A stretch of 51,064 bases of DNA from Massilia sp. (lineage in GTDB: Bacteria; Pseudomonadota; Gammaproteobacteria; Burkholderiales; Burkholderiaceae_D), in the NCBI GenBank assembly GCA_025359245.1, contig JANYGW010000118.1, positions 1 through 51,064 of the forward strand, in the 5' to 3' direction. Positions 1 through 51,064 of the stretch are shown here, piece after piece. A model generated the notes under the pieces. It was not told the origin of the DNA, made no database searches, and saw nothing but the letters and a program-made list of their open reading frames with translations. A program made the position numbers and the translations under genes. The first letter of the stretch is position 1; each line of letters begins with the position of its first letter.

Positions 1-195
1 ATAAGTCTGTCCTTGTCCTGATCGGACAGATGAGTAAGGTCGGGGCGCGGCGGTTTTGGTGGCATGCACGCATGATGCGTTATCGCGGATCTGTTTACAA
101 CAACTTTCTACGCTGTGCGCTCAGGCTGAATAGTCACGAAAATCTTTACGCCTCGCTTGCTAAGCTCCACTCCGTCAAATCATGCCGGAGGCGCC

Positions 196-414
196 ATGAA
201 GTCCGCAACTCACCTTTACCCGCAACATCAGCAACGTCGGCATCTGCCGGTGGTGGAGCTGCGCTCATTTGCGCCGCACCGGAGCACGCCTGCGGCCATG
301 GGCGCTGCCTGTGCGACGCAGAAACCTGTGATCCGGACATGGCCGCCGGCTTGCACGCTTTGTACAACGAAGTCTTCCCCCAATGATCCAACGGACGAAG
401 GTCCGATTCTTTAA
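196..414 (+). CDS. Small hypothetical protein, doubtful
   Basis: This is a 72-codon frame starting at an ATG that has a GGAGG Shine-Dalgarno sequence at 187-191, four bases upstream, and ending just before the porin gene. I do not recognise the product. It has no signal peptide or membrane segment and is rich in His, Arg, Pro and Cys. A second overlapping frame ending at 386 has more native-looking codon use in its second half, so the locus could be a frameshifted gene or non-coding leader DNA. The only positive evidence is the ribosome binding site. Confidence 0.25.
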   Translation: MKSATHLYPQHQQRRHLPVVELRSFAPHRSTPAAMGAACATQKPVIRTWPPACTLCTTKSSPNDPTDEGPIL

Positions 415-436
415 TCGACACCAAGGAAATAGCACC

Positions 437-1207
437 ATGAACAAGACCATCTTCGCGGCACTGCTGATGACCGCCTTCACCCATCCGGCCGCAATGGCTG
501 ACCAACCGGTTGCCGCCGCCGCCGAGGCCAAGCCGGACACCGAACTGACCTTTAACGCGGCGCTGGCCAGCGATTACCGCTACCGGGGCATTTCGCAGAT
601 GCACCTGCAGCCGGCACTGCAGGGCGGCGCCGATGTCGTGCACAACCCGTCCGGTTTCTATGCCGGCGCGTGGGCGTCGACGATCAAGTGGACCAAGGAC
701 GCCGGCGGCGGCGGCAATGTTGAACTCGACCTGTACGGCGGCAAGCGCGGCGTACTGGCCAAGGACCTCGGCTATGACGTCGGCGTACTGAGCTATGTCT
801 ATCCATCGAATGGGCTGGACCACGTGGCCGGCTTCGTCAGCGCCAACACCACCGAACTGTATGGCCAGTTGTCGTATGGCGTCGGGCTGATCAAGTATTC
901 GCACGCGGTGACCAATCTGTTCGGCTTTGTCGACAGCAAGAACAGCGCCTACCTCGACCTGGCCGCCAATCCCGACGCGGGCAATGGCTACATCGTCAAC
1001 CTGCACCTGGGGCACCAGCGCGTCGCCCACAACGGCGCCGCCAGCTACAGCGACTGGAAAATTGGCGCGACCAAGGACTTCGGCGTCGTGACCGGTGCAC
1101 TGGCGCTGATCGGCACCAATGCGGACAAGGTGGCCTACGCGTCGCCGGCGAACGGCAAGTTCCTGGGCAAGTCGGCCCTGGTCCTGACCGCCAGCAAGAC
1201 CTTCTGA
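437..1207 (+). CDS. TorF family putative porin (TIGR02001-like outer membrane protein)
   Basis: The 256-residue protein begins with a signal peptide (about residues 1-21, ending near AAMA). The mature part then carries the family signature around SDYRYRGISQ, and the rest consists of alternating beta-strand segments ending in a terminal Phe. These are features of the TorF/TIGR02001 outer membrane protein family, probably a small beta-barrel. I chose the ATG at 437 rather than 383 because it follows AAGGAA at 423-428 and starts the signal peptide directly. It lies upstream of the kdp operon in the same direction, but the KdpE-type promoter sits between them, so it is probably transcribed separately. 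The substrate is unknown. Confidence 0.85.
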   Translation: MNKTIFAALLMTAFTHPAAMADQPVAAAAEAKPDTELTFNAALASDYRYRGISQMHLQPALQGGADVVHNPSGFYAGAWASTIKWTKDAGGGGNVELDLYGGKRGVLAKDLGYDVGVLSYVYPSNGLDHVAGFVSANTTELYGQLSYGVGLIKYSHAVTNLFGFVDSKNSAYLDLAANPDAGNGYIVNLHLGHQRVAHNGAASYSDWKIGATKDFGVVTGALALIGTNADKVAYASPANGKFLGKSALVLTASKTF

Positions 1208-1248
1208 TCACGGGCGTCGACCATGCGGGGCGGGTGAGAGCGACAAGT

Positions 1249-1313
1249 TTTATAGGCTGTTTACGCCGGCCCCCGCACTCTTTATAAAATTTTTAGACCC
1301 TAGCCGGTACGCT
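1249..1313 (+). promoter_or_regulatory. kdp promoter with two tandem KdpE-like boxes
   Basis: Two direct-repeat pairs are visible: TTTATA-N5-TTTACG at 1249-1265 and TTTATA-N5-TTTAGA at 1281-1297. They lie exactly 32 bp apart, and a TACGCT -10-like element follows at 1308-1313, 10 nt after the second pair. The first pair closely resembles the E. coli KdpE site upstream of kdpFABC (TTTATA-N5-TTTACA). The hexamers repeat every 11 bp, as expected for an OmpR-family dimer bound head to tail. A short inverted repeat, CTAGC/GCTAG, at 1300-1315 overlaps the -10. Binding is inferred, not tested. Confidence 0.75.
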
Positions 1314-1348
1314 AGTCAGTATCAAAACAAGAACTGCATGAGGATGAT

Positions 1349-1438
1349 ATGGACGCAATTTACATCGGGGCCATCGTGCTCTTTTTCGCACTGACGTGCG
1401 CTTTCGCGGCAGGCTGCGAGAAGCTGGGAGGCAAGTGA
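1349..1438 (+). CDS. Small single-TM peptide preceding KdpF
   Basis: This 29-residue frame begins MDAIYIGAIV, has one hydrophobic segment at about residues 4-22, and ends with a short charged tail CEKLGGK. It is the first frame after the KdpE-type promoter, and AGGATG lies just upstream of its ATG. Its stop overlaps the start of kdpF (ATGA at 1438), so the two are translationally coupled. It does not look like KdpF, which is the next frame. I recall similar unnamed mini-proteins ahead of kdpF in other proteobacteria. It could be an accessory subunit or a leader peptide. The function is unknown. Confidence 0.6.
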   Translation: MDAIYIGAIVLFFALTCAFAAGCEKLGGK

Positions 1439-1524
1439 TGAACATCTATGACGTTTCCGCGCTGGTCGCGGCGGGCCTGCTGGTCTACCTGGTCCATGCA
1501 CTGCTGAAAGCGGAGCAACTGTGA
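1438..1524 (+). CDS. kdpF: KdpF, small subunit of the potassium-transporting ATPase
   Basis: The 28-residue peptide ([20 protein letters not shown] and an AEQL-type tail) has the single transmembrane helix and size of KdpF. In E. coli this peptide stabilises the KdpABC complex. Both ends overlap neighbours: its ATG shares bases with the stop of the preceding peptide, and its TGA at 1522-1524 overlaps the ATG of kdpA. Position, length and the YLVHALL-like helix support the call. The sequence is too short for a motif-level proof. Confidence 0.8.
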
Positions 1525-3332
1525 TGACTACCCAATCACTTCTCCTGCTGATCGTGTTCCTGGTCGTGCTGATGGCGCTGGCCTATCCGCTCGGTATCGT
1601 TCTGGCGCGCGTCGGCGACGGCGGCACCGTGCCCGGCCTGGGCTGGCTGGTGCGCGTGGAACGCCTGTTCTACCGCGCGGGCGGCGTCGAGGCCGACGCC
1701 AACATGGGCTGGAAGTCGTACGCGATCGCACTGCTCATGTTTAACGGCATCGGCGCGCTGTTTGTGTTCGCCATCCAGCGCCTGCAGGGCTGGCTGCCGC
1801 TCAATCCCCAGGCGATGGCCAATATCAGCGCCGATTCCTCCTTCAATACGGCGGTCAGCTTCGTCAGCAATACCAACTGGCAGGGCTACAGCGGCGAACA
1901 GACCATGAGCTATCTGACCCAGATGGTGGCGCTGACGGGCCAAAACTTCTTCTCGGCCGCCACCGGCATGGCGGTCGCGTTTGCGCTGGTCCGAGGCTTT
2001 AGCGCGCGTTCGTCCAAATCGATCGGCAATTTCTGGGTCGACATCACGCGTTCGACCTTGTACGCGCTGCTGCCCCTGTCGCTGCTGTTCTCGGTATTTC
2101 TGATGGGGCAGGGCGTGGTGCAGAATTTTTCCGCCTACCAGGATGTGCAGCTGGTCGACCCGGTCGCGTACTCGGCCCCGAAACTGGACGCCGACGGGCA
2201 AGCGCTCAAGGATGCCAGGGGCGGGCCGGTGATGGAGAACCTGGTGGCCAAGACGCAGAACATCGCCATGGGGCCAGTCGCGTCGCAGGAAGCGATCAAG
2301 ATGCTCGGCACCAATGGCGGCGGCTTCTTCAATGCCAATTCGGCCCACCCGTACGAGAACCCGACACCGTTGTCGAACTTCATGCAGATGCTGTCGATTT
2401 TCCTGATCCCGGCCGGGCTGTGCTTCGCCTTCGGACGTATGGTCGGCGACAAACGCCAGGGCATTGCGCTGCTGGCCGCCATGAGCATGATCTTTGTCGT
2501 CTCGACGGCAGTAGTCATGGGCAGCGAGCAGGCCGTCCATCCGCAACTGGCGGCGCTCGGCGTCGACCAGGGCGCCAGCGCCATGCAGGCCGGCGGCAAC
2601 ATGGAAGGCAAGGAAACCCGCTTCGGCATTTCCTCCTCCGCGCTGTTTGCCGCGATCACGACTGCCGCTTCGTGCGGCGCCGTCAATGCCATGCACGATT
2701 CGTTTACGCCGGTTGGCGGCATGATGCCGCTGCTGCTGATCCAGCTGGGCGAGGTCGTCTTCGGCGGCGTCGGTTCGGGCCTGTACGGCATGCTGGTGTT
2801 CGCCATCATGGCGGTGTTCATCGCCGGCCTGATGATAGGCCGCACGCCTGAATACCTGGGCAAGAAGATCCAAGCCTACGAGATGAAGATGACGTCGATC
2901 GCGATCCTGGTCACGCCCGTGCTGGTGCTGGGCGGAACGGCGATTGCCGTGATGCTGGACGCGGGCAAGGCCGGCATCGCCAACCCCGGCGCGCACGGCT
3001 TCACCGAGATCCTGTACGCGTTCAGTTCCGCGGCCAACAACAACGGCAGCGCCTTCGCGGGCCTGTCGGCCAACACGCCGTTCTACAACGTGATGCTGGC
3101 GATTGCCATGTGGTTCGGCCGCTTCGCGATGATCGTGCCTATCCTGGCGATTGCTGGCTCGCTGGCCGCCAAGCCGCGCCTGGAAGCGAACTCCGGCACC
3201 ATGCCGACCCACGGCCCAATCTTCATCGGCCTGCTGATCGGGGTGGTGCTGCTGGTCGGCGTGTTGAACTACGTGCCCGCGCTGGCGCTCGGCCCGGTCG
3301 TTGAACACCTTCAGCTCTACACAAGCAAATAA
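1524..3332 (+). CDS. kdpA: Potassium-transporting ATPase subunit KdpA
   Basis: KdpA is the potassium-selective, channel-like membrane subunit of the high-affinity KdpFABC pump. The 602-residue protein has about ten hydrophobic segments and the four filter-type pore loops: [35 protein letters not shown] and [11 protein letters not shown]. Length matches the family (about 560-600). A GTG at 1521 lies directly before the ATG, but the ATG at 1524 overlaps the kdpF stop in the usual coupled form, so I start there. The gene is the third frame of the kdp operon. Confidence 0.97.
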
Positions 3333-3343
3333 TCACGGAGTCC

Positions 3344-5446
3344 ATGATGTCGCACACAATTACGCTGCCAACGGTGGCCACGCCACGCAAGAAGCTGACC
3401 TTATTCGACGCCACGCTGATCTGGCCGGCAATGATCGATTCGATCTTGAAACTCGGTCCGCGCACCCAGGCCCGCAGCCCGGTCATGTTCGTCGTGTATG
3501 TCGGCAGTATCCTGACCACGCTGATGTATTTCCAGGCGCTGGCGGGCAAGGTACAGGCCGATACAGGCTTCATCCTGGCCATCGCGATCTGGCTGTGGTT
3601 CACGGTGCTGTTCGCCAATTTCGCCGAAGCACTGGCCGAAGGGCGCAGCAAGGCACAAGCAGCCTCGCTGCGCGGCCTGAAACAAAGCGTGATGGCCAAG
3701 AAACTGCACACGCCCAGGCACGGCACCACCTGGCTGCCGGTCGCCGGCGCCGAATTGCGCAAGGGGATGGTCATCCTGGTCGAAGCGGGCGATGTGATTG
3801 CCATCGACGGCGAGGTCATCGAGGGCGTCGCATCGGTCGACGAGAGCGCCATCACGGGCGAATCGGCGCCTGTCATCCGCGAGTCGGGCGGCGATTTTTC
3901 GGCCGTCACCGGCGGCACCCGCGTGTTGTCGGACTGGCTGGTGGTGCGCGTGTCGGCCGACCCCGGCGAGACTTTCCTCGACCGTATGATTTCGATGGTC
4001 GAAGGCGCCAAGCGCCAGAAGACCCCGAACGAGATCGCGCTGACGATCCTGCTGGTGGCGCTGACCATCGTGTTCCTGGTCGTGACGGTGACCTTGCTGC
4101 CGTTTTCGCTGTTTAGCGTGGCTGCGGCCAGCGCCGGTTCGCCGGTCAGCATCACGGTGCTGATCGCGCTGCTGGTGTGCCTGATTCCGACCACCATCGG
4201 CGCGCTGCTGTCGTCGATCGGCGTGGCCGGCATGAGCCGCATGATGGGCGCCAACGTCATCGCTACCTCGGGCCGTGCGGTCGAAGCGGCCGGCGACGTC
4301 GACGTGCTGTTGCTCGACAAGACAGGGACGATCACGCTGGGCAACCGCCAGGCATCGGCCTTCTTTGCCGCGCCCGGCGTGACCGAGCAGCAGCTGGCCG
4401 ATGTGGCCCAGCTCGCTTCGCTGGCCGACGAAACGCCGGAAGGGCGCTCGATCGTGATCCTGGCCAAGCAGAAGTTCAACATCCGCGAGCGCGAAATGGC
4501 CGCATTGCACGCCGTGTTCCTGCCGTTTAGCGCCAACACGCGCATGAGCGGCATCGATATCGGCGCACGCCAGATCCGCAAAGGTGCGGCCGATTCGGTC
4601 AGGAAGCATGTCGAAGCAATGGGCCTGCCGTATCCGTCCGAAATGGCACGCCTGGTCGACGACATCTCGCGCCGCGGCAGCACGCCGCTGGTGGTGGTCG
4701 ACGCCGGCCGCGTGATGGGCGTGGTCGAACTGAAGGATATCGTCAAGGGCGGCATCAAGGAGCGCTTCGCCGAACTGCGCCGGATGGGCATCAAGACCGT
4801 CATGATCACTGGCGACAACAAGCTGACCGCCGCTGCGATTGCCGCCGAAGCGGGCGTCGATGATTTCCTGGCTGAGGCCACGCCAGAGGACAAGCTCAAG
4901 CTGATCCGCAGTTACCAGAGCCAGGGCCGCCTGGTGGCGATGACCGGCGACGGCACCAACGACGCGCCGGCGCTGGCCCAGGCCGACGTGGCGGTGGCGA
5001 TGAACTCCGGCACCCAGGCGGCCAAGGAAGCGGGCAACATGGTCGACCTCGATTCGAATCCGACCAAGCTGCTGGAGATCGTCGAGATCGGCAAACAGAT
5101 GCTGATGACGCGCGGCTCGCTGACGACGTTCTCGATCGCCAACGATATCGCGAAATATTTCGCCATCATTCCGGCCGCGTTTGTCGCCACCTATCCGCAG
5201 CTGAAAGCGCTCGACATCATGCACCTGAGCAGCCCGAACTCGGCCATCATGTCCGCCGTCATCTTCAACGCGCTGATCATCATTGCGCTGATCCCGCTCG
5301 CATTGAAGGGCGTGCAATACCGGCCGATCGGCGCCGCGGCTCTGCTGCGCAGAAATATCCTGATCTATGGGGTCGGCGGCATCGTGCTGCCCTTCGTCGG
5401 CATCAAACTGATCGACATGGTGCTGACCGCCATGCATCTCGTCTAA
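3344..5446 (+). CDS. kdpB: Potassium-transporting ATPase ATP-binding subunit KdpB
   Basis: This is the P-type ATPase subunit that hydrolyses ATP to drive uptake through KdpA. The 700-residue protein shows the actuator motif TGES at 171-174, the phosphorylation motif DKTGTIT with Asp325, and the hinge sequence [20 protein letters not shown]. The TGES serine matches the Ser162 site that inhibits the E. coli pump when phosphorylated. CACGGAG at 3334-3340 precedes ATGATG; either Met could start it. It follows kdpA by 11 nt. Confidence 0.97.
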
Positions 5447-5459
5447 AAGGAGGCTTCAC

Positions 5460-6044
5460 ATGAAATCCACACTGCGCCCCGCGCTGGTCCTGTTCGGCAT
5501 ACTGACCCTGGTCGTCGGCGTGCTCTATCCGCTGACCGTGACCGGGATCGGCATGCTGGCCTTCGCCGAGCAGGCCAATGGCAGCCTGATCGAACGTGAC
5601 GGCAAAACGGTCGGTTCCAGCCTGATCGGCCAGGCATTTACTTCGCCCGGCTATTTCTGGGGCCGCCCTTCGGCGACCGGGCCGATGCCCAATAATGGCG
5701 CCGGCAGTTCCGGCTCCAACCAGGGGCCGCTCAATCCGGCGCAGATCGATGCAGTCAAGGGGCGCATCGCCGCCCTGAAGGCAGCCGATCCGTCCAACAC
5801 GGCCTTGATCCCAGTCGACCTGGTGACGGCATCGGCCAGCGGCCTCGATCCCGAGATCAGCGTGGCCGGCGCGCGCTACCAGGCGGCGCGCGTGGCCGCC
5901 GCGCGCAAGCTGCCGCTGGCCCGGGTCGAGGCCCTGGTCAGCGAGCACACGACAGAGCGCGTGTTGGGCTTTTGGGGGGAATCGCGCGTGAATGTGCTTA
6001 AATTGAACCTGGCCATCGATGCCGAACCGGCGTCGAAACGCTAA
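5460..6044 (+). CDS. kdpC: Potassium-transporting ATPase subunit KdpC
   Basis: KdpC is the single-span periplasmic subunit that bridges KdpA and KdpB. The 194-residue protein has one N-terminal membrane helix (about residues 9-30) and the family sequences [24 protein letters not shown] and ARVEALV. AAAGGAGG at 5446-5453 gives a strong ribosome binding site six bases or so from the ATG. It lies 13 nt after kdpB and 21 nt before kdpD, consistent with one transcript. Confidence 0.96.
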
Positions 6045-6065
6045 GCTGCGAGAAAAGGCCTGCCC

Positions 6066-8789
6066 ATGGTTCCCAACCACATACAACGGCCCGACCCCGA
6101 TGCGCTGCTGGCGCAGGTCCAGCTACAGGAGCGCAAGGATGCGCGCGGCAAGTTGCGCATCTACTTCGGGGCGTCGGCCGGCGTGGGCAAGACCTACGCC
6201 ATGCTGGCCGCGGCGCGCAAGCTGCACGCCGAAGGCCGGCCGCTGCTGGTGGGCGTGCTCGAGACCCATGGCCGGGCCGATACGGCCGCCATGCTCGACG
6301 GGCTCGACGTGCTGCCGCAGAGGCAGATTGCCTACCGCGGCAAGACGCTGACCGAATTCGACCTCGACGCGGCGCTGGCCCTGCATCCGGCGCTGATCCT
6401 GGTCGACGAACTGGCCCATTCGAACGCGCCCGGCTCGCGCCATCCGAAGCGCTGGCAGGACGTGGAGGAATTGCTTGACGCCGGCATCGACGTCTTCAGC
6501 ACCGTCAATGTGCAGCACCTGGAGAGCCTGAACGACGTGGTCGGCGGGATCACCGGGGTGCGGGTCGCCGAAACGGTGCCCGACACCGTGTTCGATGCGG
6601 CCGACGAGGTCGTGATGGTCGACATCCCAGCCGACGAATTGCTCACGCGCCTGAAGAGCGGCAAGGTGTACCAGGAACAGCAAGCCGACCGCGCATCCAA
6701 GAATTTTTTCCGCAAGGGGAATCTGATCGCCTTGCGCGAACTCGCCCTGCGCCGCACGGCCGACCGCATCGAAGACGACGTGCGCGCCTACCGGATTGAA
6801 AAGTCGATCGACACGGTGTGGAAAACCGGCGGCGCCTTGCTCGCCTGTGTCGGTCCGCGCCCCGGCAGCGAGCACGTGGTGCGCAGCACGGCGCGCCTGG
6901 CCGGGCAGCTCGGCGCCGACTGGCATGCGGTTTATGTCGAGACGCCGTCGCTGCAGCGCCTGCCTGCCGAGCGGCGCGAGCAGACCCTGGTCACGCTGCG
7001 CCTGGCCGAGGAGCTGGGCGCCAGTACCGAAGTCTTGGCCGGCAACGATATTGCCGAAGCGATCGTCGACTATGCGCGCGACCACAACCTGTCGAAAATC
7101 GTGATGGCGCGCGCCCATACCAACTGGCCGTGGCGCCTGTCGCACATCCGGCGCATTGCCGCCAAGGCGCCGGACATCGATGTGCTTGAAATCGGCGACG
7201 CCGCCCGCGTCAAAACCGGCGCAACGCTGGCGCGCAGCGGCGAGGATGCGCTCGCCCGCGCATTCAGCAGCGGCAACCGCCGGCTGTGGGCCTATGCCAT
7301 CGCGGCGCTCAGCAGCGTCGCCGCGGCGTTGTTGCTAACCCCATTGCTGCCGTTTCTCGCCCTGCCCAACATCGCCATGCTGTTCCTGCTGGTCGTGGTG
7401 GTCGTGGCATTCAAGTTCGGACGCGGGCCATCTGTATTGGCGACTTGCGTCAGCGTGGGCTGTTTCGATTTCTTCTTTGTCGACCCGCGATTTACCTTCG
7501 CGGTGGCCGACCTGCAATACTTGGTCACCTTCCTCGTCATGCTCGCGGTCGGCCTCATTACCGGCCACCTGACGGCCGGCCTGCGTTTCCAGGCGCATGT
7601 CGCGGCCCACCGCGAGCGGCGCTCGCGCGCGCTGTACGAATTCGCGCGCGAACTGTCCGGCGCGCTGCAGACCGAACAGGTCTTCGAGACCACGGGCGAG
7701 TTCATCCAGCGTACCTTCCGCGCCCGCGCCATCCTGCTGCTGCCTGACCTTGACGGTCGCTTGCATCTGCCGGCCGACGCGAGCGCACTGGAGCAGCCGG
7801 ACGTCGGCATCGCCCAATGGGCGTTCGACCACGCCGAAAGCGCGGGCATGGGGACCGACACCTTGCCGGCCAGCCCCTTCTTCTATCTGCCGCTGGTCGC
7901 GCCGATGCGCACCCGGGGCGTGCTGGCGATCGAACCGGAGCACCAGCGCTGGATCCTGATTCCCGAACAGCGCACGCAGCTCGATACCTTCGCCGCGCTG
8001 GCGGCCATCGCGCTCGAACGCGTGCACTATATCGAGGTGGCGCAGAACGCGCTGATCAGCATGGAGTCGGAACGGCTGCGCAATTCGCTGTTGTCGGCGT
8101 TGTCGCACGATTTGCGCACGCCGTTGACCTTGCTGGTGGGCTTGTCCGAATCGCTGGTGCGCGCCAGGCCGCCGCTGCCGCAAGCGCTGCACGATACCGC
8201 GCAGGTGCTGCATAACGAAGCGCTGCGGATGAATGCCCTGGTGGCCAACCTGCTCGACATGGCGCGCATCCAGAGCGGTGAAGTCAAGCTCAATATGCAA
8301 TGGCAGGCGCCCGAGGAAGTCATTGGCAGCGCACTGAATATGAGCGCGTCGCTGCTGCGCGAGCACATCGTCAGCACCAGCATTGCGCCGGACATGCCGC
8401 TGGTGCGCTTCGATGCCGTGCTGATCGAGCGGGTCCTGTGCAACCTGCTCGAGAACGCGGCCAAGTACACGCCGGCCTGGTCCAGGATCGACGTGTCGGC
8501 CAGCCTGCACGGCGCCTGGGCCAGGCTGACGGTGTCCGATGACGGCCCGGGCGTGCCAGCCGGGCTGGAGGAAGCCATTTTCGACAAGTTCACGCGCGGC
8601 GAACGCGAATCGGCCAAGCCGGGCGTCGGCCTGGGACTGGCCATCTGCCGCGCCATCGTCGAGGCCCATGGGGGCAAGATCAGCGCCGGCCGTTCCGACA
8701 TGGGCGGCGCCGCCTTCGTCGTTGCGCTTCCATTGGGCAACCCGCCGGCGGGGCCCGCCATCGAACTGGAAACCCGGAGCGCAGAATGA
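6066..8789 (+). CDS. kdpD: Potassium sensor histidine kinase KdpD
   Basis: KdpD senses potassium limitation and osmotic stress and phosphorylates KdpE. The 907-residue protein has the full domain order: the KdpD domain with Walker A GASAGVGKT (35-43), a universal-stress-like domain (about 250-375), four closely spaced membrane helices (about 405-510, with the GRGPSVLATCVSVGCFDFFF stretch of the DUF4118 sensor), a GAF-like region, the HisKA box ALSHDLRTPL with phospho-acceptor His681, and an HATPase domain with NLLENAAKYTP and GVGLGLAICRAIVEAHGG. It is directly downstream of kdpC, and its stop overlaps the kdpE start by 4 nt, so kinase and regulator are coupled. Confidence 0.97.
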   Translation: MVPNHIQRPDPDALLAQVQLQERKDARGKLRIYFGASAGVGKTYAMLAAARKLHAEGRPLLVGVLETHGRADTAAMLDGLDVLPQRQIAYRGKTLTEFDLDAALALHPALILVDELAHSNAPGSRHPKRWQDVEELLDAGIDVFSTVNVQHLESLNDVVGGITGVRVAETVPDTVFDAADEVVMVDIPADELLTRLKSGKVYQEQQADRASKNFFRKGNLIALRELALRRTADRIEDDVRAYRIEKSIDTVWKTGGALLACVGPRPGSEHVVRSTARLAGQLGADWHAVYVETPSLQRLPAERREQTLVTLRLAEELGASTEVLAGNDIAEAIVDYARDHNLSKIVMARAHTNWPWRLSHIRRIAAKAPDIDVLEIGDAARVKTGATLARSGEDALARAFSSGNRRLWAYAIAALSSVAAALLLTPLLPFLALPNIAMLFLLVVVVVAFKFGRGPSVLATCVSVGCFDFFFVDPRFTFAVADLQYLVTFLVMLAVGLITGHLTAGLRFQAHVAAHRERRSRALYEFARELSGALQTEQVFETTGEFIQRTFRARAILLLPDLDGRLHLPADASALEQPDVGIAQWAFDHAESAGMGTDTLPASPFFYLPLVAPMRTRGVLAIEPEHQRWILIPEQRTQLDTFAALAAIALERVHYIEVAQNALISMESERLRNSLLSALSHDLRTPLTLLVGLSESLVRARPPLPQALHDTAQVLHNEALRMNALVANLLDMARIQSGEVKLNMQWQAPEEVIGSALNMSASLLREHIVSTSIAPDMPLVRFDAVLIERVLCNLLENAAKYTPAWSRIDVSASLHGAWARLTVSDDGPGVPAGLEEAIFDKFTRGERESAKPGVGLGLAICRAIVEAHGGKISAGRSDMGGAAFVVALPLGNPPAGPAIELETRSAE

Positions 8790-9484
8790 ATACGACCCCA
8801 CCGACCGCCTTGCTGGTGGAAGACGAACCGCAGATCCGCCGCTTCGTGCGCAGCTCGCTCGAGGAGGTGGGCTGGCAAGTGCATGAAGCTGAAACCATGC
8901 AGCGCGGACTGATCGAGGCGGGCACGCGCACGCCGGACCTGATCGTGCTCGACCTCGGCCTGCCCGACGGCGACGGCATCACCTTCATCATGGAATTGCG
9001 CAAGTGGTCGACCGTGCCGGTGATCGTGCTGTCGGCGCGGGCGAGCGAGGCCGACAAGGTGAGCGCCCTCGATGCCGGGGCGGATGACTATCTGACCAAG
9101 CCGTTCGGCGTCGACGAATTGCATGCCCGCGTGCGCGCGACCTTGCGCCGCCAGCGCAAGCCGGGCGCCGACAGCGATGGCGTGATCCGGTTCGGCGACG
9201 TCGTGGTCGACATGAAGAACCGGCTGGTGACCAAGGCCGGCGAAAAAGTGCGCCTGACCCCGATCGAGTACAAGCTGCTGTCGGTGATGGTAAGCAACGC
9301 TGGCAGGGTCGTCACCAACCCACAACTGCTGTTGGCGGTATGGGGGCCGTCGCATGCGGAAGATGGGCATTACTTGCGCATTTATATGGGGCATTTGCGG
9401 CACAAGCTTGAGGACAACCCGACCCGGCCGAAATTCTTCCTGACGGAGACGGCGGTAGGGTACCGCTTGATGATGCCGCTATAG
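8786..9484 (+). CDS. kdpE: Response regulator KdpE
   Basis: This OmpR/PhoB-family regulator should activate kdp when phosphorylated by KdpD. The 232-residue protein has a receiver domain (acid pocket VEDE, phospho-acceptor Asp56 in LIVLDLGLPDGDG, conserved Lys in LTKPFG) and a winged-helix DNA-binding domain (from about 125, with RLTPIEYKLL and YLRIYMGHLRHKLE). Its ATG lies in an ATGA overlap with kdpD. KdpE-like boxes occur in front of kdp, the SPFH gene and kup, so its likely targets lie within this locus. Confidence 0.96.
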   Translation: MNTTPPTALLVEDEPQIRRFVRSSLEEVGWQVHEAETMQRGLIEAGTRTPDLIVLDLGLPDGDGITFIMELRKWSTVPVIVLSARASEADKVSALDAGADDYLTKPFGVDELHARVRATLRRQRKPGADSDGVIRFGDVVVDMKNRLVTKAGEKVRLTPIEYKLLSVMVSNAGRVVTNPQLLLAVWGPSHAEDGHYLRIYMGHLRHKLEDNPTRPKFFLTETAVGYRLMMPL

Positions 9485-9511
9485 CGCTGCAAGCCAGTGC
9501 GCGCAGCCGTT

Positions 9512-9576
9512 TTTACGCTTTATTTACGCCCCGCTGGCAGATCCTTACCGCATTTTTACAGGCATTCCCGTATGCT
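9512..9576 (+). promoter_or_regulatory. Promoter of the SPFH gene with two KdpE-like boxes
   Basis: The first pair is TTTACG-N5-TTTACG (9512-9528). The second is CTTACC-N5-TTTACA (9544-9560), with a weaker first hexamer. A TATGCT -10-like element follows at 9571-9576. Distances are identical to the kdp promoter: 32 bp from pair to pair and 10 nt from the second pair to the -10. The site lies 28 bp after the kdpE stop and 74 nt before the SPFH start codon. It is a strong inferred target of KdpE. Confidence 0.65.
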
Positions 9577-9649
9577 GTTTCCATGCCTGTCGTGCTGCTA
9601 GCGCGCACGGCATCTCCCGGCCCGGCAGCCGCCTTAAAGTGGAAGAGCC

Positions 9650-10555
9650 ATGAATCGCGTCTTGAGAAAATTCATTCTGGGTGCCGCGGCACTCATCGTA
9701 GTCTTGCTGGTGTCGTCGACATTCCTGCTCAATTGGCGGATTATTCCGCCAGGCTATACCGGCGTCAAAGTCAATCGCCTGGTCGATCGCGGCATCACGC
9801 ACGAGAACATTGCCACCGGCTTCGTGTTTTACAACCCGATCCAGACCCAGGTCATTGTCTATCCGACCTTCGTCCAGCGCGTGGTCTGGACGCGCGATCT
9901 GCACGAGGGCAATTCGGTCAACGAGGAATTGACGTTCAATACGCGCGATTCGGTCCCGGTGACGCTGGATGTCGCGGTCAGCTATGCCTTGGCGGCCGAG
10001 CGCGTTCCCGATTTCTACACGAAATTTCGCGCCGACCGCATCGAGTCGTTCACGCATGGCTTCTTGCGCGACACGGCGCGCAACGTCATCGTCGCGGTAG
10101 GGTCGGAATATACCTTCGATGATGTGAACGGTCCGAAGAAAGAAGAGTTCCTCACCAATATCGCGAAAAAGCTCGACGAAAAGGTGGCTGTGTACGGTAT
10201 CGGCATTCAGCAATTCGGTTTGATCGGCTCGCTGCGCCCGCCCCAGGCCCTGCTCGAAGCGGTGGGCGCCAAGTCCAAGGCTATCCAGGATTCCATCCGG
10301 ACCGAAAATGAGGTCAGGTCGGCCCAGGCGGAAGCGAAAAAGCGGGTTGCCATTGCCGAGGGCGAAGCGGCGGCGAACCGGGCACTGCTCGCATCGATCG
10401 AACCGAAGCTATTGGAATGGGAACGCTTGAAATTGCAGAAGGATGCGATCAACAAGTGGAACGGCGTGATGCCCAGTGTGATGACTGACGGCGGCGGCTC
10501 CATGTTGTTCAACATTCCAGTCAATGGTGCCGGTGCGCCGGCCGCAAAGCGCTAG
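9650..10555 (+). CDS. SPFH/prohibitin-family membrane protein
   Basis: The 301-residue protein has one N-terminal membrane helix (about 9-28), an SPFH/band-7 domain (about 33-210, including RIIPPGYTGVKVN and IGIQQFGLIGSLRPPQ), and a charged alanine/glutamate-rich coiled coil (about 215-260, AQAEAKKRVAIAEGEAAANR). Such proteins oligomerise into membrane rings or cages and often act as scaffolds or protease regulators. No NfeD or FtsH partner is adjacent. The ATG follows GGAAGAG at 9642. The gene lies between kdpE and kup, and its promoter copies the kdp promoter layout, so a potassium-related role is plausible but unproven. Confidence 0.85.
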   Translation: MNRVLRKFILGAAALIVVLLVSSTFLLNWRIIPPGYTGVKVNRLVDRGITHENIATGFVFYNPIQTQVIVYPTFVQRVVWTRDLHEGNSVNEELTFNTRDSVPVTLDVAVSYALAAERVPDFYTKFRADRIESFTHGFLRDTARNVIVAVGSEYTFDDVNGPKKEEFLTNIAKKLDEKVAVYGIGIQQFGLIGSLRPPQALLEAVGAKSKAIQDSIRTENEVRSAQAEAKKRVAIAEGEAAANRALLASIEPKLLEWERLKLQKDAINKWNGVMPSVMTDGGGSMLFNIPVNGAGAPAAKR

Positions 10556-10611
10556 CGCCTTGCCCTGGCCGCGCAACTGGGCCGTCCACGCATGGCGAGG
10601 GCGGCGGTCGG

Positions 10612-10652
10612 CCTTTGGGCGCAGGTAGGCGGGCTCGTAGACTGCCCAAAGG
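10612..10652. repeat. 9-bp perfect inverted repeat between SPFH gene and kup
   Basis: CCTTTGGGC (10612-10620) and GCCCAAAGG (10644-10652) form a perfect stem around a 23-nt loop. It lies 56 nt after the SPFH stop and 30 nt before the kup KdpE-like box. There is no T-tract after it, so it is not a textbook intrinsic terminator. It may separate the two transcription units or be a protein-binding site. Confidence 0.4.
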
Positions 10653-10682
10653 GTAAGCACTTGCGCCTGTGCCAGCCCAATT

Positions 10683-10715
10683 TTTACAAAATTTTTACGC
10701 ACGACTCTGTAAACT
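10683..10715 (+). promoter_or_regulatory. kup promoter with one KdpE-like box
   Basis: One hexamer pair, TTTACA-N5-TTTACG, lies at 10683-10699, followed after exactly 10 nt by TAAACT (10710-10715) as the -10. This matches the promoter-proximal half of the kdp and SPFH promoters in sequence and spacing. The distal pair found in those two promoters is missing here. The start codon is 51 nt downstream of the -10. Confidence 0.65.
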
Positions 10716-10766
10716 TCGTCGGCAAGCCCGCAATCCGGGTCGTACCACCATTGGGATAGCCACAAA

Positions 10767-12647
10767 TTGACAACCGAACAAAACAAGAAAAGCAAGCTGA
10801 TTGCACTGACACTGGCGGCCGTCGGCATCGTCTACGGCGATATCGGCACCAGTCCGCTGTACACGCTCAAGACCATTTTCGATCCGACCCATGGCCTGCC
10901 GCTGAACGGGCCCAATCTGCTGGGCGTCGTGTCGCTGATTTTTTGGGGCCTGACCATCATCGTCTCGCTCAAGTACGTCACGCTGGTGCTGCGCGCGGAC
11001 AACCGGGGCGAAGGCGGCATCATCGCGCTAATGGCGCTGGCGCTCGGTTCGGTCAGCAAGGGCTCGCGCCTGTACCTTGTCCTGCTGCTGACGGGCGTGT
11101 TCGGCGCCGCCCTGTTTTATGGCGATAGCGTGATCACGCCCGCGATTTCGGTGCTGTCCGCGATCGAGGGCCTGGAAGTGGCGACGCCGGCCATGAAGCC
11201 GTACGTGGTGCCCTTGACCATCATCGTGCTCGTCGCGCTGTATTCGGTGCAGTCGCATGGTACCGCTGGCATCGGGCGCTGGTTCGGTCCCATCATGACG
11301 CTGTGGTTCCTGGTGCTGGCCGTGATGGGCTTGGTCAACATCGTGCATAACCCCGAAGTTCTCGCCGCCATCAATCCGATACACGCTTATGCGTTCATGA
11401 TCAATAACCGTATCATTGCCTTTATCGCGCTCGGGGCGATCGTGCTGGCGTTTACCGGCGCCGAGGCCCTGTATGCCGACATGGGCCACTTCGGCAAGAA
11501 ACCGATACGCATGGCCTGGTTTTTCATCGCGTTTCCGGCGCTGGCGCTCAATTACCTGGGACAGGGCGGCTTGCTGCTGGCGCACCCGGAAGCGATTTCG
11601 AATCCCTTCTACCAGCAACTGGGCGCCTGGAGCGTCTATCCGCTGGTGGCGCTGTCGACGATCGCGACCGTGATCGCATCGCAGGCGACGATTTCCGGCA
11701 CCTTCTCGATGACCAAGCAAGCCATGGCGCTTGGCTTCCTGCCGCGCATGCGCGTACTGCACACGTCGGAGAGCGAGATCGGCCAGATTTACCTGCCGGC
11801 CGTGAACTGGCTGCAGCTGATCGTCGTGCTGATCGCCGTGGTCGGCTTTGGATCGTCCGACAACCTGGCCGCCGCGTACGGCATCGCCGTCACGGCCACG
11901 ATGCTGGCGACGACCATATTGACGTTCTTCGTCATTCGCTACCGCTGGAAATTGAACCCGCTGCTGTGCTGGGTCTCGACCGGCTTCTTCCTGATCATCG
12001 ATGTCACCTTTTTCTCGGCCAACGCGCTCAAGCTGTTCCACGGCGGCTGGTTCCCGCTGATGCTAGGCGCTGTGCTGTTTACCATCATGCTGACCTGGAA
12101 GCGCGGCCGCCAACTGGTATTCCAGAATTTGCAAAAGCATGCGGTGCCGCTGGATGATTTTTTGGAATCGCTGTTCCTGGCGCCGCCTGTGCGCGTGCCC
12201 GGCACCGCCATCTTCCTGCGCGGCGCCAGCGATGGCGTGCCGCACGCCATGCTGCACAATCTGTCGCACAACAAGGTATTGCATGAGCGCGTGATGTTCC
12301 TCACCGTGAGCATTGCCGACGAACCGTGGGTCGCGCCGGACCGGCAAGTCAGCATCGTGCCGCTTGGCCATGAGTGCTATCAGTTGAATGTCCACTACGG
12401 CTTCAAGGATGAACCGGATATCCCCAATATCCTCCACCTGTGCACGGAGCTGGGGTTGCCGTTCGAGATGATGGAAACCTCGTTCTTCCTGGCGCGCCAG
12501 ACCGTGGTGACGGCGACGGGACACGGCATGATGCCATGGCGCGAACACCTGTTCGCGACGATGTCGCGCAACGCGCGCGATGCCGCCGACTATTTCCGCA
12601 TTCCGACCAACCGCGTGATCGAGCTCGGGACCCAGGTCGAAATCTAG
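10767..12647 (+). CDS. kup: Kup-family low-affinity potassium transporter
   Basis: Kup (TrkD) takes up potassium by proton symport. The 626-residue protein has the signature GIVYGDIGTSPLYTLK near its N-terminus, about twelve membrane helices to residue 440, and a C-terminal cytoplasmic domain (about 450-626) typical of the family. No ATG or GTG is available in frame before the conserved start, so I use TTG at 10767 (MTTEQNKKSK). Its ribosome site is weak (GGGA at 10753-10756). The gene has a KdpE-like box upstream. Its stop overlaps the stop of the convergent DUF418 gene by 4 nt. Confidence 0.94.
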   Translation: MTTEQNKKSKLIALTLAAVGIVYGDIGTSPLYTLKTIFDPTHGLPLNGPNLLGVVSLIFWGLTIIVSLKYVTLVLRADNRGEGGIIALMALALGSVSKGSRLYLVLLLTGVFGAALFYGDSVITPAISVLSAIEGLEVATPAMKPYVVPLTIIVLVALYSVQSHGTAGIGRWFGPIMTLWFLVLAVMGLVNIVHNPEVLAAINPIHAYAFMINNRIIAFIALGAIVLAFTGAEALYADMGHFGKKPIRMAWFFIAFPALALNYLGQGGLLLAHPEAISNPFYQQLGAWSVYPLVALSTIATVIASQATISGTFSMTKQAMALGFLPRMRVLHTSESEIGQIYLPAVNWLQLIVVLIAVVGFGSSDNLAAAYGIAVTATMLATTILTFFVIRYRWKLNPLLCWVSTGFFLIIDVTFFSANALKLFHGGWFPLMLGAVLFTIMLTWKRGRQLVFQNLQKHAVPLDDFLESLFLAPPVRVPGTAIFLRGASDGVPHAMLHNLSHNKVLHERVMFLTVSIADEPWVAPDRQVSIVPLGHECYQLNVHYGFKDEPDIPNILHLCTELGLPFEMMETSFFLARQTVVTATGHGMMPWREHLFATMSRNARDAADYFRIPTNRVIELGTQVEI

Positions 12648-13849
12648 CGTGGGATTGCCATCGCTTGCCTGGCGCCATACATCAGCGTGCGCCATAGCCA
12701 TTCCATGGGGCCGTATCGGTAGCGGTCCAGCCAGAATGCGCTGATGCCAAGCTGGATGGCAAAGATCGCCACGGCCAGCAGCGTTGCTTGCGCTACGCCC
12801 AGCTGGCCGAAATACCCGAGTCCATAGCTGTAGAAGATGAACCCGCACGCGATCGACTGCATCAGGTAGTTGGTGAAGGCCATCCTGCCCAGCGGCGCGA
12901 ACAGCGCCAACAGCCGGGCGCACGCCGGCCAGTGGCACAGCGCCAGGATGGCGGCCCCGTATCCGAACGCCAGGATGACCGGGGCGATATTCATGACGCA
13001 TTGCGACACCGCAGGCCATGCCGCGCGCAGCTGCGCGCTCCACAGCATGCACGCGCCGCCAGACAATATGCCGGCAGCGGCGATGGCAGCGATGGTCGTG
13101 CAGCGAGGCTGCGCGGTGAAAATCCCGGTCTTCCACAAGGTCATTCCGAACAGGAAGAGGGCGAATGTCCTCGGCAAGAGATACAGGTGCAGCGGAAGCA
13201 GCAGCGACAGCTCGCGATGGCTGAATGCGACGATGTCGAGGTAGCTGCCGGTCGCATAAACGACATGGGCGAGCGCCACATGCGGCGTGAGGATGTCCAC
13301 GCCAGGCCAGCGGATGGACCACGGCTGCAAGCCGAAGACGAGCATGGACGCGATCGCGGCCGCGAGCAGGTAGCGCGGGGGCAAGCGCAGGAACGGCAGC
13401 GCCAGCAACCCGACGATGGCGTACTCGGTCAGGATGTCGCCGTTCCAGATGAACAGCAGGTGAACGAGGCCAAACGCGAGCAACACCAGCAAGCGGCGCA
13501 CCAGCCAATAGTCCGGGTTGCCGCGTCGGGCAAGCTGGTCGAACTGGATTGCCAGGCCCACGCCAAACAGCATGGAAAACAGCGCAATCGCCTTCGACTC
13601 CACCGCGAGCGCGATGCACTGCGCGATGAACCGGTCGATGCCGTTGCCGGAAGCGGGCAAGTCCAGGAACTGTTCGAAGATCGATACCCGGAATTCGGTC
13701 GTCAGATTGACGACCAGGACACCGAACAGCGCAATGCCTCGGATCACATCAATGGCCATGACACGCGCAGGCAGCGCCTGCGGCACGCCGCGGCCTGCCT
13801 GCGCTGCTGTTGCACGGGAGCTAGTCGCGGCGTGATTTTCGGAACCCAT
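12644..13849 (-). CDS. DUF418 family membrane protein
   Basis: The 401-residue protein begins with a short polar region followed by RVMAIDVIRGIALFGVLVVN, the usual opening of DUF418/YeiB-type acyltransferase-like membrane proteins. It has about nine or ten hydrophobic segments and ends with the DUF418 domain (NYLMQSIACGFIFYSYGLGY and GPMEWLWRTLMYG). The frame is open further upstream, but the ATG at 13849 gives the normal family N-terminus. The biochemical role of the family is not established. The gene is convergent with kup. The 281 bases on its upstream side (13850-14130) hold nothing I can support. Confidence 0.85.
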   Translation of the reverse strand: MGSENHAATSSRATAAQAGRGVPQALPARVMAIDVIRGIALFGVLVVNLTTEFRVSIFEQFLDLPASGNGIDRFIAQCIALAVESKAIALFSMLFGVGLAIQFDQLARRGNPDYWLVRRLLVLLAFGLVHLLFIWNGDILTEYAIVGLLALPFLRLPPRYLLAAAIASMLVFGLQPWSIRWPGVDILTPHVALAHVVYATGSYLDIVAFSHRELSLLLPLHLYLLPRTFALFLFGMTLWKTGIFTAQPRCTTIAAIAAAGILSGGACMLWSAQLRAAWPAVSQCVMNIAPVILAFGYGAAILALCHWPACARLLALFAPLGRMAFTNYLMQSIACGFIFYSYGLGYFGQLGVAQATLLAVAIFAIQLGISAFWLDRYRYGPMEWLWRTLMYGARQAMAIPR

Positions 13850-14130
13850 CCCTGTGCTTTCAATCAAATAAACCAATAAGGGCGACATCGTGCGGGCATT
13901 GTGCGCATGGCCGTGCCGTTTTGGCAATGTGAAGCTCGACAGGAAGAATCGGGGGGCAAAGGCGGCGGCAAAATGCGCCTGATGCCGAGTGAGCAATCTG
14001 AAGCTAGTGCGGGCCGTGCGGGGAGGGCGGCCGCGGGCGCGTGTCCCTATGGGAGACAGGCTGGAAGGCAGTCCGACCCCGCCGACATGGTGCTTGCGCC
14101 AAGTTCGGTCGGGATCGCTTGTTGCGCTGG

Positions 14131-14673
14131 TCAGGCAGAGACGTTGACCGCGCTCGGCGCGGCCTGGTCCTCGCTGCCGACTTTCTGGTATTCGCCGGCC
14201 TGCGCCTGGGCTTTTGCTTCCGCGTTGGCCAGCAACTGCTTGTAGGCGGCCTCTTCGGCATCGCTGACGGTGCCGTCGCCGTCGGTGTCGGCCGCGGCCA
14301 CGTACTTGGGGGCAGTGTCGGCATCGCTGGCGGCCGCCTTGGCAGGTGGAGGTCCGCCGCCGCCGCCCGGTGGCGGGCCGCCCGCATGTCGCGCGCCGCC
14401 CTTGGCGCCATCGACGCGCGACTTGTTCGCCTGGGCGCTGAGCTCGTTGCCGACCTTTTCGATCGCCACCGACAATTCGCTCTTGGTGACGCGGCCGTCG
14501 CTGTCGCCGTCGAGTTTGGCGAACACCTCGGCGACCTTGCTGTCGTTCGCGTTGGCGCCGGCCGCCGTCTTCAGGTCGGCCGCGTCGATATAGCCTTTTT
14601 TCTGGGTGTCGAGTTTGGCGAACAGGGTGTTCGTGAGATCTTTTGCGCTTGCCGCGCTAATGCTTGAGGACAT
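14131..14673 (-). CDS. EF-hand calcium-binding protein
   Basis: The 180-residue protein has EF-hand loops at about 22-33 (DTQKKGYIDAAD, degenerate), 55-66 (DGDSDGRVTKSE, canonical) and 129-140 (DTDGDGTVSDAE, canonical). A glycine/proline-rich linker at 98-111 separates the second and third. There is no classical signal peptide; the start MSSSISAASA is serine/alanine-rich. The protein resembles the EF-hand proteins of Xanthomonas and Burkholderiales that include the XopAW effector group, from memory only. AAGGAGAT at 14680-14687 gives a clear ribosome site. It is divergent from the response regulator at 14911. Confidence 0.8.
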   Translation of the reverse strand: MSSSISAASAKDLTNTLFAKLDTQKKGYIDAADLKTAAGANANDSKVAEVFAKLDGDSDGRVTKSELSVAIEKVGNELSAQANKSRVDGAKGGARHAGGPPPGGGGGPPPAKAAASDADTAPKYVAAADTDGDGTVSDAEEAAYKQLLANAEAKAQAQAGEYQKVGSEDQAAPSAVNVSA

Positions 14674-14910
14674 GAAATATCTCCTTGAATGCCTGACTTG
14701 TCGCCATGCGCTATTATCGGCGCGTCCACGCAAATTTGGACATCGGACAATGTAAGACCAGGTAAAGATGCTCAGTGCATTTTTTACTATACTCCTGTTC
14801 AATTTTCGATGCCACCCGGAAGGGCGGGACGCCTGCCGCGCGGGCCGGTGTATGCTCGCAGGCGGGCCCGCACGACGCGGCTCCACCATTCGATGCCGGA
14901 AGTGAATGCC

Positions 14911-15600
14911 ATGACAAAAATACTGCTGGTGGAAGACCAGCCTACCGCCGCCGCTTACCTGGCCCAGGGCTTGCGCGAAGCGGGCATGGCGGTCGATGTC
15001 GCCCATACCGGTCCTGACGGGCTGCACCTGTTGCTGACCGTGAAGTACGACCTGGCGATCCTCGATATCATGCTGCCCGGCCTCGATGGCTGGGCCATCC
15101 TCGACACCATCCGGCGCGCGCACGTGGCGACGCCGGTGCTGTTTCTGACGGCGCGCGACGACATCGAAGACCGCGTGCGCGGGCTGGAACTGGGCGCCGA
15201 AGACTACCTGGTCAAACCGTATGCCTACACCGAGTTGCTGGCCCGCGTGCGCGTGATCTTGCGCCGCAATGACAGCGGCCAGCAGCCGCGCGAACCGGCG
15301 CAGTTCCAGGTGGCCGACCTGACGCTCGACTTGCTCAAGCACCGCGCCAGCCGTGGCGCCGACCGGCTCGAACTGACGCCCAAGGAGTTCGCGCTGTTGA
15401 GCCTGCTGGTCAGGCGCGGCGGCGAAGTCCAGTCGCGCACCGCCATCGCCAGCCAGGTCTGGGACATCAATTTCGACTCCGATACCAACGTTGTCGAAGT
15501 GGCCATCCGGCGCCTGCGCACCAAGCTCGACGATCCCTACCCGCGCAAGCTGCTCCATACCGTGCGGGGGGTGGGCTATGTCCTGGAAGTACGCGACTAG
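14911..15600 (+). CDS. OmpR-family response regulator, CusR/IrlR type
   Basis: The 229-residue regulator has a receiver domain (VEDQ acid pocket, phospho-acceptor Asp52 in [13 protein letters not shown], and [14 protein letters not shown]) and an OmpR-type winged helix (about 127-229, with [12 protein letters not shown] and [15 protein letters not shown]). The sequence is closest in style to heavy-metal or QseB-type regulators. ATG at 14911 is chosen because GGAAG lies eight bases upstream and it starts directly at TKILLVED. The 3' end overlaps the kinase gene by 23 nt. A possible -10 TATACT lies at 14788-14793. The signal is unknown. Confidence 0.9.
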
Positions 15601-16951
15601 CTGGCTCGACGCGCGGCGCTGGTCGCTGACGGTGCGCATGACGGTGTTTTTCGGCGCCGCCATCGCGGTGATCGTCATCTGCGTGTCGGCCATGATGTAT
15701 GCCGAGCTGGTGCACCAGCTGCACGAGCAGCAAGAGATCGAACTGCGCGAGGAAATCGGCGACCTGAAGCAGGTACTGCGCAGCGCGGACGGCAAGCCGG
15801 CGCCGCAAGACGACACGCAGCTGTTCGCATGGCAGCTGCGCGCGCCGAATGGGCGGATCATCGAGGCGTCGCACAACGCGGCCGGCGTGCTGCCCTTGCT
15901 CGAGCAGGTGAGCCGGCCCGGCTCCTATCTGCGCGTGACCGAAGGCCGGCGCGCTTTCCTGCTGGCGTGCGAGCCATCGGGCAGCGCGCACGACGGCACC
16001 ATGCTGCGCGCGCTGCTGGATGTCTCGCACGATGACACCGTGCTGCGCCGCTACCTGGCGAAACTGCTCAGCGTGGCGGCGCTGGCGATCTGCGCCTCGG
16101 TCGCCCTCGGGTGGATGCTGGCGCGGCGCGGCCTGGCGCCGGTGCGCGCGATCAGCATGCAGATCGGGCACATGGGTGCGCAGGGCCGGCATACGCCGAT
16201 CGCGCAGCAAACCTGGCCGGCGGAGTTGCGCTTGCTGGCCGATACCTTCGATCAGTTGATGGCGCGGATCGACAGTTCCTTCGAGCAGCTGTCGCGCTTT
16301 TCGTCGGACCTGGCGCATGAATTTCGTTCGCCCATCAACAACCTGGTGGCGGCGGCCAGCGTGACGCTGGGGCGCGCGCGCTCGGCGGAAGAATATCAGG
16401 CTACGCTGGCGGTGATGGTCGACGAGGGCAGCCGCTTGTCGCGCATGGTCGGCAGCATGCTGTTCCTGGCCCGCACCGACAATGCCAAACAGTTGCTGCA
16501 GCGCGAGGCACTGTCGAGCGAGACCGCGTTCGGAAAATTGATCGATTTTTTCGGCATCGCCGCCGACGAACAGGGCGTCATACTGGAAAGAAATGGGACG
16601 GTGCATTTTCAGGCCGATCCCTTGCTGCTGCACCAGGCGCTGTCGAACCTGCTGGCCAACGCCTTGCGCTACACGGCGCGCGGTGGCACCATCCGCCTGT
16701 GCGCCGAGCAGCGCGGCGACTGGGTGGCGATCATCGTCAGCGACGATGGCGCCGGCATCGCAGCGGCCCACCTGCCGTTCCTGTTCGACCGCTTCTACCG
16801 GGCCGACGCGGCGCGCAGTTCGGCCGACAGCACCGGGCTCGGACTGGCCGTGGTCCGTTCGATTGCCGAACTCCACGGCGGCACCGTCATGGTGCGCAGC
16901 AGCCTGGGCGAGGGCGCCGCGTTCGAACTGGTGCTGCCGAAAGGCGCCTAG
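15578..16951 (+). CDS. Membrane sensor histidine kinase, CusS/IrlS type
   Basis: The 457-residue kinase has two membrane helices (about 22-42 and 163-183) around a periplasmic sensor domain, a HAMP region, the HisKA box [14 protein letters not shown] with His247, and an HATPase domain ([35 protein letters not shown]). The FRSPINN form of the H-box is typical of heavy-metal sensor kinases. The start overlaps the end of the regulator gene, so the pair is coupled. Whether the signal is copper, another metal or something else cannot be read from the sequence. Confidence 0.9.
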
Positions 16952-17041
16952 CGGTCCGCCAGATAACAAAAATGTAATCTGCCCAGCGGTATTTCGTCAG
17001 CACCGACCCGTCACAATGCCAGCATCGACGGGGAGGCGCAG

Positions 17042-17665
17042 ATGCGAATACGGCAAGCGGTGATGGCGATGTCTTTGGCGGCCGCATCGTGCAGCAGCGT
17101 GGCGCTGGCGAATGACGGTCCGCTGGGCATAGACAAGAAATTGAATTTTGATGATCAGGGTATCTGGAAGCGCAGCAATCAAAAAGCGCTGATGGGCGTG
17201 CTGATCGGCGGCGAAGTTGCCGGTGCGCTGTGGGAAGGGCGCGACACGCGCCTGGGGCGGACGTTTTTTCAGGCGATCGATGCGACCGTGATCGGCGTGG
17301 CGTCGTCGGAAGTGCTCAAGCACACCTTCCGGCGCCTGCGTCCGAACCAGACCGATGACCCCAACCAGTGGTTCGAATCCGGCGGGCGCAGCTTTCCCAG
17401 CGGGGAAGTGACGACGGCAGCGGCGGTCATCACGCCGTTCGTGCTGGAATACGGCCATGACCATCCGGCCGTGTACGCGCTGGAACTGATCCCGCTTTAC
17501 GACGCCGAGGCGCGCATGAAAGTGCACGGGCACTGGCAGACCGACGTGCTGGCCGGCTGGGCCATCGGGACGCTGGCCGGCTACTATGCCCATACGCGCA
17601 GCGAGTCGCTGACGGTCGGGGTCCTGCCGCGTGGCCTGACGGTCGGCTGGAGAAAGAAATTCTAA
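17042..17665 (+). CDS. PAP2-family phosphatase, exported
   Basis: The 207-residue protein has a signal peptide (about 1-23) and the three phosphatidic acid phosphatase motifs. Motif 1 is KHTFRRLRP (Lys93, Arg100). Motif 2 is SFPSGE (117-122), with Glu where PSGH is usual. Motif 3 is Arg158-x5-His164-x3-Asp168, so the nucleophile His164 is intact. Members remove phosphate from lipid or isoprenoid phosphates at the periplasmic face. It follows the sensor kinase by 90 bp and is linked to the next gene by an overlap, so it may be a target of that two-component system. Confidence 0.85.
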   Translation: MRIRQAVMAMSLAAASCSSVALANDGPLGIDKKLNFDDQGIWKRSNQKALMGVLIGGEVAGALWEGRDTRLGRTFFQAIDATVIGVASSEVLKHTFRRLRPNQTDDPNQWFESGGRSFPSGEVTTAAAVITPFVLEYGHDHPAVYALELIPLYDAEARMKVHGHWQTDVLAGWAIGTLAGYYAHTRSESLTVGVLPRGLTVGWRKKF

Positions 17666-18432
17666 CGGCGCCCGGCAAGTTCAACAAGGTTCCCGCAGTT
17701 GGCATCAGTTTTTGGCTCATCAAGATATTGTCGACCACCGTCGGCGAGACCGGCGCCGACTACCTGGCGCTCAATGCCGGCTGGGGCGCGCTGGCCACCG
17801 GCTGCCTGATGGCGTCGCTGCTGGCGCTGGCCACCATTGCGCAAGTGCGCGCGGCGCGTTGCGCGCCGTGGCTGTACTGGCTGACCGTGGTCCTGGTGAG
17901 CATCGTCGGCACCCAAATGACCGACGCGCTCACCGACGGCCTGGGCGTGAGCCTGTACCTCAGCAGCGCCATGTTCGGCGCGGCGCTCGCGCTGGTGCTG
18001 CTGGCGTGGTACCGGTGCGAACGCACGCTGTCGATCCGCACCATCGTGACCCGGCGCCGTGAATTGTTTTATTGGGCCGCCATCCTGTGCACGTTCGCGC
18101 TTGGCACGGCCGCCGGCGACCTGGCGACCGAGGCGCTCGGCCTGGGCTTCCGGATCGGCGTGCTCGTGTTCGGCATGCTGATCGGCGCGACCTTGCTGGC
18201 CTGGCGCTGCGGCGCCAATGCGGTGCTGGCGTTCTGGATTGCCTATATTCTGACGCGGCCGCTGGGCGCGGCTCTCGGCGACTGGCTGACGCAGGCGCCA
18301 GCCTACGGCGGACTTGGGCTGGGCGCGATGCTGACCAGCGCGTTGTTCCTGGCGCTGATCGGCGCCCTGGTTGCGCGGGCCCAGTTGCGCCTCGCCCCGA
18401 TCGCCCCATCAACCATCAAGGAATGTGCATGA
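17659..18432 (+). CDS. COG4705-type integral membrane protein with unusual start
   Basis: The protein has about eight hydrophobic segments arranged as repeated units. The family-like motifs TTVGETGADYL and GTQMTDALTDGLG support the COG4705 group, formerly called regulators of amylopullulanase; the real role is unknown. The usual family N-terminus (KVPxVxxxFWxIK) is encoded at about 17683-17727, but no ATG or GTG lies in frame before it. GGAG at 17649-17652 stands six bases before ATT at 17659, which I take as a possible rare start. The first conventional start is TTG at 17728, without a ribosome site and inside the conserved region. The gene overlaps the PAP2 gene if ATT is used. Confidence 0.65.
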   Translation: MLTAPGKFNKVPAVGISFWLIKILSTTVGETGADYLALNAGWGALATGCLMASLLALATIAQVRAARCAPWLYWLTVVLVSIVGTQMTDALTDGLGVSLYLSSAMFGAALALVLLAWYRCERTLSIRTIVTRRRELFYWAAILCTFALGTAAGDLATEALGLGFRIGVLVFGMLIGATLLAWRCGANAVLAFWIAYILTRPLGAALGDWLTQAPAYGGLGLGAMLTSALFLALIGALVARAQLRLAPIAPSTIKECA

Positions 18433-18833
18433 GACTCGACACCAGATGCGGCATCGTCATCGTGGCCGCGCTGCTGGCCGTTGGAATGCAAGCGGGATGC
18501 AGCAGGCAGGCGCCGGCGCCGGCGCCGGTGCAGGCGACGGCGGCAAAGCTGGGCGACCTGTCCGCATTTCGCCGCATCGCCGCCGACGCGGCCACGATGG
18601 CCAACGACGACAACCTGACGGCGGCAAAGCTGCGCATCAAGGACCTGGAACTGAGCTGGGACGGCGCCGAAGCCGGCCTCAAGCCGCGCGCGGCGGCGCA
18701 GTGGCATGTGCTCGACAAGGCGATCGACGATGCGCTCGCCGCGCTGCGCGCCGAGCATCCGGATGCGGCGCAATGCCGCCAGAAGTTATCCGCGCTGCTG
18801 CAGACCATCGATGCGATGCACGCGCCGCTCTAG
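18429..18833 (+). CDS. Small predicted lipoprotein
   Basis: The 134-residue protein has a hydrophobic N-terminus ending in GMQAGCS, a plausible though imperfect lipobox. A proline/alanine-rich spacer (APAPAPVQA) and a helical, alanine-rich domain follow. I do not recognise a family. The ATG is in an ATGA overlap with the upstream membrane protein gene; a second in-frame ATG at 18423 is also possible. Context suggests it belongs to the PAP2/COG4705 operon and sits in the periplasm, anchored to a membrane. Confidence 0.7.
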   Translation: MRLDTRCGIVIVAALLAVGMQAGCSRQAPAPAPVQATAAKLGDLSAFRRIAADAATMANDDNLTAAKLRIKDLELSWDGAEAGLKPRAAAQWHVLDKAIDDALAALRAEHPDAAQCRQKLSALLQTIDAMHAPL

Positions 18834-18920
18834 CGCGCGCGGGGCCGGGTAGATTAGAATCGACGCTGCCAACGGTCAGGCCGCCGGACTGACCGCGCTG
18901 GGCAACGCGCAAAGGACACC

Positions 18921-19526
18921 ATGGAACTGGACCCGATCGAGACCGTCGAGCAAGCCAATCAAAGCGGGCGCAGCGACGCCGCCGCCTATCGCCTGAACAT
19001 GCTGGTGGCGATCAGCGTGGCGGTGCTGGCCACATTCATGGGCATCTGCAAGGTCAAGGATGACAATATCGTGCAGGCCATGCAGCAGGCGCAGGCGGCC
19101 AAGATCGATCATTGGGCGTTCTACCAGGCGCGCAATATTCGCGAGGAAGTGATGAAATCGACTTCGCTGCAGCTGGAGCTGGCGATGGCGGCCGCGCCGG
19201 CCGCGTCGCAAGCGGCCTACCGCAGCGCCATCGCCGAATACAGCAAGCTGCAGGCCGAGCAGGTCAGCAAGAAAGCCGAATTGATGGCGCAGGCGTCCCA
19301 GGACCAGAAGGACTACGACCGCGACAATTACCGCGACGACCAGTTCGACCTGTCCGATGCGTTCCTGGCCATCACCGTGGCCCTGCTGGCGGTGACGGCG
19401 CTGACCCAGCAGCGCTGGCTGTTCGGCGTGGCGATGGTGCCGACCTTTTTCGGCGTGCTGATGGGGCTGGCGGGACTGCTGGGCTGGCAGGTGCATCCGG
19501 ATTGGCTGATCAGCCTGATTACCTGA
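18921..19526 (+). CDS. DUF4337 domain protein
   Basis: The 201-residue protein has a membrane helix at about 26-44 (LNMLVAISVAVLATFMGICK), a long alanine/glutamine-rich helical middle including KIDHWAFYQARNIREEV, and two C-terminal membrane helices (about 150-192). This is the layout of DUF4337 proteins, whose function is unknown. AAAGGA at 18911-18916 precedes the ATG. It follows the lipoprotein gene by 87 bp in the same direction and may share its transcript. Confidence 0.8.
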   Translation: MELDPIETVEQANQSGRSDAAAYRLNMLVAISVAVLATFMGICKVKDDNIVQAMQQAQAAKIDHWAFYQARNIREEVMKSTSLQLELAMAAAPAASQAAYRSAIAEYSKLQAEQVSKKAELMAQASQDQKDYDRDNYRDDQFDLSDAFLAITVALLAVTALTQQRWLFGVAMVPTFFGVLMGLAGLLGWQVHPDWLISLIT

Positions 19527-19654
19527 GCCGGGCCGGCCACGCGCGCGGCGGCGGCCGGAAGTGATAGTATTGCCCTTGGCAAGTCCGGCAGTGCCGCGCT
19601 CGCCGAGCCGCTACGCTTTTAGTAGCGCCGCCCCCGCTTTCGTAGAGGCTTGCC

Positions 19655-20008
19655 ATGTCACCACTGAGCGGGTCGACCGCTGGTGTTACCGACATCACGG
19701 ACAATGCGCCCGCCGCTGCCGCCTTGCTGGCGCAGTTGCAGCGCCTTCAACAGCAGTTGTCTGACTGCGTCAATTGTGCGTCCGCAAAATCGCCGGAAAG
19801 CAAGGCTGCGGCCGACGCGATCCGCGGCAAAATCAACCAGGTCGAGGCGCGCATTTCGCATTCCGACCAGGTCAGCGAGCGCCGCAATACGTTGTTGCAG
19901 GCTGGGAAGACCGAACCGGCGTATGCCGTGCCGACAGCATCGGGCACGGTCGACCCGGTACGCAAGACCTCGTCCGGTCCCGGGCAAATCATCGACGTGT
20001 TTGCCTAG
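19655..20008 (+). CDS. Hypothetical coiled-coil protein
   Basis: The 117-residue protein is polar and helical. An N-terminal Ser/Thr/Gly stretch leads into a coiled coil (about 22-70, AQLQRLQQQLSD then KINQVEARISH) containing a CVNC pair, and the tail is disordered. There is no signal peptide or membrane segment. The layout resembles FlxA-like proteins, but I see no decisive motif. Codon use matches the neighbours. The next gene runs in the opposite direction, 17 bp beyond the stop. Confidence 0.6.
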   Translation: MSPLSGSTAGVTDITDNAPAAAALLAQLQRLQQQLSDCVNCASAKSPESKAAADAIRGKINQVEARISHSDQVSERRNTLLQAGKTEPAYAVPTASGTVDPVRKTSSGPGQIIDVFA

Positions 20009-20025
20009 TCCCGGGCGACGCCGCT

Positions 20026-20451
20026 TCAGATCAGCTGTTCATTCCCCACCAGACCAATATTGACGACGCCGCAACGCTGCGCGGCCGCCATCACGCCTGC
20101 CACCACCTTGTAGGCGGCCAGCTTGTTCGGACGCAAATGGACTTCGGCGCGGCCGGGGGCGGCCGCCACGGCCAGCAGTTTCGCTTCCAGCTTGGATCGG
20201 CTCGGCACGGCCAGCCCGTTCCACAGGATGGTGCCGTCGAAATCGACGTCGATCGTCACGACCTGGTCGGGCGTGTCGGCCTTGCCGCCATTCGGCAGGT
20301 TCAGATTGACTGCATGATTTTGGCGCGGAATGGTAATGATCAGCATGATGATCAGCACCAGCATCACATCGATCAGCGGCGTCATGTTCATTTCGATCAT
20401 GGGCTCGGTCATGGCAGTGCTGGCTGACGGTGGTGCGGCGTTCATGCTCAT
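20026..20451 (-). CDS. ExbD/TolR-family biopolymer transport protein
   Basis: The 141-residue protein has the ExbD layout: a short cytoplasmic N-terminus, EMNMTPLIDVMLVLIIMLII with the conserved proton-path Asp28 in the single membrane helix (about 24-43), and a periplasmic domain ending in VVNIGLV. ExbD works with ExbB and TonB to power outer membrane receptors. No exbB or tonB is adjacent, so this is an orphan copy. The AT-rich 20452-20560 region should hold its promoter. ATG at 20451 is followed by a second Met two codons later. Confidence 0.88.
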   Translation of the reverse strand: MSMNAAPPSASTAMTEPMIEMNMTPLIDVMLVLIIMLIITIPRQNHAVNLNLPNGGKADTPDQVVTIDVDFDGTILWNGLAVPSRSKLEAKLLAVAAAPGRAEVHLRPNKLAAYKVVAGVMAAAQRCGVVNIGLVGNEQLI

Positions 20452-20560
20452 GGTGTCCCCTTGATGGTCAGGTTGGTGCGCAGAGCACTGGAATCAAGGA
20501 TAACCTTATTTTGCTATATAGTGGCAATTTATATGCGTTATTGTAGAATTTTTTTGGTAT

Positions 20561-20980
20561 TCAGGCCAGCAAGGCGCCTAAACCTGCGCCATACAAGACC
20601 GTCGCCAGCAAGATCGCGCGCATGGGCGTTTTGAACCAGTAGCGCTGGGCCAGCACCAGGTAGGCGCACAAGGTGGCCAGGCCCAGGCCCATCAGGAAAT
20701 GCGACTTGAACAGAAAGCCCGACCCTTCCAGCGCGAGGTAGCCGTACACCAGGCCGAACAGCATGGCGCCCAGGCTATGGCTCGCATGGAAACCCAGCGT
20801 GGCCCGCCACACGCTGGTCTGGCGCGAAATACGCGGCGAGTCCGCTTGCATGGCCGCGACCAGCGCCGGGTCGCGCGGGTGCAGCGCATTGCCCCGGAAG
20901 GTCAGCACCAGGTGCAGCGTGCCGAGCGTGAACAGCACGAGGGCGCTTGCGGCGATCAGTAGCGAAGGGAGCGTATGCAT
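20561..20980 (-). CDS. Small four-helix membrane protein (LIC_13387-like)
   Basis: The 139-residue protein has four predicted membrane helices. Between the first and second it carries RDPALVAAMQADSPRISRQT and then GFHASHSLGAMLFGLVYGYL. This pattern matches, from memory, the LIC_13387 family of uncharacterised membrane proteins. No catalytic motif is visible. It is on the same strand as the DJ-1-like and GlxA-like genes, 66 bp after the former. Confidence 0.65.
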   Translation of the reverse strand: MHTLPSLLIAASALVLFTLGTLHLVLTFRGNALHPRDPALVAAMQADSPRISRQTSVWRATLGFHASHSLGAMLFGLVYGYLALEGSGFLFKSHFLMGLGLATLCAYLVLAQRYWFKTPMRAILLATVLYGAGLGALLA

Positions 20981-21046
20981 GGCCTTGATGGTTTGTTGTT
21001 TGCGTGGCTGGGCATTGTACGTGCTTCGCCCGGCCGCGCATCTGGC

Positions 21047-22147
21047 TCAGGGCTGGCGCGCGAGCTGGGGATACTCGAAATTGCGCGCAACCCAGCGCGC
21101 CGTGGCCGGCCCGTAGGCCGCGTCGATGTCGTTGAGCAGCTGGTCCAGCAGCAGCCCGGGCGGCGTCATGCCAGGCGCGGGCAAGGTGCGGTCGGCGCCG
21201 CCGCTGATTTGCTCCGGCAGAAAGGTCAGGCCGTTGAGCGAACGGACCGGCGCCGCCGTGCCGGCCAGGCCGTACGCCTTGCTGCGCCCGGTGCGCGAAT
21301 AGGCGTCCAGCGTCAGCGCCACGGCAATCTCGTCGACGCCCGGCGCGAGCGGCACGCCGATGCTCTGGGTGCGGCGCAGCCAGCTGCCGGTCAGCATGCT
21401 GCCTGAACGGAAGGCGTCGCTGTCATGCTTGCTGCTCCAGTCGGCCACCTGCAGTTGCGCGGCCAGCGCCGCGGCGGCGGGCCGGCCGGCGATCGCTTCG
21501 ACCAGCGCCAGCGAGGTGGGCATGGCGGCGCTGATGCCGGCGCTCGAGACGAACTTCCCGTCGACCACGTAGCGCGCATTCCTGATCCAGTTCACCTGCG
21601 GATAGCGTTCGGCGCGCAGCGCTTCGGTGCCCCAGTGCGCGGTGGCGCGGTGGCCGTTGAGCAGCGTGCTGTTGGCCAGCACCAGCGCGCCGTCGCAAAT
21701 GCTGACCAGGGTGCCGCCCTTGCGGTGCTGGGCCACGATCCACGCGAGCAGGGCCGGGTCGGCGTTGTTGCTCACCTTTGGCACGATCACGTAATCGGCG
21801 CCGTCCGGAAAGCGGGCGTCGAATTGCGCGATCGTGGCCTGGGGGACGATGCGGATGGTCGCTGGCGTCATCTGGATCGGGCCGGCCCCGGTGGCCAGCG
21901 CCATGACCTCGGCCACGCCCGAACGCGCCAGCACGCCGTAGGGAATGACGAAGTCGGTCAGTTCGGTGCCGCCGTTGTCGGCGACGACGGCCACCACCGG
22001 CTTGGCGCGCCCGAAGCGCGCCGCGTAAGGAGCGATGGCGGCCGGCGCCTGCAGCTGCGGCCCCGCAGGACCGGGGGCGGCCAGCACACGGGCCGAGACG
22101 AACCACAAGATGACGATGACGATGGACTGCGCGAACGATTTTGACAT
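21047..22147 (-). CDS. Exported DJ-1/PfpI-family protein
   Basis: The 366-residue protein has a signal peptide (about 1-24) followed by a DJ-1/PfpI domain (about 48-235). It carries the nucleophile-elbow Cys151 in VSICDGALVLA and the family sequences HRATAHWGTEAL and GKFVSSAGISAAM. The remaining 130 residues form an extension without a recognised domain. It shares the DJ-1 fold with the N-terminal part of the GlxA-type regulator next door, which lies 89 bp upstream on the same strand. An amidase or ligand-binding role outside the cytoplasm is possible. GAGG at about 22151-22154 (minus strand) serves the ATG. Confidence 0.8.
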   Translation of the reverse strand: MSKSFAQSIVIVILWFVSARVLAAPGPAGPQLQAPAAIAPYAARFGRAKPVVAVVADNGGTELTDFVIPYGVLARSGVAEVMALATGAGPIQMTPATIRIVPQATIAQFDARFPDGADYVIVPKVSNNADPALLAWIVAQHRKGGTLVSICDGALVLANSTLLNGHRATAHWGTEALRAERYPQVNWIRNARYVVDGKFVSSAGISAAMPTSLALVEAIAGRPAAAALAAQLQVADWSSKHDSDAFRSGSMLTGSWLRRTQSIGVPLAPGVDEIAVALTLDAYSRTGRSKAYGLAGTAAPVRSLNGLTFLPEQISGGADRTLPAPGMTPPGLLLDQLLNDIDAAYGPATARWVARNFEYPQLARQP

Positions 22148-22236
22148 GATGGCCTCACTGAAAGAGAGCCATTGTCAGTCCTTGCTGTGTGCGGAAAAGG
22201 ACAACACAGGCCTTGATTGCTGCCATTGATGATGCG

Positions 22237-23232
22237 TCAGGCGCCTGCCTTGCTGCTCTGGAAGCGCGCGCGGAAATCGGCCGGCGTCACGTTCAGGTGG
22301 CGATGGAAGGCCAGCCGCATCGCTTCGGACGAGGCGAAGCCGCAGCGCTCGGCGATGCGGGCGATCGGCAGCGCGCTGTCGCTGAGCAGGCGGCGCGCCG
22401 CGTCGACCCGGAGCGTCTGCACATACTGGATCGGCGTGACGTTCATCGCCGCGATGAAGCGGCGCGCGAAATTGCGCGGGCTCATGGCGATCTTGTCGGC
22501 CATCAGTTCGACGCTCAGGTCGTCGGCCAGGTGGGCGGCGATCCAGCGCGTCAGTTCGCCGAAGCGGTCCGGGTCGCCGGCGCCGACTTCGGCGGCCAGC
22601 TGGGCGCTGAACTGCGACTGGCCGCCCGGGCGCTTGAGGAACATCACCAGTTCGCGCGCGACCTGCAGCGCAATCGCCTTGCCGAGGTCGCGCTCGACCA
22701 GCGACAGCGTGTAGTCGATGCCGGCCGAAATGCCGGCAGAGCTGTGGAACTTGCCGTCGTCGAGGAACAGGGCGTCGCGCTCGATCTTCACGTGCGGGAA
22801 GGCGTGCGCGAACTCGTCGAAATGCGCCCAGTGGGTGGTGGCGCGGCGCTGGTCCAGGAAACCGGTGGCGGCCAGCGCGAACGCGCCGGTGCAGATCGAC
22901 GCCACCCGCGTGACGCGCTCGCACAGCGCGCGGATGGCCGCGACCAGCGGCGCGTCGTCGCGCACCTGCCTGGCGCCGCCGCCGCCGGCCAGCATCAGCG
23001 TGTCGGCCTGCAGGGCGGGATCGAACACGCTGTGGGTGGCGTTGATTGAAATGCCGGACGAGGTGGCGACCGGGCCGGCCGCCGGCGCCGCGAGGATGAC
23101 CGCGTAAGGCAAGGGCAGCCCGGCCTCCACGGCGGCGTTGTTGGCCGCGTTGAAGACGTCGAGCGGGCCGGTGATGTCCAGCATTTGCGCCGGCGGGAAG
23201 GCGACGAGGACAACGCGATGCGGTGCGGACAT
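22237..23232 (-). CDS. GlxA-family transcriptional regulator (DJ-1 domain plus AraC helix-turn-helix)
   Basis: The 331-residue protein joins a DJ-1/PfpI-like domain (about 5-190, with Cys114 in ASICTGAFALA) to an AraC-type DNA-binding domain (about 220-325, with MSPRNFARRF, VTPIQYVQTLRVDAARRLL and IAERCGFASSEAMRLAFHRH). GlxA-type regulators control various catabolic genes; the ligand is unknown here. It lies upstream of the exported DJ-1 gene on the same strand, and opposite the FixH-like/peroxidase pair, from which it is separated by 151 bp. Confidence 0.92.
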   Translation of the reverse strand: MSAPHRVVLVAFPPAQMLDITGPLDVFNAANNAAVEAGLPLPYAVILAAPAAGPVATSSGISINATHSVFDPALQADTLMLAGGGGARQVRDDAPLVAAIRALCERVTRVASICTGAFALAATGFLDQRRATTHWAHFDEFAHAFPHVKIERDALFLDDGKFHSSAGISAGIDYTLSLVERDLGKAIALQVARELVMFLKRPGGQSQFSAQLAAEVGAGDPDRFGELTRWIAAHLADDLSVELMADKIAMSPRNFARRFIAAMNVTPIQYVQTLRVDAARRLLSDSALPIARIAERCGFASSEAMRLAFHRHLNVTPADFRARFQSSKAGA

Positions 23233-23383
23233 GGTCCCCTGGATGAAAAGTTGATCAGATTGCCTATGCTACCACCCGGGCCGAACATGGCAGCAATCGC
23301 GGGCCAGCTTGTCCGTTTATGCTGGCCGATCGCTTTCATACTGCGGTTTCGGATGCAGATGGCTGCATCGACAAAGGACCCCT

Positions 23384-23842
23384 ATGCGCTACTCCCTGCT
23401 TTTTCTGCTCACTTTCCTGGCCATCGCCTGCGCGGCCTGCTCGATGATGAGCACCCCGGCGGGGCTGGACCTGCGGCTGGCCCGCCCCAGCGCCCATGGC
23501 CTCTACCTGGTGACCCTGCAGCCGCCAGCCGGCGCCATCGGCATCAACCGCATCCACAGCTGGCAGCTGCGCATCGCGGCCGCCGACGGCAGCGCCGTCT
23601 CGAACGCGGTGGTCGCTTTCGATGGCGGCATGCCGCAGCACCATCACGGTTTCCCGACCAGCCCGCGCATCAGCGCGCAGCCGGGTGAGGGCGCCTACCG
23701 CATTGACGGCGTCAAATTCAGCATGAGCGGCTGGTGGGAAATCAAGCTGGCCATCGAAGGAGCGCGCGGCAGCGATACCGTCACCTTCAATACAGTGCTC
23801 GGCGAGGCCGGCCTGGCAGCGCCGGGAGCGAGCGCGCAATGA
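23384..23842 (+). CDS. FixH/YtkA-like lipoprotein
   Basis: The 152-residue protein has a lipoprotein-type N-terminus (IACAACS; either Cys could be modified). The domain that follows has NAVVAFDGGMPQHHHGFPTS, GEGAYRIDGVKFSMSGWWEI and a beta-rich pattern typical of FixH/YtkA-like domains. AAAGGA at 23372-23377 supports the ATG at 23384. The stop overlaps the start of the cytochrome c peroxidase gene (ATGA), so the two are co-translated. The histidine cluster PQHHHG could bind metal or assist heme-protein maturation; that is inference. Confidence 0.75.
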   Translation: MRYSLLFLLTFLAIACAACSMMSTPAGLDLRLARPSAHGLYLVTLQPPAGAIGINRIHSWQLRIAAADGSAVSNAVVAFDGGMPQHHHGFPTSPRISAQPGEGAYRIDGVKFSMSGWWEIKLAIEGARGSDTVTFNTVLGEAGLAAPGASAQ

Positions 23843-25029
23843 AACGCGCGCTGATCCTGCTTGGCCTGCTGGGCGCCGGCCTGTCCGGGGCGCTGGCCGG
23901 CGAGGCCTGGACCGCGGGGCAACTGGCCACGCTCAAGTCGATGCAGCTCAATCAATTGGCGCCAGCGCGCAGCGATCCGTCCAACCGCTACGAGGACACG
24001 GCAGCCGCGGCGCAGCTGGGCAAGCGGCTGTTCTTCGACGCGCGCCTGAGCGCCAACGGCAAGGTGTCGTGCGCCAGCTGCCATGATCCGCAGCGCCAGT
24101 TCCAGGACGGCAGGGCCTTGTCGCAGGGCGTGGGCAGCGGCACGCGCAGGGCCATGCCGCTGGTCGAGAGCGGGCGCGGCGCCTGGCTGTTCTGGGACGG
24201 GCGCAAGGACAGCCTGTGGGCGCAGGCACTGGGCCCGCTGGAAGACGCGGCCGAACACGGCGGCAACCGGCTCGCCTATGCGCGCCTGGTCGGCCAGTAT
24301 TATCAGCGCGACTACGAAGCGCTGTTCGCGCCGCTGCCGTCGATGCAGGCACTGCCAGCCAATGCCGCCCCCGGCGGCACCGCGGCCGAGCGCAGCGCCT
24401 GGCAAGCGCTGTCCGAGGCACAGCGCGACGCGCTGTCGCGCGTGTTCGCCAACATCGGCAAGGCGATCGCCGCCTACGAGAAGACCCTGCACCATGAACC
24501 GGGCCGGCTCGATGCCTACCTCGACGCGACGCTGCGCAACAGCGGCGCCGCCGACGCGGTCTTGACGGCGCCCGAGCAGCGCGGCTTGCGCCTGTTCATC
24601 GGCAAAGGGGAGTGCATCAGCTGCCATGCCGGCCCGCTGCAGACCGACCATGCCTTCCACAACACGGGCGTGGCACCGCGCGTGGCGGGGCGGCCCGACC
24701 TTGGCCGCGCGCAGGCGGTCGCCAAGGTGCTCGATGACGAATTCAATTGCCTCGGTCCGTACAGCGATGCGCTGCCGGGCGCGTGCCAGGAACTCGAATT
24801 CATCAGCCGCGCCGACCCGCTGATGGTGGGCGCGTTCAAGACGCCGTCGTTGCGCCAGGTCGGGCTGCGCCCGCCCTACATGCACGCTGGCCAGCTTGCC
24901 ACGCTGACCGACGTGGTGCGCCATTACGCGGCCGCGCCGGCGGCGCTGGCCGGTCGCTCGGAACGCCAGCCGCTGCGCTTGAGCGAGCAGGAAGTGCACG
25001 ACCTGGTCAGTTTCCTCGGCGTGCTGTAG
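23839..25029 (+). CDS. Di-heme cytochrome c peroxidase, MauG/CCP family
   Basis: The 396-residue protein has a signal peptide (about 1-20) and two c-type heme sites, CASCH (Cys78, Cys81, His82) and CISCH (Cys259, Cys262, His263). Family sequences GKRLFFDARLS, FWDGRKDSLWAQA and FKTPSLRQVGLRPPYMH are present. Such periplasmic enzymes reduce hydrogen peroxide with electrons from cytochromes or, in the MauG branch, oxidise protein side chains. It overlaps the preceding lipoprotein gene by 4 nt. Its substrate cannot be settled from sequence. Confidence 0.92.
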   Translation: MKRALILLGLLGAGLSGALAGEAWTAGQLATLKSMQLNQLAPARSDPSNRYEDTAAAAQLGKRLFFDARLSANGKVSCASCHDPQRQFQDGRALSQGVGSGTRRAMPLVESGRGAWLFWDGRKDSLWAQALGPLEDAAEHGGNRLAYARLVGQYYQRDYEALFAPLPSMQALPANAAPGGTAAERSAWQALSEAQRDALSRVFANIGKAIAAYEKTLHHEPGRLDAYLDATLRNSGAADAVLTAPEQRGLRLFIGKGECISCHAGPLQTDHAFHNTGVAPRVAGRPDLGRAQAVAKVLDDEFNCLGPYSDALPGACQELEFISRADPLMVGAFKTPSLRQVGLRPPYMHAGQLATLTDVVRHYAAAPAALAGRSERQPLRLSEQEVHDLVSFLGVL

Positions 25030-25064
25030 GGTGCTGCGTATCGACGCAGCTAAATGGAGAAAAT

Positions 25065-25502
25065 ATGGAAATCGGGATTGGCATCGGGCTGGCCATCGTC
25101 ATTTGCGCTCTGGCGCGCGCGCTCGGCTTTGCCCGCGACCGGTCGTTTTATCCGGTGATGATGATCGTGATCGCCTCGTACTACGTGCTGTTTGCCGTCA
25201 TGGGCGGTTCGCGCGCCGCGCTGGCCGCCGAATGCGGCGTGGCGACGCTGTTTGGCGCGGCGGCGATCGCCGGCTACCAGAGATCCGCGTGGATCGTGGC
25301 GATCGCGCTGGCCGGCCACGGCCTGTTCGACCTGGTGCACGGACGCGTGCTGGACAATCCCGGCGTGCCGATCTGGTGGCCGGGATTTTGCGGCGCCTTC
25401 GACCTGGCCGCCGCCTTGTGGCTGGCTGTTACGCTGTGGCGCGAGCGCTCTTGCGGCGCAGGCGAAGGCCCAGCAGTCCAAGCCCGATCAGCGCGACGCT
25501 AG
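25065..25502 (+). CDS. Small integral membrane protein, hypothetical
   Basis: The 145-residue protein has four or five hydrophobic helices. It contains FYPVMMIVIASYYVLFAVMG and IALAGHGLFDLVHG, and the stretch IWWPGFCGAFDLAAALWLAV, which together recall uncharacterised membrane proteins found near oxidases. It starts 35 bp after the peroxidase gene. The last 24 codons overlap the end of the convergent PEP-CTERM gene by 74 bp, so the polar tail SCGAGEGPAVQARSARR may be a read-through extension. No function can be assigned. Confidence 0.65.
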   Translation: MEIGIGIGLAIVICALARALGFARDRSFYPVMMIVIASYYVLFAVMGGSRAALAAECGVATLFGAAAIAGYQRSAWIVAIALAGHGLFDLVHGRVLDNPGVPIWWPGFCGAFDLAAALWLAVTLWRERSCGAGEGPAVQARSARR

Positions 25503-26211
25503 CCGGCTCGGGCAGCTTGGTGATGCCTTCGATGACATCGTTCTGGCACGTCTCGCCCCAGTGCAGGGCCATCGCGTCGTACTGCTGCAGCGCGCTGCCG
25601 CCGATGTCGATGGCGAAGACCAGCGCCGTGTTGTTCTCCACCGACCAGTGTCCGGTCAGGCCGGTATTGCGGACCGTGTTCGACGTGGTCTTGACTGCGG
25701 TCGCCTGGCCGTCGCGGTAGTAGCACTGGCTGCCCAGCACGCAGCTGAGGAAGGATTGCGAATTGAGGATATTGCTGGCGTTGGTGGCGCCATCCAATTC
25801 GTACAGCGTGAAGCTGCCGCCGGTATTGCTCCAGCGATTGTCGAGGTTCAAGCCATAGCTCCACCGGGTGCCGCTGGCGGCGTTGTCGCTGGTATGGTGC
25901 GCATCGGCGCCGGCCGGCGTCCATGCGGCGCCGAGGAACACATCGCCGTAGCCGATGCCGTTGGTGGCCGCCCAGGTGTCGGCGCCGGCATTGCCGGCAA
26001 AATTGGTGGTGATGCGGATGTTCAGGATGCGGCCCACCAGGCTGATGTTGGCGCCCGAGATGTCGTACATGCTGCTACCGATGAGATCGCCATAACCGTG
26101 ATTGTCGCCACCCCAGTAGGCATTGTTGCCCACGTCCGTGATGGCTCCGGCGCGCGCATTGGTCACGACTGCCATGAGCGCGATCAAAGCGAGGCGAATT
26201 AATGGTTTCAT
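25429..26211 (-). CDS. PEP-CTERM sorting domain protein
   Basis: The 260-residue protein has an N-terminal signal peptide (MKPLIRLALIALMAVVTNAR) and a C-terminal sorting signal: PEPASVALIGLGLLGLRLRR, that is, a PEP motif, a hydrophobic helix and an Arg cluster. The middle is beta-rich and Gly/Asn/Thr-rich, with no catalytic motif. In exosortase systems such proteins are exported and anchored or released at the surface, often linked to exopolysaccharide. No exosortase gene is in the window. I start at the ATG at 26211 rather than 26229 because it begins the signal peptide. The AT-rich region upstream should hold its promoter. Confidence 0.88.
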   Translation of the reverse strand: MKPLIRLALIALMAVVTNARAGAITDVGNNAYWGGDNHGYGDLIGSSMYDISGANISLVGRILNIRITTNFAGNAGADTWAATNGIGYGDVFLGAAWTPAGADAHHTSDNAASGTRWSYGLNLDNRWSNTGGSFTLYELDGATNASNILNSQSFLSCVLGSQCYYRDGQATAVKTTSNTVRNTGLTGHWSVENNTALVFAIDIGGSALQQYDAMALHWGETCQNDVIEGITKLPEPASVALIGLGLLGLRLRRKSARATA

Positions 26212-26509
26212 AATTTTGATTTCCGTCAATAAATGTTAATATTTATATTAGCAAGTATCATGCCAAAATATACATAGCGTTTGAAATCAAGGGCATATGG
26301 TAATTAATGGTGGCTTTCATCGACAGTGTGTAAGGTTTGCCGACACGCCGTGCGGACGCCAGCAGGCGAAAATGCACAGCTGGCGCTGTTCTCGACAGCG
26401 AATGCGGCGCCTTGCATTGCGCCGGCCGGGGCAGCGCAAATCGCTGCTGGCCGCGCAGGACAATGCGCGCTGGCCGCACACCGGCGCCGAGTCCGGGACG
26501 CGCAGCAAA
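26212..26509. other. Intergenic region upstream of the PEP-CTERM gene
   Basis: This 298-base gap separates two minus-strand genes. Positions about 26215-26310 are markedly AT-rich, unlike the surrounding DNA, and contain an ATAAAT/ATTTAT inverted repeat near 26229-26246. That part is likely the promoter and leader of the PEP-CTERM gene. The rest is GC-rich and holds no frame with convincing codon use or a ribosome site. Confidence 0.5.
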
Positions 26510-28642
26510 TCAGTGGGCCGATCCCAGTGAGTCGCGCGGGGCTGGCGGCGACGTGAGCAGTTGCCCGAAAGCGCCGGCCGCGATCGCCTCCGAAAACAGG
26601 ACTCCTTGCGCGAAGTCGCATCCCAGGTCGCTTAGTTGCTGCTTCTGCTGCTGCGTTTCCACCCCTTCGGCGATGACTTTTAGCCCCAACGCATGGCCGG
26701 CCGCGATGATGCTTTTGGCCAGCGCCAGCGGCGCAGCTTGCGGTAAGCTGTGCACCACCTCCTGGGCGATTTTCAGTCCCGCCAGCGGTAGCCGGGTCAG
26801 GCTGTTGATCGATGAACAGCCAATGCCGAAGTCGTCGAGATACACGGGCACGCCCGAGTCGGCCAGGTGCTGCAAGATGTCGCATGAGCCTGCCGAGTCG
26901 TTTAGCAACATGGCCTCGGTGATCTCCAGCGCCACTGGCGCGTTCGCCTTCATGACGCGCTCAATGATCGCCTTCCAGTGAACGTCGGCGGCCTTGCCGG
27001 CCAGACCGAGCGACGACTTTTTGATGCTGACATACAGTAACGATCCGCACCGCTGATGCCAATCGCGGGCGCGTTCGAGGGCGTCGTCGAGCACCCACTC
27101 GTCGATCTGGGCTGCCAGGCCGGCCTCCTCGGCAAGGGGGATGAAATCGCGGGCGGGCACCTGGCCGATGACAGGATGCAGCCAGCGCAGTTGCGCTTCG
27201 GCGCCGACGATGGCGCCGCCGGACAACGCGATGATGGGCTGGTACAGCACCAGGAACTGGTGTTCGGCCACCGCCTGCTGCAGTTCGTCGACGCGCTGTA
27301 GGTGCAGCCAGGCGGCGTTGCGCATGTCGGCCTTGAAATAGCAAAACTGGTTGCGCCCGCCGTGTTTGACCGCATACATGGCCTGGTCCGCCCGGCGCAG
27401 CAGTGCGGCCTGTCCGTCGGCGTCCTGCGGATACAAAGCGATTCCGATGCTGCCGGAGATATGCGCGTCGCGTCCGCCAATGACGAACGTGCGCCCCAGT
27501 TCGTCGAGGAGATGCTGGGCCAGGATATCGACATGCGGCAGGTGCCGGATTTCGGTCAGGATGATGGTAAATTCGTCGCCGCCAAGGCGCGCCACGGTGT
27601 CGCTGTCGCGCACGCAGGCGCGGATCCGGATGCCGGCCTGGCGCAGCAGCTCATCGCCCGCCTCGTGTCCCATCAAATCGTTGACTTTTTTGAACCCGTC
27701 GAGATCGACGAACATCAGCGCCAGCGGCAAGCCGATGCGGTCGGCGCGCTTGATTTCGTGCGCCAGCCGGTCGTGGAACAGGTGCCGATTCGGCAGTCCG
27801 GTCAGGTCGTCATACTGAGCGTGGCGCCGGTGCTTGTCTTCGCTGGCCTTGCGTTCGGTGATGTCGCGCGCGATGCCGGCCACCGCTTCCACCTGGCCTT
27901 GCGCATCGATGACCGGTACCAGCAGGTACTCGTAGGTGACGCTGGCACCGCGCCGCTGGCGCGTGAATTCGCCCAGCATGGTCGACCTGCGGCGCGCCGC
28001 CAGGCGCACATTTTCGTCAAATTGCGCCTGGGCGGTGCCGACGTCGCCCAGGCGGCGACCTTTCAGGACGCTCAGCGGCGCGCCAAATTCCGTGGCCAGG
28101 GCGGCATTCCCGTAGACCAGGCAGGCTTCGGTATCGACGATGAAACTGAGGTCCGGCGAGGCTGACAACAGCGTGTCGAACAGCCGCGCGCTACGTTCCT
28201 TGTCATCGGAGAAACCGGACAGCGATTCGGTCAAGGCCTGGTCGACCGCCTCGTTGAAGCGGGTCAGGTCAAGCAATTCGGCCAGCTCGGGTGGGTGCAC
28301 GGCAAGGTTGCGGTTCCACAGCCGCAGCACGCTGGCGCGTAGCGCGCGGTATTCGGACATGGCATCGTTGACGGTGAAGCCTTCCAGTACCCGGTCCGAG
28401 CCATGCATCCGGGCCTGGCTGGCGCCGCTCAGCAACGGTGCCCGGCCTTTGGATTTTTGCTCCTGCTGGTCGGGGCTCTGGGTCTGCTCGAGGTCGGCGG
28501 CGATGGCCAGCAGGATGCCCTCGGCGTGATCGCGCAGAACCACGGTCGACAGTTTGCCTACGACCGGGATGGCGCGCGCAAAGCATTCCCATTCGTCGAG
28601 TATGGTGGCGATGTGTTCGCGAATAAAATGGGCGAGAGTCAT
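26510..28642 (-). CDS. GGDEF-EAL protein with RsbRD-like N-terminus, PAS domain and degenerate EAL
   Basis: The 710-residue protein has an N-terminal helical input domain (about 1-145, RsbRD-like), a PAS domain (about 150-265), GGDEF (about 275-440) and EAL (about 450-700). The diguanylate cyclase site is intact: RLGGDEF with GGDEF at 354-358, and an inhibitory I-site RDSD at 345-348. The EAL domain is altered. EAL reads EAQ (482-484), the metal-binding Asn of the VNLS motif is Ser539, and LKID reads LKIA (623-626), although DDFG and AEGVE remain. I infer c-di-GMP synthesis without phosphodiesterase activity; the EAL part may bind c-di-GMP. The same input domain occurs in the kinase at 30064. 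Confidence 0.92.
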   Translation of the reverse strand: MTLAHFIREHIATILDEWECFARAIPVVGKLSTVVLRDHAEGILLAIAADLEQTQSPDQQEQKSKGRAPLLSGASQARMHGSDRVLEGFTVNDAMSEYRALRASVLRLWNRNLAVHPPELAELLDLTRFNEAVDQALTESLSGFSDDKERSARLFDTLLSASPDLSFIVDTEACLVYGNAALATEFGAPLSVLKGRRLGDVGTAQAQFDENVRLAARRRSTMLGEFTRQRRGASVTYEYLLVPVIDAQGQVEAVAGIARDITERKASEDKHRRHAQYDDLTGLPNRHLFHDRLAHEIKRADRIGLPLALMFVDLDGFKKVNDLMGHEAGDELLRQAGIRIRACVRDSDTVARLGGDEFTIILTEIRHLPHVDILAQHLLDELGRTFVIGGRDAHISGSIGIALYPQDADGQAALLRRADQAMYAVKHGGRNQFCYFKADMRNAAWLHLQRVDELQQAVAEHQFLVLYQPIIALSGGAIVGAEAQLRWLHPVIGQVPARDFIPLAEEAGLAAQIDEWVLDDALERARDWHQRCGSLLYVSIKKSSLGLAGKAADVHWKAIIERVMKANAPVALEITEAMLLNDSAGSCDILQHLADSGVPVYLDDFGIGCSSINSLTRLPLAGLKIAQEVVHSLPQAAPLALAKSIIAAGHALGLKVIAEGVETQQQKQQLSDLGCDFAQGVLFSEAIAAGAFGQLLTSPPAPRDSLGSAH

Positions 28643-28755
28643 GGCGCAGTGTCATGGATGCCACATTCCTGCCAGTTGGACCGGGACCGCCTCGATTCGT
28701 TCTGCGCGCTCGGCCGGTGGACTGGCATCCGCACGGAGCGATGCGGGCCGGCGGC

Positions 28756-29133
28756 CTACGCGTCGTCGCTCTTCTTGATCAGGCCCGACAGCGCAGCGAA
28801 GGGGTTATGCGTCGCTGCCTTCATCGGTGCCGACAGCAGGCCCGCTCCGCGGTCCGCTTCCAGGTAGCGCGAGTGTTCGTTGTCATGGCAGTACAGGCAC
28901 AACAGTTCCCAGTTGCTGCCGTCGGGCGGGTTGTTGTCGTGGTTGTGGTCGCGGTGGTGCACGGTCAGCTGCGAAACGTTGGCGTTGGTAAATTCGCGCA
29001 TGCAGCGCCCGCAAATCCACGGATACATTTTCAGCGAGCGCGCGCGGTAGCCCGTTTCGCGCGTCTCGGCGGCTTTGCGGGCGTCGGCGACGATCTTGTC
29101 GAGCCGGGCGGCGTCCGGTTTCTTGCTTTGCAT
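28756..29133 (-). CDS. yajD: YajD-family HNH nuclease
   Basis: The 125-residue protein has a CGRCMREF zinc knuckle, the HNH core LTVHHRDHNHDNNPPDG, and the second Cys pair with His in LCLYCHDNEH. Order and spacing match YajD, a small HNH protein of unknown cellular role. No ribosome binding site is evident before the ATG at 29133. It sits alone between the GGDEF-EAL gene and a porin gene, all on the minus strand. Confidence 0.85.
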   Translation of the reverse strand: MQSKKPDAARLDKIVADARKAAETRETGYRARSLKMYPWICGRCMREFTNANVSQLTVHHRDHNHDNNPPDGSNWELLCLYCHDNEHSRYLEADRGAGLLSAPMKAATHNPFAALSGLIKKSDDA

Positions 29134-29215
29134 TTGGAGAGGCGCTTTCTGATGGTGGAGAGAGTGCCTTCAGCATAGGCTATCGGCCGGCGCCCGTCCA
29201 GATCGGCATGCCGGC

Positions 29216-29899
29216 CTAGAACGCGGCCCGGATCCCGATCCCCAGCTGGCGCACCGTGGCCGCGGCCTTCTTGTCGGACGCGTCCGCATACAGATAGCTG
29301 CGTTTCGACAGCGGGTATTCGTAGCCGATCGACCAGGCGCGGGTGCTGGCGACGCCGTCCGGCAGCTCACGTCCGTAGCCGAGCAGCAAAGTGCCGCCAC
29401 TGCCCGCCATGTAGTTGGCCCCGACCACCCAGGCCGTGGTCGACGCGGTCGACAGCAGGGCCCGGCCGCGGTCCTGGTCGGCGTAGCTGGCGGTCAGCTT
29501 GAGGGCGCTCAGCGGCCGGATCGCGGCGGCCACCGACCACAACGTCGATTCGATGCCGTTGCGCTCGTAGGCCAGCATGGCCCCCAGCGCCGCGCCCTGG
29601 TAGCTGCCGGCGATGGCAAACGGGTTGGCCGACGCGTCGCTGTTGGCAAGGTAGTGCGCCGGCGTGGGGCTGGCGCTGTCCGGCTCAAACCGGATGTCGA
29701 GCTGGAAGCCCGGCTGCAGCCCGGCGCCGCGCTGGTCGCCCCCTTTGACGCCAGGCACGTTGGCGTCGCGCTTGCCGATCGTCAGCGAGGCGCCGTTTTG
29801 CTGGATCAGGCCGGTATCGGCAAGCGGGCCGCCCGACTGCGCGTGGGCCGCGCCGGCCAGCATGACCCAGAGAACCAGCGCCAGTCGTGTCGTGTTCAT
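29216..29899 (-). CDS. Short porin-like outer membrane protein
   Basis: The 227-residue protein has a signal peptide (about 1-20, GAAHAQ) and a beta-strand-rich body ending in GIGIRAAF, whose terminal Phe is typical of porins. C-terminal motifs (VVGANYMAGSGGTLLLGYG and SIGYEYPLSKRSYLYADAS) match general betaproteobacterial porins. Those are usually 340-400 residues, so this copy lacks about a third, and the usual VTLYGxxD opening is replaced by a polar stretch. It may be a naturally reduced porin or a remnant with an internal deletion. AGGAGAT precedes the ATG. Confidence 0.7.
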   Translation of the reverse strand: MNTTRLALVLWVMLAGAAHAQSGGPLADTGLIQQNGASLTIGKRDANVPGVKGGDQRGAGLQPGFQLDIRFEPDSASPTPAHYLANSDASANPFAIAGSYQGAALGAMLAYERNGIESTLWSVAAAIRPLSALKLTASYADQDRGRALLSTASTTAWVVGANYMAGSGGTLLLGYGRELPDGVASTRAWSIGYEYPLSKRSYLYADASDKKAAATVRQLGIGIRAAF

Positions 29900-30063
29900 G
29901 GGCGATCTCCTCGTCAGTGTCAGCGGGCGGGATCAGCCCGGTTCTGTTGAGACGTTATTGCAATCGCGCCCTGACCGGTGGATATACGGCAATCGTTTGA
30001 TTCACCTCAAACAAGGTGAACGATAGCGCGCAAAAGTGTCTGTTTCTTGCGATCACAATGCGC

Positions 30064-31209
30064 CTACTCGCCGGGCTCGCTGCTGACGCGCGGCAAGACG
30101 AGCGTGAACGTGGTTCCCTCGGCCGCGCTGGAACTGAGCTGGATGCGGCCGCCGTGGGCGCTGACGATTTCGCGCGTGATGTACAAGCCCAGGCCCAGGT
30201 TGTCGGTGCCGGCCTGGTTGCGTTCGGCCGCCGGGCGCATCGCAAAGCGCTTGGCCGGATCGAACAGCGTGCGCATGCTGGCCGGCTCCATCACCACGCC
30301 CATGTTCTGGACCGTCATCAGGATGTCGTCGTCGTTGCCGTGCACGGTGAGCCAGACCGGTTCGCCCTGGGCGCCGTGCTGGACGGCGTTGCCCAGCAGG
30401 TTGGACAGCGCCTGGTTGATGCGGGCCCGGTCCCACACCACGTTCAGGTCGCCCGCCATCTCGAGCGTGATGGTGCACTGCGGATGGAAGGTGCGCATTT
30501 CGCCGATCACCAGCTCGCATTGCGGCGCCAGGTCGTACGGCGCCGGCTTGATCGGAATCCCGCCGCCCAGGTGGCTGGTGGAGAAATCGAGCAGGTCGCC
30601 CACCAGTTCGTTGACGCGGTTGGTGCTGTCGAGGATGCGCCTGGCGACCGCCTGGTGATTGGCCGGCATCGCCGCATCGCCCATCAGCATTTGCGCGCCC
30701 ATGTGGATCGCGCCCAGTGGGTTGCGCACGTCGTGCCCGAGGATGGCCATGAACACGTTCTGCGAATCGCGCAGCAGGGACGAAAAGCGGACCAGCGCTT
30801 CGGTCAGCGACTGGTCGACCGCTTCGTTAAAGCGCAGCATGTCATCGACTTCGAGCTGGTTGACGTCGCCGGTCTGGCGCTGCCACAAGCGCAGCACGCT
30901 GGCGCGCATGGCGCGGTATTCGGCCAGCAGCTCTTCGACCGCAAAGCCGGAGTTCATCCGGTCCGACGCGTGGATCTCGGCGGCCGTGTCGCCTTCCACC
31001 ACGGGCGCATTGCCTTTCGATTTTTCGATGCCGGCCCGCTCGCCCTGGTAGGTGTCGAGGTCGGTGCAGATCGCCGACAGCATTTGCTGTGCATGGTCGC
31101 GCAGCTTGCGCTTGCCCGAGTTGCGCAGCGGATTGAGCGTCAGCGCAAAGTTCTCCCATTCCTGCAGGATCGTTTCCATATTTTCACGGATAAATTTTGA
31201 TAGACGCAC
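30064..31209 (-). CDS. Soluble sensor histidine kinase with RsbRD-like N-terminus
   Basis: The 381-residue kinase has an N-terminal helical input domain (about 1-145), a HisKA domain with ILGHDVRNPLGAIHMGAQ (His159), and an HATPase domain (NLLGNAVQHGAQG, NLGLGLYITREIVSAHGG). There is no membrane segment. The start codon is GTG at 31209; it is favoured because the N-terminus then aligns with the GGDEF-EAL protein from residue 1 (LxxFIRExxxTIL). Shared blocks include EYRAxRASVLRLW and RFNEAVDQxLTE. The receiver protein at 31535, divergently encoded, is a likely partner. Confidence 0.88.
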   Translation of the reverse strand: MRLSKFIRENMETILQEWENFALTLNPLRNSGKRKLRDHAQQMLSAICTDLDTYQGERAGIEKSKGNAPVVEGDTAAEIHASDRMNSGFAVEELLAEYRAMRASVLRLWQRQTGDVNQLEVDDMLRFNEAVDQSLTEALVRFSSLLRDSQNVFMAILGHDVRNPLGAIHMGAQMLMGDAAMPANHQAVARRILDSTNRVNELVGDLLDFSTSHLGGGIPIKPAPYDLAPQCELVIGEMRTFHPQCTITLEMAGDLNVVWDRARINQALSNLLGNAVQHGAQGEPVWLTVHGNDDDILMTVQNMGVVMEPASMRTLFDPAKRFAMRPAAERNQAGTDNLGLGLYITREIVSAHGGRIQLSSSAAEGTTFTLVLPRVSSEPGE

Positions 31210-31534
31210 GGGAACACTTTCGATGGCAAGGAGCGCTGGTCGTGCAATGCGCAGGCGGGGAAGGCAAAAGAGTGCGGCAAGTATAGCAAGCTGGGGGGCA
31301 TGTTCGATTAAAACATACGTGCTTGGCCAATAGGGTACATACTAACTACGGCGAGACAAATAAACATTACCAATAATTACAATGCGGCCGCGCGCATGAC
31401 GTCGCGGCGCCCCTTCACCCCAGCATGCGCGGGTTGCGGGACCACAGGAACGCGAACATGATGAACACATTCACGACGGCTCGCATGGCCGGCCCGGTAC
31501 GACCCATGCCGGAGGCCGCGCGCGCGGAGAGGCC
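31210..31534. other. Divergent intergenic region between kinase and receiver genes
   Basis: This 325-base gap contains an AT-rich stretch (about 31285-31385) that probably holds promoters for both directions, with two copies of CCAATA near 31319 and 31362. Its right part is GC-rich. A 25-codon frame from 31461 ends in a TGA overlapping the receiver start codon; it could be a small leader peptide, but codon use gives no support. No other gene is visible. Confidence 0.45.
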
Positions 31535-31972
31535 ATGACGGCCTTCAGCGCCGCCGCAGTGCCGGCTTGCGCGCGCCGCATCCTGCTGATCGAAGATAAC
31601 CAGGACGCCAATGACTCGCTGCGCATCCTGCTGACCCGCGCGGGACATGTCGTGACCACGGCCTTTGATGGCATCGCCGGCCTCGGGCTGGCACGGACCA
31701 ATGTGTTCGACGTGTTGCTGTGCGACATAGGCCTGCCCGGCATGGATGGCCTGGAACTGATCACCCGGCTGCGCAGTTCGCTCGGCCTGCACATCCCGTT
31801 TGCGATTGCCATTTCGGGTTACGGCGACGATGAGGGCAGGGAGCGGGCGATCGGCGCCGGCTTCGGCCACTATTTCGTCAAGCCGGTCGATATCGAGGTC
31901 CTGCTGGCGCTGGTGGCCTCGGACGCGGTCACGCGCTTCATTGCGGCGGCCAGCCGCGGCGCCCGGCCCTAG
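31535..31972 (+). CDS. Single-domain response regulator
   Basis: The 145-residue protein is a receiver domain only. It has the acidic pair in IEDNQDAND, phospho-acceptor Asp64 in VLLCDIGLPGMDG, an ISGYG switch Ser, and YFVKPVD with the conserved Lys. The absence of an output domain suggests a phosphorelay intermediate or a CheY-like protein. It is divergent from the soluble histidine kinase, its likely donor. GAGAGG at 31526-31531 lies just before the ATG. Its stop overlaps the stop of the convergent hydrolase gene by 4 nt. Confidence 0.88.
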   Translation: MTAFSAAAVPACARRILLIEDNQDANDSLRILLTRAGHVVTTAFDGIAGLGLARTNVFDVLLCDIGLPGMDGLELITRLRSSLGLHIPFAIAISGYGDDEGRERAIGAGFGHYFVKPVDIEVLLALVASDAVTRFIAAASRGARP

Positions 31973-32856
31973 TCCGCCAGGATGTCGGGCGTGGCCAGCA
32001 CCGTGGCCGGCATCGGCGCCGGGCGCGGTGCGCTGAACTGGCTGACCAGGAATTCGGCGATCCTGGCCTGCGTCGTTGCCAGGTAGGGAATATTCATGTG
32101 ATCCGAATCGGGCACCGTTTCGTCGCGGTGCAGCCGGACCAGCTTGGACACCAGCGCATCGGTATGCGAATGCGGCACCACGTCGTCCGTGGCCGCGCGC
32201 AGCACATAGGTGGGCGCCTTCAGCGACGGCGCGTACTTGACCGACTCGAAGCGGTGCTGCAGCACGTATTCGATCGGCATCGCGCGGAACTTGCGCTTGG
32301 CCAGCGACAAGATCGAGTCATACGGCGTGATCAGGACCAGCGAATGGACGGGCCGCTCGAGCGCCACCTGCACCGCCACCCCGGAACCGAGGCTGCGCCC
32401 GACCACCGCCACCTTGGACGGATCGACGTGGTGGCGTTCGGCCAGCCAGTCGAACAGCAAACGGCCGTCTTCGACCATGTGGTTCTCGGCCGGATCGCCC
32501 TGCGAGGCGCCATAGCCGCGGTAATTGACCGCCAGCACGGCCATGCCCGGAAACAGCTTGCCGGCGTCGCGCACGACCCACGACACTTCCTCGGAACGGC
32601 CGCCGAAATACACGACGGCAGGATGGGGGGCCGGCACCTGGGGCGTCATCAGCCAGCCCGACAGCTTGGTGCCGTCGGTGGCGCGCAGCACGATCGGACG
32701 GGTACGGTGCCCGCTGCTGCGCGGATTGGCCACTTCGCGCTTGTTGGTCGGATTGAAGACCAGGCGCCGCTGGCTGGCGGCAATGGCTGCCGTCATGCCC
32801 AGCCACAGCACGCTGAGCGCGCCGGCGACCCCTGCCAGTTTTTTGGAATTGTTCAT
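31969..32856 (-). CDS. Alpha/beta hydrolase, membrane-anchored or exported
   Basis: The 295-residue protein has a hydrophobic N-terminal segment (about 6-27) and an alpha/beta hydrolase fold with the nucleophile elbow GRSLGSG (Ser155), acid candidate in AATDDVVP and His in DSDHMNI. NYRGYGASQGDPAE and TPYDSILSLAKRKF are typical of the BEM46/FrsA-like group. The substrate is unknown. It is convergent with the receiver gene, with stops overlapping by 4 nt. Confidence 0.85.
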   Translation of the reverse strand: MNNSKKLAGVAGALSVLWLGMTAAIAASQRRLVFNPTNKREVANPRSSGHRTRPIVLRATDGTKLSGWLMTPQVPAPHPAVVYFGGRSEEVSWVVRDAGKLFPGMAVLAVNYRGYGASQGDPAENHMVEDGRLLFDWLAERHHVDPSKVAVVGRSLGSGVAVQVALERPVHSLVLITPYDSILSLAKRKFRAMPIEYVLQHRFESVKYAPSLKAPTYVLRAATDDVVPHSHTDALVSKLVRLHRDETVPDSDHMNIPYLATTQARIAEFLVSQFSAPRPAPMPATVLATPDILAD

Positions 32857-32952
32857 GCTGCCATCTTAACGTGTTCGAGCGCCGTACTATATGCGCTGCT
32901 GCACGCAAGCGCCAACCCGGTAGCGCAAGTGGCAAACAAACAACGGACGTGG

Positions 32953-33783
32953 TCAATGCGCCATCATGACCGGCACGGTCATGCTGCGCAGCACGGTGCG
33001 GGTGACGCCGCCCAGCATCAGCTCGCGCAAGCGGGTGTGTCCGTAGCCGCCCATGACGATCAGGTCGGCCTGCTGGTCGGCCGCCAGCGACAGCAGCGCT
33101 TCGCCGACGTCGATCTCGGTCTGGTGCACATTGACCTCGACCTTGACCCCGTGCCGCGCCAGATACAGGGCGATGTCGGCGCCGGGCTGGGCGCCATGCG
33201 CGATGCCCGGATTGAAGATGGCGACGCTGACCGTGCCGGCGCGGCGCAGCATCGGCAGCGCGGCGGCGACGGCGCGCGCCGCCTCCAGGCTGGCGTCCCA
33301 GGCCAGCAGCACCCGGCTGCCGACGCGGGCCGGCGCGGCGCTGTGCGGCACCACCAGTACCGGGCGTCCGCTGTTGAGCATGACGTAGGCCGGCAGGCCG
33401 GGCGCCAGGCGCGAACACGGATCTTCGGGGTCCGGCTGGCTGACCACGACCAGGTCGGCGTAGCGCGCCTGCAGCGTCAGCCCGCCTTCGGGGTCATCCT
33501 CGGCCATGCGCCGCTCGAACGAGGCCACGCCCATGCTGGCGGCGACCGCCTCGAAGCGGTCGAGCGCCTGTTCGGCGCGTTCGCGCAGCATCGTCATTTG
33601 TTCGGCGATCAGCGCCAGGCCCAGGTCGGCGCCGCTGTTTTCATACACCGCGCGCGTCAGGCCGCTCATCGCGGCTCCGGTCAGGTGGCCTTGCTGGGCC
33701 AGCGCGACGGCGGCGGCAGCGCGCACCCGCGCTTCGCAATGCGGTGAGTGATCGACGTGGACCAGGATGGACTTGTACGACAT
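32953..33783 (-). CDS. Universal stress protein with two UspA domains
   Basis: The 276-residue protein has a UspA domain at the N-terminus (MSYKSILVHVDHS) and a second (about 150-276) with the nucleotide-binding signature GGYGHTRLRELMLGGVTRTV. Such proteins respond to stress, stationary phase or oxygen limitation. The start at 33783 is used because it begins at the conserved MSYKSILV; 33846 would add an unrelated stretch. It is divergent from the acyl-CoA synthetase gene. The shared intergenic region has an FNR box, but -10 spacing fits only the rightward gene. Confidence 0.88.
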   Translation of the reverse strand: MSYKSILVHVDHSPHCEARVRAAAAVALAQQGHLTGAAMSGLTRAVYENSGADLGLALIAEQMTMLRERAEQALDRFEAVAASMGVASFERRMAEDDPEGGLTLQARYADLVVVSQPDPEDPCSRLAPGLPAYVMLNSGRPVLVVPHSAAPARVGSRVLLAWDASLEAARAVAAALPMLRRAGTVSVAIFNPGIAHGAQPGADIALYLARHGVKVEVNVHQTEIDVGEALLSLAADQQADLIVMGGYGHTRLRELMLGGVTRTVLRSMTVPVMMAH

Positions 33784-33880
33784 GGCGGCTCCCAATTGAA
33801 TGCGTAAAAGGCAAGCGTATGCGCTAGCATGCAAGCAGTCCAGCACGATTCCTCAAGGACAAGGGTATCCTTTGCCGAAT

Positions 33881-33922
33881 TTGATCCACATCAATTTTGA
33901 ATTGCCGCTGCCCGTCTACGCT
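33881..33922 (+). promoter_or_regulatory. FNR-type promoter of the acyl-CoA synthetase/GNAT gene
   Basis: A perfect FNR/ANR box TTGAT-CCAC-ATCAA (33881-33894) is followed after 22 nt by TACGCT (33917-33922). This spacing places the box near -41.5, the class II activation position. The same spacing recurs before hemN and ccoN in this window. On the minus strand no -10 lies at the matching distance toward the universal stress gene. Confidence 0.75.
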
Positions 33923-33954
33923 GCACCACTATCCAACTTAAGGAAGCATCCGCC

Positions 33955-36636
33955 ATGAGCGTCAGGAACCTGGACCGGCTGTTCGCGCCCAAAACAGTGG
34001 CCATCATCGGCGCGTCCGAACGCGCCCACAGCGTCGGCGCGACGGTGCTGCGCAATGTGATCGAAGGCGGCTTCGCCGGCGCCATCTACCCGGTCAACCC
34101 GAAATACCATAGCCTGGCGGGCCTGCTGGCCTATGCCAGCGTCAAGGATCTGCCCGAGGCGCCCGACCTGGCCATCATCTGCACGCCGCCGGCGAGCGTG
34201 CCCGGCCTGATCCGCGAACTGGGCCAGCGCGGCACGCGCGCGGCCATCGTGCTCAGCGCGGGCCTGGGCGCGCTGCACGACGAGCAGGGACGCACGCTCA
34301 AGCAGGCCGCGCTGGATGCGGCCCGGCCGTACGTGCTGCGCCTGCTGGGGCCGAACTGCGTCGGCCTGCTGGTGCCCGGCATCGGCCTCAATGCCAGCTT
34401 CGCCCATACCGGCGCGCGCCCCGGCAAGATCGCCTTCGTGTCGCAATCGGGCGCGCTGGTCACCGGCGTGCTTGACTGGGCCAATGCGCGCGGCATCGGC
34501 TTTTCCAAGTTCATCTCGCTGGGCGATTCGGCCGACGTCGATTTCGGCGACGTGCTCGACTACCTGGCCAGCGACCCCGATACCGGCGCCATATTGATGT
34601 ACATGGAAGATCTGCGCCACGCGCGCAAATTCATGTCGGCGGCGCGCGCGGCGGCGCGCGGCAAGCCGGTGCTGGTGCTCAAGGCCGGCCGCATGGCCGA
34701 AGGCGCCAAGGCGGCCGCCTCGCATACGGGCGCGCTGGCCGGCAGCGACGACGTGTACGACGCGGCCATCCGGCGCGCCGGCATGCTGCGCGTGCTGACC
34801 ACCGAAGACCTGTTCGAGGCGGTCGAAACGCTGGCCCGCGCGCGCCCGCTGTTCGGCGAACGGCTGGTCATCATGACCAACGGCGGCGGCCCTGGCGTGC
34901 TGGCCACCGACGCCCTGGCGGCCGGTGGCGGCAGCATGGCCCAGCTGTCCGAAGCGACCCTGGCCCAGCTCGACCAGGTGCTGCCTGCGACCTGGTCGCA
35001 TGCCAATCCGGCCGACATCATCGGTGACGCGCCGGTCGAGCGCTATGTGCGCACGCTCGAGATCCTGCTGGCCGACCCGCAGGCCGACGCCATCCTGTTC
35101 ATCCATGCGCCGACCGCGATCGTGCCCAGCGCCGACATCGCGCGCGCGCTGGTGCCGCTGGCCCAGGCCTCGTCGCGCAACATCCTGGCCTGCTGGCTGG
35201 GCGGCAACGCCGTGGCCGAAGCGCGCAAGGTCTTTTCCGACGCCGGCATTCCGACCTACGCCACGCCCGAGGAAGCGGTCAGCGCCTACCTGCAGATCGT
35301 CCAGTTCCGGCGCAACCAGAACCTGCTGATGCAGGTGCCGCCGGCCGCCTGCGGCGACTTCGTGGTCGACCGCGCCAGGGCCGCCGCGATCGTGCACGAC
35401 GCCGTCGCCGACGGGCGCGAATTCCTCACCGAACCGGAAGCGAAAGCGCTGCTGGCGGCCTACGGCATCCCGGTGGTGGCCGCGCGCACCGCCAGCGACA
35501 TTGACGCGGCGGTCAAGGCCGCCGGCGAGATCGGCTTTCCGGTGGCGATCAAGATCCTGTCGCAGGATATCACCCACAAGTCCGACGTCGGCGGCGTCGC
35601 GCTCGACCTGCACAACGAAGAGGCGGTCCATGCGGCCGGCCTGCGCATGCTCAAGCGGGTCGGCGAGCTGCAGCCGCAGGCGCGCATCGACGGCTTTTCG
35701 GTGCAGCAGATGGCGCGCCGGCCCGACGCGCAGGAACTGATCGTCGGGGTCGCCACCGATCCGGTGTTCGGCCCGGTGGTGCTGTTCGGCCAGGGCGGCA
35801 TCGCGGTGGAGGTCACGGCCGACCATGCGGTGGCGCTACCGCCGCTGAACGTGGTGCTGGCGCGCGACATGATCGCGCGCACCCGGGTCGCCAAACTGCT
35901 GGCCGGCTACCGGCACCGCGCGCCGGCCAAGCTGGACGCGATCACCGACGTCCTGATCCAGGTCTCGCAGCTGGTGACCGACCTGCCCGAAGTGATGGAG
36001 CTCGACATCAATCCGCTGCTGGCCGACAGCGCCGGCGCGATCGTGCTCGACGCCCGGGTGCGCGTGGCGCTGGCCGACAAGACGGCCAGTGCGCTCGACC
36101 GGCTGGCGATCCGCCCCTACCCGCGCGAGCTGGAAGAGACGATCGAATGGGACGGCCAGCCCTTGTTGTTGCGTCCGATCCGTCCCGAGGATGGGCCGGC
36201 GCACCTGGCGTTTTTCGACGCGCTCACCGCCGACGACGTGCGCTACCGGATGTTCGTGCGAGTGCGCGAGCTGAACCCGTCGCAGCTGGCGCGCTTCACG
36301 CAGATCGACTACGACCGCGAAATGGCGTTTATCGCGACCCGTCCGGGACCGGACGGGATCGAACAGACGCTCGGGGTGGCGCGCGTGGTGGCCGACCCGG
36401 ACAACATCGAGGCCGAATTCGCCGTCACGGTGCGCTCCGACCTGAAGGGCCATGGGCTGGGGCAGATCCTGATGTCCAAGCTGATCGCCTACTGCCGCCT
36501 GCGCGGCACGCGCGCGATCGTCGGCGAAGCGCTGCCGCAGAACACGCGCGTGATCAAACTGGTACGCAAGCTCGGTTTCGAGGTCAGCAAGAACCCGGCC
36601 GACGATACGATGCTGCTGCGCCTGCCGCTGGAATAG
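33955..36636 (+). CDS. Acyl-CoA synthetase (NDP-forming type) fused to GNAT acetyltransferase
   Basis: The 893-residue protein has a CoA-binding domain (about 8-130, KTVAIIGASE), a succinyl-CoA-ligase-like domain (about 150-450) with the phosphorylatable His257 in ASHTGALAGSDDVYD, an ATP-grasp domain (about 485-700, GFPVAIKILSQDITHKSDVGG), and a C-terminal GNAT domain (about 730-893, GHGLGQILMSKLI). This is the layout of the PatZ/Pka lysine acetyltransferases, in which the synthetase part often only senses ligands. Here the catalytic His is retained, so acetate:CoA ligase activity is possible. An FNR box lies upstream. Confidence 0.9.
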   Translation: MSVRNLDRLFAPKTVAIIGASERAHSVGATVLRNVIEGGFAGAIYPVNPKYHSLAGLLAYASVKDLPEAPDLAIICTPPASVPGLIRELGQRGTRAAIVLSAGLGALHDEQGRTLKQAALDAARPYVLRLLGPNCVGLLVPGIGLNASFAHTGARPGKIAFVSQSGALVTGVLDWANARGIGFSKFISLGDSADVDFGDVLDYLASDPDTGAILMYMEDLRHARKFMSAARAAARGKPVLVLKAGRMAEGAKAAASHTGALAGSDDVYDAAIRRAGMLRVLTTEDLFEAVETLARARPLFGERLVIMTNGGGPGVLATDALAAGGGSMAQLSEATLAQLDQVLPATWSHANPADIIGDAPVERYVRTLEILLADPQADAILFIHAPTAIVPSADIARALVPLAQASSRNILACWLGGNAVAEARKVFSDAGIPTYATPEEAVSAYLQIVQFRRNQNLLMQVPPAACGDFVVDRARAAAIVHDAVADGREFLTEPEAKALLAAYGIPVVAARTASDIDAAVKAAGEIGFPVAIKILSQDITHKSDVGGVALDLHNEEAVHAAGLRMLKRVGELQPQARIDGFSVQQMARRPDAQELIVGVATDPVFGPVVLFGQGGIAVEVTADHAVALPPLNVVLARDMIARTRVAKLLAGYRHRAPAKLDAITDVLIQVSQLVTDLPEVMELDINPLLADSAGAIVLDARVRVALADKTASALDRLAIRPYPRELEETIEWDGQPLLLRPIRPEDGPAHLAFFDALTADDVRYRMFVRVRELNPSQLARFTQIDYDREMAFIATRPGPDGIEQTLGVARVVADPDNIEAEFAVTVRSDLKGHGLGQILMSKLIAYCRLRGTRAIVGEALPQNTRVIKLVRKLGFEVSKNPADDTMLLRLPLE

Positions 36637-36654
36637 GGCGCGGTCCGGCGTTTT

Positions 36655-36696
36655 TTGATCTAGGTCAAGGATTTTGCCGGGCCTGATCAATACACT
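36655..36696 (+). promoter_or_regulatory. FNR-type promoter of hemN
   Basis: TTGAT-CTAG-GTCAA (36655-36668) differs from the perfect FNR box by one base. It is followed after 22 nt by TACACT (36691-36696), the same class II layout as before the synthetase and ccoN genes. The box begins 18 bases after the synthetase gene stops. Confidence 0.7.
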
Positions 36697-36723
36697 CGCT
36701 GCATGTCAGTTCAGGAGCAGCAC

Positions 36724-38139
36724 ATGCACGTATTGCACTTCCCGGCAGCTGCGGCGCGGCCACTGGATTTCGATCCCGAGCTCGTTCTCAAGCTGGCCCG
36801 GCCCGGCCCGCGGTATACCTCGTACCCGACCGTGGACCGGTTCGGTGCCGATTTCGGCTATCGCGACTACCTGCAGGCGGTGGCCGGCCTGCGCACGCGC
36901 GCCAGCGAAAAACCGCTCTCGCTGTACCTGCACATCCCGTTCTGCGACACCGTGTGCAACGACTGCGCCGGCAACAAGATCGTCAGCAGGAACCGCGACA
37001 AGGCTGCGGTCTACCTCAGCTACCTGAAACGCGAGGTCGAGATGCAGGGCCGCCTGTTCGGCGGCATGAACCAGGTCGAGCAGCTCCATTTCGGCGGCGG
37101 CACCCCGACCTACCTGTCCGACCTGCAGATGGAGGAACTGATGCTGCACCTGCGGCGCTGCTTCCAGTTCGCCCCCGACGCGGTGGGCGAGTATGCGATC
37201 GAGGTCGACCCGCGCAGCGTCACGCGCGAACGGGTGCTGTCGCTGCGGCGCCAGGGCTTCAACCACATCAGCCTGGGCGTGCAGGACTACGACCCGCAGG
37301 TGCAGGCCGCGCTCGACCGCTTGCAGCCCGAAACGGGCATCCAGGCCATCATCGATGCCGCCCGCGAGGCGCAATTCCGTTCGGTCGGCATCGACCTGAT
37401 GTACGGGCTGCCGAAGCAGAACATGGGCAGCATGGCGCAGACCCTGGCCAAGGTGATCAAGGCCGGCCCGGACCGGATCGCCGTCTACAACTACGCGCTG
37501 CTGCCGCAGTTGCAAAAGCCGCAGCGCCGCATCCCGGCGGCCGACCTGCCGAGCGCGGCGACCCGGCTGTCCATGCTCAGCCTGTGCATCCGGATGCTGG
37601 GCGAGGCCGGCTACGTGTACATCGGCATGGACCATTTCGCGCGGCCCGGCGACGACCTGGCGATCGCCCAGGTGCAGGGCCGGCTGCACCGCAATTTCCA
37701 GGGCTATTCGGCGCACGCCGACATGGACCTGGTCGCGTGCGGCGTGTCGGCCGTCAGCGCGGTGGGGGCCACCTACAGCCAGAACGTCAAGACGCTCGAC
37801 GCGTATTACGACCTGATCGACAAGAACGAGCTGCCGATCGCGCGCGGCATCCGCCTGAGCATGGACGACGCCCTGCGCCGCAGCATCATCCAGATGCTGA
37901 TGTGCCAGTTCGAAGTGTCGATCCCGTGCATCGAACAAGCCTACCCGATCGTGTTCGCCGACTACTTCGGCGCCGAACTGGCGGCCCTGGAAGCGCTGGT
38001 GCGCGACGGCCTGGTCACGCTGGACGCCGAGTGGCTCAGCGTGACGGCGCGCGGCCGCATCCTGATCCGCAACGTGTGCATGGTATTCGACCGCTACCTG
38101 GGCATGGACGGCGCCGCGCACCATGCGCGCATCCCCTGA
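36724..38139 (+). CDS. hemN: Oxygen-independent coproporphyrinogen III oxidase HemN
   Basis: HemN is the radical SAM enzyme that converts coproporphyrinogen III to protoporphyrinogen IX without oxygen. The 471-residue protein has ARPGPRYTSYPT, the cluster motif in YLHIPFCDTVCNDCAGNK, and HFGGGTPTYLS, plus the C-terminal HemN domain with YSAHADMDLVACGVSAVS. The three cluster cysteines (CxxxCxxC) are present, but the fourth Cys of the usual CxxxCxxCxC is Gly. AGGAG at 36713-36717 selects the ATG at 36724 over 36703. It heads a co-directional run into the cbb3 genes and has an FNR box. Confidence 0.92.
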   Translation: MHVLHFPAAAARPLDFDPELVLKLARPGPRYTSYPTVDRFGADFGYRDYLQAVAGLRTRASEKPLSLYLHIPFCDTVCNDCAGNKIVSRNRDKAAVYLSYLKREVEMQGRLFGGMNQVEQLHFGGGTPTYLSDLQMEELMLHLRRCFQFAPDAVGEYAIEVDPRSVTRERVLSLRRQGFNHISLGVQDYDPQVQAALDRLQPETGIQAIIDAAREAQFRSVGIDLMYGLPKQNMGSMAQTLAKVIKAGPDRIAVYNYALLPQLQKPQRRIPAADLPSAATRLSMLSLCIRMLGEAGYVYIGMDHFARPGDDLAIAQVQGRLHRNFQGYSAHADMDLVACGVSAVSAVGATYSQNVKTLDAYYDLIDKNELPIARGIRLSMDDALRRSIIQMLMCQFEVSIPCIEQAYPIVFADYFGAELAALEALVRDGLVTLDAEWLSVTARGRILIRNVCMVFDRYLGMDGAAHHARIP

Positions 38140-38149
38140 ACGGCGCCGC

Positions 38150-38911
38150 ATGAATGGCCTGAGCCTCTTCCCCGTGTTCCTGGTCGGCCTGGCAGGCAGC
38201 GTCCATTGCGTCGGCATGTGCGGCGGCATCGTCGGCGCCTTTTCGATGGCGCCGGCCGGCGCGCCCGCGTTTCCGGTGGCGGTGGTGACCCAGGCCGCGC
38301 CGCGCGCAGCGCACGGCACGTTGCGGACCCTGGCCTACAACACCGGCCGCATCGGCAGCTATGCGCTGGCGGGCGCGCTGGCCGGCGGCCTGGCGGGCGG
38401 CGTGCGCACGCTGGCCGGCCTGTCGGCGCTGCGGGTCGGCGGCTACTGGATGGCCAACCTGATGCTGGTGCTGCTCGGCCTGTACCTGATGGGGGCCTGG
38501 GCCGGCCTGGCCCGGCTTGAACAGCTGGGGCAGGGCTTGTGGCGCCGCCTGCGTCCCTTGACTTCGCTGATGCTGCCGCTCGACAGCCCGCTCAAGATGC
38601 TGGCGCTGGGCGCCTTGTGGGGCTGGCTGCCGTGCGGCATGGTGTACAGCGTGCTGCTCACCGCGATGCTGGCCGGCTCGGCGCCGGCCGGCGCCGCCGT
38701 CATGCTCGCCTTCGGGCTGGGCACCTTGCCGATGCTGCTGGCGCTCGGCCTGGCGGGTACCCGTTTGCGTCTGGCGCTGCAACAGCCGCGCGCAAGGCTG
38801 GCGGGCGGGCTGCTGGTGCTCGGTTTCGGCCTGCTCGGTATCGCGCGCGCGGCCGGCGGCATGCCGATGGGCTGGCTCGATACCCTGTGCCTGAGCGGGA
38901 TGGCGGCATGA
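38150..38911 (+). CDS. Sulfite exporter TauE/SafE-like (urease accessory-like) membrane protein
   Basis: The 253-residue protein begins GLSLFPVFLVGLAGSVHCVG and has the motif SVHCVGMCGGIVGAFS and, later, ALWGWLPCGMVYSVL. It has about six membrane helices. The paired Cys/Gly-rich motifs are typical of the DsbD-like family found beside ccoI and labelled TauE/SafE in databases, thought to aid copper or cytochrome maturation. It starts 10 bp after hemN and overlaps ccoI by 4 nt, which supports a role in oxidase assembly. Confidence 0.85.
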   Translation: MNGLSLFPVFLVGLAGSVHCVGMCGGIVGAFSMAPAGAPAFPVAVVTQAAPRAAHGTLRTLAYNTGRIGSYALAGALAGGLAGGVRTLAGLSALRVGGYWMANLMLVLLGLYLMGAWAGLARLEQLGQGLWRRLRPLTSLMLPLDSPLKMLALGALWGWLPCGMVYSVLLTAMLAGSAPAGAAVMLAFGLGTLPMLLALGLAGTRLRLALQQPRARLAGGLLVLGFGLLGIARAAGGMPMGWLDTLCLSGMAA

Positions 38912-41322
38912 ACGCGGTGCTGGCCCCGTGCGCCTGCTTTCACTGCGGCCTGCCGGCGGCGGGCGGCGGCTGGTCGGTCGTCATCGACGGCGCGCCGCGG
39001 CCGATGTGCTGTCCCGGCTGCGAAGCGGTGGCGCAGGCCATCGTCGACAGCGGCTTTGCCGACTACTACCGGAGCCGCAGCGCATATGGCGCCAACAGCG
39101 CCGACGCCGCGTTGGTGCCGCCCCAGCTGGCGCTGTACGACGCCGACCCGAAGCTGGCCGCGCCGGCGCCGGGCCAGAGTACGTGCGGCGCGGTGTTCTC
39201 GGTCGAGGGGATCCGCTGCGCCGCCTGCGTATGGCTGATCGAACGGCGCCTCGGCCGCCTGGCGGGCGTGCAAACGGTCGACATGAACGTGGCCACCGAA
39301 CGGCTGCACCTGCGCTGGGACCCGGCCGCCTGCAAGCCGAGCGACATCGTGCGCACGCTGCGCGCGATCGGCTACGTCGCCTATCCCTACGAGGCCGGAC
39401 GGCATGAGGCGCAGCGCGAAAGTGCGCGCAAGAAGCTGTTCCGCCAGCTGTTCGTGGCCGGCCTGTCGATGATGCAGGTGATGATGTACGCCTTGCCGGC
39501 CTATATCGCCGCCGACGGCGCGCTCGACGCCGACATGGCCGCGCTGATGCGCCGGGCCGCGCTGCTGCTGACCGCGCCGGCGCTGCTGTATTCGGCCCAG
39601 CCATTTTTCAGCGGCGCCTGGAACAGCCTGCGCCAGCGCATGCCGGGCATGGACCTGCCGGTCGCGCTGGGGATCGCGGCCGCCGCCGGCGCCAGCGTGG
39701 TGGCCACCGTGCGCGGCCAGGGCGAGGTCTATTTCGACTCGGTCACGATGTTCATTTTCCTGCTGCTGGCCAGCCGCTACCTGGAACAGCTGGCGCGCCG
39801 CAAGGCCGGCCGCGCGCTCGAACAACTGCAGCACGCCTTGCCCGCCTCGGCCCAGCGCCTGGACGGCTACCCCGCCTCGCGCGCGGCCGAGCTGGTGGCT
39901 GCCGCGCTGCTGCGCGAGGGCGACCTGATCATGGTCGCGCCGGGCGAGGCGGTGGCCGCCGACGGCGTCATCGTCGAAGGCGCCACCGAGATCGACCTGG
40001 CCCTGCTGACCGGCGAAAGCCGCGCCCAGCCGCGCCGAGCCGGCGCCGAGGTGCCGGGCGGCGCCGTCAATACACTGCAGCCGATCGTGCTGCGCGTGAC
40101 GCGCGCGGTGGCCGACAGCACGCTGGCGCAGCTGGTGCGGCTGGTCGAAGGCGCGGGCCAGGGCAAGCCGCGCCTGGCGCTGTGGGCCGACCGGGTCGGC
40201 GCCTGGTTCGTCGCGCTGCTGCTGGTGTTCGCCGCGGCGGTGTTGTTGATCTGGCTGCAGCTCGACCCGGCGCGCGCCTGGCAGGTGGCGGTCGCGGTGC
40301 TGGTGGTGTCGTGCCCTTGCGCGCTGTCGCTGGCCACGCCGAGCGCGCTGGCCGCCGCCACCGACCTGCTGGTGGGGCGCGGCGTGCTGATCGTGCGCCC
40401 GCACGTGCTCGAGACGCTGCAGCGCGCCACCCATGTCATTTTCGACAAGACCGGCACCCTGACCGAGGGTCGGCCGGTGCTGCGCAAGACCGTGGCGCTG
40501 GGCGCGGCCAGTGCCGCGCACTGCCTGCAGCTGGCCGCGGCGCTGGAAGCGGGCAGTGCCCATCCGCTGGCCGCCGCGATCCGGCATGCCTGCGCAGAGC
40601 GTGCGCTGAATGCCGAAAGCTTGCAAAGCGTGGCCGGACAGGGCGTGGCCGGCGATATCGACGGCGTCACTTACCGGCTCGGTGCGGCGGCCTTCGCCGG
40701 CGACGCCGGCGGCGCGGGCGGCGACCTGGACGCGACCAGCGTGTTTTTGGGCTGCGATGGCGTGCTGCTGGCGCGCTTCGAGCTGGCCGACGCGCTGCGC
40801 CAGGATGCCGGCGCCGTGGTGCGCCGCTTCCAGCAGCGCGGCCAGCACGTGATCCTGCTGTCGGGCGACCAGCAGGCGGTCACCGACTGCGTGGCCGGCC
40901 AGCTCGGCATCGACAACGCGCTGGGCGGCCAGCTGCCGGCCGACAAACTGGCCTTCGTACAGGACCTGCAGCGGCGCGGTGCGGTGGTCGCCATGGTCGG
41001 CGACGGCATCAACGATGCGGCCGTGCTGGGCGCCGCGGATGTCTCGTTCGCGATGGGCGGCGGGGCCGCGCTGGCGCTGTTGAATGCCGACTGCGTGCTG
41101 CTTTCGGGCCGCCTTGGGTCGCTCGGCGACGCCGTCGCCACCGCCGACCGCACGCTGCGCGTGATCCGCCAGAACCTGTGCTGGGCCGCGCTGTACAACG
41201 CCGTCGCCATTCCGGCGGCGGCGCTGGGCCTGCTCAATCCGTGGATGGCGGCGGCCGGCATGTCGGCCAGTTCGGCCTTCGTCGTGATCAATGCGCTGCG
41301 CCTGCGGCGCTGGAAGGCATAA
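38908..41322 (+). CDS. ccoI: Copper-exporting P-type ATPase for cbb3 oxidase assembly (CcoI/FixI)
   Basis: CcoI moves copper across the inner membrane for the CcoN active site. The 804-residue protein has an N-terminal Cys-rich region ([16 protein letters not shown]), a heavy-metal-associated domain with GIRCAACVW, about eight membrane helices, TGES, the transport motif SCPCALS (Cys469 and Cys471), and DKTGTLTEG with Asp513. The N-terminal Cys-rich form is characteristic of FixI. ATG at 38908 overlaps the upstream stop; ccoS follows with no gap. Confidence 0.93.
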
Positions 41323-41469
41323 ATGGAAGCCCTGTACCTGCTGGTGCCGCTCTCGCTGTGCATCGTCGTGCTGGCCGTGTGGGTCTTCTTCGGGGCCGCC
41401 GACAGCGGCCAGTTCGACGACCTCGATGGTCCGGCCATGCGCATCCTGCACGACGACGATCTTCCCTGA
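41323..41469 (+). CDS. ccoS: cbb3-type oxidase assembly protein CcoS
   Basis: The 48-residue protein has one N-terminal membrane helix ([20 protein letters not shown]) and the acidic tail [18 protein letters not shown], the CcoS signature. CcoS is needed for cofactor insertion into the oxidase in Rhodobacter. Its ATG follows the ccoI stop directly. The FNR box of ccoN begins 12 bases beyond its stop. Confidence 0.9.
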
Positions 41470-41480
41470 TCTGGCCGTTT

Positions 41481-41522
41481 TTGATTCACATCAAGGATTT
41501 TTCACGTTCAAAAAATTATTCT
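41481..41522 (+). promoter_or_regulatory. FNR-type promoter of ccoNOQP
   Basis: A perfect FNR box TTGAT-TCAC-ATCAA (41481-41494) is followed after 22 nt by TATTCT (41517-41522), the class II spacing. This gives the structural oxidase genes their own oxygen-sensitive promoter inside the longer run. The start codon lies 36 bases after the -10. Confidence 0.78.
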
Positions 41523-41557
41523 CCTGTTGTCATCGATGTATATTCCAGGAGAGCGTT

Positions 41558-42985
41558 TTGGACAGAGCTTTAGACTATAACTACAAGATCGTCAGGCAAT
41601 TCACGATCGCGACCGTATTTTGGGGCGTGATCGGGATGCTGGTTGGCGTCTTCATCGCCGCGCAACTGGCGTGGCCAGCCCTCAATTTCGACATCGCGTG
41701 GCTCAGCTACGGGCGCTTGCGACCGCTGCATACCAACGCCGTCATTTTCGCGTTCGGCATCAATGGCCTGTTCGCCACCTCGTATTACGTGGTCCAGCGC
41801 ACCTGCCAGGTGCGCTTGTTCTCCGATACGCTGTCGGCGTTCACCTTCTGGGGCTGGCAGTCGGTGCTGGTGCTGGCCACCATCACGCTGCCACTCGGTT
41901 TCACGCGCGGCAAGGAATACGCCGAGCTGGAATGGCCGATCGCGCTCTTGATCACCGTCGTGTGGCTGATGTATGCGACCGTGTTCTTCGGCACGCTCAT
42001 CAAGCGCAAGGTCAAGCACATCTACGTGGCCAACTGGTTCTTCGGCGCCTACATCATCGCGGTGGCCCTGCTGCACGTGGTGAACGGCGCCTCGATGCCG
42101 GTCACGTTCTGGAAATCGTACTCCGCCTATGCCGGCGTGCAGGACGCGATGATCCAGTGGTGGTACGGCCACAATGCGGTCGGCTTCATCCTCACCGCCG
42201 GCTACCTCGGCATGGTGTACTACTTCATTCCAAAGCAGGCCGAGCGGCCCGTGTATTCGTATCGCCTGTCGATCGTGCACTTCTGGGCGCTGATCTTCAC
42301 CTACATGTGGGCCGGCCCGCACCATTTGCACTACACCGCGCTGCCCGACTGGACCCAGTCGATCGGCATGGTGTTCTCGCTGATCCTGCTGGCGCCGTCG
42401 TGGGGCGGCATGATCAACGGGATGATGACGCTGTCGGGCGCCTGGCACAAGCTGCGCACCGATCCCATCCTCAAGTTCATGATCGTCTCGCTGTCGTTCT
42501 ACGGCATGGCCACCTTCGAAGGCCCGATGATGTCGATCAAGACTATCAACGCGCTGTCGCATTACACCGACTGGGGCATCGCCCACGTGCACGGAGGCGC
42601 CCTGGGCTGGGTCGGCTTCATCACGATGGGATCGATCTACTACCTGATTCCGCGCCTGTCGGGCAAGAAGGAAATGTGGAGCACCCAGCTGATCGACCTG
42701 CACTTCTGGGTCGCCACGATCGGCATCGTGCTGTACATCTCGTCGATGTGGATCGCCGGCGTGATGCAGGGCCTGATGTGGCGCGCGGTCAATCCGGACG
42801 GCACCCTGACCTATACCTTCGTCGAAGGCGTCAAGGCCACCTATCCGTACTACGTGATTCGCTTCGGCGGCGGCCTGCTGTACCTGTCCGGCATGCTGAT
42901 GATGGCCTATAACACGTTCCAGACGATGCGCAACACCGTCAACAAGGACGCGGTCATTCCGACCCTTTTACCTTCACACGCTTAA
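41558..42985 (+). CDS. ccoN: cbb3-type cytochrome c oxidase subunit I (CcoN)
   Basis: CcoN is the catalytic subunit of the high-affinity oxidase, holding heme b and the heme b3/CuB centre. The 475-residue protein has about twelve membrane helices. The conserved histidines lie in [40 protein letters not shown] and [17 protein letters not shown] use TTG at 41558, since AGGAG stands at 41547-41551 with six bases between and no ATG fits before the conserved LDYNYKIV. It is followed 15 bp later by ccoO. Confidence 0.95.
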
Positions 42986-43000
42986 ACCAGGAGCCTTTCG

Positions 43001-43615
43001 ATGAAATTTTCCCATGAGTGGATCGAGAAGAACCCCTGGCTGCTGATTGGACTGGTGCTGCTGGTCATTTCCGTCGGCGGCCTGGTGGAAATCGTCCCGC
43101 TGTTCTTCCAGAAATCGACCACCGAACCGGTGGCCGGCCTGAAACCGTATTCCGCGCTGCGCCTGACGGGACGCGACATCTACATCCGCGAGGGCTGCTA
43201 CAACTGCCATTCGCAGATGATCCGTCCGTTCCGCGCCGAGACCGAGCGTTACGGCCACTACTCGGTGGCCGGCGAATTCGTCTACGATCATCCGTTCCAG
43301 TGGGGTTCCAAGCGCACCGGTCCCGACCTGGCGCGCGTGGGAGGACGCTACAGCGACGAATGGCACCGCACCCACCTGGACAATCCGCGCGACCTGGTGC
43401 CCGAATCGAACATGCCGGGCTATCCGTGGCTGGCCAAGACGGCGCTGGTGCCGTCCGACGTGACGGCCAAGATGCGCGCGATGAAGCGCCTGAACGTGCC
43501 GTACTCGGAAGAGGACATCGCCCAGGGACCGGCCACGCTGGTCGACAAGACCGAACAGGATGCGCTGATCGCCTACCTGCAAGGGCTCGGAACCCAGATC
43601 AAATCAAGGAACTGA
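43001..43615 (+). CDS. ccoO: cbb3-type cytochrome c oxidase subunit II (CcoO)
   Basis: CcoO is the mono-heme cytochrome c subunit, membrane-anchored and facing the periplasm. The 204-residue protein has one N-terminal helix (about 12-35) and a c-heme site CYNCH (Cys66, Cys69, His70). The typical sequences [20 protein letters not shown] and [16 protein letters not shown] follow. The ATG has an AGGAG site at 42990-42994. Confidence 0.96.
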
Positions 43616-43616
43616 C

Positions 43617-43790
43617 ATGGCAATCGAACACATTTTTGACAGCGCCAGCAGCGTCATGACGCTGGTCAGCTTCGCAACCTTCGTCGGCATCCTGGTATGG
43701 ACCTTCGTGCTGATGCGCAGCACCGACTTCGACACCCAGGCGGCGCTGCCGTTTGCCGACGACGACCAGGGGGAGAGCAGTCATGGCTGA
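43617..43790 (+). CDS. ccoQ: cbb3-type oxidase subunit CcoQ
   Basis: The 57-residue protein has one membrane helix (about 13-34, FATFVGILVWTFVLMR) and an acidic tail (LPFADDDQ), the usual CcoQ form. CcoQ stabilises the oxidase complex. AAGGA at 43606-43610 serves its ATG, one base after the ccoO stop. The 3' end overlaps ccoP by 8 nt. Confidence 0.9.
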   Translation: MAIEHIFDSASSVMTLVSFATFVGILVWTFVLMRSTDFDTQAALPFADDDQGESSHG

Positions 43791-44709
43791 TTTTACCCAC
43801 GGCTTCTGGGACCTGTACATCGTCATCATCACCTTGCTGTCAATTGCCGGCTGCGGCATTTTGCTGTGGTCCCAATCGACCTACAAGGTCAAACCGGGCA
43901 TGCCGGCCGACGGCACCACCGGCCACGTCTGGGACGACGACCTGACCGAACTGAATACGCCGCTGCCGCGCTGGTGGATGTGGCTGTTCTGGATCACCAT
44001 CGTGTTCGCGCTGGTCTACCTGGCGCTGTATCCTGGCCTGGGCAGCTACGCCGGCCAGCTGGGCTGGAAGTCGAGCGGCGCCTACCAGGCCGAACTGGGC
44101 AAGGCGAAGGCCGACTACGGGCCGCTGTTTGCACGCTACGCCAAGCAGGACCTGGAAACGGTGGCGGCCGACCCGCAGGCGCACGTGATCGGCGAACGCC
44201 TGTTCATGACCTACTGCGCGCAGTGCCATGGCTCTGACGCGCGCGGCAACAAGGGCTTCCCCAACCTGACCGACAATGACTGGCTGCATGGCGGTTCGCC
44301 GGCGACGATCAAGACCACCATCATGATGGGTCGCCACGGCGTGATGCCGCCGATGGGCGCGGCGCTCGGCTCGGATACCGACGTCGAAAACGTCGCGCAG
44401 TATGTGCGCAGCCTGTCCGGCCTGACCGCCGACCCGATCAAGGTCGCCATCGGCAAGCCCAAGTTCGCCGCCTGCGCCGCCTGCCATGGGGCCGGCGGCA
44501 TCGGCAACCAGGCGATCGGCGCGCCCAACCTGACTGACAAAGTGTGGCTGTACGGCGGCAGCGCCGACACCATCATGGAGACCATCCGCAAGGGCCGCAA
44601 CAACACCATGCCGGCGTTCGGGGAATTCCTCGGCGAAGACAAGGTGCATGTGCTTGCCGCCTACATCTGGAGCTTGTCGGCCGAGCCGAAGGCGGCGGCA
44701 AAAAAATGA
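43783..44709 (+). CDS. ccoP: cbb3-type cytochrome c oxidase subunit III (CcoP)
   Basis: CcoP is the di-heme cytochrome c that feeds electrons to CcoO/CcoN. The 308-residue protein has two N-terminal membrane segments (about 7-29 and 63-84), the linking motif HVWDDDLTELNTPLPRWW, and two heme sites, CAQCH (Cys145-His149) and CAACH further on. GGGGGAGAG at 43769-43777 precedes the ATG at 43783, which lies within the end of ccoQ. The stop overlaps ccoG by 4 nt. Confidence 0.95.
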   Translation: MADFTHGFWDLYIVIITLLSIAGCGILLWSQSTYKVKPGMPADGTTGHVWDDDLTELNTPLPRWWMWLFWITIVFALVYLALYPGLGSYAGQLGWKSSGAYQAELGKAKADYGPLFARYAKQDLETVAADPQAHVIGERLFMTYCAQCHGSDARGNKGFPNLTDNDWLHGGSPATIKTTIMMGRHGVMPPMGAALGSDTDVENVAQYVRSLSGLTADPIKVAIGKPKFAACAACHGAGGIGNQAIGAPNLTDKVWLYGGSADTIMETIRKGRNNTMPAFGEFLGEDKVHVLAAYIWSLSAEPKAAAKK

Positions 44710-46085
44710 GCGAAGCAAAGGCCACCGTCATCAAGATGTATTCGGCGCGCGAGGAAATCTATCCGCGCGAAGCGAAGGGCCGCTATGCGACCCTGCGCTG
44801 GGCCTGCGTGTGGATTACCCAGCTGGTGTTCTACGGCGTGCCGTGGCTGACCTGGAACGGCCGCCAGGCCGTGCTGTTTGACCTCGGCGCGCGCAAGTTC
44901 TACATCCTCGGCATGGTGCTGTGGCCGCAGGACTTCATCTTCCTGGCGGCGCTGCTGATCATCAGCGCCTACTTGCTGTTCCTGGTCACTGCGGTGGCCG
45001 GGCGCGTGTGGTGCGGCTTCGCCTGTCCGCAGACGGTCTACACCGAGATGTTCATGTGGATCGAACGGCGCATCGAAGGGGCGCGCAGTGCGCGCATCCG
45101 GCTCGACCGCCAGCCGTGGACACGCGACAAGATCGCGAAAAAGAGCGCCAAGCACCTGGCCTGGGGCGCGCTCGCGCTGTGGACCGGATTTACCTTCGTC
45201 GGCTATTTCGCGCCGGTGCGGGGGCTGCTGGCGGCCATCTACAGCCTCTCGCTCGGGCCATGGGAATGGTTCTGGATCGGCTTTTATGCGTTCGCGACCT
45301 ACGGCAATGCCGGCTGGATGCGCGAACAGGTATGCAAGTACATGTGTCCGTACGCGCGCTTCCAGAGCGCGATGTTCGACAAGGACACGCTGATCGTCAC
45401 CTACGACCGCGAACGCGGCGAGCCGCGCGGCGTGCAAACGGCGGCCGGCGACAAGGGCGACTGCATCGACTGCACCATGTGCGTGCAGGTATGCCCGACC
45501 GGGATCGACATCCGCAACGGCCTGCAGTACGAATGCATCGGCTGCGCCGCCTGCGTCGACGCCTGCAACGTGGTGATGGAAAAGATCGACCTGCCCAAGG
45601 GGCTGATCCGCTATTCGACCGACCATGCGATGAAGAAGAAATGGTCGTCGAGCCAGATCGGCGCGCGCGTGCTGCGCCCCAGGGTGCTGATCTACACGGC
45701 GCTGTTGTCGTTGATCGTGATCGCCTTCGGCATCGCGCTGGCGCTGCGCACGCCGCTCAAGCTCGACGTCATCCGCGACCGCGGCTCGATGGGGCGCGAG
45801 GTGGGCGACGGCCTGATCGAAAACGTCTACCGCCTGCAGATCATGAATACCGCCGAAACGGCGCACCGTTTCCGGATCCGGGTCGAGGGCATCGAAGGCA
45901 TCCGCCTGGCCGACGCCGCCGAAGTATCGCTCGATGGCGCCAGCACGCGCGCCGTGGCGGTGCGGGTCCAGGCCGAACGGGGCGCGCTGGGTAAAGGTTC
46001 GAAGCAAATCGAATTTGAACTGACGGCGGTGGATGATCCATCGCTGCAGGTGCACGAAAAAGCTGTATTCATCGTACCGAAATAA
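44706..46085 (+). CDS. ccoG: Cytochrome c oxidase accessory protein CcoG
   Basis: CcoG is a membrane-bound ferredoxin-like protein that acts as a cupric reductase in cbb3 assembly. The 459-residue protein has about five membrane helices, the Cys motifs WCGFACPQTVYTEMF and CKYMCPYARFQ, and two ferredoxin-type clusters, CIDCTMCVQVCPTG and CIGCAACVDACN. An Ig-like C-terminal domain follows (about 345-459). Length and order match the family. It starts inside the end of ccoP. Confidence 0.94.
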   Translation: MSEAKATVIKMYSAREEIYPREAKGRYATLRWACVWITQLVFYGVPWLTWNGRQAVLFDLGARKFYILGMVLWPQDFIFLAALLIISAYLLFLVTAVAGRVWCGFACPQTVYTEMFMWIERRIEGARSARIRLDRQPWTRDKIAKKSAKHLAWGALALWTGFTFVGYFAPVRGLLAAIYSLSLGPWEWFWIGFYAFATYGNAGWMREQVCKYMCPYARFQSAMFDKDTLIVTYDRERGEPRGVQTAAGDKGDCIDCTMCVQVCPTGIDIRNGLQYECIGCAACVDACNVVMEKIDLPKGLIRYSTDHAMKKKWSSSQIGARVLRPRVLIYTALLSLIVIAFGIALALRTPLKLDVIRDRGSMGREVGDGLIENVYRLQIMNTAETAHRFRIRVEGIEGIRLADAAEVSLDGASTRAVAVRVQAERGALGKGSKQIEFELTAVDDPSLQVHEKAVFIVPK

Positions 46086-46094
46086 GGAGAAACC

Positions 46095-46628
46095 ATGTAT
46101 TCCGCTCCCACCCTTAAGTTGAGCACCGTGCGGCCCTGGTATGCGCAGCGCTGGCCATGGCTGCTGATGCTGGGACCGGCGCTGGTGATCGTGGCCGGCT
46201 CGTTTGCCGCCTGGCTGGCCTACAGCCGCCAGGATGCGATGGTGGTGGACGATTACTACACGCGCGGCAAAGCCATCAACCAGGACCTGCGACGCGACCG
46301 CGTGGCCAGCGCGATGCTATTGTCGTTCGAGGCGCGCTACGATGCTGCCGCTGGCGTGCTGCGCGGCGAAATGACCAGTTTCGGCAAGCCATTGAGCGCG
46401 CCGTTTCGCATCAACATGGCACATTCGACCTTGCCCGAAAAAGACTTGATGCTCGACGTGGTGCCCGATGCGCGCGGACACTTCGAAGTGGCTTTGCCGC
46501 TGCTGGAGCAGGCCCGCTGGCAGGTTGGGGTCGAAGGCGCAAAGCACGACTGGCGCCTGGCGTCGGAATGGCGCTGGCCGGCGCAGCGCTCGGTCAAGAT
46601 CGACGCCGACCCGGCGATCGTCAAATGA
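46095..46628 (+). CDS. ccoH: FixH/CcoH-family oxidase assembly protein
   Basis: The 177-residue protein has one membrane helix (about 17-38, WLLMLGPALVIVAGSFAAWL) and the FixH pattern VVDDYYTRGKAINQDLRRDR near the start of the periplasmic domain. CcoH/FixH is needed for stable cbb3 assembly. AAGGAG at 46084-46089 serves the ATG, nine bases after the ccoG stop. Confidence 0.88.
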   Translation: MYSAPTLKLSTVRPWYAQRWPWLLMLGPALVIVAGSFAAWLAYSRQDAMVVDDYYTRGKAINQDLRRDRVASAMLLSFEARYDAAAGVLRGEMTSFGKPLSAPFRINMAHSTLPEKDLMLDVVPDARGHFEVALPLLEQARWQVGVEGAKHDWRLASEWRWPAQRSVKIDADPAIVK

Positions 46629-46858
46629 GGCAGGGCATGCGGCGCCTCGCGATGACGGTGCTGTGGCCATCGTTCCTGGCCGCGGCGATGGCGGAGGGCC
46701 TGTTCTTTTCGATGTTCACGCCCGACTTGCTGTGGGCGCTGGCGCCGGTGGCGGTGTACAGCATCGGCTTCTTCTTTTTCTGGAGCCTGTGCGCGCTGGC
46801 CAGCATGCTGACCTACTACCTGGTCACGGTGCCGGAAGACCACAATCCGCCGTTCTGA
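46625..46858 (+). CDS. Small membrane protein at the end of the cco cluster
   Basis: The 77-residue protein has two membrane helices (about 9-31 and 37-60, with YSIGFFFFWSLCALASMLTY) and a short tail VPEDHNPPF. It overlaps ccoH by 4 nt (ATGA), so it is part of the operon. A second Met at codon 5 (46637) could also be the start. Similar small proteins end cco clusters in other Burkholderiales, from memory; no function is known. Confidence 0.75.
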   Translation: MRQGMRRLAMTVLWPSFLAAAMAEGLFFSMFTPDLLWALAPVAVYSIGFFFFWSLCALASMLTYYLVTVPEDHNPPF

Positions 46859-48112
<1,254 letters not shown>

Positions 48113-48167
48113 GGGGATACCTGGCAGCTGAAGAATAAGCCGACAGTTTACTCCATGTGCGGCGCCG

Positions 48168-48293
48168 TCAGCGCTGCTGCTGTGTGACGGCGATGGTGGG
48201 TTTGGCCGGCTCGCGCTTGTCGCAGCAGCCGCCCAGCAGCAACAGCAGGCAACTGGTGGCGACCGCGGCGAGCGGGCCGATGCGCAGTTTCAT
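48168..48293 (-). CDS. 41-residue predicted lipoprotein
   Basis: This short frame starts at ATG 48293, with GGAG six bases upstream. It encodes a positively charged start (MKLRIG), a hydrophobic stretch ending in LLLLLGGCC, a good lipobox with Cys23 as the lipidated residue, and a polar tail. The mature peptide would have only 19 residues. The family is unknown to me. It lies upstream of the helicase gene on the same strand, 55 bp away. Confidence 0.6.
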   Translation of the reverse strand: MKLRIGPLAAVATSCLLLLLGGCCDKREPAKPTIAVTQQQR

Positions 48294-48350
48294 GGTGAAC
48301 TCCAGTCAAAAATGCGATGGTAGCGAGTTTCCGGACGGCGCGGCGCGGGC

Positions 48351-48379
48351 TTGTCAATATCGCATACGCCCCGTATTTA
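48351..48379 (+). promoter_or_regulatory. Possible sigma70 promoter of the DUF885 gene
   Basis: TTGTCA (48351-48356) and TATTTA (48374-48379) are separated by exactly 17 bases, a plausible housekeeping promoter about 110 bases upstream of the DUF885 start. The match to consensus is partial and was found by eye. Confidence 0.3.
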
Positions 48380-48492
48380 CGGGCGCCGTTGCCGATGTCG
48401 GGGTGGTTTTTCAGGGCAAACCATGATAGATTCTGTGCGGCAAGTTCGGCCTGTCCGGACCCGACCATTACAACAGACTCTGGAGACTGACC

Positions 48493-50337
48493 ATGCCATC
48501 GACCACCCAGCGGCGCCTGATCGCCACCTGCATCGCGCTCGCCATCGGCGCCGGCGCCGCACCGGCCGAATGCGCCGTCGGCGCCGCCGCGCCTGCCGCC
48601 GCGCAAAACCAGCAGCAGGCGGCATTCGACAAGTGGGCCGACAGCTTCGCCGCCGACTGGGTGCGCCTGTCGCCCGAGCGCGCCACCAGCACCCAGTATT
48701 TTGCCGGCGCCGAACAGCAGGCGCTGGACCGCCAGCTGGCGCCGATCAGCGCCGCGCAGCGCGCCAAATACCAGACCATGGCGCACGCCGGCCTGGCCAA
48801 GTTGAACGGTTTCCTGAAAGGGCCGCTCGACGCCACCCGGCGCATCTCGGCCGACACCATGCGCTGGTCGCTCGAACAGGTGATTGCCGGCCAGCCGTTC
48901 GAAGACTACCGCTTCGAGTTTTCGCAAATGGGCGGCACCCACGTCAGCCTGGTTAGCTTCATGACCGAAACCCATCCGCTGCGCCGCGCCGCCGATGTCG
49001 ACGCCTATCTGGCTCGCCTTGAGCAGATCGGCACGCGGATGGACGAAGCGACCGCGCGCGCCCGCGCCGCCGCCGCGCGCAAGCTGATCCCGCCGCGCTT
49101 CATCCTCGAACGCGCACAAACCCAGGTCAACACCTTCCTCAAGCCGGCGCCGGACAAGAACGTGCTGGTCACCTCGCTGGCGCAGCGCATCAGCGCGCTG
49201 GCCGACCTGACGCCGGAGGCGCGCGCTGCCGCAGTGGCCAAGGCCAGTGCCATCGTCGGCGCCAGCATCATCCCTGCGTACACGCGCACCAAGACGTTTC
49301 TGGCCGAGCTGTATCCGCGCACGACCGACGAAGCGGGTATATCCAGGCTACCCAACGGCGCCGCCGCCTACAGCCGCGCGCTGGCCAACTTTACCGGCAC
49401 CACGCTGAGCGCGGCCGAGATCCATGCGATCGGGCTGCGCGAAGTGGCGCGCATCGAAGCGGAGATGGACCTGCACCTGCGCAAGCTCGGCTTCACCGAA
49501 GGCGGCATCGAGGAGCGCATGCGCGCGCTCGACAAGACCTTCCAGCCGACTGGCGAAGGCGATCCGCGGCCCGAGCTGCTGCGGCGCTATACCGAGATGG
49601 TGCGCGACGCTGAAAAGCGCAGCGCCAAGGTATTCAACCTGATGCCGCACGCGCCGGTCGACGTGCGGCGCGAACCGCCGCTGACCGAGGCCAGCGCCGC
49701 CGCCCACTACAGCGTGCCGGCGCCGGACGGGACCTTGCCGGGCATCTTCTGGGTCCCGATGCGCGGGCCGGTGTTCGATGTGATCCGCATGCGCAGCCTG
49801 TCGTACCACGAGGCGGTGCCGGGCCACCACTTCCAGCTGGCGATCCAGCAGGAGACGGCCGGCCTGCCGAAGTTCCGCACCCAGCGCATTTTTGGCGGCG
49901 GCAGCTCGCACAGCGAAGGCTGGGCGCTGTATGCCGAGCGCCTGGCGGTGGAGCAGGGCTGGTATGAAGGCGACGTGCCGGGCCTGCTCGGCGCGCTCGG
50001 CTCGGAACTGTTCCGCGCGCGCCGGCTGGTGGTCGATACCGGCCTGCATAACAAAGGCTGGACGCGCCAGCAGGCGATCGATTACGGCATCGGCGCGCAG
50101 GAAGTCGAACGCTACGTGGTGTGGCCGGGCCAGGCCTGCGCCTACATGCTGGGCATGCTGCGCATCATCGAGCTGCGCGAGCACGCCAAGAGCGCGCTGG
50201 GCGACAAGTTCAGCCTGCCGGCCTTCCACGACGTGGTGCTGCAAACCGGCTCGGTGCCGCTGGACGTGCTGGCCAAGGTCATCGACCAATGGATAGCCGG
50301 GCAGGCCAGTCCCGCAACTAACGCCAAGGCGCGCTGA
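48493..50337 (+). CDS. DUF885 family protein, putative exported metallopeptidase
   Basis: The 614-residue protein has a signal-like N-terminus (about 1-27) and the DUF885 domain. The motif HEAVPGHHFQ (His439, Glu440, His445, His446) resembles a zinc-binding HExxxGHH site, and EGWALYAERLAVE (about residues 475-487) supplies a further Glu. These residues suggest a metalloprotease-like fold, although few members have been characterised. GGAG at 48482-48485 supports the ATG. A strong hairpin lies after the stop. Confidence 0.88.
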   Translation: MPSTTQRRLIATCIALAIGAGAAPAECAVGAAAPAAAQNQQQAAFDKWADSFAADWVRLSPERATSTQYFAGAEQQALDRQLAPISAAQRAKYQTMAHAGLAKLNGFLKGPLDATRRISADTMRWSLEQVIAGQPFEDYRFEFSQMGGTHVSLVSFMTETHPLRRAADVDAYLARLEQIGTRMDEATARARAAAARKLIPPRFILERAQTQVNTFLKPAPDKNVLVTSLAQRISALADLTPEARAAAVAKASAIVGASIIPAYTRTKTFLAELYPRTTDEAGISRLPNGAAAYSRALANFTGTTLSAAEIHAIGLREVARIEAEMDLHLRKLGFTEGGIEERMRALDKTFQPTGEGDPRPELLRRYTEMVRDAEKRSAKVFNLMPHAPVDVRREPPLTEASAAAHYSVPAPDGTLPGIFWVPMRGPVFDVIRMRSLSYHEAVPGHHFQLAIQQETAGLPKFRTQRIFGGGSSHSEGWALYAERLAVEQGWYEGDVPGLLGALGSELFRARRLVVDTGLHNKGWTRQQAIDYGIGAQEVERYVVWPGQACAYMLGMLRIIELREHAKSALGDKFSLPAFHDVVLQTGSVPLDVLAKVIDQWIAGQASPATNAKAR

Positions 50338-50373
50338 TTTTCCGCGAAAACCAGGAAATCCTTGAGTCGACCA

Positions 50374-50412
50374 GGTCAGCCCACCATTAAAGCAGCAAAT
50401 GGTGGGCCGACC
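50374..50412. terminator. Strong hairpin after the DUF885 gene, possible bidirectional terminator
   Basis: Two 15-base arms (50374-50388 and 50398-50412) pair except at one position, A50378 against C50408, around a 9-base loop. The core is GCCCACCATT with AATGGTGGGC. No T-tract follows on the plus strand. It lies between two converging genes, so it may end transcription from either side. Confidence 0.5.
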
Positions 50413-50478
50413 CGTTGCGCTTTCACGCCATCTCAATTGAAAAATTGGCCTCGACGAGGATGCCGGCGCCGAACACTT

Positions 50479-50733
50479 TTATTCTTGGCCAGAAGTCTTG
50501 CGCACGACCTTTGCTGCGGTCTTCGCAACGACCTGTACTTTTTCCTTGTCCGACATGGCGTTGAATTGATGCTCAATTGCGCCAATCTTCTTTCGGAACA
50601 GGATGAGCGGAATGACAATCGCAGCCATTACGCCGATCAGCGACCACTCAATTGGCTGCTTCACAATGAGCATCAAGCCGATATAAATTGCCGGAAGTAG
50701 TGCCAGCGCAATGACGTAGATACGAAATTTCAT
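50479..50733 (-). CDS. Small two-helix membrane protein, hypothetical
   Basis: The 84-residue protein has two membrane helices (about 5-24 and 28-45) and a Lys-rich, alanine-rich cytoplasmic tail (KTAAKVVRKTSGQE). The frame is clearly less GC-rich than the rest of the window, with many A/T third positions, suggesting a different origin. No clear ribosome site precedes the ATG. I do not recognise it. Confidence 0.6.
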   Translation of the reverse strand: MKFRIYVIALALLPAIYIGLMLIVKQPIEWSLIGVMAAIVIPLILFRKKIGAIEHQFNAMSDKEKVQVVAKTAAKVVRKTSGQE

Positions 50734-50850
50734 GTTGGAGTTTTCAATGAGGGTAAATTTGTTGAAAGTGGAATCGAAGCCAGAGCTCTTAATGCTGTGA
50801 AAGTAGGTGAAGCGCCTGGTGCGGGGGCCGCTACACTATTGCGGTGCCGC

Positions 50851-51064
50851 TCAGTCGATGAATTTCCAAGTGTCCGCTCCATCGAAGTGGCGCACTTGAA
50901 CAGACGCTTGAAGAGGTGGATCGAAGTTGTTCAGATTGACACCGTGCTTGCCACCGACCTTGGGCATAAGTGGTTCCCAATGCGTGACGCAGCCGCAAGT
51001 CTTGCAACACACGGTGCGCAGCGTCTTGTCGCCCCAGATGTACGCGGTCGTATTCTCCGGGTGT
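50851..51064 (-). CDS. GFA/CENP-V domain protein, C-terminal part (5' end outside window)
   Basis: A minus-strand frame runs off the right edge and ends at TGA (50851-50853). The visible 70 residues contain TVCCKTCGCVTHWEPL, the zinc-binding Cys motif and conserved HW of the glutathione-dependent formaldehyde-activating (GFA) family, and end in WKFID. Many GFA-fold proteins have unknown substrates. Base composition is lower in GC, like the neighbouring small gene. Confidence 0.75.
   Translation of the reverse strand, partial: HPENTTAYIWGDKTLRTVCCKTCGCVTHWEPLMPKVGGKHGVNLNNFDPPLQASVQVRHFDGADTWKFID

Follow-up and report, generated by a model that had tools for sequence, protein, structure and literature searches.

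Three promoters in the window analysed here, a stretch of 51,064 nucleotides from Massilia sp., carry direct repeats in a fixed layout that recurs across the same genome and its family, and sequence comparison indicates that they probably belong to a regulon for potassium limitation under the control of a KdpE-family response regulator. A KdpE-family regulon is supported by the analysis; restriction of this regulon to one locus, and control by KdpE alone, are not. The window (C124:1-51064) is part of a draft genome of 4.96 Mb in 244 contigs that is 82% complete, and contains, in order, a TorF porin gene, kdpFABC, kdpD, kdpE, a gene encoding an SPFH protein (SPFH1) and kup. Its relevant features are as follows.

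1249..1265, + strand: putative upstream KdpE box of kdp, TTTATA at 1249 and TTTACG at 1260, 12/12 positions
1281..1297, + strand: putative second KdpE box of kdp, TTTATA at 1281 and TTTAGA at 1292, 11/12 positions, 32 bp past the first
1308..1313, + strand: -10-like element of kdp, TACGCT, after N10
1438..1524, + strand: kdpF-like 28-aa reading frame, named by position and by eye
1521..3332, + strand: kdpA
3344..5446, + strand: kdpB, by position and likeness in relatives
5460..6044, + strand: kdpC, by position and likeness in relatives
6066..8789, + strand: kdpD, sensor kinase (NF007793, 1128 bits, cut-off 1123)
8786..9484, + strand: kdpE, response regulator (NF007820, 342 bits, cut-off 325)
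9512..9528, + strand: putative upstream KdpE box of SPFH1, TTTACG at 9512 and TTTACG at 9523, 12/12 positions
9544..9560, + strand: putative second box of SPFH1, CTTACC at 9544 and TTTACA at 9555, 10/12 positions, 32 bp past the first
9571..9576, + strand: -10-like element of SPFH1, TATGCT, after N10
9650..10555, + strand: SPFH1, Band_7 protein (Pfam, E 2.4e-24)
10683..10699, + strand: putative single KdpE box of kup, TTTACA at 10683 and TTTACG at 10694, 12/12 positions
10710..10715, + strand: -10-like element of kup, TAAACT, after N10
10767..12647, + strand: kup, low-affinity K+ transporter (TIGR00794, Pfam K_trans)

An earlier note on this DNA had described hexamer pairs with 5-nt gaps at 1281/1292, 9544/9555 and 10683/10694, each followed after exactly 10 nt by TACGCT, TATGCT or TAAACT, together with a second pair 32 bp upstream at kdp and SPFH1 (1249/1260 and 9512/9523), and every one of these bases, positions and distances was confirmed. 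The hexamers are of the TTTATA/TTTACA type with a gap of 5, and match the half-sites of the Escherichia coli KdpE operator, TTTATA-N5-TTTACA (PMC3264566), as the note had stated. The hexamer at 9544, CTTACC, is imperfect, giving the one poor pair among the window sites, and kup has no partner box at -32, where 3/12 positions match.

Two further elements were observed in this region. Before the TorF porin gene, positions 94-166 hold a decayed box (TTTACG at 145-150, N10 and TAAGCT at 161-166, and an out-of-register TTTACA at 94-99) that resembles the porin-type double box of locus L151. Between the kdp promoter and kdpF lies a 29-aa hydrophobic reading frame (1349-1438); by eye, a similar peptide follows the box in L278, and in Mycetohabitans a short gene is annotated at the same place.

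The paired layout, defined as two TTTAYR-N5-TTTAYR boxes 32 bp apart followed by N10 and TA, was found at five places in the genome when up to three mismatches were allowed, and at none in the reversed control. These double boxes precede kdpFABC, three different SPFH genes or operons (Band_7 matches of 2.4e-24, 1.6e-37 and 7e-6) and one OmpA/ABC operon, and three of them lie on other contigs, so that the regulon is not local, as it had been called. The double box on contig C130 precedes a slipin-type SPFH gene and faces away from a second KdpD-KdpE pair, whilst that on C45 precedes a 78-aa gene and an SPFH lipoprotein gene. The operon on C236 (L107:2545-7742) comprises a coiled-coil gene, a familyless gene whose product is a 336-aa membrane-coiled-coil protein, and genes for an OmpA-domain protein, an ABC permease and an ATPase. 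On C230 (L108:4986-5901), a single box with one mismatch, followed by N10-TAAGCT, was observed before a second TorF-like porin gene, behind which lie PII-like (glnK) and AmtB-like (amtB) genes, identified by eye.

The earlier proposal that KdpE activates all three units of the window stands as far as the type of regulator is concerned. Control by a KdpE-type protein is well supported as a prediction, since kdpE is encoded between the promoters, the hexamers are the E. coli half-sites, the DNA-binding residues are conserved and double boxes track KdpE across the family. The residues R193, R200 and T215, which E. coli KdpE needs to bind DNA according to PMC3264566, are present in both KdpE and a paralogue, KdpE2, encoded by the second pair, and both proteins pass the NCBIfam KdpE equivalog cut-off of 325 bits (342.2 and 336.2, respectively). 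PhoB was rejected as the regulator (170 bits against a PhoB cut-off of 296), and the hexamers also differ from the Pho type. KdpE2 shares 71% identity with KdpE, has almost the same recognition helix and may act on the same targets. Because of this paralogue, a model with one regulator is incomplete.

A stronger form of this argument, in which KdpE2 and its partner KdpD2, which is without the N-terminal KdpD sensor domain, act at some or most boxes while KdpE reads only kdp, would draw on this similarity and on the arrangement in both carriers of the second pair in the genus (G000 and G015), where slipin or KimA-like genes lie behind a double box divergent from kdpD2E2 and an SPFH lipoprotein box is also present. 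We nevertheless consider it unlikely, as the nine other KdpE-positive genomes of the genus each have a single KdpE match and still carry double boxes before kdp, and in most of them also before the porin gene or the RimK cluster.

The earlier note held that identical spacing at three sites is hard to explain by chance, and this is true of strict and paired sites, which exceed the controls, but not of loose single boxes, which are at genome background. Within the window, 12 single-box matches with up to two mismatches were found against 2.66 expected, the maximum in 100 shuffles being 7; over the whole genome, the same pattern was not enriched (20 matches against 22 in the reversed control). 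Sequence of 200 Mb generated from a third-order Markov model contained no perfect single box followed by N10 and TAnnnT and no double box with up to four mismatches. However, the Markov estimate for a near-identical single-box pattern, 2.9, is well below the real reversed control of 22, and the model is therefore too optimistic. Evidence was accordingly drawn only from perfect single matches and from the paired layout, and weak single sites (up to two mismatches), which do not exceed the control in this genome, were rejected.

This background bears on the reading that only the kdp boxes work and that the SPFH1 and kup sites are coincidences of AT-rich promoters. Neither the SPFH1 nor the kup link is conserved outside the lineage, which is in keeping with coincidence, as is the background level of loose boxes; even so, SPFH1 has the paired layout, as one of five in the genome against none in the control, the kup box is the only perfect single-box match in a scan of the genome, and the SPFH1 relative of G006 and the kup gene of G033 keep perfect boxes with N10-TAnnnT. 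Coincidence thus seems to us improbable.

The SPFH1 and kup sites are lineage-restricted additions. A perfect box is present in two of 42 kup upstream regions (40 fetched, the window and the second kup of G009), those of the window and of G033, and a general link between KdpE and kup was rejected. Three further cases were seen at the level of the order, namely G039, where kup is preceded by a double box though a KdpE was not found, and G048 and G050, in which a box precedes a kdpD'-kdpE-kup row. In Sinorhizobium fredii, KdpE is reported to bind kdpFABC and not kup (PMC9239096). Common ancestry of the kup promoters of the window and G033 was also rejected, as only 23 bp around the box align. 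SPFH1 is present in seven of the 392 genomes of the family. Its five relatives outside the genus are all without a double box at up to five mismatches, one of them (G331) having a single match with three mismatches, and a conserved SPFH1 promoter was accordingly rejected outside the genus. It was kept inside the genus, where a perfect single box, TTTACACGTTTTTTACA-N10-TATTCT, precedes the SPFH1 relative of G006. This box is the sole match with up to two mismatches in 18 kb and is not near kdp genes; no KdpE was found in this genome, which is 48% complete.

Co-occurrence of boxes and regulator was examined on two scales. Among 60 genomes, including that of the window, 26 contain a double box with up to three mismatches, against three control matches; KdpE testing covered 48 of the 60. 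Within the genus (17 genomes), all 11 KdpE-positive genomes carry a double box, and among the six without KdpE, G009 has three double boxes and G012 one match with three mismatches, which is absent at two or fewer and was dropped as spurious. Across 392 family genomes, with up to two mismatches, 242 have a double box (four control hits), and 305 are KdpE-positive at E 1e-50 with seven candidates scored per genome. Both were found in 237 genomes, KdpE only in 68, the box only in five and neither in 82. Double boxes are thus present in 237/305 positive and 5/87 negative genomes (Fisher p 5e-36, kinship ignored), the pattern over genomes that dependence on KdpE would produce, kinship again being ignored. 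Against this stand the 68/305 KdpE-positive genomes in which no double box was found with two mismatches allowed, and the five KdpE-negative genomes that have one.

Some genomes carry boxes although a KdpE was not found in them (G009, G103, G113, G168, G335 and G039), as would be expected if the boxes were read by a different OmpR/PhoB-family protein whose T-rich repeat is similar, but such a regulator is highly improbable given the strong co-occurrence with KdpE, the identity of the hexamers with E. coli KdpE half-sites, the presence of kdpA behind the box of G113, and the case of G009, where no kdpBCDE was found beside a cut kdpA though double boxes remain, which may be relics. The kdp remnant of G009 (L143:9027-10731) matches kdpA over 478 residues and then continues, by eye, as LysR-like sequence.

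The preferred assignment to a KdpE-family regulator is also consistent with the layout of kdp promoters in other bacteria. We scanned 44 such promoters, taking the best box before kdpA as anchor and then seeking the best partner offset; the scan took 8 of 19 further kdpA-bearing loci, and 12 plasmid rows were taken among the 50 listed (459 records). One promoter per beta- or gammaproteobacterial set was kept, leaving 21 after same-genus repeats and 12 others were dropped; of these loci, 11 had been fetched for their boxes and ten picked by KdpE or KdpA likeness. A partner at +32 is best or tied in 20 of the 21, E. coli included, and in nine of the ten chosen regardless of boxes, the mean score at this offset being 9.86/12 compared with 7.57 for the next. 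TAnnnT is present at +59 in 19/21 (background 0.9%). Klebsiella is the exception, with an upstream box that has a 4-bp gap, followed by the second box, N10 and TATCCT. The paired layout is absent from the eight alphaproteobacterial kdp promoters scanned, where +32 is never best, and +32 is likewise not best in Deinococcus or Rhodococcus; in Oscillochloris and a Planctomycetia bin it is best, but without TAnnnT at +59.

The E. coli kdpFABC operator shares with the Massilia promoters the TTTATA-N5-TTTACA repeats, an orthologous KdpE, the place of the partner at 32 bp, N10 and a -10-like element (TACCCT). Past its upstream box, in the -35 region, lies a degenerate second box, TTTGCG-AAATC-TTTGCA, whereas in the Massilia lineage the second box is often near-perfect. 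The reported E. coli footprint, on the direct repeats at -72 to -50, corresponds to the upstream box alone, and the operator description of PMC3264566, as far as it was available, makes no mention of the second.

Boxes in relatives precede a range of genes. Among 40 loci (L138-L177), many of them fetched for their boxes, 22 contain kdpA, 21 of these with a double box upstream, and eight kdpA loci have a further double box within ~210 bp of a TorF porin gene. In G015, the box divergent from kdpD2E2 is followed by the gene for a KimA-like K+ importer (6s3k, E 3.8e-56) and by that for a slipin, while a further box lies before the SPFH lipoprotein gene. GNAT/C39, RimK and CorA genes also stand behind boxes (Pfam on L161; likeness by eye in L146 and L164), as do genes for a DHDPS-family enzyme (L267), a Na/Ca exchanger two genes beyond the box (L268), a universal stress protein, a BBP2 porin and a ParA-like protein; the last was assigned by eye, and the example that was scanned gave no Pfam match. 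In G016 (L161:8203-8356) and also in L162 and L163, the space separating the GNAT/RimK/CorA cluster from a short gene contains a bidirectional version of the arrangement, with two divergently oriented double boxes placed back to back, ~30 bp apart.

We propose that when K+ is short, KdpD would phosphorylate KdpE, which would then bind direct TTTAYR repeats spaced 5 bp. In the full module, present at kdp and SPFH1, two boxes 32 bp apart, or about three helical turns, would bring the bound KdpE to roughly the same side of the DNA. The upstream box, at approximately -71 to -55, where E. coli KdpE footprints, may recruit or stabilise KdpE, whereas the second, at approximately -39 to -23, would replace the -35 element and end 10 bp before the putative -10, so that KdpE bound there could contact RNA polymerase. 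In class II PhoB promoters, the direct repeats of the Pho box likewise take the place of the -35 element, with about 10 bp between their end and the -10; the placement is alike, but the hexamers and the regulator differ. The kup promoter has only the -35-replacing type of box and may respond more weakly, and SPFH1 may help to organise the membrane during K+ stress.

E. coli KdpE has been described as a single-target regulator (PMC8249747), although one study adds adeP, uxaA and uxaC (PMC7657598), whereas the boxes described here precede five or more operons. KdpE is reported to act beyond kdp in Staphylococcus aureus and enterohaemorrhagic E. coli (PMC3610689), a likeness to the present case; the additional targets in those organisms are virulence genes, while the candidates here, which have a single fixed promoter layout in common, comprise K+ transporters, SPFH genes, porins and others. 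A search of the open-access literature found one paper for KdpE together with SPFH and nothing pairing KdpDE with stomatin, and only within the portions of that literature covered do we claim that the second box and these extra targets are unpublished.

The earlier reading therefore captured a true signal and the right regulator family, but only one corner of a wider, conserved KdpE regulon. We consider quite possible, without yet calling it probable, a joint reading in which an old paired module of beta- and gammaproteobacteria, its -35-replacing box overlooked even in E. coli, has spread in this family to three unrelated kinds of K+ importer (KdpFABC, Kup and KimA-like) and, in one genome, to SPFH genes three times. 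K+ starvation would thereby be tied to the organisation of the membrane, and the targets would be divided between two KdpE paralogues. The fixed promoter signature makes the question of whether KdpE has a single target countable, names candidate targets (kup, the KimA-like importer, the SPFH genes and the porin) and leads to the prediction that the kdp promoter studied most closely, that of E. coli, contains a second KdpE site. The presence of this doubled switch in many relatives and in E. coli suggests that a regulator supposed to have one target controls more genes.
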